Origin: Bacteroidales bacterium | GTDB lineage: Bacteria; Bacteroidota; Bacteroidia; Bacteroidales; VadinHA17 | Direction of reading: 5' to 3' | DNA length: 38,202 nucleotides | NCBI GenBank assembly: GCA_021163295.1 | Contig: JAGGXD010000262.1 | Location: 1-38,202, forward strand | In this document: positions 1 to 38,202 of the stretch, in pieces | Layout: the number at the start of each line of letters is the position of its first letter | Numbering within the stretch: position 1 is the first letter of the stretch | Translations under genes and position numbers: made by a program | Notes under the pieces: model-generated | The model's input: only the letters and a program-made list of their open reading frames with translations | What the model was told of the DNA's origin: nothing | Databases searched by the model: none

Positions 1-97
1 ATGCAGATAATATCTATTTATTATATGGCACATAGCCTTTTTAGTAACACATTTTCCTTTCTTCCCAATCTTCCCTTATTCCATTATTCCTCCTATT

Positions 98-160
98 CCC
101 TCTAATCCCTCTAATCCCTCTATTCCCTCTAATCCATCTACTCCCTCTAATCCCTCTAAT
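98..160. repeat. 9-bp tandem repeat, about 7 copies
   Basis: Seven consecutive 9-mers of consensus CCCTCTAAT run from 98 to 160. Copies 3 and 5 are imperfect, and a partial CCCT follows. The stop codon of the kinase-like gene (163-165) lies in that partial unit. The preceding 43-97 stretch is also pyrimidine-rich and TTCC-rich. Two more copies of the same 9-mer occur at 37289-37306. I see no gene in 1-162. Confidence 0.9.
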
Positions 161-162
161 CC

Positions 163-1044
163 CTAAAATATTATCTCATCTCCTTCAGACAAAAAAGTAT
201 CATCATCAGGTTCTGCTTCGGGTACGATAATGGTAAAAGATGATCCTTTATTTCTCTCTGTATTAATTGTGATCTCTCCTTCTACAATATCAGACAACGC
301 TTTTGCAACAGAAAGTCCCAGTCCGTGACCTGTATTCAAAGAATTCACATCTGAGTCAAGTTTCCTGAACCTGTCAAAAATAGTATCCAGGTCTTCCTTT
401 TCAATTCCGGGCCCAAAGTCCTGCACGGTAATTATTGCTTTTTTGTCTTCCACAACAGCCAAAACTTTTATCCTGCCACCAGGGTTACTGTATTTTATTG
501 CATTATTAAGAAAATTTGTTAAAGTTAATCTAAGCTTTGAGTAATCTGTCCTGAGATTCAGAGGTTTCTTCTGACTTACCGGAGAACCCTTATATTCAAC
601 ATCGATTACGATATTCTTCTTTTCTGCTTTAAACTTAATTTTGTCAACTGCATCCTGAATAAGACCGTTTATTTCAATATTGGATATCTGGACAAATGCT
701 TCACCTGCCTCAATTTCAGCTGCAACAAAAATATTATTTAATTGAAAATCCAGATCACTAGCCTCGGAATAGATAAGCTCTGCCATTGACGCAACTTTAT
801 CCCAGTTTTTCCTGTCCAGTTCAACGATATTTCTTGACAAGCTCATTATTGAGGTATAAGGGTTTATGATCTCATTCATCATATTTGAAAGAAAATTGCT
901 TTTGAATTTCTCTGAAACTTTTAGCTTTTCATTAACCAGTTCAAGCTGCCTGGAAAGCTCCTTGTTCTTTAGCCTGAGATTTTCGGTAATATCAGGTTTT
1001 TTTTTAGATTCTTTTTGCACCTTATTGTCTGGATTATTTTTCAT
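163..1044 (-). CDS. Histidine-kinase-like ATPase lacking the phospho-acceptor histidine
   Basis: This 293-residue cytoplasmic protein has no membrane segment. A charged, probably coiled-coil N-terminus (about 20-50) leads into a HisKA-like helix and then a HATPase_c domain. The ATP-binding motifs look intact: N-box around N177-N181, G1 at 209-213 (DFGPG) and G2 at 239-243 (GHGLG). The H-box reads FLSNMMNEIINP where the family has FLANMSHEIRTP, so Asn57 (codon AAT at 874-876) replaces the phosphorylated His. It is the last gene of the chemotaxis operon, 33 bp after cheR. It probably cannot autophosphorylate in the usual way. It could act as an ATP-dependent scaffold, a phosphatase of the operon's CheY, or a kinase on another residue. 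The kinase fold is certain; the role is not. Confidence 0.85.
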   Translation of the reverse strand: MKNNPDNKVQKESKKKPDITENLRLKNKELSRQLELVNEKLKVSEKFKSNFLSNMMNEIINPYTSIMSLSRNIVELDRKNWDKVASMAELIYSEASDLDFQLNNIFVAAEIEAGEAFVQISNIEINGLIQDAVDKIKFKAEKKNIVIDVEYKGSPVSQKKPLNLRTDYSKLRLTLTNFLNNAIKYSNPGGRIKVLAVVEDKKAIITVQDFGPGIEKEDLDTIFDRFRKLDSDVNSLNTGHGLGLSVAKALSDIVEGEITINTERNKGSSFTIIVPEAEPDDDTFLSEGDEIIF

Positions 1045-1077
1045 AATATATAGATTTACTGTACTTTACGAATTGTT

Positions 1078-1914
1078 TTAATTACCGGCTTTCAGATATA
1101 CCGAGGGAGCAACCTTATTAAATGGCAAGTCAAAAGATAATATTGATTCAGAAAGCCCAAGGAACAAAAAGCCGTTCTTCCTGAGTTTTCCCGTAAATCT
1201 TTTCAGGACTTCATACTGCGTTTGTTTTTCAAAATAGATAAGGACATTCTTGCAAAAGATCACATCAAAACTATCAAATGCAGTATATTCTTTTCTCATT
1301 AAGTTGAATTGTTCAAAACGAATAATATTTCTCAGTTCAGGAACTATTCTTACACTCCTTTTTTGCCGGTCCTTACTTTTCAGAAGATATTTCTGTTTCA
1401 TGTGTACAGGAACATCAACAATTTGTTCTTCAGGATAAATCCCATTTTTTGCTGTACTGAGCATTTTGGTAGAAATATCTGTTGCAGTTATTGAAAAGTT
1501 AAAATCACTAAAATTTGATTTGAATTCACTTAGCAGGAATGCCAGGGTATAAGCCTCTTCGCCACTCGAACAGCCGGCACTCCAAACTCTGAAAACATCA
1601 TTTTTTCTTTTAGAATAATAAAATGCCGGCAAAACTTCATCTTTAAAAAAATCAAAGTGCTGTTTTTCCCTGAAAAAACCGGTTTTGTTGGTTGAAATGC
1701 TATCTATCATATGTACCAATTCGTTCTGAAGTCCAACATCACTAAACAGATGCTTTATGTACATATCAAACGAATTGATGTCCAATTCCCTCAATCGTTT
1801 CTGAAGACGATTTTCAAGCAATATCTTTTTCTTAAACGGCAACTTTATCCCATAATTACGGGTAATAAAACTGCTGAGTCGGGTGAATTCGCTGGTTGTT
1901 AATTTCTTTTTCAA
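1078..1914 (-). CDS. cheR: CheR-type chemoreceptor glutamate methyltransferase
   Basis: This 278-residue protein transfers methyl groups from S-adenosylmethionine to glutamates of chemoreceptors, the adaptation step of chemotaxis. A helical N-terminal CheR domain (about 1-75) with the family motif TNKTGFFRE (75-83) precedes the methyltransferase domain. The SAM-binding loop VWSAGCSSGEEAYTLA lies at 110-125 and a second conserved block, DVIFCKNVLIYF, near 216. Length is normal. The gene begins 3 bp after the stop of the receptor gene, so the two are almost certainly co-transcribed. No CheB methylesterase is present in the window, so the reverse reaction must be encoded elsewhere or be missing. 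Confidence 0.95.
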   Translation of the reverse strand: MKKKLTTSEFTRLSSFITRNYGIKLPFKKKILLENRLQKRLRELDINSFDMYIKHLFSDVGLQNELVHMIDSISTNKTGFFREKQHFDFFKDEVLPAFYYSKRKNDVFRVWSAGCSSGEEAYTLAFLLSEFKSNFSDFNFSITATDISTKMLSTAKNGIYPEEQIVDVPVHMKQKYLLKSKDRQKRSVRIVPELRNIIRFEQFNLMRKEYTAFDSFDVIFCKNVLIYFEKQTQYEVLKRFTGKLRKNGFLFLGLSESILSFDLPFNKVAPSVYLKAGN

Positions 1915-1917
1915 GAT

Positions 1918-3564
1918 TCAAAATCTTTCGTACTGATCATCAAGAGTGTCTCCTTTTTTATTGAGTTTTATATTCACGCCTTTTGGCTTCTCCTTTTGCC
2001 AGTTTTCCTTCTTAGCCTTTTTCTTTTTAGACATAAGAGCCTTATATGGCTGTTTTGTTCCGGAATTTTTACCAACATTGAAAAATGAGACTGCTTCCAG
2101 TAACTGGTCTGCCTGGCTTGATAACTCCTCGGCACTGGTTGCCATTTCCTCTGAAGATGCCGCATTTTGCTGAGTAATCTCGTTAAGTTGCTGTATTGTT
2201 GTATTAATCTGATCGGAACCGGAGTTTTGGTCCTGGCTTGCAGCAGTGATCTCCTGTACCAATGATGCTGTTTTGCGTATTTCAGGAACAAGTTCACTCA
2301 GAAGCTTTTTAGAATCCTCAGCATTCTTTACACCTGTTCCGGACAGTTCATCAATTTCGGCAGCAGCGATTTTACTACGCTCTGCCAGTTTACCAACTTC
2401 GGCAGCCACAACACCAAATCCTTTACCATGTTCCCCTGCTCTGGCAGCTTCAACAGCAGCGTTAAGCGCAAGGATATTAGTTTGAAAAGCAATATCGCCT
2501 ATAATAGATATCTTATCAGCTATTGTATTCATTGATTCGGCTGTTTCACTTACTTTGCTATTGCACTCCTCAATATTATCAGCAGCCATATTGGCAATCT
2601 CTTCGGTTTGTTTGGCATTCCCTGCATTTTGCTCAATACTTGAGGCCATTTCTTCCATTGATGATGAAACCTCTTCGAGAGATGATGCTTGTTCAGAAGC
2701 ACTCAGTGATAGCTCCTGGGAAGCAGAACTAAGCTCAGTACCAGCAGCAGCCACACCCTCCGATACACTTTTTACAGTTTGAATAACTTCTTTTTGCTTA
2801 ACAGTCATTGTTTCTAAATAACCAAGTAAAATTCCAATTTCATTTCTCGAAATTCCTTCAATACCTGTAGTATAATCACCTTCGGAAAGATTAAAGATAG
2901 CTTCGGTGGCGTATTTTATTTTTTGCCTGATGCTATAAATAATTATCAGGAAAAATGCCACACAAAATAGTATTCCCAATATAACAATAAGGAAAAAAGA
3001 AAAATTTGTCCGTATATAATTGTTTTCAATATTGTTATACATCTCACGTGATACAATAATCTGCATATTTATCAATTCATCCAATTTCTCTTTCAGCGGG
3101 ACAATACAGGAGGATATTTCACCTGTTAATCTCATATTCATGAGCCCTTCCCTATCCTTGTTTTCTATTAAAATCAGAAGTTTTTCAATAATAAGATTTG
3201 CTTTTGTTTTCAAATCTTCCACTTCATTCATTAATACTTCCTCCTCTTCTGTAAGCGAAGTTTTAGAGTAAATATTCCAATTATTATCAATTTCCTCAAT
3301 GGAAGTGGTAATTATATTCCTGCCTTCGTTCCATGCAATCTCATTTAAAAGTAATTTTTTGGTACAATCAACGATTCCTGCGGTGTAGCTATTTGAGACA
3401 CGGTATAGTTGTTCTAATGGTTCTATTCTGTCAAAATAAAGCGTTTTAACTAAATGTCTGACGTTTTTCGCTCTAGTATATGTATGCGAGCTAAGAAAAA
3501 GAACGAAGATTATGATAAATCCCCCTGCAATATACAGACTATGTGAAATTTTAATGTTTTTCAT
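1918..3564 (-). CDS. Methyl-accepting chemotaxis protein with C-terminal tether pentapeptide
   Basis: This 548-residue transmembrane chemoreceptor has two membrane segments (about 12-26 and 188-210). They bracket a periplasmic helical domain of about 160 residues, probably a four-helix-bundle sensor. A HAMP-like stretch and the long cytoplasmic signalling coiled coil follow. The highly conserved hairpin tip that contacts CheA and CheW lies near 355-397 ([19 protein letters not shown]). After residue about 500 comes a lysine-rich flexible tail ending in QYERF. This fits the x-[HFYW]-x-x-[HFYW] pattern of the pentapeptide that tethers CheR or CheB in other bacteria. The start overlaps the cheW stop by 4 bp, and cheR follows after 3 bp. 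The ligand cannot be predicted. Confidence 0.95.
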
Positions 3565-4085
3565 GATTCCTGGTTTTTGGTTTCTGGTTTCTGATTGCCG
3601 GTTTCCGGAGTTTTTACAATAGTATCAACTTCCTCTGCCGAGAATACTTTATTCATATTCAGCAAGATAATAAATTCATCTTTTTCTTTTATCATTCCAT
3701 CAATAAATTCCGATTGGTATTTTGAACCGATACCCGGCTGTGGTTGTATCTGTTCATCACTGATTTCCAGCACATCATGAACAGAGTCAACAACAGCTCC
3801 CACATTGATAGTATCATTGTTTGAATTGATTTCTACAACAATGATGCAGGTATTCTTTGTTTTTTCAACCTGTGGCATATTGAATTTAACCCTTGTATCA
3901 ACCACAGGCAGTACTTTACCCCCATGGTTTATCACTCCTTTCATATAATCAGTAGAATTAGGAACTTCAGTTATTTCCGGCACAGGAAGGATATGCAGGA
4001 CATATCTGACATCTGCCGCAAAAAGCTCCTTCCCAAGCCTGAAAGTCAGGTAAGAGTTTTGGTTTGCTTTCTGTTTTTCATCCAT
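3561..4085 (-). CDS. cheW: CheW chemotaxis coupling protein with repeat-encoded tail
   Basis: CheW bridges the CheA kinase to chemoreceptors in the cytoplasm. The CheW fold covers about residues 10-155, with typical features such as [15 protein letters not shown] near the start, [15 protein letters not shown] in the middle, and a [10 protein letters not shown] segment. The last 15 or so residues ([15 protein letters not shown]) are low complexity and are encoded by a tandem 7-bp DNA repeat (3565-3606). They are probably not functional in coupling. At 174 residues the protein is slightly long because of this tail. It lies between cheA (38 bp away) and the receptor gene (4-bp overlap). Confidence 0.94.
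3565..3606. repeat. 7-bp tandem repeat inside the cheW 3' end
   Basis: Six 7-mers in a row follow the pattern GGTTTCT: GATTCCT, GGTTTTT, GGTTTCT, GGTTTCT, GATTGCC, GGTTTCC. They lie in the coding sequence of cheW (minus strand) and generate its low-complexity C-terminus. A unit gained or lost would shift frame and could change the cheW stop and the 4-bp overlap with the receptor gene. Confidence 0.85.
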
Positions 4086-4123
4086 AATATGCTGTTTATA
4101 AGAAATTTAAAATGACTAATATG

Positions 4124-6256
4124 TTACTGGTTATCGTTCGTAAATTTGCTAACTATTCTGTTTGTATCTAAAATAAGTGCAATTGAACCGTCTCCGAGAA
4201 TGGTAGCGCCCGAGAAAAAATCCTGGTCTTTGTAATGGCTGCCAACAGGTTTTAGCACAGCCTGGTATTCCCTGATCACTGCATCCACCACAAGTCCCAC
4301 CTTTTGTTCTCCATGCCTTACTACCACAACCTGTTCATACACCGGTGCTTCCCCGCCAATAACAAACTCACTACGTAGATAGATGAATAGTATCTGTCCA
4401 CCATCAAGGACAATAATATTATTGAATGAATCCTGCAATTCTTTATGTTTCACAGGAAATATCTTATCAACAACCGAGATTGGCAACACATACAATGAAT
4501 CTGCCACACTCACCAACAAACCATCAATTATTGAAAGAGTAAGAGGAAGTTTAATGGTAATGGTTGTGCCTTTTCCGACTTCAGTATCAATTTCCACATT
4601 CCCTCTGATATCCTTTATCTTCCTCATAACCACATCCATCCCGACCCCTCTGCCCGAAACACCGGTCACTTTAGAAGCTGTTGAGAACCCCGGAAGGAAA
4701 ATAAGATTAAGTATTTCTTTTTCTCCCGGAGAAGCACCTGCTTTGATAATACCTTTATTTACCGCCTTCTCCTTAATTTTATTAATATCAATCCCACCAC
4801 CGTCATCTTCAACAGCAATATGTACTTCAGAGCCGGAATAGTACGCTTTTAAAGTGATCTTTCCTTTCTCAGGCTTTCCTATTTTTTCTCTGGTCTCAAT
4901 GTCTTCGATGCCATGATCGATAGAATTCCTGAAGATATGAAGCAACGGATCGGTAAGACTCTCAATTATATTTTTATCCAGTGCTGTTTCTGTTCCTTCA
5001 GTAAAAAAATCAATTTCTTTACCCAGTTCTTTTGATAAATCTCTTACAAGCCTTTTATACCGCGCAACCAGGTTTTTAACAGGGACCAGGCTGATATTAA
5101 ATACGTTATCCCGAAGTTGCCGTGAGAGTTTCTCTACACTTTCAGATATTTGGCTCAGGTCAGGTTGGTTCATTTTATCTGCCAGCAGACTGAGCCGGGC
5201 CTGAACGATTACCAGTTCACTTATATTATTCATAAGATTATCTATCTTATCAGAAGATACCCGAATTGATGATATTCCTCTATTCTCATAAGCTTCAGGC
5301 TGTTGTTTTATTGTAATATTTTCCTTTTTGTGGTTGTCTTTTTTTCCAGTTTCAGAAACAGGTATCACAGCTTTATCAACCGGTTTACTTTGCAATTTGC
5401 CGGGTAGTACTATTAATTCTTCCGAAATATTTTTTAGTATTGCCTTGCTCATTGCCTCACCCTCAACAAATAGTGATTCAGCTTTCCTTATAAAATCACT
5501 GTTATCCAAAATATTGCAGTCTGCAATTTTCAGAATCTCAATTGTTGAAACATCTTCAACAAAAAGGAAAACATCATGAATATCATCAATAACATTACCT
5601 GTTGCCATTAATATTTCCCAGAAAGTATAACACAAAGCAGGATCAATCTTTCTAAACGTTGGCACATTATCACTATGACGAAAAATATAAGTACTCCCCA
5701 TTGTGGACAGTTCATCAAGCAGATAAAGAGGGTTAGTCCCGTCTCTGAGAATTTCTTTACCCGGCTTAAAAAGGATGTAGAATGTTGCAACAGATTTTTG
5801 CTGATCAATTATTTTATCTTGCTCACGCACCTTATCAGGAAGAATATCAGAACTTTCCGAATCCTGCAAGACCTCTATACCGGCATTTTTTATATGCTGA
5901 AGTATTTTCCCGGACAATTCCAGTCCGTTAGACAGGGTTCCTTTATCTATTTTCTGACTTAGCAATACTTTTATATGATCAACAGAATCAAGAGTGAGAT
6001 CAAGCAACTGTTTTGTAACCGGAATTTGTTGTTCTTTAACAAACACATACAAGCTTTCAAGGTTATGAGTGAACTCAGATATCTCATTCATTCCAAACAT
6101 AGCCCCACTCCCCTTCAGCGTATGCATAACCCGGAAAACCTCCTCAATATGTTTTGTGTCATCAGGATTATCCTCCAGTAACAGAAGAGCTTCCTCAAGA
6201 CCGGAAACAAGTTCTTTAGCCTCCTCAATAAATTTTTCCTGAAAATGATCGTTCAT
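4124..6256 (-). CDS. cheA: CheA chemotaxis histidine kinase
   Basis: This 710-residue cytoplasmic kinase phosphorylates CheY in response to receptors. The N-terminal Hpt (P1) domain carries the phosphorylatable His45 in MHTLKGSGAMFG. A middle region of about 200 residues could hold the response-regulator docking domain. The dimerisation helices follow near 330-400 (SSDKIDNLMNNISELVIVQA), then the ATPase domain with N-box HIFRNSIDHGIED, G1 VEDDGGGID and G2 SGRGVGMDVV. A CheW-like regulatory domain occupies roughly the last 140 residues. All catalytic motifs are present, unlike in the kinase-like protein at the end of the operon. The start overlaps the cheY stop by 4 bp. Confidence 0.96.
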   Translation of the reverse strand: MNDHFQEKFIEEAKELVSGLEEALLLLEDNPDDTKHIEEVFRVMHTLKGSGAMFGMNEISEFTHNLESLYVFVKEQQIPVTKQLLDLTLDSVDHIKVLLSQKIDKGTLSNGLELSGKILQHIKNAGIEVLQDSESSDILPDKVREQDKIIDQQKSVATFYILFKPGKEILRDGTNPLYLLDELSTMGSTYIFRHSDNVPTFRKIDPALCYTFWEILMATGNVIDDIHDVFLFVEDVSTIEILKIADCNILDNSDFIRKAESLFVEGEAMSKAILKNISEELIVLPGKLQSKPVDKAVIPVSETGKKDNHKKENITIKQQPEAYENRGISSIRVSSDKIDNLMNNISELVIVQARLSLLADKMNQPDLSQISESVEKLSRQLRDNVFNISLVPVKNLVARYKRLVRDLSKELGKEIDFFTEGTETALDKNIIESLTDPLLHIFRNSIDHGIEDIETREKIGKPEKGKITLKAYYSGSEVHIAVEDDGGGIDINKIKEKAVNKGIIKAGASPGEKEILNLIFLPGFSTASKVTGVSGRGVGMDVVMRKIKDIRGNVEIDTEVGKGTTITIKLPLTLSIIDGLLVSVADSLYVLPISVVDKIFPVKHKELQDSFNNIIVLDGGQILFIYLRSEFVIGGEAPVYEQVVVVRHGEQKVGLVVDAVIREYQAVLKPVGSHYKDQDFFSGATILGDGSIALILDTNRIVSKFTNDNQ

Positions 6257-6618
6257 CTCAACACTTTTCTGATAGTAGTAATTAACTTTTCAGGAACAAA
6301 GGGTTTCACGATCCACCCTGTAGCCCCTGCCTCTCTGGCTTCAATCTTTTTATGTTTATGAGTTTCTGTTGTAAGGAAAAGTATTGGAACATGTTTATGA
6401 TTTTTACTCTTTCTGATTTCCTTAATAAGTCCGATGCCATCCATATTGGGCATGTAAAGATCAGTGAGAACAAGATCAATATCCGGGTTTTCGAGGTATT
6501 TAAGAGCATCAGAACCGTCTGTTCCTAAAATTACATTATATCCGGCTTTTTCAAGAGTGAATTTTACTGCTTCGCGCACACTTTCCGAATCTTCAACAAA
6601 CATGATAGTCTTTGCCAT
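6253..6618 (-). CDS. CheY-like single-domain response regulator
   Basis: This is a receiver domain with no output domain, about 121 residues from the Met in MAKTIMFVED. It is probably the phosphorylation target of the neighbouring CheA. Asp53 in LTDLYMPNMD is the predicted phospho-acceptor. The acidic pocket (VED), the conserved Thr in LFLTTET and the Lys in IVKPF are all present. An in-frame ATG 24 bp upstream (6642) would add MINNNIKD; I prefer 6618 because receiver domains normally begin at MAKTI. The stop overlaps the cheA start by 4 bp. What it acts on is unknown, since no flagellar or gliding genes are nearby. Confidence 0.93.
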   Translation of the reverse strand: MAKTIMFVEDSESVREAVKFTLEKAGYNVILGTDGSDALKYLENPDIDLVLTDLYMPNMDGIGLIKEIRKSKNHKHVPILFLTTETHKHKKIEAREAGATGWIVKPFVPEKLITTIRKVLR

Positions 6619-6674
6619 ATCTTTTATATTATTGTTAATCATTTAGTTTTGAAGGGAACCGGTAACCTGTAACT

Positions 6675-6998
6675 TTAAATCTTCAATAATTCCTTAAATC
6701 CCGAGTTTATCAGCAGGTCCCTTTTTTCCTGATCAATTTCAAATTCAATAGAAAATAAATCCTTTCTATTCCTGTATGTATTCTGCAAAGAAATTACCAA
6801 CTGAAGAAAGCTAAGATCGATCATATCGGCATTGCTGATAATCATTTTCAGGTTTTTGGCATCGCGGATTGCCGATTTAATATCTTCCCTGATCTCGCTT
6901 ATATACCTTAAGGACAACTCCCCTTCGACAATAACACTCATGGTATTTGTGTTTTCATCTTTTTCTGTAGTAATAGAATATTTTCTGTTTTTATCCAT
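6675..6998 (-). CDS. STAS-domain protein, first gene of the chemotaxis operon
   Basis: This 107-residue single STAS domain belongs to the anti-sigma-factor-antagonist-like fold. The characteristic segment near the second half reads MIISNADMIDLSFLQLV, matching the loop-helix region that in SpoIIAA holds the phosphorylated Ser (DSSG); one Ser is kept here. Such small STAS proteins are found in some chemotaxis clusters, where their role is unclear. It starts the operon, about 56 bp ahead of cheY. A partner-switching link with the His-less kinase-like ATPase at the operon's far end is possible, but nothing in the sequence proves it. Confidence 0.8.
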   Translation of the reverse strand: MDKNRKYSITTEKDENTNTMSVIVEGELSLRYISEIREDIKSAIRDAKNLKMIISNADMIDLSFLQLVISLQNTYRNRKDLFSIEFEIDQEKRDLLINSGFKELLKI

Positions 6999-7045
6999 TT
7001 ATGTCTTAGCTTCTATGGTTTACAGATTCTGCTTTATCTTCCAGC

Positions 7046-7053
7046 TAAAGATA
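7046..7053 (-). promoter_or_regulatory. Probable -7 element of the chemotaxis operon
   Basis: On the minus strand this reads TATCTTTA, one mismatch from the Bacteroidota -7 consensus TAnnTTTG, 48 bp upstream of the STAS gene. No good -33 element is seen at the expected distance, so the call is tentative. Confidence 0.4.
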
Positions 7054-7124
7054 TGAATTATTTAGCATCTAATGAAGAAATCAAATAAAAAATTGAAATA
7101 GACAAACAGGAATAACTCTCTCAA

Positions 7125-7140
7125 TCAGCTGTACAACTGA
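7125..7140. promoter_or_regulatory. 16-bp near-perfect palindrome between divergent genes
   Basis: TCAGCTGTACAACTGA is a dyad with one mismatched pair, centred on TGTACA. It lies between the chemotaxis operon promoter and the promoter of the J-domain/RHH pair. It could be an operator, for example for the RHH protein encoded at 7597, but there is no second copy to support this. Confidence 0.35.
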
Positions 7141-7199
7141 CTTTTATAAAATATGATTTATGATTTTTAAAAAAAAGAGCTGAATTTTTTTGAAAAAAG

Positions 7200-7231
7200 G
7201 TTGCACAATGTTATACAATGTTATACTTTTG
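7200..7231 (+). promoter_or_regulatory. Bacteroidota promoter of the J-domain/RHH pair
   Basis: GTTG at 7200-7203, a 20-nt spacer and TACTTTTG at 7224-7231 fit the -33/-7 consensus (TTTG-N19-21-TAnnTTTG). The spacer contains two adjacent copies of ACAATGTTAT (7205-7214, 7215-7224). Transcription would start near 7238, after an ATG at 7218 and before the ATG at 7248. This decides the start of the downstream gene. Confidence 0.7.
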
Positions 7232-7247
7232 TCATAAAAACAGACTC

Positions 7248-7586
7248 ATGGAATACCTTACCAATATAACTTCAGAGAGTGCTTTAAAAACAGATTACAA
7301 GAAACTTGCCCGGGATAACCATCCTGACAATGGGGGTAATACATCACGAATGCAGGAAATTAATCGCGAATATGAGTACTGGCGTAAGATACTGAATAAT
7401 AAATCACTGCCTTTGTCAGAAGTTAAGCGGGGTGATATTGTTTTTGTAAACGGTGTAGAAAGCGAAGTAATCCTTGTATTTATGAAAACTTTTAAAGCAA
7501 AGTCGAAAGAAACCGGCAGAGAAGCCTTTTTTGATAAAAAAAGTGGCGTATGCCTGAATAATAAAAGATTCAAAGCTTCATTCTAA
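7248..7586 (+). CDS. Small J-domain-like protein
   Basis: About 112 residues from the ATG at 7248. An ATG at 7218 is rejected because it lies upstream of the predicted transcription start. Residues 1-45 resemble the central part of a DnaJ J-domain: a basic helix (DYKKLARDN), the diagnostic HPD at 25-27 followed by NGG, and a third helix (MQEINREYEYW). The J-domain's first helix is short or reduced. The remainder (about 55-112) is a small beta-rich segment (GDIVFVNGVESEVI) of unknown fold. HPD-containing proteins stimulate Hsp70 (DnaK) ATPase, so this may be a specialised co-chaperone; no zinc-finger or substrate domain is present. An RHH gene follows after 10 bp. Confidence 0.75.
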   Translation: MEYLTNITSESALKTDYKKLARDNHPDNGGNTSRMQEINREYEYWRKILNNKSLPLSEVKRGDIVFVNGVESEVILVFMKTFKAKSKETGREAFFDKKSGVCLNNKRFKASF

Positions 7587-7596
7587 GAACAGTTTT

Positions 7597-7785
7597 ATGG
7601 CTGTAAAAGAAAAAAAAGTTCCAACAGGTTTCAGGTTATCTCCTGAGAACATGAAACTTTTAGACGATCTGGAAAACTCACTGGGATTAAACAGATCGAG
7701 TGTAGTAAATATGATCCTAACTCTTGTGCGCAACAACAGGAAAACAATAATTCAACTTCTTTCAACCGCAATACGGAAGAAATAA
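7597..7785 (+). CDS. Ribbon-helix-helix DNA-binding protein
   Basis: This 62-residue protein reads KVPTGFRLSPENMKLLDDLE, then LGLNRSSVVNMIL. That is a beta-strand followed by two helices, as in the Arc/MetJ/CopG fold. The dimer would bind DNA through the strand. It lies 10 bp after the J-domain gene and is probably co-transcribed. No toxin gene is adjacent, so I do not call it an antitoxin. Its target could be its own promoter region (palindrome at 7125 or the ACAATGTTAT repeats at 7205). The family is fairly sure, the target unknown. Confidence 0.75.
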   Translation: MAVKEKKVPTGFRLSPENMKLLDDLENSLGLNRSSVVNMILTLVRNNRKTIIQLLSTAIRKK

Positions 7786-7788
7786 CTT

Positions 7789-8304
7789 TTAGAAAGTTTT
7801 TTCTTCTACTCCTTTTTCAAAGAATGACATATCAATCCACGCAAGCATAACGATCTTCCAATCCCCTTTTATCTTCTCCATAAACCGTATTTCCTTGGAG
7901 TGAGTTTCCATCGGTTCGCCATCCATATTAAACTTCATTGTCTGGTTAAAATAGACCATAGCATTATTTCCGTTGATGTTAATATTCCAGTTTGACTTCT
8001 CAACCTTATAATCGGTATAAGCCGACCAGTCAGACTTGCTGCTTTTTCTAAAATATTTCGTAATATCCTCAAATCCAATTATTTCCTTATATCCCTGGCT
8101 TCCTACAGAAAGATAAATAGTTTTCTCATCCTGGGCAAAAACATCTAATACAGCCACCAGATCCTGTTTCAGATACGCAGATGTTTCACTAACAAGGACT
8201 TTTTTAATAGCAGCTTTTTCGGCATCAATATCAACCGATTTTTTTGAGCATCCATACATTGCAAATAACATGGTAATTACAATAAACAAAACAGACTTTT
8301 TCAT
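7789..8304 (-). CDS. NTF2/SnoaL-like lipoprotein
   Basis: About 171 residues from the ATG at 8304, chosen because MKKSVLFIVITMLFAMYGC is a good lipoprotein signal with Cys19 as the lipidated residue. An ATG 39 bp upstream would bury the signal. The mature part looks like the cone-shaped NTF2-like fold: a helix with AEKAAIKKVLVSETSAYLKQD, the DVFAQDEKTIYLS strand, and a C-terminal pair of strands (HSKEIRFMEKIKGDWKIVML). Such domains are often small-ligand binding or catalytic, but no catalytic residue can be named here. It is convergent with the RHH gene (3-bp gap) and appears to be a single gene. Confidence 0.75.
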   Translation of the reverse strand: MKKSVLFIVITMLFAMYGCSKKSVDIDAEKAAIKKVLVSETSAYLKQDLVAVLDVFAQDEKTIYLSVGSQGYKEIIGFEDITKYFRKSSKSDWSAYTDYKVEKSNWNININGNNAMVYFNQTMKFNMDGEPMETHSKEIRFMEKIKGDWKIVMLAWIDMSFFEKGVEEKTF

Positions 8305-8453
8305 AACTTGGGGTTTTATTGAATTTGTTTCCAAATTACACAAATCTCAGGAATATAGCAAATAATTGGTGAATAATTTGACAAAGAAGGCTAAGGCTAA
8401 GAGTACAATGGAGCATCTTATGCGAGCAATAGCTAGCATTTGAGGTTTGAGCA

Positions 8454-9371
8454 TTAGTGAACAATCTTCAACGCACCAACAAGGCTATTGACATCTGTAA
8501 CATCCTTATTAACAAGATAATCTTCTATGCCATTTATCACTTTGACAGTAACACGTGGATCAATAAAATTAGCTGTTCCAACCTGTACAGCAGTTGCACC
8601 GGCAAGCATAAATTCAATAGCATCAGTGGCATTCATAATCCCCCCGATCCCGATAACAGGTATTTTCACAGAATTATAGACCTCCCATACCATCCTCAGT
8701 GCAACCGGTTTAATTGCCGGTCCGGATAAACCACCCGTAACCGTTGCCAGTACAGGTTCCTGCTTCTCAGCGTCGATAGCCATACCAAGCAGGGTATTAA
8801 TAAGTGAAACAGCATCAGCGCCGGCTCCTTCAACTGCCCTGGCAAATTCTGATATGGAAGTGACATTAGGAGAAAGTTTCACAATCAGGGTCTTATCATA
8901 TACTTTCCTTACTGCTGTAGTTACTTTAATAGCTGACGGACTGTGAGTTCCGAACACCATCCCACCTTCTTTGACATTCGGGCAGGAAATATTGAGTTCT
9001 ATGGCAGGTATCTTTTCCAGATCGTTTAACTTTTCAGCAACCCTCACATATTCTTCGATAGTTGATCCGGAGACATTAACAATGATATGCGTGTTATAAT
9101 GCTGTATTTCAGGATAGATGTCGCTTATAAAATAATCGACCCCTTTATTTTGCAGTCCAACTGAATTAAGCATCCCAGAGGAAGTCTCAACCATTCGTGG
9201 AGAAGGATTCCCCTCACGTTTACTTCCGGTTGTCCCCTTTACAAAAACAGCTCCCAGCTTCCCTAAATCAATAAAATCCTTATATTCCGTACCATAGCCA
9301 AAACAGCCAGATGCAGCAGTAACAGGATTCTTCAGAAACAAATTACCAATATGAACACTTAGGTTTACCAT
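8454..9371 (-). CDS. pyrD: Dihydroorotate dehydrogenase B, catalytic subunit
   Basis: This 305-residue FMN TIM-barrel enzyme oxidises dihydroorotate to orotate in pyrimidine synthesis. It belongs to the class 1B type that pairs with PyrK and uses NAD+. Characteristic segments are [13 protein letters not shown] near the start, the substrate and active-site region [13 protein letters not shown] around 125-140, and phosphate-binding strands [19 protein letters not shown] and [12 protein letters not shown] towards the end. The 7-bp overlap with the upstream pyrK shows translational coupling. Length is typical. Confidence 0.96.
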
Positions 9372-10135
9372 ACCAACTCTTTTGAATTAAAAACCGGACC
9401 ATCAGTACAAACATGAGAAATTCCATGAACTGTTTCCTGTGCACAACACAAACACGCCCCGATTCCGCAAGCCATGTTAGTTTCAAGAGAAGCCTCACAA
9501 GGTATATCGTTATTCTCGGCCCATAAAGCAACAGCTTTCATCATAACCTCAGGTCCGCATGTATAAACCATACTGATATCACCGGTTTCCTTACGCAGAA
9601 AAGAATGCTGCGTAACAACTCCCTTTTCACCTGCACTGCCATCATCCGTAGCAATATAAACTTTCCCAAACCTGTTAAAAAGATCAATATCCACAATCAA
9701 TCCTGAATTACGGAACCCAAAAAGGAAAACAGGTTCTTTGTTTTGTTCCTTTAACCAGCGGCCAAGCAGCATAAGAGGAGCAACACCAACGCCACCTCCA
9801 ATTAACAGAGCCTTTTCACCATCAGGCAATGAGAATGTATTTCCAAGCGGGTAAACCAGGTTCAGAATTTCTCCACTTTTCAATTCTGAAAGAACTCTTG
9901 TCCCTTCACCAACTACCTGTATCAGAAGGTAGAGGATATTTTTATCATAATCCACATTATAAACTGAAATGGGGCGTCTGAGAAAGGTATTCGGACCGTT
10001 ATCCACTCTTACCTGTACAAACTGACCAGGTTTAATTTCAGGCAATTGCTGTTTACCGGAAAGTGATAAAACAAAATATTCCTCATTAACCCTCCGGTTA
10101 GCTACTATCTGAAAATCGTGGATGAATTTTTTCAT
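9365..10135 (-). CDS. pyrK: Dihydroorotate dehydrogenase B, electron transfer subunit
   Basis: About 256 residues. It passes electrons from PyrD's FMN through a [2Fe-2S] cluster and FAD to NAD+. The FAD-binding domain carries RRPISVYN (53-60), the NAD-binding domain GGGVGVAPL (113-121), and the cluster ligands are C223, C228, C231 and C243 (C-x4-C-x2-C-x11-C), all present. I start at the ATG at 10135. A GTG at 10144 would add three residues but overlaps the predicted -7 element at 10144-10151. It is first in a two-gene operon with pyrD. Confidence 0.95.
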
Positions 10136-10143
10136 TTCAACCA

Positions 10144-10151
10144 CAAAAATA
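10144..10151 (-). promoter_or_regulatory. -7 element of pyrK-pyrD
   Basis: The minus strand reads TATTTTTG, a full match to TAnnTTTG. Transcription would begin only a few bases before the ATG at 10135, so the transcript is nearly leaderless. No convincing -33 element was found. Confidence 0.5.
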
Positions 10152-10220
10152 ACTAAATTCGGATTCTCTTTGGAATATTGTGAAAAGTATTTAATATTGT
10201 GTTGGTAAAAGATTTCTAAG

Positions 10221-10241
10221 CTCTTAGCCCTTAGCTCTTAG
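10221..10241. repeat. 7-bp tandem repeat at the XRE gene stop
   Basis: CTCTTAG, CCCTTAG, CTCTTAG, followed by the imperfect CTCCTCAG (to 10249). The stop codon of the XRE gene (10224-10226) lies in the first unit, and its last codons are read from the repeat. Confidence 0.8.
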
Positions 10242-10655
10242 CTCCTCAGAGGGTACATATTCAGTAAATGTCTGATCAGAATAGAAAACAAGTACTTTTA
10301 CAATCACTTTTCCATCTGTTTTTATCTTTACATCAGACACATAAGGTAATGGATCATGTTCAGATTCAACTTTTCTTGTATTAATACTTTCTTTAGAAGC
10401 TGATTTCTTGCTATTTTCTATAACCTTATCGACCGTTTTGTACATTTCACCATGCCCCAGAATTAACCATTCCGGATTTATTGTATCAAATTTCTTTAAT
10501 ATCTCCTGTATAAAATCAAAACCGGGTTTATTCCTTCCCGACAGGATATGTGAAATGCTAGAAGGTCTGTATCCTACAATTTTTGCAAATTGTGAAGAGG
10601 TAAGCCCTTCATTTTCAAGCAAAAGCCTCAATCTTTTGTCAATTTGATTTTCCAT
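10224..10655 (-). CDS. XRE-family helix-turn-helix regulator, probably autoregulated
   Basis: This 143-residue protein has an N-terminal HTH_3-type DNA-binding domain (about 5-65). It reads LRLLLENEGLTSSQFAKIVG, then RPSSISHILSGRNKPGFDF, and ends in a conserved PEWLILGHGEMY seen in many Bacteroidota XRE proteins. The C-terminal half (about 85-143) is charged and has no recognisable domain; it could mediate dimerisation or ligand sensing. Upstream lie three palindromic TTACAWATGTAA-like sites in 60 bp. The first overlaps the gene's own -7 element and ends 3 bp before the start codon, which points to autorepression. The predicted transcript starts at or next to the ATG. No phage genes are nearby. 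Confidence 0.85.
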   Translation of the reverse strand: MENQIDKRLRLLLENEGLTSSQFAKIVGYRPSSISHILSGRNKPGFDFIQEILKKFDTINPEWLILGHGEMYKTVDKVIENSKKSASKESINTRKVESEHDPLPYVSDVKIKTDGKVIVKVLVFYSDQTFTEYVPSEELRAKG

Positions 10656-10658
10656 ATG

Positions 10659-10717
10659 TTACAAATGTAATAAATATTTCTTTAACATATGTGAATACAT
10701 GTGTGTTACATATGTGA
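10659..10717 (-). promoter_or_regulatory. Promoter-proximal operator array of the XRE gene
   Basis: Three dyads occur: TTACAAATGTAA (10659-10670, perfect arms), TAACATATGTGA (10683-10694) and TTACATATGTGA (10706-10717). Their starts are 24 and 23 bp apart, close to two helical turns. On the minus strand the first contains TACATTTG, a perfect -7 element (10662-10669), so a bound repressor would block the promoter. A related ACATGT core lies between sites 2 and 3. Confidence 0.65.
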
Positions 10718-11076
10718 TATCAAAATTCTCATTATTCCGTATTTTCTCCTGATATTTATTAAATTATATGTATTTAATACTTATTAAGGCATTAATATTG
10801 CTTTCCCCTACTTGTTTGATGTTTAGAATGATCTTAATATTTATATTATTATTCAGGTATAGCTTATAATACTTCCTTTTTTGCTTATTTCAATCATTAC
10901 TTTATCGAAATAAGATAATTAAATGGTAATCAATCATATATCATCATATTTTGAAACATATTTTACAATATTGTGAAGAATTTTATAATTCTCTTAAATT
11001 AATACTATATATAAGGGTGTTATAAGACTGGTAATGTGTAATATATATCAATATACTATCTTTATCGATTTTATAG

Positions 11077-11160
11077 TTACAAATGTCAACACTTTATCTA
11101 TTTATCGCACATTTATTCTTCACAAATGTAATATATATGTATTATAATTAACATATGTAA
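11077..11160. promoter_or_regulatory. Distal operator cluster, same dyad as at the XRE gene
   Basis: TTACAAATGTCA (11077-11088), TCACAAATGTAA (11120-11131) and TAACATATGTAA (11149-11160) share the TTACAWATGTAA consensus. They lie about 400-500 bp from the promoter-proximal trio and about 200 bp before the symporter gene. They could bring the symporter under the XRE regulator or allow DNA looping between clusters. Confidence 0.55.
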
Positions 11161-11360
11161 ATGTATTTTAACTCTTTAACGAAAATTTATTTTTTTTGGA
11201 TTAATGTATTTTCATTTTGGAACAGTCACCCGTTCGTCCACTCACCTATTCCATTCTTCCTCTCTTCCCATTTTTCCATTATTCCACCTTTCCAATTCCC
11301 TCTACTCCACTTTTCAATAAATGATCAATTATTTTTATATTAGCGGTCAAAAAGCGAAAA

Positions 11361-12575
11361 ATGAAAAGAATAAGAATTAAACTTCACTGGCAGATACTCA
11401 TTGCTTTGATACTGGGAGTGTTTTTTGGACTTTATTTAAAGGATCATGCATATTGGGTTGAATGGATAGGAGAAGTCTTTCTGAGGGGTCTGAAAATGAT
11501 CATTATACCTATAATCCTTACCTCTATCATATCGGCTATTACAAATATTGGCTCTGGCAATATTGGGCGTCTTGGCCTGAAAACCATTATCTATTATATA
11601 TCAACGAGCATTCTTGCAATATTAACAGGACTTATTCTTGTAAATCTAATTCGCCCGGGTGCAGGCGCTGACCTGGGCTTAACAGGTGATGTTGAAGGGT
11701 TTGCTCTTGTGGAGAAGAGTTTAGGTCAGACTTTCATAGAAATGATCCCTGTTAATATATTCAAGGCACTCGTTGAAGGAAAAATGCTCTCTATTATCTT
11801 ATTCGCTTTCCTTTTCGGATTTGTTATCACACAGCTTAACAACAAGCACAAGGAGACACTCACCAATTTCTTTAATGCCTCATTTGAAGCAATGATGAAG
11901 CTTACAATGATTATAATAAAACTTGCCCCGCTTGGGATATTCGGTATCATTGCCGGAGTGGTTGCCCAAACCGAGAACCTGTCTGAACTGGCTCTTCGTA
12001 TGGGTGAATATATGCTAACTGTTCTCATTGGTCTGTCAATTCATTGTTTCATAACCCTTCCGCTTATCCAGCTATTACTGGCTAAAGTAAATCCTTTAAA
12101 ACATTTCCAGGCGGTATCTACTCCCCTGCTGACAGCTTTTTCCACTTCATCAACTATGGCTACTCTTCCCCTAACCCTTGATGCAGTTGAACATAATGAT
12201 GGTGTTTCCCGGAAAATAACCGGTTTTACACTGCCACTCGGTGCAACGGTCAACATGGACGGAACAGCATTATATGAATGTGTTGCAGCGGTATTCATTG
12301 CCCAGGCATACGGTCTGGACCTTAGCTTAATGCAACAGGCACTGGTTGTAATAACAGCCCTGTTGGCTTCTATTGGGGCTGCAGGTGTGCCTATGGCAGG
12401 AATGGTAATGATCACAATTATCTTATCAGCCATTGGGCTACCACTGGAAGCCATTGGATTGATAATATCAGTTGACAGGATACTGGATATGTTCAGAACA
12501 GCTACCAATGTGTGGAGTGATACAACCGGGGCTCTTGTTGTGGCACGCACTGAGGGTGAGGTTTTTAAGGTGTAA
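11361..12575 (+). CDS. Dicarboxylate/amino acid:cation symporter (DAACS family)
   Basis: This 404-residue inner-membrane protein of the GltP/DctA/GltPh family imports glutamate, aspartate or C4-dicarboxylates with Na+ or H+. It is strongly hydrophobic throughout. The family's serine-rich re-entrant hairpin is seen as FSTSSTMATLPLTLD, followed by the substrate and cation motif GATVNMDGTALYE, a second hairpin (GAAGVPMAGMVMI), and the last helix with DRILDMFRTATNVWSD. Length is typical. Which substrate it carries cannot be settled. It stands alone and is convergent with the next gene (2-bp gap). Confidence 0.94.
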   Translation: MKRIRIKLHWQILIALILGVFFGLYLKDHAYWVEWIGEVFLRGLKMIIIPIILTSIISAITNIGSGNIGRLGLKTIIYYISTSILAILTGLILVNLIRPGAGADLGLTGDVEGFALVEKSLGQTFIEMIPVNIFKALVEGKMLSIILFAFLFGFVITQLNNKHKETLTNFFNASFEAMMKLTMIIIKLAPLGIFGIIAGVVAQTENLSELALRMGEYMLTVLIGLSIHCFITLPLIQLLLAKVNPLKHFQAVSTPLLTAFSTSSTMATLPLTLDAVEHNDGVSRKITGFTLPLGATVNMDGTALYECVAAVFIAQAYGLDLSLMQQALVVITALLASIGAAGVPMAGMVMITIILSAIGLPLEAIGLIISVDRILDMFRTATNVWSDTTGALVVARTEGEVFKV

Positions 12576-12577
12576 TA

Positions 12578-13153
12578 TCAGAAGTTAATTCCAAATTTAA
12601 TAATAGGGTTATTATACAAAGAATTAGCAGTTTCATTCAGATTCCAGAGGAGCATAATATTTACGGATGCTCTCTCGGAAATTGGCTGACTGATACCACC
12701 GCCGACAAGAACTGATTGTAACCAAAACCGCCCCTCACTGCCTGTAAGGTCAAAATATTGCCGTTCAAGGTTTAAAGCTTCATATTCAGCATGTACAAAT
12801 AATCCTCCATGAAATCCGAGAGGAATAAACTCGTCAAGGTCGCCGATAACCATAATCCTTGTAAAAGCTCTCCCTCCGTAAATGTGTGTATTGAATTTGA
12901 ATCCGGCATAATTCTCGCCATATAACTGGTATTTCGGTCCTGCTGCTACAGAAAGCCATGGGAAAATGCGATATCCGGCAATTGGTGAAACCTCAATATT
13001 TGTAATTGATCCAAATTGCAAACCAAAATTTCCACCAAAAAAATACCGTCTTCCTTTACCCGACCTGTTTCCATCGGTCTGGGCAACAATGGAAATAACA
13101 ATAAAGAAGAAGAACACTGTAGAAATAGTTAATCTTTTAATATTCAACAACAT
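12578..13153 (-). CDS. Small outer-membrane beta-barrel protein
   Basis: This 191-residue protein has an N-terminal signal peptide (about 1-25, ending around SIVAQ). The rest alternates polar and hydrophobic residues with many aromatics (FFGGNFGLQFGS, WLSVAAGPKYQLYG, FHGGLFVHAEYEAL) and ends in KFGINF, with a C-terminal Phe typical of outer-membrane barrels. Eight or so strands seem possible. No family name can be given with confidence and no neighbour suggests a function. Confidence 0.7.
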   Translation of the reverse strand: MLLNIKRLTISTVFFFFIVISIVAQTDGNRSGKGRRYFFGGNFGLQFGSITNIEVSPIAGYRIFPWLSVAAGPKYQLYGENYAGFKFNTHIYGGRAFTRIMVIGDLDEFIPLGFHGGLFVHAEYEALNLERQYFDLTGSEGRFWLQSVLVGGGISQPISERASVNIMLLWNLNETANSLYNNPIIKFGINF

Positions 13154-13252
13154 AATAGTCTTTTAAGTATTAAATTTGACCGCTTGATAAAAATATAGAA
13201 TGAAATTGAAACGTCAAAAAGAATGCCAAAATTACTTTTAATTTATCACAAC

Positions 13253-13340
13253 ATTCCAGTATTCCAGTATTCCAGTATTCCAGTATTCCAGTATTCCAGT
13301 ATTCCAGTATTCCAGTATTCCAGTATTCCAGTATTCCAAT
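13253..13340. repeat. 8-bp tandem repeat, 10 perfect copies
   Basis: Ten uninterrupted copies of ATTCCAGT (13253-13332) plus one ATTCCAAT (13333-13340). There are no spacers, so it is not a CRISPR array. It ends about 38 bp before the probable -7 element of the SDR gene. Such a pure octamer run is expected to vary in copy number by slippage. Related octamers occur at 16215 and, in the other orientation, at 19627. Confidence 0.97.
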
Positions 13341-13377
13341 ATCCATATGAATCCTTCTGAAGAACCATAAACTTTAA

Positions 13378-13385
13378 TAACTTTA
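13378..13385 (+). promoter_or_regulatory. Probable -7 element of the SDR gene
   Basis: TAACTTTA matches TAnnTTTG at seven of eight positions, 25 bp before the start codon. The -33 element is weak (TCTG at 13356-13359). The octamer array sits just upstream, so its length could affect this promoter. Confidence 0.4.
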
Positions 13386-13410
13386 CAAACCAAACAAATA
13401 CATTTTTACT

Positions 13411-14121
13411 ATGAATATTATTATCACCGGAGCAAGTCGAGGGATTGGACGCGAAACAGCAAAGATATTTGCCGCCAATAAAAAGAACCTTATTATTGTA
13501 ATTTCAAGGAGTAAGGATAAATTACAAAGTCTTAAAACTGAGTGCAATGATAAAGAAGCGGGGGAAATAATTCCATTAGTTACAGACCTTGAAAATATAA
13601 CGAAAAATGAAAAGAAAATCTATGATTTTGTTATCAAACATATGAAATCGGTTGATATACTGATAAACAACGCAGGATTCCTGCAAAAGACTTTATTTAC
13701 AGAAACATCCTGTGATACTGCAGAACGCACCTTTAATATTAATTTTTTTGCTCCTGCTCAATTAATAAACCTGTTATTACCTCTAATGGGAAAGGAAAAA
13801 AGAAGTCATGTAATAAATATCAGCAGTATGGGAGCGATTCAGGGAAGCGCAAAATTTCCGGGTTTATCATACTATAGTGCCAGTAAGGCTGCAATTGCAA
13901 ACTTAACAGAATGTCTGGCTGAAGAATACAAAGAACAAAATATTGCCTTTAATTGTTTAGCCCTCGGATCTGCAAATACCGAGATGTTTAATGAAGCTTT
14001 TCCGGGTTATAAAGCAGCTGTAACAGCACAGGAAATGGCAGTTTTGGTATCAGATTTTGCAATTAAAGGAGATAAATATTTTAATGGTAAAATCCTCCCT
14101 GTGTCAGAAACCACCCCTTAA
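13411..14121 (+). CDS. Short-chain dehydrogenase/reductase
   Basis: This 236-residue classical SDR uses NAD(P)H to reduce or oxidise a carbonyl or alcohol. The cofactor loop is TGASRGIG (6-13), the NNAG motif is at 86-89, and the catalytic residues are Ser139, Tyr155 and Lys159 (YSASK). The substrate is not predictable; 3-oxoacyl reductases, sugar and steroid dehydrogenases share this pattern. Its 3' end overlaps the convergent buk gene by 4 bp. The copy-number-variable octamer array lies directly upstream. Confidence 0.92.
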   Translation: MNIIITGASRGIGRETAKIFAANKKNLIIVISRSKDKLQSLKTECNDKEAGEIIPLVTDLENITKNEKKIYDFVIKHMKSVDILINNAGFLQKTLFTETSCDTAERTFNINFFAPAQLINLLLPLMGKEKRSHVINISSMGAIQGSAKFPGLSYYSASKAAIANLTECLAEEYKEQNIAFNCLALGSANTEMFNEAFPGYKAAVTAQEMAVLVSDFAIKGDKYFNGKILPVSETTP

Positions 14122-15197
14122 TACACTTTACATTCCACTTCTCCCTTCATGACCATTAAAGCATTCATTACCAAAGCCTCCATTTCGTCTTCGCCCGGGT
14201 AAACCACCACTTTTGCGATATGGGCTACCATAGTTTTAATATAATCAACTATGATACTATTATGAGCAATACCTCCTGTTAAGATAATAGCATCAACATT
14301 TCCTTTCATTACGGTACCCATTGCACCAATCTCTTTAGCTATCTGGTATGCCATTGCATTAAGGATAAGAATTGTCTTTTTATCACCGTTTTCTGCTTTC
14401 AATCCTGCTTCATAAGCATCATTAGTGCCCAGATAAGCAATCATTCCCCCCTTACCTTTAATCATCTTCATCACATAATCCAGGGAATATTTTCCACTAA
14501 AGCACAAGCGGGCAAGATCACCGGCAGGTAATGTACCACTTCGTTCAGGAGTAAACGGACCATCTCCGTCCAGTGCCTGATTTGCGTCAATTACCCTGCC
14601 TTTCTGATGTGCAGCAACAGAAATACCTCCTCCCATATGGACAATTATCAGGTTCAACTCTTCATATTTTCTGCCAAGGAAATTAGCATACGCCCGTCCC
14701 ATTGCTTTATGATTCAGGGCATGAAAAACAGACCGGCGTTCAAATTCCGGATGACCGGAAATCCTTGAAACTTCCTGAAATTCATCAACTACTGTAGGAT
14801 CGGCAATAAATGCTCTGACTTTTCTATCTTTAAATGATGTGGCAATATCGTAGGCAATCAGTCCCCCAAGATTACTTGCATGTTCACCATATGTACATTC
14901 TATCATATCTTTCCGCATCTCTTCATTTACTTCATACACACCTGATTCAACCGGCTTTAATATACCTCCGCGACCAACAACCGCTGAAATATCTTCAACC
15001 TTTACATTGCCTTTTACCAGCTCTTCAAGAATAATCTTTTTCCGGAATTCAAACTGATCAACAATTCTTTCAAATTTATTCAGATCTTCGAGCGGATGCT
15101 TGATTGATTTTAAGAAACGGGATTTTTGATTAAGGTATATTGCTATCTTGGTTGAAGTTGAACCCGGATTTATTGCAAGAATTCGATATGCATCCAT
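14118..15197 (-). CDS. buk: Butyrate kinase
   Basis: This 359-residue acetokinase-family enzyme converts butyryl phosphate and ADP to butyrate and ATP; branched short acyl phosphates are often also accepted. Family signs are the N-terminal phosphate loop ILAINPGSTSTKIAIY, the IVHMGGGISVAAH segment, the LDGDGPFTPERSGTLP block specific to butyrate rather than acetate kinases, and IILTGGIAHN near the end. It is the last gene of the operon, 20 bp after ptb. Confidence 0.94.
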   Translation of the reverse strand: MDAYRILAINPGSTSTKIAIYLNQKSRFLKSIKHPLEDLNKFERIVDQFEFRKKIILEELVKGNVKVEDISAVVGRGGILKPVESGVYEVNEEMRKDMIECTYGEHASNLGGLIAYDIATSFKDRKVRAFIADPTVVDEFQEVSRISGHPEFERRSVFHALNHKAMGRAYANFLGRKYEELNLIIVHMGGGISVAAHQKGRVIDANQALDGDGPFTPERSGTLPAGDLARLCFSGKYSLDYVMKMIKGKGGMIAYLGTNDAYEAGLKAENGDKKTILILNAMAYQIAKEIGAMGTVMKGNVDAIILTGGIAHNSIIVDYIKTMVAHIAKVVVYPGEDEMEALVMNALMVMKGEVECKVY

Positions 15198-15217
15198 AGT
15201 TGTTGTTCTATAAGAAA

Positions 15218-16120
15218 CTATTCCGACATAAGAGATGCCAGTGCAATAGAATTTAGTTTTGTCTGTACGCTATCACCTCTTGAAGAGAGTATAGCAGGCA
15301 CACGTGCACCTGCAACAACAGCTGCCACCTCCCCGTCTGTAAGTTTTGTATGAAATTTATAAAAAACGTTTCCGGATTCGATATTCGGGAACAGGATACA
15401 ATCAGCATTACCGGCGACTTCAGAGTTAATCTTCTTAATTTCAGCACTTTCCTTATCAATAGCTACATCCAGAGCAAACGGTCCGTCTATAACAGCACCT
15501 TTTATCTGCCCCCTGTCACTCATTTTTGCTAACACAGTTGCGTCAACACATGCCTGCATTTTTGGAAGAATTTGTTCTGTTGCTGCCAGCACAGCCAGTT
15601 TAGGTCTTTTGATACCAAGTGAATGTGCTGTTCTTATTAAGAATTTTGCTATAACAATTTTCTCCTTCAATTCCGGTTGAGGAATAATAGCAACATCACC
15701 AATAATAAGCAGTTTATGATATTTTTTGGGTTCCACCACAGAAATATGTGTAAGTATAGCTCCATGATCCATCAATCCATTTTCTTTATTCAGGATAGCC
15801 CGCATATATTTATCGGTACTGACCATGCCTTTCATTATAAGGTCTCCTTTGCCACTGTTAATAAGCTGGACAGCCTTTGCAGCAGCATCAGATTCATTTT
15901 TTTCATTAAAGATTGTAAATAATCCCGGATTTATGTTTTCCTTTTCACAAACCGATTCAATAATTTTCTTATCACCAACAAGGGTAGCATCAATAATCCC
16001 TAGTTTAACTGCTTTGTGAATAGCCTCAATAGTATGTGCATCGTTAGCAAAAGCAGCAATAAGGCGTTTCTTTTTCCCTGATTTCAGGGCATCAAACATT
16101 TCATTAAGCTTTGTTATCAT
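15218..16120 (-). CDS. ptb: Phosphate butyryltransferase (phosphate acyltransferase family)
   Basis: This 300-residue protein exchanges CoA for phosphate on butyryl-CoA, feeding Buk. Visible family segments are KKRLIAAFANDAHTIEAI near the N-terminus, LIMKGMVSTDKYMRAILNKE, and ILFPNIESGNVFYKFHTKLT near the C-terminus, the counterpart of the Pta motif PTMEAGNIAYKL in the upstream gene. No extra domain is present. Pairing with buk strongly supports the assignment, though isobutyryl- or isovaleryl-CoA from amino acid fermentation may be the real substrate. Confidence 0.92.
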   Translation of the reverse strand: MITKLNEMFDALKSGKKKRLIAAFANDAHTIEAIHKAVKLGIIDATLVGDKKIIESVCEKENINPGLFTIFNEKNESDAAAKAVQLINSGKGDLIMKGMVSTDKYMRAILNKENGLMDHGAILTHISVVEPKKYHKLLIIGDVAIIPQPELKEKIVIAKFLIRTAHSLGIKRPKLAVLAATEQILPKMQACVDATVLAKMSDRGQIKGAVIDGPFALDVAIDKESAEIKKINSEVAGNADCILFPNIESGNVFYKFHTKLTDGEVAAVVAGARVPAILSSRGDSVQTKLNSIALASLMSE

Positions 16121-16214
16121 TTCCAGATAAATTATTGATTAATAGAAAAATGTTAGAGTTACGAGTTTCAGGTTACGAGTTCATTTTATATTCTCTTATT
16201 TCTTCTATCTTCCC

Positions 16215-16238
16215 AATATTCCAATATTCCATCATTCC
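16215..16238. repeat. 8-bp tandem repeat, 3 copies, at the ackA stop
   Basis: AATATTCC, AATATTCC, ATCATTCC. The unit is a one-base variant of the 13253 array (AGTATTCC in the same phase). The ackA stop (16232-16234) and last Glu codon lie in the third unit. The 16121-16214 stretch before it also has a direct repeat built on GTTACGAGTT. Confidence 0.8.
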
Positions 16239-17437
16239 ATCTTTGTAACAATATCTCTTGTATCTCTTGCGATTACAAGTTCTTCATTAGTAGGTACTAT
16301 TATTACTGTCACTTTTGAATCATCTGCACTAATAACTTTCTCTTTTCCACGGACACCTTTATTCTTATCAGCATCAAATTTTAATCCCAAGAACTCAAAA
16401 TCTTTACAAACCTCACTTCTTGTCAGATCGGCATTCTCTCCAATTCCTCCGGTAAAGATCAGTATATCAACGCCCCCCATAGCAGCAGCATATGCTCCTA
16501 TATATTTCCTAATTCTGTAATGGTACATATCCAAACCCAGGGATGCTCTCCAATCCCCCTTTTCAGATGCTTCTTCCACCTCACGCATATCCGAAGAGAT
16601 ACCGGTAATACCGAGAATTCCACTATGCTTATTTATCAGTGTATTTGCTTCAGTGATACCAATCTCTTCCCTGCGCATAATATATATCAGAACCCCAAGG
16701 TCCAGGTCTCCTGTTCTGGTACCCATTATCAATCCTTCAACAGGTGTTAGTCCCATTGATGTATCTACCGACTTCCCATTATTAATTGCAGCAACAGATG
16801 CACCATTCCCTAAATGGCATGAAATAATTTTTGAATTGGAACATTTTCCTCCAAGAATATCACACGCCCTGGTTGTCACATAACGGTGGGAAGTTCCGTG
16901 AAAACCATAACGACGAATACCATATTTAATATAAAGTGAATGAGGTATAGCATACATATATGCATAAGAAGGTATGGTTTGGTGGAAAGCAGTATCAAAA
17001 ACCCCTACCTGCGGAATATCAGGTAATAATTCTTTCATAGCATATATCCCTTTCAGGTTGGGAGGATTATGAAGAGGTGCCAGGTCAATATAATTCTCCA
17101 TTTGTTTAATTACTTCATCTGTAATATAAACACTGGAACTAAATTTCTCACCCCCATGTACAACTCTGTGGCCAATAGCATCAATTTCACTAAAATTACT
17201 GATACTACCATGCTTTTTACTTGACAGAACACCCAAAATATATTCTACTCCTTGTTGATGATCAATAATTTCGCCCTCAAGTTTAACTTTATCGCCGTCA
17301 TTCCTTTCGTTTGTGATTGATGATCCATGCAAACCAATTTTATCAACAATTCCTTTTGCAAATACCTTTTCATTATCCATATCGAATAACTGATATTTGA
17401 TAGAAGAACTACCACAATTCAGTACTATTATTTTCAT
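16232..17437 (-). CDS. ackA: Acetate kinase
   Basis: This 401-residue enzyme makes acetate and ATP from acetyl phosphate and ADP, the energy-yielding end of fermentation. The N-terminal IIVLNCGSSSIKYQLF, the central RRYGFHGTSHRYV (His and Arg in phosphoryl transfer), CHLGNGASVAAI, the LTPVEGLIMGTRTGDLDLG block and ILIFTGGIGENA are all intact. It lies between hbd and ptb in a five-gene operon, about 110 bp before ptb. Its last residues come from an octamer repeat. Confidence 0.97.
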   Translation of the reverse strand: MKIIVLNCGSSSIKYQLFDMDNEKVFAKGIVDKIGLHGSSITNERNDGDKVKLEGEIIDHQQGVEYILGVLSSKKHGSISNFSEIDAIGHRVVHGGEKFSSSVYITDEVIKQMENYIDLAPLHNPPNLKGIYAMKELLPDIPQVGVFDTAFHQTIPSYAYMYAIPHSLYIKYGIRRYGFHGTSHRYVTTRACDILGGKCSNSKIISCHLGNGASVAAINNGKSVDTSMGLTPVEGLIMGTRTGDLDLGVLIYIMRREEIGITEANTLINKHSGILGITGISSDMREVEEASEKGDWRASLGLDMYHYRIRKYIGAYAAAMGGVDILIFTGGIGENADLTRSEVCKDFEFLGLKFDADKNKGVRGKEKVISADDSKVTVIIVPTNEELVIARDTRDIVTKME

Positions 17438-17476
17438 ACTTAGTTCATTTACTGATTCTGATTAATATTCAGTTTT

Positions 17477-18442
17477 TTATTTAATCTCAGGATAGGTAAT
17501 AGTTTCAGTGGTAGCCAGTCCGTTCTCATAACGATAAAACCCTGAGCCCGAAGTCTTTCCATAGAAACCATATCTGACCAGACGTTTCAGAATCGGGCTT
17601 GGCTTGAATTTTTGATCTCCAAACTCTTCATAGAGATTTTCCATCCATTTAACCATTTTATCCAGACCTATTCTGTCAGCCATCTCAAAAGGACCAAACT
17701 GCATACCATATCCTTTTTTCATGGTTGTATCGATACAGGTTGTTGAAGCAATGCCTTCCATCAGGGTTTCACATGCTTCGTTAACGAGTGTTGCAATAAG
17801 ACGGGTACTAATATTACCCGGAGATTCATGTACAATAATCGGCTTCTTCTCAATCTTTTTAGCAAACTTTAAAACAAATTCATATGATTTATCGCTTGTC
17901 TTTACTCCATTAACCACTTCAACAATTTTAACAGTTATTGCCGGAGTGATAAAATGCAAACCTACAGCCCTGTCGGGATAATCCAGCACCTCAGCCAGAT
18001 CAGAGATCATCATCGTTGATGTATTGGATGCAAGAATTGTTTCTCTTGATACTACCGATTCAATTTTCTTGAATACACTTTTCCTGAGTTCCCTGCTCGA
18101 TCCGGCTTTTTTTGTATTAATGGATTCAATTACCAGATCACAATCACTGATATCGTTATAATCAATTGATCCGGTTATCCTTGAAATAATTGCCCGCTTC
18201 TCACTTTTTGTCATACCCCATTTACTAATTATTTCATCAAGACGAATGGATATTTCATTAAAGATTTCTTTAACTCTTTCCTCGGTAAGGTCAATAAATA
18301 CAACATCTATGCCTTGCTTACTAATAATTACTGCAATATCCTGCCCCATAGTACCGGCACCAATTATACCTACTTTTTTCAGACTCCCCTTTTGCCTGGC
18401 TCGTTTTTCTAATGCGTAATCTTCAAGCACTTCTGTTTTCAT
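17477..18442 (-). CDS. hbd: 3-hydroxyacyl-CoA (3-hydroxybutyryl-CoA) dehydrogenase
   Basis: About 321 residues from the ATG at 18442. An ATG at 18487 would overlap pta by 41 bp and add a non-conserved leader, while 18442 leaves a 4-bp gap. It oxidises or reduces acetoacetyl-CoA/3-hydroxybutyryl-CoA with NAD(H). The Rossmann loop GIIGAGTMGQDIA, the catalytic His in VGLHFITPA, and the C-terminal domain (STRLIATLVNEACETLMEG, QFGPFEMADRIGLD) are present. It appears without thiolase, crotonase or acyl-CoA dehydrogenase, so a complete butyrate pathway is not encoded here. Confidence 0.92.
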   Translation of the reverse strand: MKTEVLEDYALEKRARQKGSLKKVGIIGAGTMGQDIAVIISKQGIDVVFIDLTEERVKEIFNEISIRLDEIISKWGMTKSEKRAIISRITGSIDYNDISDCDLVIESINTKKAGSSRELRKSVFKKIESVVSRETILASNTSTMMISDLAEVLDYPDRAVGLHFITPAITVKIVEVVNGVKTSDKSYEFVLKFAKKIEKKPIIVHESPGNISTRLIATLVNEACETLMEGIASTTCIDTTMKKGYGMQFGPFEMADRIGLDKMVKWMENLYEEFGDQKFKPSPILKRLVRYGFYGKTSGSGFYRYENGLATTETITYPEIK

Positions 18443-18446
18443 ATGT

Positions 18447-19454
18447 TTATTTTTTAATGGCATCTGCCTGGTTGGCTGTAATAGCAACTAAGTTTACAAT
18501 ATCACTAACTGAACATCCTCTTGAGAGATCGTTAATTGGAGCTGCCATACCTTGCAAAACCGGGCCTATAGCTTCAGCATGTGCAAGACGCTGGACAAGT
18601 TTATAAGCAATATTCCCTGCTTCCATGGTTGGAAAGATAAGAACATTGGCTCTCCCTGCAATTTCACTTGCCGGAGCCTTCTTTTTGCCAATTGATTCAA
18701 TAATTGCAGTATCTGCCTGCATTTCACCATCTATTTTTAATGAAGGATCCATGGCATGTGCAATTCGGGTAGCTTCAACAACTTTATCAACCATTTCATG
18801 TTTTGCACTACCCTTGGTTGAGAAGCTAAGCATGGCAACTTTTGGTTCGAAGCCAGCTATCGCCCTGGTAGTATTTGCAGTGGCAACAGCAATTTCAGCA
18901 AGTTCTTTATCTGAAGGATCGGGATGGACTGCACAGTCGGCAAAAATAAGCACCCCATTTTCGCCAAAGGATTTATCGTTAAAGAACATAATAAAAGCAC
19001 CAGATACTACACTTATGCCTGGCAGGGTCTTAACGTATTGAAATGCAGGCCTTAACACATCAGTGGTAGCATTTCTTGCACCGGCAACCTCACCGTCGGC
19101 ATCTCCATTCTTAATCATTAACGTAGCCAGATAAAGTGGGTCTTCAATTAATTTAAATGCATCATCACGCGTAAGACCCTTATGCTTCCTCAACTCAACC
19201 ATTAAATCGACATACTCAAGTTTCCTGTGATGGCTTAACGGATCAATAATAGTTGCATTCTTAATACTCTTTAACCCAAATTTTACTGCGGAACTTTCAA
19301 TATCTTCCCTTTTCCCAAGCAGAATTATATCGGCAATTTTCTCCTTAATTAGAATATCTGCAGCTTTCAGTGTTCTTTCTTCCGTACCTTCCGGTAGTAC
19401 AATCCTTTTAATATTTTTTTTTGCTTTTTCCTTTATTGCTTTAAGTAACTCCAT
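18447..19454 (-). CDS. pta: Phosphate acetyltransferase
   Basis: This 335-residue short-form Pta without the regulatory N-terminal domains converts acetyl-CoA and phosphate to acetyl phosphate for AckA. Family motifs: RIVLPEGTEERTLKAAD at the start, GEVAGARNATTDVLRPA, MLSFSTKGSAKHEMVDKV, and FPTMEAGNIAYKLVQRLA near the end. First gene of pta-hbd-ackA-ptb-buk, all on the minus strand with short spacings except before ptb. Confidence 0.96.
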   Translation of the reverse strand: MELLKAIKEKAKKNIKRIVLPEGTEERTLKAADILIKEKIADIILLGKREDIESSAVKFGLKSIKNATIIDPLSHHRKLEYVDLMVELRKHKGLTRDDAFKLIEDPLYLATLMIKNGDADGEVAGARNATTDVLRPAFQYVKTLPGISVVSGAFIMFFNDKSFGENGVLIFADCAVHPDPSDKELAEIAVATANTTRAIAGFEPKVAMLSFSTKGSAKHEMVDKVVEATRIAHAMDPSLKIDGEMQADTAIIESIGKKKAPASEIAGRANVLIFPTMEAGNIAYKLVQRLAHAEAIGPVLQGMAAPINDLSRGCSVSDIVNLVAITANQADAIKK

Positions 19455-19493
19455 TGTATATCAATATTTTATATTAAAATTGTTTATGAGCTA

Positions 19494-19501
19494 CAAAGGT
19501 A
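19494..19501 (-). promoter_or_regulatory. -7 element of the pta operon
   Basis: The minus strand reads TACCTTTG, a perfect TAnnTTTG, 39 bp upstream of pta. A canonical TTTG -33 element is not seen, which would fit a promoter that needs an activator; see the palindrome at 19534-19547. Confidence 0.6.
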
Positions 19502-19533
19502 ATTAAAATTGCCTGTTTTTCTAATATTTCATT

Positions 19534-19547
19534 ATGACTATTGTCAT
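19534..19547. promoter_or_regulatory. FNR/CRP-like palindrome upstream of pta
   Basis: ATGAC-TATT-GTCAT is a perfect 5-bp dyad with a 4-bp spacer, inside a longer imperfect inverted repeat (ATTTCAT on one side, ATGAAAT on the other). It is centred about 53 bp upstream of the predicted transcription start. The TGAC-N4-GTCA form resembles sites of the CRP/FNR superfamily. Confidence 0.45.
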
Positions 19548-19626
19548 GAAATGGAGAATGTATTTAATAACATAACCACAAAAACTAATTAAAAAATGTT
19601 TTTCAGGATGACACATAGTTTATTCT

Positions 19627-19650
19627 GGAATATTGGAATATTGGAATACT
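19627..19650. repeat. 8-bp repeat, 3 copies, inverted relative to 13253
   Basis: GGAATATT, GGAATATT, GGAATACT. The reverse complement is the A(G/A)TATTCC octamer of 13253-13340 and 16215-16238. It is the only purine-rich (inverted) copy noticed on the plus strand. Confidence 0.75.
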
Positions 19651-19769
19651 GGGAAATTCAGCATCCCCTCATTTCATTTTCCAATATTTCAAAAAGTTCA
19701 AAGTTCGATAATATGTAACTTGAAACCTTTAATACTGCAATATATAGCATCATTTTATAAAAGAACTAA

Positions 19770-19804
19770 CCGCCAAGTTCGCTAAGGATGCGTAAAGAAC
19801 GCAA
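19770..19804. repeat. Degenerate CGC-AAG repeat
   Basis: Four similar words follow each other with 9-11 bp spacing: CGCCAAG (19771), CGCTAAG (19780), CGTAAAG (19791) and CGCAA (19800). It resembles the CGCAAAG-type intergenic sequences met in many bacterial genomes, whose function I do not know. GC content is visibly higher than its surroundings. Confidence 0.45.
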
Positions 19805-19878
19805 TTTGCAACACAATTACTCAACTCTTTTTCTTCCCTCTTTCCATTATTCCATTATTCCATCTTTCCACTATTCCA

Positions 19879-19910
19879 TTTGAATAGTATTAACCTTTTT
19901 AATTACTTTG
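19879..19910 (+). promoter_or_regulatory. Promoter of the FAD/Fe-S oxidoreductase gene
   Basis: TTTG (19879-19882), a 20-nt spacer and TTACTTTG (19903-19910) match the Bacteroidota -33/-7 pattern with one mismatch. The start codon is at 19952, giving a leader of about 35 nt. Confidence 0.6.
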
Positions 19911-19951
19911 CGAAACTATGTTCATTATTATTTTAGCCAAAAAATTATTAT

Positions 19952-22912
19952 ATGGATCCTGCTAATTTGACCAGACAGCTAAATACCCTTGCCGGGTTAC
20001 TGGATGGAGATTTACTTTACGATGAAGTTAGTCGTTTGATATATGCTACTGATGCCTCGGCTTATCGTCAAAAACCGGTTGCTATTGCTTTACCCAAACA
20101 CAAAAATGACATTCTCAACATAATTATTTGGTCGCGTGAAAATAAAATACCGATAACACCAAGAACTGCAGGAACATCTCTTGCCGGCCAGGTAGTATCA
20201 GAAGGACTTATTGTAGATGTTTCCCGTTACATGAACAGGATCATTGAAGTTAACAAGTCAGAAAAATGGGTACGTGTGGAGCCGGGTGTTATACTGGATG
20301 AACTCAATCAATATCTTAAATCATTTGAACTGTTCTTTGGTCCGGAAACTTCCACCTCGAACCGCTGTATGATGGGTGGGATGTTAGGTAACAATGCATG
20401 CGGAGCACATTCCATACTTTATGGCAGCACAAGAGAGCATACACTTGAAGTATCCACCATTTTAAGCGATGGCTCAGAAGCAATATTCAATAATCTTACT
20501 ACGAAAGAGTTTGAGACTAAATGTACAGGAGAATCTCTTGAAAGTAATATTTACAGATCTATCCGTAAGATACTTACAAGCGAAACAAATAAGGAATCTA
20601 TCCGTACTGATTATCCTGATCCGGTTATTCCACGACGAAATACAGGCTATGCACTTGATCTTTTGCTAAAATCAGATGTATTTACTCCGGGTGAAAAAAA
20701 CCCTTTTAACTTTTCCAGGTTACTTGCCGGGTCGGAAGGCACACTGGCTTTTACAACCGGGATAAAATTAAACCTTATTGATCTCCCTCCGGCAGAAACA
20801 GGATTAGTTTGTGTTCATTTCAAAACCCTGGAGGAAACTTTCAGGGCAAACCTGATTGCACTGAAGTTCAAACCCGGAGCGGTGGAGATGATGGACAATA
20901 TAGTGCTGGAATTAACAAAAAGCAATATTGAACAGCAAAGGAACCGGTTTTTTATTAAAGGGAAACCCGCTGCTATTCTTGCTATAGAATTTGCCCGTGA
21001 AACTCGTGATGAGATAGAACAAATTGCAAAGGATCTTGAAGCAGATATGCGAAAAGAGGGTTATGGCTATCATTTTCCCCTTATTTTTCCACCTGACGTT
21101 GATAAAGTCTGGGATCTCAGGAAAGCAGGACTTGGAATCTTGTCTAACATGAAAGGAGATGCAAAACCAGTCTCACTAATTGAAGATACAGCAGTAAATG
21201 TAAGTATGTTACCTGATTACATGGATGAACTGAAAGTTATTTTGGATAAGCACAATAAAGAATGTGTTTACTATGCCCACATTGGATCAGGGGAAATTCA
21301 TCTGCGTCCTATACTTAATTTAAAAAAACCTGGTGATGTGGAGCTTTTCAGGACACTGGGACTTGAAGTTGCCACACTGGTTAAGAAATACCATGGATCA
21401 ATGAGCGGAGAACACGGTGATGGACGACTTCGCGGAGAATTTATACCAATAATTCTGGGTAACAGGAATTATGAATTGTTAAAAGAGGTGAAAAAAAGCT
21501 GGGACCCTCTAAATATTTTTAACCCGGGAAAAATAGTAGACACACCAATAATGAATACCAGTCTGCGCTATATTCCTGGTCAGGTTACCCCTGAAATAAA
21601 AACCATATTTGACTTTTCGGATGTTGGCGGAATTGTCAGGGCAACTGAGAAATGTAATGGTTCGGGCGATTGCAGGAAAACAGAAAAAATTGGGGGGACA
21701 ATGTGCCCAAGTTACATGGCAACTCGTGATGAGCATAATTCTACCAGGGCACGAGCTAATCTGTTACGGGAATTACTTAGTTTACCAGAGCAGGAAAAAC
21801 CGTTTGATCACCCGGAATTATACGAAATTCTTGACCTGTGCCTTTCCTGTAAAGGGTGTAAATCGGAATGCCCGTCAAGTGTTGATATAGCGAAAATGAA
21901 AGCAGAATTCCTGCAACATTACTACGACGACCATGGTATTCCCTTTAGAACAAGAGTTATTGCCAACATTTCAAAAATCAACCGTATAGGAGCCTTCTTT
22001 CCTGCACTATTTAACCTCTTTGCAAAAAGCAAGGTATTATCATTTCCAATAAAAAAGATCCTGAAATTTGCTGTAAAGCGATCAATACCTTCAATAAACA
22101 CTACAACACTTAGGAAATGGGTACGGCAAAACCTTCACAAACTCAACCCTGAAAATCCAAAAAACGGAACTGTTTACCTGTTTATTGATGAATTTACCAA
22201 CTATAACGATGCATCCATTGGCATTAAAACAATCCAATTATTGATAAGATTAGGCTACAGGACTGAAACACAATCACATGCCGAAAGCGGAAGAGCTTAT
22301 ATCTCTAAAGGTTTATTACGTAAAGCCCGTCGCCTTGCCGGGAAAAATATTGAAATTTTCGGTCCTTTAATAACAAAAGAAAGACCTTTGATAGGAATTG
22401 AACCTTCAGCGATTCTGAGTTTTCGTGACGAGTATCCTGATTTGTTACGCGGGAAGAATAAAGAAACAGCACAACAAATTGCCGACAATACTTTTATGAT
22501 TGATGAATTCCTGATAAAGGAAATGGAAAAGGGACATATTAAATCCGAAGCTTTTACAAATAGAAACCAGCATATTAAGCTGCATGGTCATTGCCAGCAA
22601 AAATCAATTGCCTCAACTGATGCCACAAAAAAATTATTGTCTTTACCAAAAAATTACACTGTCGAAGAGATCCCATCGGGTTGCTGTGGTATGGCAGGTT
22701 CGTTCGGATATGAAAAAGAACATTACGATTTAAGCATGAAAGTCGGAGAACTGGTTTTGTTTCCTGCTATTAGGGAAACCGCTGAAAAAACAATTATTGC
22801 AGCACCGGGAACAAGCTGTCGGCACCAGATAAAAGACGGTACAAACCGAACAGCTTACCATCCTGTGGAGGTGTTGTACGATGCCTTGTTAAAAAAAAAC
22901 CTATCCCTGTAA
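19952..22912 (+). CDS. FAD-linked oxidase fused to Fe-S/CCG-domain subunit (D-lactate dehydrogenase-like)
   Basis: A 986-residue fusion. The N-terminal FAD-binding (PCMH) domain (about 40-250) has PITPRTAGTSLAGQ and GNNACGAHSILYGSTREH. The FAD-oxidase C-terminal domain (to about 535) ends with SGEHGDGRLRGEFI near 480. Next come two Fe-S segments: CNGSGDC-x11-CP near 567 and CLSCKGCKSECP near 629. A C-terminal CCG domain has HGHCQQKS and IPSGCCGMAGSFGYE near 910. Known relatives oxidise D-lactate, glycolate or 2-hydroxyglutarate and pass electrons to quinone or an electron carrier. The first Cys motif differs from the usual CxxCGxC form. The exact substrate is not predictable. Its last codons lie inside the terminator hairpin at 22898. 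Confidence 0.9.
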   Translation: MDPANLTRQLNTLAGLLDGDLLYDEVSRLIYATDASAYRQKPVAIALPKHKNDILNIIIWSRENKIPITPRTAGTSLAGQVVSEGLIVDVSRYMNRIIEVNKSEKWVRVEPGVILDELNQYLKSFELFFGPETSTSNRCMMGGMLGNNACGAHSILYGSTREHTLEVSTILSDGSEAIFNNLTTKEFETKCTGESLESNIYRSIRKILTSETNKESIRTDYPDPVIPRRNTGYALDLLLKSDVFTPGEKNPFNFSRLLAGSEGTLAFTTGIKLNLIDLPPAETGLVCVHFKTLEETFRANLIALKFKPGAVEMMDNIVLELTKSNIEQQRNRFFIKGKPAAILAIEFARETRDEIEQIAKDLEADMRKEGYGYHFPLIFPPDVDKVWDLRKAGLGILSNMKGDAKPVSLIEDTAVNVSMLPDYMDELKVILDKHNKECVYYAHIGSGEIHLRPILNLKKPGDVELFRTLGLEVATLVKKYHGSMSGEHGDGRLRGEFIPIILGNRNYELLKEVKKSWDPLNIFNPGKIVDTPIMNTSLRYIPGQVTPEIKTIFDFSDVGGIVRATEKCNGSGDCRKTEKIGGTMCPSYMATRDEHNSTRARANLLRELLSLPEQEKPFDHPELYEILDLCLSCKGCKSECPSSVDIAKMKAEFLQHYYDDHGIPFRTRVIANISKINRIGAFFPALFNLFAKSKVLSFPIKKILKFAVKRSIPSINTTTLRKWVRQNLHKLNPENPKNGTVYLFIDEFTNYNDASIGIKTIQLLIRLGYRTETQSHAESGRAYISKGLLRKARRLAGKNIEIFGPLITKERPLIGIEPSAILSFRDEYPDLLRGKNKETAQQIADNTFMIDEFLIKEMEKGHIKSEAFTNRNQHIKLHGHCQQKSIASTDATKKLLSLPKNYTVEEIPSGCCGMAGSFGYEKEHYDLSMKVGELVLFPAIRETAEKTIIAAPGTSCRHQIKDGTNRTAYHPVEVLYDALLKKNLSL

Positions 22913-22924
22913 TAAGGATAGGTT
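22898..22924 (-). terminator. Intrinsic terminator of the unknown-protein gene
   Basis: AACCTATCC (22898-22906) and GGATAGGTT (22916-22924) form a perfect 9-bp stem with a 9-nt loop. Read on the minus strand the stem is followed at once by a run of T (complement of 22891-22897), a textbook Rho-independent terminator for the gene ending at 22945. It overlaps the last codons and stop of the plus-strand oxidoreductase and may also slow plus-strand transcripts, though its T-run there is 15 nt away. Confidence 0.85.
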
Positions 22925-22944
22925 ACAATGTATTATAAAATTTT

Positions 22945-24102
22945 TTATTTTTCTTTCAATTCGAGGTAATAATCATTAAGAATATTAGTAACCAGAGGTT
23001 TGTAATATTTCCAATAAAACTTCCTTTTATCCGAGAGGTCATTATTGTAAAGATATTTATCAACCTTTTCGATATCTTTGAAATAGGTAGTGGAATAGTT
23101 AACAACATTATTGGCAAAGTCGCCCGCGAAATAAAAATAATGTTTCTTTTCCGGTTGCATGATCACTGCAGGAAAGACTTCAGGAATAAGGTTAGCTTCC
23201 AATAGTGAATCTCCAACATAATTTGCATGAATTTTAAACTCAGAAAGAACAATATTTTCACCTGATTCGATAATATTGAACCAATGAGGGTAATTTACTT
23301 TATAAGGTAAATCGTAAGCTTCCTGGGCCTCTTTAGATGAATAAATAAATGGCACATCAAAATCAAGGTGTGTTTCATTCTCAAGCACAATGACTTTATT
23401 ATCATTTTTCACCAGAATAATTCCTGAATTTATAAATGGCCAGGTTTCAAGATTATCTTTCTCGTAAAGTTTAATTATCCACTTAGGAATTTCAGGATTC
23501 GTTGCGGGATTAAGATCCTTATAATATTTCCCTGCCCAGCCTGTCCAGTGAATATCGAAAATATTTTCTGTTTTGTTTCTTTCAAGCGGAGCAGTTGGAT
23601 AAGCCAATATATTATATTCAGCAATTACCAATTTATCCCTGTCTTTCATTTCCTTCAGTAAACTATAATCACTATTGTTTAATCCTCCATAAATAAGTCT
23701 GGAACGGTTGCTGCGATTAATTCCATGATACCAGTCATTAAAATACACTCCATACGTATCTGCATAGTAAAGAGCATCTAATGAATCGGCAAGTTCAATT
23801 ATTTGAGCAAATCGTATTCTTCGAGGTTCCCATTGCTTATCTCTAAGAGGACGTAAAGGAACAAAACCAAAGTAGTCTTTCTTATAAGAATACAACCTCT
23901 TGTTTCCTTTAACATACTTATTATGAGTAAGAATCCAGTGAAATGATTTGTGATTGTACCTGTCATAAGTTGGTACTGTCTTATCCAGAATAAGGACATC
24001 AAGAGGTCGTTTCGGCTGTACTCCCCACTTCACAATATTTAACACCGGGAAAAACAGGATCACAATAAGGATTATGATAAATAGAATAAGAGATTTTTTC
24101 AT
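22945..24102 (-). CDS. Membrane-anchored protein of unknown function
   Basis: 385 residues that I do not recognise. Residues 1-25 form a strongly hydrophobic signal anchor (KSLILFIIILIVILFFPVL) with no lipobox, so the rest should lie on the periplasmic side. The body is rich in Tyr, Trp, Asn and Asp and contains PLDVLILDKTVPTYDRYNH near 35, ALYYADTYGVYFNDW, IYGGLNNSDYSLLKEMKDRD and FDIHWTGWAGKYYKDL. The alternation of predicted strands ending in Asp/Asn with helices suggests an alpha/beta enzyme-like fold. It is a single gene with its own terminator and probable promoter (24144). Confidence 0.8.
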   Translation of the reverse strand: MKKSLILFIIILIVILFFPVLNIVKWGVQPKRPLDVLILDKTVPTYDRYNHKSFHWILTHNKYVKGNKRLYSYKKDYFGFVPLRPLRDKQWEPRRIRFAQIIELADSLDALYYADTYGVYFNDWYHGINRSNRSRLIYGGLNNSDYSLLKEMKDRDKLVIAEYNILAYPTAPLERNKTENIFDIHWTGWAGKYYKDLNPATNPEIPKWIIKLYEKDNLETWPFINSGIILVKNDNKVIVLENETHLDFDVPFIYSSKEAQEAYDLPYKVNYPHWFNIIESGENIVLSEFKIHANYVGDSLLEANLIPEVFPAVIMQPEKKHYFYFAGDFANNVVNYSTTYFKDIEKVDKYLYNNDLSDKRKFYWKYYKPLVTNILNDYYLELKEK

Positions 24103-24143
24103 TTTTAAGGAAGTTTAATTTATCAACTCAAAGGTGTCCAACT

Positions 24144-24151
24144 CAAATTTA
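24144..24151 (-). promoter_or_regulatory. Possible -7 element of the unknown-protein gene
   Basis: The minus strand reads TAAATTTG, a perfect TAnnTTTG, 42 bp before the gene. A weaker alternative, CACCTTTG, lies at 24129-24136. The rest of 24152-24419 is AT-rich with no gene or structure that I can support. Confidence 0.4.
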
Positions 24152-24419
24152 AACATAAATGTATTAAAATAAAAATTATAAAAAAAAATTTCAGCAATTT
24201 TCTATATACACAGTTTATAATAAATTCGCTTACACATATCTTTTAATACGCAAATTTGACAGGAAATGTTGTTTTAATATATATAAATTTTAAAATTGAA
24301 CCAAAGATAATTTATCGCTCTCAACTTCCAAAATCTTTTACAATATGTCCATAATAAAAATAAATTCTCTTGCTTCGGGAAATCCGGCATTTCTTCATAC
24401 TTGTACTATAAAGTAAAAA

Positions 24420-24476
24420 TTTAACATAAAATTAACATACACTGCTATTATCCGATTATTTTGAAAGTTACATTTG
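24420..24476 (+). promoter_or_regulatory. Candidate Pho box and -7 element of the phosphate transporter gene
   Basis: TTTAACA-TAAA-ATTAACA-TACA (24420-24441) is a direct repeat of two 7-mers separated by 4 bp, an 11-bp period as in PhoB-type boxes. TACATTTG, a perfect -7 element, lies at 24469-24476, 27 bp further on, with no TTTG -33 element. That is expected of an activator-dependent promoter. The start codon is at 24501. Confidence 0.65.
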
Positions 24477-24500
24477 TTCAATATCTAAAAGCCATCCCCT

Positions 24501-26765
24501 ATGGAATCATTCTATATTTTTATTGTAGTTATTCTTTTTATCCTGGCAATTTCCGATCTTGTTGTTGGTGTCAGTAATGACGCTGTAAACTTTTTAAATT
24601 CGGCTTTTGGCTCTAAAGTTGCCTCTTTCAGGGTAATTATGATTGTTGCAGCCATTGGTATTCTTGTCGGAACAACATTCTCCAGCGGGATGATGGAAAT
24701 TGCCCGGAAAGGAATTATGCATCCTGATCAGTTTTACTTTAAAGAAATTATGATCATTTTTATTTCTGTTATGCTGACAGACATTATTCTTCTTGATCTG
24801 TTCAATACTTTTGGGTTACCCACTTCAACAACCGTTTCCATAGTTTTTGAGCTTTTAGGTGCTTCAGTTGGAATGGCTATAATTAAAATAACCAACTCAC
24901 CTGAAAGCGGGGATCTTGATACATATATTAATACAGGAAAAGCGCTTGCAATAATTTTCGGTATTTTATTATCAGTGATTGTTGCATTTTCCTTCGGTGC
25001 CCTTATTCAATATCTGGCAAGGCTTATTTTCTCTTTTGAATACGAAAAGTATTTAAAATATTTTGGATCTATCTGGGGAGGACTGTCTATTGCTGCAATA
25101 ACATTTTTCATTCTTATTAAAGGAGCAAAAGGCTCTTCATTTATTTCTTCTGAACAATTGATCTGGATAAAAGCCAATGCCTTTTTAATTATCGTATTAA
25201 GCTTTATTGGGTGCTCATTACTTCTTCAACTGCTATTCTGGCTATTTAAGATCAATGTATTAAAGTTTATTGTACTGGTAGGAACATTTGCCTTAGCAAT
25301 GGCATTTGCCGGGAATGACCTTGTCAACTTTATTGGCGTTCCGCTTGCCGGCTTTGAATCTTTTAAAGCTTTCATTGCAAGTGGTAGCGGTGATCCTGCA
25401 ACTTTTTCAATGGAAGCACTAAAAGAAGCAGTACAGACACCTACAACATTTCTCTTGATAGCGGGGATCATTATGGTAATTACTTTATGGGTATCCAGAA
25501 AAGCAAGGTCGGTAACCAAAACCACTCTTGATCTCAGCCGGCAGGATGAAGGAACAGAACGTTTTGAATCATCACTTCTCGCGCGTGCAATTGTCCGGAG
25601 CACATTATCTTTTAGTAAATCTGTTAGCAAGATTGTACCGGCACATATCCAAATTGCCGTAAGAAAGAGGTTTGACCGGACTTTATATAAAAAACGTAAA
25701 CGTGATGAATCTATCTCATTTGATCTGGTCAGAGCTTCTGTTAACCTTGTTGTTGCAAGTATACTAATTGCTTTTGGCACATCACTTAAGTTACCGTTAT
25801 CTACAACTTATGTAACATTTATGGTAGCTATGGGAACCTCACTTGCTGATGGTGCCTGGGGCAGGGAAAGTGCAGTTTACCGGATATCCGGTGTTATTAC
25901 AGTAATTACCGGCTGGTTTTTTACTGCACTTAGCGCATTTACGGTTGCATTCTGTATAGCAATTATTATTCATTGGACAGGTTTAGCAGGCATCCTTATC
26001 ATTGTTACTCTAGCTGTTTTCCTTGTTGTCCGGACCAATGTTTTTCACCATAAAAAAGAAAAAGAAGAAGAAAAGAAAAAAGTAGAAAGAGAAAAAATTA
26101 AAATACTGGACAGGGAGAATGTGCTTGAAATCTCAAGACAGAACGTAACATCAACCCTTATATCAGTTTCCAAGCTCTATTATTTAAGTATAACAGGGTT
26201 ATTGAATGAAGACAGGAAATTGGTTAAAAATAATATGAAAGATATAAAGAAACTTAATCAAGAGGTTAAGAGTCATAAGGACAATGTATTCTCCACAATC
26301 AAGCTCCTTGATGAAAACTCAACGGATACAGGCCCTTTTTATGTCCAGGTAGTTGATTATCTCAGGGAAGCAGCTCACTGTCTTACATATCTGACTGATC
26401 CTATCTTCAACCACATTGATAATAATCATCCTCCATTACGTACTGTTCAAAGGAATTATCTGAATGATCTGAATGAAGAAATTTCAAATTTTTACAATCT
26501 GGTTCTGAATACTGTTAAGAAAGATAAGTTTGAAATTGTGAAGGAGATTATCGACAAGCAGCAATTAATACTGGAGCAACTTGATAAATTACAAAAAAAA
26601 CAGGTAAAAATGATCAAACACGAAGAAGCAGGAACAAAAAACAGCCTTTTATTCTTCAATACTATATCAGAAACGAAAAGCCTGTTGCTTAATACAGTAA
26701 ATATCATTAAAGCCCAGAGGGATTTTGTGATCCACAATAAAAATAATAGTAAGAATCAAGTTTAA
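24501..26765 (+). CDS. Inorganic phosphate transporter (Pit family) with C-terminal coiled domain
   Basis: A 754-residue inner-membrane protein that imports phosphate with a cation. The two Pit signature repeats are seen: GVSNDAVNFLNSAFGS near 25 and AFAGNDLVNFIGVPLAG near 270, each with a nearby serine/threonine stretch (FGLPTSTTVSIV; LPLSTTYVTFM). About 10-12 hydrophobic segments run to residue about 515. After a charged KEKEEEKKKVEREK linker, the last 220 residues are soluble and helical, resembling a PhoU-like domain that could gate transport or sense phosphate status. The domain identity is inferred from pattern only. A Pho-type box lies upstream. Confidence 0.92.
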   Translation: MESFYIFIVVILFILAISDLVVGVSNDAVNFLNSAFGSKVASFRVIMIVAAIGILVGTTFSSGMMEIARKGIMHPDQFYFKEIMIIFISVMLTDIILLDLFNTFGLPTSTTVSIVFELLGASVGMAIIKITNSPESGDLDTYINTGKALAIIFGILLSVIVAFSFGALIQYLARLIFSFEYEKYLKYFGSIWGGLSIAAITFFILIKGAKGSSFISSEQLIWIKANAFLIIVLSFIGCSLLLQLLFWLFKINVLKFIVLVGTFALAMAFAGNDLVNFIGVPLAGFESFKAFIASGSGDPATFSMEALKEAVQTPTTFLLIAGIIMVITLWVSRKARSVTKTTLDLSRQDEGTERFESSLLARAIVRSTLSFSKSVSKIVPAHIQIAVRKRFDRTLYKKRKRDESISFDLVRASVNLVVASILIAFGTSLKLPLSTTYVTFMVAMGTSLADGAWGRESAVYRISGVITVITGWFFTALSAFTVAFCIAIIIHWTGLAGILIIVTLAVFLVVRTNVFHHKKEKEEEKKKVEREKIKILDRENVLEISRQNVTSTLISVSKLYYLSITGLLNEDRKLVKNNMKDIKKLNQEVKSHKDNVFSTIKLLDENSTDTGPFYVQVVDYLREAAHCLTYLTDPIFNHIDNNHPPLRTVQRNYLNDLNEEISNFYNLVLNTVKKDKFEIVKEIIDKQQLILEQLDKLQKKQVKMIKHEEAGTKNSLLFFNTISETKSLLLNTVNIIKAQRDFVIHNKNNSKNQV

Positions 26766-26900
26766 AGTAAAAAGTAAAAAGATAAAAGTTAATAAGAAGA
26801 TTAAGATGTGGTTCCTGGTTGGTTTCAGGTTCTTAACCTCAAACATCTTCAAACCTCAAACTCTTTATTCTTTCTTACTCACCTACTCAACTTACTCAAC

Positions 26901-27602
26901 TTACTTACCTATATACTTGTACCCAACTCCTTTAACTGTTTGAATATGCTTCTCTCCTACTTTCTCCCGTAATTTCCGAATATGGACATCAATTGTTCTA
27001 TCCCCTACAATAACATCATCACCCCATATTTTACTAAAAATCTCGTTACGGGAAAAAACCCTTTCAGGTTTTGAGATAAGTAAAGCCAGTAATTCAAACT
27101 CCTTTTTAGGAAGGGATAATTTCCCCCCCTTTTTTATCACGATGTATTTTTCACGATCCAGTATTATATCATCCTGTTCAATTATCATGTTTTGTTGTTC
27201 CTCATCGATACTATTTGCCCTATCTCTTCGCCTTATTAATGCTTTAATTTTGGATATCAGCACCTTAGGACTAATAGGCTTAACTATATAATCATCTCCA
27301 CCTGCTTTAAATCCGGCTATCTGTGAATAATCTTCACCCCTGGCAGTTAAAAACACTATGATTGTATTGTCCAGTTCCTTAATTTTTCGTAGCTCCTCAC
27401 AGGTTTCCATTCCATCAATTTCCGGCATCATTACATCTAAAAGTATTAACTGTGGAACAAATTTCCTGGCCATTTCAATTCCATCCCTTCCGTTACGGGC
27501 TGTCAATACTTCATATCCCTCTTTGTTCAGGTTATATGAGATGAATTCCAGAATATCCTTTTCATCATCCACAAGCAAAATTTTCTGTTTAGCTAGCTTC
27601 AT
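26901..27602 (-). CDS. PhoB/OmpR-family response regulator
   Basis: A 233-residue two-domain transcription factor. The receiver domain (1-120) has the acidic pair D12-D13, the phospho-acceptor Asp56 in LILLDVMMPEIDG, Thr86 and Lys108. The winged-helix Trans_reg_C domain (about 140-230) has SRNEIFSKIWG, RTIDVHIRKLREK and VKGVGYKYIG. No sensor kinase is adjacent. Its position between a Pit transporter and a cluster of envelope genes that all carry 11-bp-phased TTAA repeats suggests it is the PhoB of this genome. Its own promoter has such a repeat, so it may be autoregulated. The OmpR-family call is certain; the PhoB role is inferred. Confidence 0.92.
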   Translation of the reverse strand: MKLAKQKILLVDDEKDILEFISYNLNKEGYEVLTARNGRDGIEMARKFVPQLILLDVMMPEIDGMETCEELRKIKELDNTIIVFLTARGEDYSQIAGFKAGGDDYIVKPISPKVLISKIKALIRRRDRANSIDEEQQNMIIEQDDIILDREKYIVIKKGGKLSLPKKEFELLALLISKPERVFSRNEIFSKIWGDDVIVGDRTIDVHIRKLREKVGEKHIQTVKGVGYKYIGK

Positions 27603-27624
27603 AGTTTTAAGAAATTATTAAATG

Positions 27625-27687
27625 TAAAGATAAACAAATTGAGGTTTGATAAGAGAACCTTAAGATTATGTTAATGATTTGTAAAGC
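27625..27687 (-). promoter_or_regulatory. Candidate Pho box and -7 element of the response-regulator gene
   Basis: On the plus strand CTTAAGA-TTAT-GTTAATG-ATTT-GTAAAGC (27659-27687) gives three 7-mers in 11-bp register. On the minus strand the core reads TTAACATAATCTTAAG, matching the pit core TTAACATAAAATTAAC at 13 of 16 positions. TATCTTTA (minus strand of 27625-27632) is a -7 element 26 bp away, nearly the same distance as at pit. Confidence 0.6.
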
Positions 27688-27709
27688 AATGATAAGATCC
27701 GTCCGTTTA

Positions 27710-27766
27710 TTTAATCAAACCTTAATCTATTCATAAGATTCAATTAAAAGCACCCTGTTTTCTTTG
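27710..27766 (+). promoter_or_regulatory. Candidate Pho box array of the first beta-helix lipoprotein
   Basis: Four 7-mers in 11-bp register: TTTAATC (27710), CTTAATC (27721), CATAAGA (27732), ATTAAAA (27743), each followed by a 4-bp spacer. The last two are weaker. TTTCTTTG at 27759-27766 is a -7 element with one mismatch. The start codon is at 27812. Confidence 0.55.
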
Positions 27767-27811
27767 CACTAGTTAATTCAAATTAAAATACGAAACTAAA
27801 ATCTAAAACAA

Positions 27812-29263
27812 ATGAAAAAAACGAAAACACAGCTATTCAGTTACTTAATTGTAATCGGTGTATTATTTCTTATTGGACTGATTGCATGTGAGGAAAATAA
27901 TGAACCGGAATCTGATCCTAATGCGACCAAGTATGAGGAGGTGAATGGTGAAGTCACGGTAACAGATCTTGGGCAGGGTACCGGAACTATAACATGGACC
28001 AGTGACAAAGTATGGATATTGAATGGTCTGGTATTCGTAAATAGTGATCAGACCCTTACTATTGAAGCAGGTACAGTTATTAAAGGGAAACCGGGGATGG
28101 AAGCAGATGCAAGCGCCCTTATTGTTACCAGGGGAGGTATGATTTCTGCTATTGGTACGGCTTCAAATCCCATTATCTTTACGGCTGAAGCTGATCAGCT
28201 TAGTGGGAACATTGGAAAAGATCAGCGTGGACTATGGGGTGGTATAATTATACTGGGAAAAGCTTCCCTGAATTCAAACCCTGGTGAAACAGCTATTGAA
28301 GGAATTCCGACCAGTGAATCCAGGGGGTTATATGGTGGTTCGGATGATACGGATAATTCAGGAACTTTGAAATATGTCTCAATCAGGCATGGCGGAACCG
28401 ACATCGGTGAAGGAAATGAGATCAATGGTCTTACCCTCGGCGGTGTAGGCAGTGGAACCACTTTTGAATATATTGAGGTAATATCCAACAAAGACGATGG
28501 TGTTGAATTCTTTGGAGGAAATCCACGGCTAAAATACATTCTGGTGGCTTATTGCGGAGATGATTCCTATGATTATGATGAAGGATTCCGTGGAAAAGGA
28601 CAATTCTGGGTCGCCATACAGGATGAAACCGGTGGAGCCGGCGACCGACTTGGAGAACATGATGGTGGAACAGATCCGGAGACTGCAACACCATATGCAA
28701 TTCCCGTTATCTACAATGCGACCTATATTGGCAGAGGTGCTTCTGCCGGAAAACGAGTGATTACGTTCCGTGACAATGCGGGCGGAAAATACAATAATTC
28801 CATCTTCGCCAATCAGGCAAAAGGGATTGATGTGGAGATCCTCATTGGAGAACAGAACAGCTACAAACAGATCTCGGATGGAAATCTGGAAGTAAAGAAC
28901 TGCATCTTTTCTGATGTGGCCGGTGGCACTGCAGAAACTATTTTCAAATTATCCTACGTGGGAGATTCACTCGACAATTCAGGGAATAAAGTAACTGACA
29001 ATGATGATAAACAGATACCTACTTTAGCTCTGCTTAATAAGGTAGATGTTAATACTCCAACCTGGGTGGCTATGTTTGCAAATAACGGCAATTCAACCAT
29101 ATCAGGTCTGGTTAGTGCAACCAATCCGGTACCTGCTACCGGGGCTAACAATGGGGTAGCACCTACAGATAGTTGGTTTACTAATATTACCTACCAGGGA
29201 GCATTTGATCCGGGTGGAACAAACTGGGCAGTAGGTTGGACCTTATTATTTGAATCGAAGTAA
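27812..29263 (+). CDS. Beta-helix-like lipoprotein 1 of the putative phosphate locus
   Basis: 483 residues. The signal LFLIGLIAC has its lipidated Cys at 26, followed by EENNEPESD; acidic residues after the Cys resemble lipoprotein export signals for the outer surface in Bacteroidota. From about 50 on, short strands with turns (LTIEAGTVIKGKPG, ALIVTRGGMISAIGTA, YVSIRHGGTDIGEGNEI, YCGDDSYDYDEGF) suggest a right-handed beta-helix. The end, NWAVGWTLLFESK, is shared with the protein at 34279. No catalytic residues are evident. It sits 95 bp before a TonB-dependent receptor, so it could be that receptor's surface partner in place of SusD. Function is inferred from context. Confidence 0.8.
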   Translation: MKKTKTQLFSYLIVIGVLFLIGLIACEENNEPESDPNATKYEEVNGEVTVTDLGQGTGTITWTSDKVWILNGLVFVNSDQTLTIEAGTVIKGKPGMEADASALIVTRGGMISAIGTASNPIIFTAEADQLSGNIGKDQRGLWGGIIILGKASLNSNPGETAIEGIPTSESRGLYGGSDDTDNSGTLKYVSIRHGGTDIGEGNEINGLTLGGVGSGTTFEYIEVISNKDDGVEFFGGNPRLKYILVAYCGDDSYDYDEGFRGKGQFWVAIQDETGGAGDRLGEHDGGTDPETATPYAIPVIYNATYIGRGASAGKRVITFRDNAGGKYNNSIFANQAKGIDVEILIGEQNSYKQISDGNLEVKNCIFSDVAGGTAETIFKLSYVGDSLDNSGNKVTDNDDKQIPTLALLNKVDVNTPTWVAMFANNGNSTISGLVSATNPVPATGANNGVAPTDSWFTNITYQGAFDPGGTNWAVGWTLLFESK

Positions 29264-29290
29264 TACATGCGCTTGATTAATTCATAGGTG

Positions 29291-29328
29291 AGTTGTTTTA
29301 GGGCGGGAAGCCGGTTACTTAAACAACT
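29291..29328 (+). ncRNA. Stem-loop in the lipoprotein-receptor spacer
   Basis: AGTTGTTT (29291-29298) pairs with AAACAACT (29321-29328). A T-T mismatch and two more pairs extend the stem, and a small inner hairpin GGC-GGGAA-GCC (29302-29312) is possible. No T-run follows, so it is not a standard terminator. It could set the ratio of lipoprotein to receptor mRNA. Confidence 0.5.
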
Positions 29329-29358
29329 GGTTTCCTACTATTATTATATGTAGCAATT

Positions 29359-32154
29359 ATGAAAATTACAATATCTACTATTATTTCTTTTGTTTTCATT
29401 TTATCAGGGCTTCAGGGTTACTCCCAGAAGGGATTTTTACGTGGTAAAATAATTGATGAAAAGACGGGAGAAGAACTAATTGGAGCAACAGTAGTAGTAA
29501 CAGGTACTACTAAAGGGACAATTACCGATTTTGATGGAAATTATTCTCTTGAGTTGGATGAAGGAATATATAACTTTACCTGTTCATATATCTCCTACCA
29601 GACACAGAACTATCAGGCCATAAAAATAAAGGCAGATGATGTAACCATTATCAACATCCATCTTGATGAGGCACAGGTTGCTCTTGATGAAGTCTATGTT
29701 GTTGCCAGGGCCTCAAGGAGAACGGAAGCCGCCCTGCAGGTTTTGCAGAGAAGATCTTCGGTTGTTCTGGATGGAATATCAGCACAACAGATCTCCAGGT
29801 TGGGCGATAGTGATGCAGCCGGAGCGTTGAAACGGGTTACCGGTGTATCGGTTGAAGGAGGTAAATATATCTATGTAAGAGGGCTGAGTGACAGGTATAG
29901 TAAAACCACCCTGAACGGAGCAGAGATTCCCGGATTGGATCCCAACAGGAATACAGTTCAACTTGACCTTTTTCCAAGTAATATAATCGAGAATATGGTT
30001 ATTCATAAAACATTCTCTCCCGACCTTCCGGCAAGCTTCACCGGTGGACATATTGATATCATTACCAAAGATTTTCCTGAGAAGTATACGTTTCAGCTAT
30101 CTGCTTCATTTGAATTCAATCCAATTTCCCATTTTAATCCGGATTACCTGACATATGAGGGTGGTAAATATGACTGGCTGGGAATTGATGATGGAATCCG
30201 GTCCATTCCCTCTGAGGCTGAAGGACAAATTCCTGCAAGATTTTACGACGATTACCAACTTGACCTGATCACAAAATCATTCAATAAAACGATGGAGTCG
30301 GAAAAAAAATCCTCTTTCATGAATCAGTCCTATTCATTTTCTGTTGGGAACCAGTTAGAAATTAGAGAAAAACCTCTGGGCTATGTGATTGGTCTCTCCT
30401 ATTCAAATAAATATAATTTTAATGATAACGGTGTAACCGGTCGTTTTAAATTAATTGATGGTGGTGATGAATTGCTAACCAGCCAATTGACCCTAGACAC
30501 GGATAAGAAAGGATCAAATGATGTGATGTGGGCTGTACTGGCTAACCTAAATTATAAAATAAATAACAGCCATAAGATAGGACTCCTTTTGCTGCATAAT
30601 CATAGCGGAGAATCTTCAGCACGCTATCAGGCGGGTGAAAAAAGTTCAGATGAGGCAGGGATGCTCTATCAAACCAGAACACTACAATTCCTTGAAAGAG
30701 GATTTTCATCTATTCAACTAAAAGGTGAGGATTTTTTTGAGAATGTTGGAAAAATTAAGATAGACTGTTTGAGCTCTTATACCTATTCAAAACAGCATGA
30801 ACCAGACCTTAGATTTTTTACCAACCATTATACACTGCAGGGTAATAGCAGACTCTATGAAATTAGTCAATCTCTCTATCCTGTCCCAACACGCTATTAC
30901 AGGTTTATGGATGAATTGAACTGGGATAACAAGATCAATTCTGAGAAGCCATTCAACCTCGGATCAATAGATACAAAATTGAAAGCGGGAGTTTCATTTG
31001 TCTTAAAAAAACGGGAATTCAGGGAGAAGAAATTCAATTTTAACGAAAATAGCAATTCTTATAACGGTGACATAATCAGCTATCTGGATGACAGCAACAT
31101 TAATGCAAGTGAAGGAAGACTGTTCGTTTCTAATTCTGAAACTTCTGACAAAAAGAATAGTTATAACGGATACCAACGGATACTTGGTTCATATATCATG
31201 ACAGAACTGGAGTTGACTGAGAAGTTCAGATTTGTTACAGGAATAAGGATGGAAAATGCATACATATTAACCAACAGTCTCAAAGAGAATGAAAAGGAAG
31301 GAATACTGGACAACACGGATTTCCTGCCTTCGCTGAATACAATCTACTCACTTCAGGATAACATGAACCTGCGATTCTCCTGTAACAGAACGCTTGCCCG
31401 TCCGAGCTTCAGGGAATTGGCCCCTTATGCCTCCCTCAATTTTGTTGGGGATTTTGTATTCATTGGCAATGCCAATCTAAAACGAACCCTTATTGATAAT
31501 TTTGATTTCCGGTACGAGTTTTTCTTCAAGCCGGGTGAATTGTTCTCGTTCAGCGCTTTCTACAAGCAATTTATCAACCCGATTGAACGCACCTTTAATA
31601 CAGAGGCTGCAAACCCGGAACTAACCCTCCGGAATGCTGATGAAGCCCGGATTTATGGAGTAGAAATGGAGATCAGAAAAAATCTCGAATTTGTTTCATG
31701 GATGAAAAATCTCAGTTTTGGGGCCAATTTGACATATGTTAAATCCTCTGTTACAGTAGATCCAAAGGAGTTATCATTAAAAAGGGAGTTTGATCCCGGA
31801 TTTCCGGATAAAAGGGTGATGTTCGGACAGGCACCCTACATTGTAAATGCTTACCTTAACTATACAAACGATTCGCTTCGATTGAGTTCCAACATTAGTT
31901 ACAATATCTCAGGCGAAAGACTATATCTGGTGAATGCTGTAGGAATACCTGATGTATTCGAACAACCACGGGGACAACTCGATTTCAACATCTCTAAGAA
32001 ATTAGGTGAAAAATTCAATGTGAAATTCTCGGTAAAGAACCTGCTGGACACTAAATATAATCAAACCTATTTTTACAAGAATACAACATATATATTTGAG
32101 AGTTTTATATCAGGACGATTTTATTCTATCAGCTTAAGCTACCTGATAGATTAA
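29359..32154 (+). CDS. TonB-dependent receptor with N-terminal regulatory-like domain
   Basis: A 931-residue outer-membrane transporter. Signal peptide 1-22; CarboxypepD_reg-like domain about 25-105 (GKIIDEKTGEELIGATVVV, TDFDGNYSLEL); plug domain about 120-235 (AAGALKRVTGVSVEGG, YIYVRGLSDRYSKTTLNGAEI, GGHIDIITKDFP); beta-barrel from about 245 to the C-terminus (NLLDTKYNQTYFY, last strand SISLSYLID). No SusD gene is adjacent. Position in the putative Pho locus suggests uptake of a phosphorus compound such as a phosphate ester or complex, but the ligand cannot be read from the sequence. No signal-transducing (FecA-type) extension is present. Confidence 0.93.
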   Translation: MKITISTIISFVFILSGLQGYSQKGFLRGKIIDEKTGEELIGATVVVTGTTKGTITDFDGNYSLELDEGIYNFTCSYISYQTQNYQAIKIKADDVTIINIHLDEAQVALDEVYVVARASRRTEAALQVLQRRSSVVLDGISAQQISRLGDSDAAGALKRVTGVSVEGGKYIYVRGLSDRYSKTTLNGAEIPGLDPNRNTVQLDLFPSNIIENMVIHKTFSPDLPASFTGGHIDIITKDFPEKYTFQLSASFEFNPISHFNPDYLTYEGGKYDWLGIDDGIRSIPSEAEGQIPARFYDDYQLDLITKSFNKTMESEKKSSFMNQSYSFSVGNQLEIREKPLGYVIGLSYSNKYNFNDNGVTGRFKLIDGGDELLTSQLTLDTDKKGSNDVMWAVLANLNYKINNSHKIGLLLLHNHSGESSARYQAGEKSSDEAGMLYQTRTLQFLERGFSSIQLKGEDFFENVGKIKIDCLSSYTYSKQHEPDLRFFTNHYTLQGNSRLYEISQSLYPVPTRYYRFMDELNWDNKINSEKPFNLGSIDTKLKAGVSFVLKKREFREKKFNFNENSNSYNGDIISYLDDSNINASEGRLFVSNSETSDKKNSYNGYQRILGSYIMTELELTEKFRFVTGIRMENAYILTNSLKENEKEGILDNTDFLPSLNTIYSLQDNMNLRFSCNRTLARPSFRELAPYASLNFVGDFVFIGNANLKRTLIDNFDFRYEFFFKPGELFSFSAFYKQFINPIERTFNTEAANPELTLRNADEARIYGVEMEIRKNLEFVSWMKNLSFGANLTYVKSSVTVDPKELSLKREFDPGFPDKRVMFGQAPYIVNAYLNYTNDSLRLSSNISYNISGERLYLVNAVGIPDVFEQPRGQLDFNISKKLGEKFNVKFSVKNLLDTKYNQTYFYKNTTYIFESFISGRFYSISLSYLID

Positions 32155-32214
32155 TAGAACGACCCGAAAATATACATAAAACAACATAACATAATATTTA
32201 ATTATATTTAGACA

Positions 32215-32679
32215 ATGAAAAAAATCAGTGCAGTTCTTATATTCATCCTATACACCCTAACCTTGCAGGCTCAGCACCTGGAGAGAGAAGACGGTATATA
32301 TTATGATAAAGATAACAATCTATATACCGGGACATACGCAGAACATTACGAAAGCGGTCAGATAAAAATCGAAATGCAGATCAAGTCAGGGCTAAAGCAT
32401 GGAGTCATCAAGATGTTTTTTAAAAATGGACAGATCAAGGAGATCAGAGCCTATTACAATAACCTTATGGATGGCACCTGGCAAACCTGGAACGAGAATG
32501 AAATAAAGATTGGTGAAGCTAACTATTCCAAAGGTCTCAAAAATGGTAAGTGGCGTATTTGGGATGAAAACGGGATTCTCCGCTATGATATGAACTATGA
32601 TAATGGGAAGAAAATCGGTATCTGGTATATTTATGATGAATCCGGCAAACTGATCTCATCTAAAAACTACAACGAATAA
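32215..32679 (+). CDS. Secreted MORN-repeat (YwqK-like) protein
   Basis: 154 residues with a signal peptide (1-19, ending LQAQ). The mature protein consists of repeats of about 22 residues of the MORN-variant type: GTYAEHYESGQIKIEMQI, GVIKMFFKNGQIKEIRAY, GTWQTWNENEIKIGEANY, GKWRIWDENGILRYDMNY, GIWYIYDESGKLISSKNY. Such repeats form extended beta sheets that act as structural or binding platforms. It follows the receptor gene by 60 bp on the same strand and probably belongs to the same transcript. Role unknown. Confidence 0.85.
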   Translation: MKKISAVLIFILYTLTLQAQHLEREDGIYYDKDNNLYTGTYAEHYESGQIKIEMQIKSGLKHGVIKMFFKNGQIKEIRAYYNNLMDGTWQTWNENEIKIGEANYSKGLKNGKWRIWDENGILRYDMNYDNGKKIGIWYIYDESGKLISSKNYNE

Positions 32680-32733
32680 GTAAATGAATTCTATTGATGA
32701 TAAATCACATGCTTCTGTTTATGCCGGATGAAC

Positions 32734-33087
32734 TTAATTTGCAACACTTTTTAACCTTATATCAACCTTGTTTTTCTTTTTCAATTCTGCATGTACTTTT
32801 GATGTACATTCATTGTAAGAAATTAAAGAGGTTTTTATGGTATATTCCCTGGGAATAAGATCTGTGAATTCAAAATTACCATCAAAACCGGTATAAACAG
32901 ACAAATCAACCCCTTCAAGAAAAACGGAAACGCCAGCTAGTGTTTCCCCTGTAATTTCATCAACAACCGAACCGGTAATTGAAGTTGTTTTTGCAGCGGA
33001 TTTGTTGGTTTTAGATTTCCCGGTAGTAGTCATTGCAGAAAGAGTAACCGCAACAAGTATAAATACTAAAATAATTATTTTTTTCAT
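32734..33087 (-). CDS. Stand-alone carboxypeptidase-regulatory-like domain protein
   Basis: About 117 residues from the ATG at 33087, which gives a clean signal peptide (MKKIIILVFILVAVTLSA). The ATG at 33108 is upstream of the predicted transcription start set by the -7 element at 33111-33118. After a Lys/Thr-rich stretch comes one CarboxypepD_reg-like domain (SITGSVVDEITGETLAGVSV, VYTGFDGNFEFTDLIP, YTIKTSLISYNE), the same type that forms the N-terminus of the receptor at 29359. It is a detached copy of that domain, probably periplasmic. It may dock to receptors or to TonB; no enzyme activity is expected. Confidence 0.8.
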   Translation of the reverse strand: MKKIIILVFILVAVTLSAMTTTGKSKTNKSAAKTTSITGSVVDEITGETLAGVSVFLEGVDLSVYTGFDGNFEFTDLIPREYTIKTSLISYNECTSKVHAELKKKNKVDIRLKSVAN

Positions 33088-33110
33088 TTTCTTTTTTTCT
33101 TGATTCATGA

Positions 33111-33179
33111 CAAAAATAAGGAAGGCATGTTAACTGTATCTTAATTTATTATCATACTTACATTAACCTTATGTTAATA
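33111..33179 (-). promoter_or_regulatory. Candidate Pho box array between the regulatory-domain and porin genes
   Basis: TTAA cores start at 33130, 33141, 33163 and 33174. All are in one 11-bp register, with the missing position at 33152 reading TCATA. On the minus strand the two pairs read TTAACATAAGGTTAAT and TTAAGATACAGTTAAC, close to the cores at pit and the response-regulator gene. TATTTTTG (minus strand of 33111-33118), a perfect -7 element, lies 10 bp beyond the array towards the minus-strand gene. For the plus-strand porin the array is about 90 bp upstream of the start. Confidence 0.65.
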
Positions 33180-33268
33180 ATTTCGGTAAAAAGAGATTCG
33201 AAATTGTAGCAACAAAACTAAATATTTCCTTATAATTGCTTTGTTTTTCGATTAAAATCCTGATAGAG

Positions 33269-34270
33269 ATGCTTACACCCAGGTTTTGCTTCATCTTTTT
33301 GGTTATCAGTCTTCTAACAATAGTTGGAGTTGGTCAGGAAGATAAAAAAACATTCATGGAAAAAACGGTCCCAATTGCTAACCTTTACAGCAACTTTCAT
33401 ACTCAATTAAATGGTAACTACCTTGGGTTTGATGTTGAACGGGCATATCTTGGTTTTAAAACCCGGCTGAATGCCAATTACTCTATTATTATGAAGTTAG
33501 ATATCGGGAGCCCGGATGATGTATCTGCCTATTCAAAGATTAAGAGATATGCTTACTTCAAGAATGCAGCTTTAATTTTTACCCGGGGAAGATTTACATT
33601 TCATGCAGGTCTTACGGATACTTACCAATTTAAAGTACAGGAGAAATTCTGGACCAGAAGGTACATATACAGGAGTTTTCAGGATGAATACAGGTTCACT
33701 CCCTCTGCAGATATTGGAGTTGGCCTTAAATATGACCATAAGGATTGGTTAACAGCCGATATTTCGTTTATGAACGGGGAAGGATACTCACAACCCCAGT
33801 TCGATAATTCATTCAGAACCGGATTGGGTGTAACATTGAAGCCCATTAAAGTTCTGCTTTTCAGATTCTATTATGATTTTATGGAAAAAAACGCCGTACT
33901 CCAAAGTACCATTGCATCTTTTGTTGGTTTCCAAACGAAAAACTTTAACCTGGCTACGGAATTTAATTATCGGATCAACGACGAATATGAAAAGAATCAG
34001 GATCGCTGGGGATTTTCAATTTACTCCTGCTACAGATTTATAAAGAAATGGGAAGTTTTTACACGATACGATTACCTGACATCAAAAACTTTAACAGGAG
34101 AGAACTATGGTTGGAATTACAGCAAAGATGGAAGTGCATTGCTGGCAGGTTTACAGTACCAACCAGAAACATTTTTAAAAATTGCACTCAGTTACCGGGA
34201 TTGGGTTCCCTATCCGCCTAACCTGGATAACTCCCGTTTTATTTTTGTCAATCTTGAATTCAAAATTTAG
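33269..34270 (+). CDS. Porin-like outer-membrane barrel
   Basis: About 333 residues from the ATG at 33269. The earlier TTG at 33236 overlaps a -7-like element (TTGCTTTG, 33236-33243), so it is unlikely to be the start. A signal peptide ends near VGVGQ. The rest is a series of amphipathic strands with many Tyr/Phe (FDVERAYLGFKTRLNANYSI, RGRFTFHAGLTDTYQF, KVLLFRFYYDFMEKN, SRFIFVNLEFKI), and the final strand ends in an aliphatic residue after Lys. The pattern resembles OprO/OprP-type and other short porins, a guess strengthened by the Pho-like array upstream. It is 8 bp ahead of the second beta-helix lipoprotein and surely co-transcribed. Confidence 0.75.
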   Translation: MLTPRFCFIFLVISLLTIVGVGQEDKKTFMEKTVPIANLYSNFHTQLNGNYLGFDVERAYLGFKTRLNANYSIIMKLDIGSPDDVSAYSKIKRYAYFKNAALIFTRGRFTFHAGLTDTYQFKVQEKFWTRRYIYRSFQDEYRFTPSADIGVGLKYDHKDWLTADISFMNGEGYSQPQFDNSFRTGLGVTLKPIKVLLFRFYYDFMEKNAVLQSTIASFVGFQTKNFNLATEFNYRINDEYEKNQDRWGFSIYSCYRFIKKWEVFTRYDYLTSKTLTGENYGWNYSKDGSALLAGLQYQPETFLKIALSYRDWVPYPPNLDNSRFIFVNLEFKI

Positions 34271-34278
34271 AAAATTAT

Positions 34279-35628
34279 ATGAAACCCGGCTTGTTCTGTT
34301 TTTTGGTTTCTCTAATAATTCTCCTTAGCTTGCCCTCATGCAGGAAGGGTAGCATTCCTCTTGGTGAGACTGATGTTATAAGTGACGCTGGTCAGGGTAC
34401 AGGAACCACAACCTGGACAAAAAACAAAGAATACATTCTGGAAGGTTTTGTTTTTGTAAATCCAGGTCAAACACTGACTATAGAAGCAGGAACTGTCATT
34501 CGGGGAAAAACAGGACAGGGAGAGTTTGCCAGTGCACTTATTGTTGCAAGGGGCGGAAAAATTATCGCGGAAGGAACACTCTATGAACCAATTATTTTTA
34601 CTGTGGAAGGAGACGATCTGCAAGGATCAGTTCCGGTCCATGCTAAAGGATTATGGGGTGGAGTAATTATTCTCGGTCAGGCAAAACTTAATACAGAAGA
34701 GAATGAGGCACATATTGAAGGCATACCTATAACTGAACCCCGCGGGATATATGGTGGAACCCTTGATGATGACAACTCCGGAGTTTTACGGTATGTATCC
34801 ATCAGGCATGGCGGAACCAATATCGGTGAGGGTAATGAGATAAACGGACTTACACTCGGAGGGGTTGGTTCGGGTACAACTATAAATCACGTAGAGAGTA
34901 TCTCCAATTTAGATGATGGTATTGAATGTTTTGGTGGCAGTGTTAATCTGAAGTACATTGTTGTTTCGTATTGCGGTGATGATGCATTTGATGCAGATTT
35001 CGGGTACAATGGTAAGATACAGTTTATGCTGGCTATTCAATCCCCGGAAACCGGGGATCATCTAATTGAAATTACAGGTGGATTGCCACCAGGATATGGA
35101 CTACCCTACTCTCTTCCTTCCATTTACAACTTTACCGGAATTGGTAGAGGACTTAATACCGGCCGGGGTCTTATAAATATAGCTGCAAACGGTGCCGGAA
35201 AAATTCATAATTCAATTTTTACTGACCAGGACCTTGGGATTCTTGTTGAAAAAACCTTCGTGGAACAAGATGCATTTAAACAAATCGAACGCGGAAATCT
35301 GGCTATAGAATGCAACAGTTTCTGGAATGTCCGGGAGGACGATTCAATATCAATTTTTCAGGTAGAGGCAGAACCTGGTGTTGATGTCAGTATACCATCA
35401 GAATTCTTGAAAAATTACTTCACACTTTCACATAGTGAAATTATTGATTATGGTATTGGTCGTATCAACGGCAGGTTAAATATCTCACCGGATTCTGTCA
35501 AATTCGGCAATCTTGTATCATCTCCTGATAGCTGGTTCGATCCTGTAACATTCAAGGGTGCATTTAAAGATCAAAATTGGATACTGGGCTGGACATTGCT
35601 CTATGAGGAGGGGAAAATTGACTTCTAA
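34279..35628 (+). CDS. Beta-helix-like lipoprotein 2, paralogue of 27812-29263
   Basis: 449 residues. The signal LIILLSLPSC gives a lipidated Cys21 followed by RKGS, with no acidic export signal, so it may stay on the periplasmic face, unlike its paralogue. The body repeats the same landmarks in the same order: GQGTGTTTWT, QTLTIEAGTVIRGK, ALIVARGGKII, YVSIRHGGTNIGEGNEINGL, GGVGSGTT, DDGIECFGG, SYCGDDAFD, NWILGWTLLYEE. The two clearly arose by duplication. It follows the porin gene by 8 bp, so one paralogue is paired with a TonB receptor and the other with a porin. Molecular function is unknown. Confidence 0.8.
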   Translation: MKPGLFCFLVSLIILLSLPSCRKGSIPLGETDVISDAGQGTGTTTWTKNKEYILEGFVFVNPGQTLTIEAGTVIRGKTGQGEFASALIVARGGKIIAEGTLYEPIIFTVEGDDLQGSVPVHAKGLWGGVIILGQAKLNTEENEAHIEGIPITEPRGIYGGTLDDDNSGVLRYVSIRHGGTNIGEGNEINGLTLGGVGSGTTINHVESISNLDDGIECFGGSVNLKYIVVSYCGDDAFDADFGYNGKIQFMLAIQSPETGDHLIEITGGLPPGYGLPYSLPSIYNFTGIGRGLNTGRGLINIAANGAGKIHNSIFTDQDLGILVEKTFVEQDAFKQIERGNLAIECNSFWNVREDDSISIFQVEAEPGVDVSIPSEFLKNYFTLSHSEIIDYGIGRINGRLNISPDSVKFGNLVSSPDSWFDPVTFKGAFKDQNWILGWTLLYEEGKIDF

Positions 35629-35663
35629 TTTATGGATCCCTGACTTTTATTACTTCCTGCATA

Positions 35664-37217
35664 TCACGGTTGATGCTGAGGCCGTAGTAAATCATTAATT
35701 GTCTTCACAGGATTGAATGTTTCAATGGGTGTTTCAACAAATATTGTATTCCAGTCAGACATTGCTCCATTCCATAATCCGGGAAGTTCCTGGGCTTTCA
35801 GGTCCCTTCCGTCTTTTGATTTTTTTGAAATAAATCCGGTTTTCGGATCTCTGAATTTTAGCAGGTCAAATTTTTTGCCTTTATAATCTTTTGTTCCGCA
35901 GACAATATCAACAGGGTTAAAGTGCGTTGATAGTTCCACTATCTTTTTTTGTTCCGGATTATCCATATCTATCTGGGATGTTTCTACAACCTGAAGTGAT
36001 ACGGAGCCATCATGATTTACTGCAAGAAATGGTCCGCCTCCCGGCTCACCCTCATTAACAACCATTCCACATACCCGCACAGGGCGGTTAAGTTTTTCCC
36101 TTATATAATCCAGTTTTTCTTTATAGGTTAAATCATGGTATCCCGCAGGCGGTTTGACACATAACCGGTTTTCAAGAAACCGCTCCAGCTCTTCAATTTT
36201 CTCTTTAACAGGCTCATTCGTTTCGTCAAGAAAACGCAGATAATTAAAAATCTTTTCCTGGTATTCCAAAAGAATTCCAGCCAGGCACTTCTTATAATAC
36301 ACAGTGGCAGATCTCAACCTGTCCGGAGTAATATTATCGATATTCTTAATAAAGATGATATCAGCATCCAAATGGTTCAGGTTTTCAAGCAATGCTCCAT
36401 GTCCTCCCGGACGGAACAAAATTGAACCATCTTCTTCACGGAATGGCAGGTTATCCATATCAACGGCAATAGTGTCTGTAGATGATTTCTGAATACTAAA
36501 TTCAATTTCAAAATGTGATGATAATTTTTTTTCCAAAAAACTCTTTCTATCCGCAAATTTTTTCCGGAACAATTCAATATGTTCAGGAGAAACTGTAAAA
36601 TGTATCTTTACCAGATTCTTATTATCCTTGCAATGGTGACTTCCCTCAACAAGATGCTCCTCAAATGAAGTTCGGGATCTGTCTTTATACATATGGAACA
36701 ATAACAAACCTTTTGGCATATTACCGTAATTCAGACCTTTTTCTTCGAGCAGAAGTTCAAGCAGAAGTTCATAATCAGAAGGATTAACCGGTATAGAGAA
36801 TTCCTTTCCGTTTGATTCAAATTTTGTTTTTAACACATTAAAAAATGCAAAATCATCGATCCTGTCAAAAACCTGTTTTACACCGGGATATTTTTCTAAA
36901 AGATCATTTTGTGGTTTGCCGTCAGATTTTGTTAATTCATAATAGCATTCAAATAACTCCTTAAACATCCGTGATGCAGCTCCGGAAGCCGGAACAAATT
37001 TCAGCAATTCTTTTTTTCTCCCTTTGTTTTCGAAAACCTCAGTATAAAACTGAAGTTCAGTCTTATCACATTTTATTATTCCATGTTTTATTGTTGCCGG
37101 AGAATCAAGGATAAGATATGGGAATCCGGAACGAAAGTTGTTAATCTGAGTTATTACCTGACTAATTTCCAGTCCTTTAGATTTAAACTGTTTATAGTCG
37201 GCTTGTGAGAATTCCAT
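35664..37217 (-). CDS. DUF4301 family protein, possibly a nucleotidyltransferase
   Basis: 517 residues, cytoplasmic. It matches the Bacteroidota family DUF4301 by the block FVPASGAASRMFKELFE at about 75-90. The GAASRM loop followed later by MPKGLLLFH (Lys169) and RPGGHGALLENLN (269-281) recalls the glycine-rich loop, catalytic Lys and substrate loop of sugar-nucleotide pyrophosphorylases (GxGTRM...PK). I infer a GT-A/NTP-transferase-like fold with an insertion of about 80 residues between loop and Lys. No partner gene supports a pathway; a pyrimidine-rich repeat tract separates it from iorB. Confidence 0.8.
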   Translation of the reverse strand: MEFSQADYKQFKSKGLEISQVITQINNFRSGFPYLILDSPATIKHGIIKCDKTELQFYTEVFENKGRKKELLKFVPASGAASRMFKELFECYYELTKSDGKPQNDLLEKYPGVKQVFDRIDDFAFFNVLKTKFESNGKEFSIPVNPSDYELLLELLLEEKGLNYGNMPKGLLLFHMYKDRSRTSFEEHLVEGSHHCKDNKNLVKIHFTVSPEHIELFRKKFADRKSFLEKKLSSHFEIEFSIQKSSTDTIAVDMDNLPFREEDGSILFRPGGHGALLENLNHLDADIIFIKNIDNITPDRLRSATVYYKKCLAGILLEYQEKIFNYLRFLDETNEPVKEKIEELERFLENRLCVKPPAGYHDLTYKEKLDYIREKLNRPVRVCGMVVNEGEPGGGPFLAVNHDGSVSLQVVETSQIDMDNPEQKKIVELSTHFNPVDIVCGTKDYKGKKFDLLKFRDPKTGFISKKSKDGRDLKAQELPGLWNGAMSDWNTIFVETPIETFNPVKTINDLLRPQHQP

Positions 37218-37231
37218 TATTGGTTAATTTG

Positions 37232-37252
37232 TAATTTCTAATTTCTAATTTC
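37232..37252. repeat. 7-bp tandem repeat, 3 copies
   Basis: TAATTTC three times in succession, followed by a partial TAATTG. It lies between the DUF4301 and iorB genes, about 15 bp upstream of the DUF4301 start codon. Confidence 0.75.
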
Positions 37253-37288
37253 TAATTGATTGGCTAATTTGTCGCTCTTCCCTTTACC

Positions 37289-37306
37289 CCCTCTATTCCC
37301 TCTAAT
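37289..37306. repeat. 9-bp repeat at the iorB stop
   Basis: CCCTCTATT and CCCTCTAAT, the same 9-mer as in the array at 98-160. The iorB stop codon (37302-37304) is within the second copy. Confidence 0.75.
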
Positions 37307-37868
37307 CCCTTCTTCCCATATGAAATGCATCAATATTCACCTTAACAACTTCTTCTCCCTTTCTTCCGAACAATTTCTGAATCCCTTTCTCAAAATTCTC
37401 AATTGGAATATCGATGTACAGTGAAGCTGCACCCAGCATAATAATATTTGCGCTTCTTGGTGAACCCAAATCCATCGCCATTTTATCCGCATCAAGGATC
37501 AGATGATTTGGAATCTTTTTAATTTCCTCCTTTATTTTTTCAATGTCCGGATAATCCGGAATATTGATATATGGTTTAGAGTTTGTTACCAGCCAACCAT
37601 TATCTGATAAATAAGGCAGGTAACGAAGTGACTCCATCGGCTCAACAGAAAGAATAAGGTCAGCCTGCCCAAAGGGAATAAGGTCAGAGGCAATCTCTAT
37701 ATCAGATAATCGCAGATTTGACTGTACTGCCCCTCCCCTCTGACTCATTCCATGTACCTCTGCCTGTTTAAGATATAACTCACTTTCAAGAGCAGCCAAA
37801 CCTATTGCAGCTGCAATGGTTAATATACCTTGTCCGCCTACACCTGAGAGAATAATATCACTTTTCAT
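37302..37868 (-). CDS. iorB: Indolepyruvate oxidoreductase, beta subunit
   Basis: 188 residues. This is the gamma-type domain of the 2-oxoacid:ferredoxin oxidoreductase family. With IorA it converts arylpyruvates (from Trp, Phe, Tyr) and CoA to aryl-acetyl-CoA and CO2. Motifs: DIILSGVGGQGILTIA at the N-terminus, EVHGMSQRGGAVQSNLR near 38, and the later SPRSANIIMLGAA. Length is typical. It overlaps the 3' end of iorA by 11 bp, so the two are translated together. Its final codons come from a 9-bp repeat. Confidence 0.93.
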   Translation of the reverse strand: MKSDIILSGVGGQGILTIAAAIGLAALESELYLKQAEVHGMSQRGGAVQSNLRLSDIEIASDLIPFGQADLILSVEPMESLRYLPYLSDNGWLVTNSKPYINIPDYPDIEKIKEEIKKIPNHLILDADKMAMDLGSPRSANIIMLGAASLYIDIPIENFEKGIQKLFGRKGEEVVKVNIDAFHMGRRD

Positions 37869-38202
37869 TTGATTTTTTCTTTTTTAATAAATTTTGAACG
37901 CATTCACGTTGCGCAAGAATCACAGAAACACCATTATATTTAAGCTCCTCTTTAATTGTTTTTACATTATCCTTATGATTTTTTTTCAATGGCACAATCA
38001 ATTTCAGATGTTCTTTCTCTACTCCTAAACCATTACAAATATCATAAAGATGGTTTGTGCCTAATGAATGCTGCCCACCGGTCATGGCTGTGGTAGAGTT
38101 ATCTGAAATGATCAGGGTTATATGGGATTTCTTATAAACCGCATCCAGAAGACCTGTCATTCCTGAATGTGTAAAAGTTGAATCTCCTATTACAGCAACA
38201 GA
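37858..38202 (-). CDS. iorA: Indolepyruvate oxidoreductase, alpha subunit (3' part), without C-terminal ferredoxin domain
   Basis: The gene enters from beyond the window edge; the reading frame is open through 38202. The visible 114 residues are the end of the TPP-binding domain (VIGDSTFTHSGMTGLLDA, then SDNSTTAMTGGQHSLG, the GDS...N cofactor motif). They stop after VSVILAQRECVQNLLKKKKS. In the usual IorA this point is followed by a ferredoxin-like domain with two [4Fe-4S] clusters (CxxCxxC...CP motifs). Here the stop codon comes first and iorB starts 11 bp before it, so the cluster domain is absent. Confidence 0.9.
   Translation of the reverse strand, partial: SVAVIGDSTFTHSGMTGLLDAVYKKSHITLIISDNSTTAMTGGQHSLGTNHLYDICNGLGVEKEHLKLIVPLKKNHKDNVKTIKEELKYNGVSVILAQRECVQNLLKKKKSNEK

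Follow-up and report, generated by a model that had tools for sequence, protein, structure and literature searches.

Tandem 11-bp TTAACAT repeats at a phosphate transporter and envelope gene locus of a Bacteroidales bacterium: a probable Bacteroidota Pho box

Tandem 11-bp repeats in the intergenic regions of an envelope gene locus of a Bacteroidales bacterium are very probably a Bacteroidota Pho box, which the adjacent PhoB-like regulator would bind in order to activate transcription in low phosphate. The repeats have the consensus TTAACAT-N4-TTAACAT, are conserved across the phylum, keep register with the promoter and are enriched upstream of phosphate genes. An initial, sequence-only reading of the locus had suggested a Bacteroidota Pho regulon with tandem 11-bp units; background frequencies, the conserved phase and the targets in relatives support this suggestion.

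The whole stretch of DNA analysed (the window, 38,202 bases) contains six TTAA-N7-TTAA pairs, at positions 24421, 27607, 27660, 27711, 33130 and 33163. All of them are located inside the three intergenic regions singled out by the initial reading (734 bp), where about 0.16 would be expected. The 11-bp TTAA repeats described in these regions are therefore confirmed, with the pair at 27607 to be added to the earlier list; 11 of the 13 cores listed are TTAA, while those at 27682 (TAAAG) and 27733 (ATAAG) are not. Read in promoter direction, the core TTAACATAAnnTTAAn is indeed common to the sites of pit (TTAACATAAAATTAAC, + strand), the regulator (TTAACATAATCTTAAG, - strand) and the 33-kb region (TTAACATAAGGTTAAT, - strand).

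The pit gene (24501–26765, +) encodes a PHO4-family phosphate transporter (PF01384, E = 3.4e-25) with a C-terminal extension. Both units of its box (24421–24438, +; TTAACAT-aaaa-TTAACAT) are perfect. No other window gene has a better upstream site (20.1 bits; among 205 background genes, none attains 14), and a TAnnTTTG -7 element (TACATTTG, 24469–24476, +) is found at the canonical +48 from the box start. The gene of the response regulator proposed to bind the boxes, a PhoB-like member of the OmpR family (26901–27602, -), is preceded by a box at 27657–27674 (-; TTAACAT-aatc-TTAAGGT, 14.8 bits), with a -7 element (TACATTTA, 27619–27626, -) in exact register at +48 and one mismatch to TAnnTTTG. 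Upstream of lipoprotein 1 (27812–29263, +), an array of weaker units in 11-bp phase (TTAATCAAACC, TTAATCTATTC, ATAAGATTCAA and TTAAAAGCACC; 27711–27754, +) is followed at +48 by a -7-like element (TTTCTTTG, 27759–27766, +). Orthologues of lipoprotein 1 at two other loci (L005 and L019) have boxes and a near-consensus -7 element at +48; the site in the window is weak. Judged by its gene neighbours, lipoprotein 1 appears comparable to the low-Pi lipoprotein FII of F. johnsoniae.

The fourth boxed gene encodes a small secreted CarboxypepD_reg-like protein (PF13715; 32734–33108, -). Its array (33123–33177, -; 15.0 bits) consists of five 11-bp units, the third of which is degenerate, forming one series on the - strand (33177, 33166, 33155, 33144 and 33133, with 33155 degenerate). 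An exact TAnnTTTG element (TATTTTTG, 33111–33118, -) is positioned at the canonical +59 from the first unit. This array had been assigned to both the small gene and the porin; it is in register with the former but not with the latter, an outer-membrane porin-like protein (33236–34270, +) that lacks an in-register -7 element on the + strand and has no Pfam match to Porin_O_P. Lipoprotein 2 (34279–35628, +), which resembles lipoprotein 1, is directly downstream of the porin. The TonB-dependent receptor (PF00593/PF07715; 29359–32154, +) has no box of its own in the matrix scan of window genes and is probably read through from lipoprotein 1. A MORN_2-repeat protein (PF07661; 32215–32679, +) completes the locus, and a relative of it adjoins a box elsewhere (L275). 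Registered boxes in the locus are limited to those of pit, the regulator, lipoprotein 1 and the small gene, so that the earlier proposal of repeats linking the whole cluster would depend on read-through for the other genes.

The promoters of 77 Bacteroidota pit orthologues contain 101 pairs of TTAA spaced by exactly 11 bp, compared with 5.3 expected from first-order Markov resampling (maximum of 10 in 40 resamples), together with a 22-bp harmonic of 42. Loss of the phase in relatives had been named as evidence that would count against a Pho box; instead, the phase is kept. Of 82 pit orthologues, 68 have the box conserved upstream. The matrix derived from these promoters is conserved at positions 0–5 and 11–16 and weak in the intervening bases, giving direct repeats of 11-bp period with seven conserved and four variable bases, as in PhoB-type sites. 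The Bacteroidota -7 element, TAnnTTTG, is located at +37, +48, +59 or +70 from the box, with 26 of 36 cases sharing a single 11-bp phase; this register holds in 20 of 29 after reduction to 55 dissimilar promoters. The spacing to the core promoter is fixed, as expected of a Pho box.

This register bears on the direction of control. PhoB is reported to repress some pit genes in Proteobacteria, and Pit is usually the phosphate-replete transporter, so the box and regulator might repress pit and activate only at other promoters, opposite control of pit and lipoprotein 1 being conceivable. We consider this unlikely, since the pit box is placed +48/+59 upstream of the -7 element, an activator geometry also seen at the small gene and at further promoters with a box, and since the genome is without a Pst system to take over uptake.

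The regulator contains a receiver domain (PF00072) and an OmpR-type winged-helix DNA-binding domain (PF00486), both over cut-off. It is the genome's best match to NF053854, at 216.5 bits (cut-off 270), and scores 215 against TIGR02154 (cut-off 296), which places it below the curated cut-offs for PhoB equivalogs. Orthologues in seven relatives are encoded beside a PhoR-like kinase and divergently from pit; no kinase gene, and hence no PhoR partner, adjoins the regulator in the window. The closest relative of that kinase in this genome is unlinked to the locus (C194), in a reading frame without a membrane segment. A second PhoB/OmpR-like regulator (184 bits) is encoded with its own kinase elsewhere (C62). 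PhoU and PstS have no matches in the genome (96.6% complete), and the best PstB-like match scores 149.6 against a cut-off of 343.2, so that a PstSCAB and PhoU set was not found. A tentative and rather doubtful possibility is a Pho system without Pst and PhoU, in which a Pho-box-activated Pit with its long C-terminal extension would perform both uptake and signalling and feed the relocated PhoR-like kinase, with PhoB-type arrays in strict 11-bp register at -7/-33 promoters.

Because this genome is without PstS and PhoU, such targets were examined in relatives, using a matrix trained only on pit promoters and then applied to other gene families. A box was detected upstream of pstS in 15 of 30 cases, of Porin_O_P genes in 10 of 27, and of small carboxypeptidase-regulatory (cpd) genes in all eight members, the window's own included, compared with 13 of 588 unrelated genes and none of 30 rpsB controls. 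The pstS, Porin_O_P and rpsB genome samples were picked irrespective of the box; at the threshold used, a site is missing from half of the pstS promoters and from the majority of the Porin_O_P promoters. The box is thus found upstream of phosphate-starvation genes (pstS, Porin_O_P, cpd and pit) and is rare among unrelated genes and rpsB. Genome scans of five relatives revealed boxes before pit, a second pit, pstS, phoR, phoR-phoB, ppx and TonB-receptor genes, and also beside a MORN gene. The in-register cases are mostly phosphate or envelope genes. Roughly one in two matrix hits in relatives adjoins a gene with no obvious phosphate role. The expectation that sites would precede other phosphate genes was borne out for pstS, phoR, pit, ppx and porin genes in relatives, but not for the alkaline phosphatases (PF00245), which were meant as a positive control and are not enriched (1 of 30); constitutive phosphatases may dominate this family.

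These targets also help to decide which regulator reads the box. Tandem geometry is common to OmpR-family members, a second such regulator with a kinase is encoded at C62, and the Riemerella motif described below was likened by its authors to that of E. coli ArcA (PMC9603813). The box could accordingly belong to a different OmpR-family regulator (ArcA-, RprY- or CpxR-like, responding to redox or envelope stress), with phosphate genes as only part of its targets. This is quite improbable given that phosphate families carry the box in samples chosen irrespective of it, that many genome-scan targets are phosphate genes, that the rpsB controls are negative, and that the box precedes the window regulator itself and, in relatives, phoR and phoR-phoB.

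Within this genome, the composite TTAA-N7-TTAA-N33-TAnnTTTG is matched exactly only once in 3.49 Mb, by the pit promoter at 24421; with one mismatch there are 13 more, three of them in intergenic regions of the locus (regulator, lipoprotein and 33130). The exact pattern TTAACATAAnnTTAAC has one genome match. A covariance-tool profile, using sequence only, returned only 16 hits with E values of 10 or less. Three belong to the locus (pit, cpd and the regulator), and the remainder are mostly inside genes or by genes with no evident phosphate link. This profile is too weak to call a regulon from one genome, and the regulon was therefore examined by gene family and in relatives. The window has a G+C content of 37% and contains 325 TTAA. 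In 20 background stretches of the same genome (387 kb, including 42 kb intergenic), TTAA pairs occur nine times at 11 bp and between 3 and 17 times at other distances from 5 to 30 bp. No 11-bp excess was found in this background, so the objection that such pairs might be as common at random sites fails. Chance TTAA pairs in A/T-rich intergenic DNA, in which TTAA is common, can be rejected as an explanation, since this background, the strong excess of pairs spaced 11 or 22 bp apart in pit promoters over Markov resamples and the register with the promoter all oppose it.

The box is not new in kind. The E. coli PHO box consists of at least two direct 11-bp repeats, with seven conserved and four less conserved bases; it precedes the core promoter and is bound by an OmpR-family regulator (PMC4415409). 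The tandem 11-bp architecture and upstream placement are common to both boxes, as is T..CAT of the units (CTGTCAT and TTAACAT). However, the E. coli box is set against the sigma-70 -10 element and the window box against the Bacteroidota -7 element TAnnTTTG, and the latter type precedes pit and TonB-receptor/lipoprotein genes. The cyanobacterial SphR Pho box (CTTAACCT, 3-bp linker; PMC1906773) shares the TTAAC core and 11-bp period, but belongs to another phylum and promoter type and reads TTAACCT rather than TTAACAT. Closer in phylum and core is the DAP-seq motif TTTAACA of Riemerella anatipestifer PhoP, which matches the box; PhoP was assayed by EMSA on its own phoPR promoter, PhoPR is up in phosphate starvation, and few genes at the 583 peaks were differentially expressed, the motif being reported as ArcA-like (PMC9603813). 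The claim of an uncharacterised box must therefore be narrowed: a motif already exists, while the tandem 11-bp unit, promoter register and pho-gene enrichment do not appear in its accessible text. In B. fragilis, pstC expression requires PhoB, which binds the pstC promoter (PMC3547664); neither of these two sources, as far as accessible, defines the repeat or register. At the F. johnsoniae phoBR locus, TonB-receptor and lipoprotein genes are up by ~8–10 log2 units in low Pi (PMC8115612). This phoBR/PUSIV locus combines phoB, a TonB receptor, a large lipoprotein and a porin, as does the window locus, and the report gives no cis-element (PMC8115612); the window locus differs in having pit, MORN and small CarboxypepD_reg genes and a second lipoprotein, and in being without phoR. 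No paper defining a Bacteroidota Pho box was found in the open-licence literature.

Under the Pho-box explanation, a PhoR-type kinase would phosphorylate the PhoB-like regulator when phosphate is low. The phosphorylated regulator would then bind, head to tail, at least two direct-repeat 11-bp units (TTAACAT plus four A/T-rich bases), the end of the array lying over the -33 region or immediately before it and separated from the TAnnTTTG -7 element by a fixed number of helical turns. With this spacing, bound dimers could keep the main sigma factor in place at a promoter that is otherwise weak. At the locus, pit, the regulator (by autoregulation), the lipoprotein 1/TonB-receptor unit and the small secreted protein gene would be switched on. 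We infer binding by this particular regulator, activation rather than repression, and low phosphate as the signal.

Bacteroidota play a major part in breaking down organic matter in soil, sea and gut. The open-licence papers found describe their phosphate response mainly through expression data and define no cis-element. With a phylum-wide box tied to a promoter register, sequence alone would be enough to predict Pho regulons, those of uncultured genomes among them. The box ties uncharacterised envelope proteins (large lipoproteins, the small CarboxypepD_reg protein and MORN proteins) to phosphate, and suggests that the Riemerella TTTAACA motif be read as a phosphate motif instead of an ArcA-like one. 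It further suggests a way in which activators of the OmpR family may act on the unusual promoters of Bacteroidota.

The TTAA-N7-TTAA pattern starts at 24421, 27607, 27660, 27711, 33130 and 33163 and at no other position in a search of the whole window (37% G+C). All six pairs fall inside the three intergenic regions where the sequence-only reading had placed 11-bp-phased repeats linking an envelope gene cluster to a PhoB-like regulator: upstream of pit (24501–26765, plus strand), between the regulator (26901–27602, minus) and lipoprotein 1 (27812–29263, plus), and between a small CarboxypepD_reg gene (32734–33108, minus) and the porin (33236–34270, plus). The individual cores it listed are present except at 27682 (TAAAG) and 27733 (ATAAG), which are not TTAA, and its common reading TTAACATAAnnTTAAn holds for pit (plus strand), the regulator (minus) and the 33-kb site (minus). 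These regions (734 bp) hold 6 pairs at 11 bp vs. ∼0.16 expected. Background frequency does not undermine the claim: 387 kb of the same genome contain 9 intergenic pairs at 11 bp, not commoner than at other distances. The exact composite TTAA-N7-TTAA-N33-TAnnTTTG has a single match in the 3.49 Mb genome, at pit, and 3 of the 13 one-mismatch matches lie inside the three regions; genome-wide, there is no excess (14 matches vs. 16 for a reversed-pattern control). The unusual feature is the clustering of the pattern at this locus, not its genome-wide count.

The 11-bp phase is also kept in relatives. One scan gathered 80 Bacteroidota-wide pit relatives, of whose promoters 77 were used for spacing; left out were the two closest to the window and one that lacked usable upstream sequence. 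They contain 101 TTAA pairs at 11 bp, in 61 promoters, vs. 5.3 expected (maximum of 10 in 40 resamples), as well as a 22-bp harmonic of 42; TTAAC pairs at 11 bp number 35 vs. 0.1 expected. The resulting box matrix reads TTAACAT, four weak positions and TTAACAT, with a third unit conserved in part.

TAnnTTTG is the −7 promoter element of Bacteroidota. In pit promoters, it is offset from the first box unit by +48 or +59, more rarely +37 or +70, in 11-bp steps. One of eleven phases holds 26 of the 36 elements between +20 and +85 (63 promoters), and 20/29 when one promoter is kept per similarity cluster. In the window, the element lies at +48 from the box for pit (TACATTTG), the regulator (TACATTTA) and lipoprotein 1 (TTTCTTTG), and at +59 from the first unit for the small minus-strand gene (TATTTTTG). 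The porin has no −7 element in register with the 33-kb array; by its register, the array is thus directed at the small gene.

With a threshold of 12 bits, the pit-trained matrix was run on 763 upstream regions from the surroundings of pit in relatives and the window. The box precedes pit in 68/82 cases, a partly circular figure since the matrix was trained on pit promoters; free of this circularity are the figures for lipoprotein 1 (3/6), unrelated genes (13/588) and the small CarboxypepD_reg gene, boxed in all 8 family members examined. The window's copy of this last protein is predicted to be secreted. In class-wide genomes picked regardless of the box, it was found upstream of pstS in 15/30 (P∼1e-14 vs. 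unrelated genes) and of Porin_O_P genes in 10/27, some sites of the two families sharing source genomes, and in 1/30 alkaline phosphatase and 0/30 rpsB (control) promoters.

Whole-genome scans of five relatives gave 30 box loci, 25 of them intergenic. Among the genes beside them are pit and a second pit gene, a PstS-type protein, ppx/gppA, TonB receptors, a MORN protein with 52% identity to that of the window, and PhoR-like kinases in two cases, with a PhoB-like regulator next in line in one of these; in-register −7 elements occur mostly with these phosphate or envelope genes. The predicted presence of the box at other phosphate genes is borne out for pstS and PhoR-like kinase genes in relatives. 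In one relative's locus, a box ∼105 bp upstream of a Ppx/GppA-type phosphatase gene (L281:466–1407) hints that polyphosphate turnover may belong to the regulon. Several matches without an evident phosphate link (e.g. GATase_2, Cys/Met metabolism, O-antigen ligase) are consistent with chance, given a matrix of ∼19 bits. The match at an NAD-dependent DNA ligase gene (L031:13764–15767; 19.1 bits, no −7 element in register) is probably also due to chance.

The window regulator, a receiver with an OmpR-type DNA-binding domain, is the genome's best PhoB match, yet falls below curated cut-offs. In seven relatives' loci (L017, L027, L030, L042, L053, L054, L070), its orthologue and a PhoR-like kinase lie together, divergently from pit; the pair also occurs in L014 and L029. 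No kinase gene lies beside the regulator in the window genome. The best PhoR match there is a 268-aa histidine kinase beside ileS at G000:C194 (L157:1411–2217), with 52–58% identity to PhoR-like kinases adjoining pit and the regulator in relatives and no evident membrane segment in its reading frame. It is possibly the relocated partner of the window regulator. PstS and PhoU have no match, and PstB none above cut-off, in this genome (assembly 96.6% complete); therefore, Pit is the sole phosphate transporter among the kinds searched. The same genome keeps a PhoB-like regulator and Pit.

The Pit protein (24501–26765) has a long C-terminal part (∼last 220 residues) to which Pfam assigns nothing with confidence and which may be a regulatory domain. 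Upstream of pit, a conserved 385-aa protein with no family assigned (22945–24102) is kept near pit in L002, L003, L004, L018 and L039.

Pho boxes with 11-bp direct repeats are known from several phyla (PMC4415409, PMC1906773). Within the open-licence literature searched, what appears to be new is that the Bacteroidota box is defined and shown to spread phylum-wide, that it keeps register with the −7 element, and that it precedes pit as well as uncharacterised envelope genes. Beyond the observed sites, conservation, register and target enrichment, we infer the binder, the sign of control and the signal: most likely, the phosphorylated regulator binds the tandem units and activates transcription. 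It would occupy two or more units head to tail, on an array adjoining or overlapping the promoter's −33 region, and activate from there. Published work describes a TTTAACA motif for Riemerella PhoP by DAP-seq, with EMSA (PMC9603813), and shows the pst promoter to be a target of B. fragilis PhoB (PMC3547664); in F. johnsoniae, genes of the phoBR locus are induced at low Pi (PMC8115612). By analogy, these data support such a mechanism for the window regulator.
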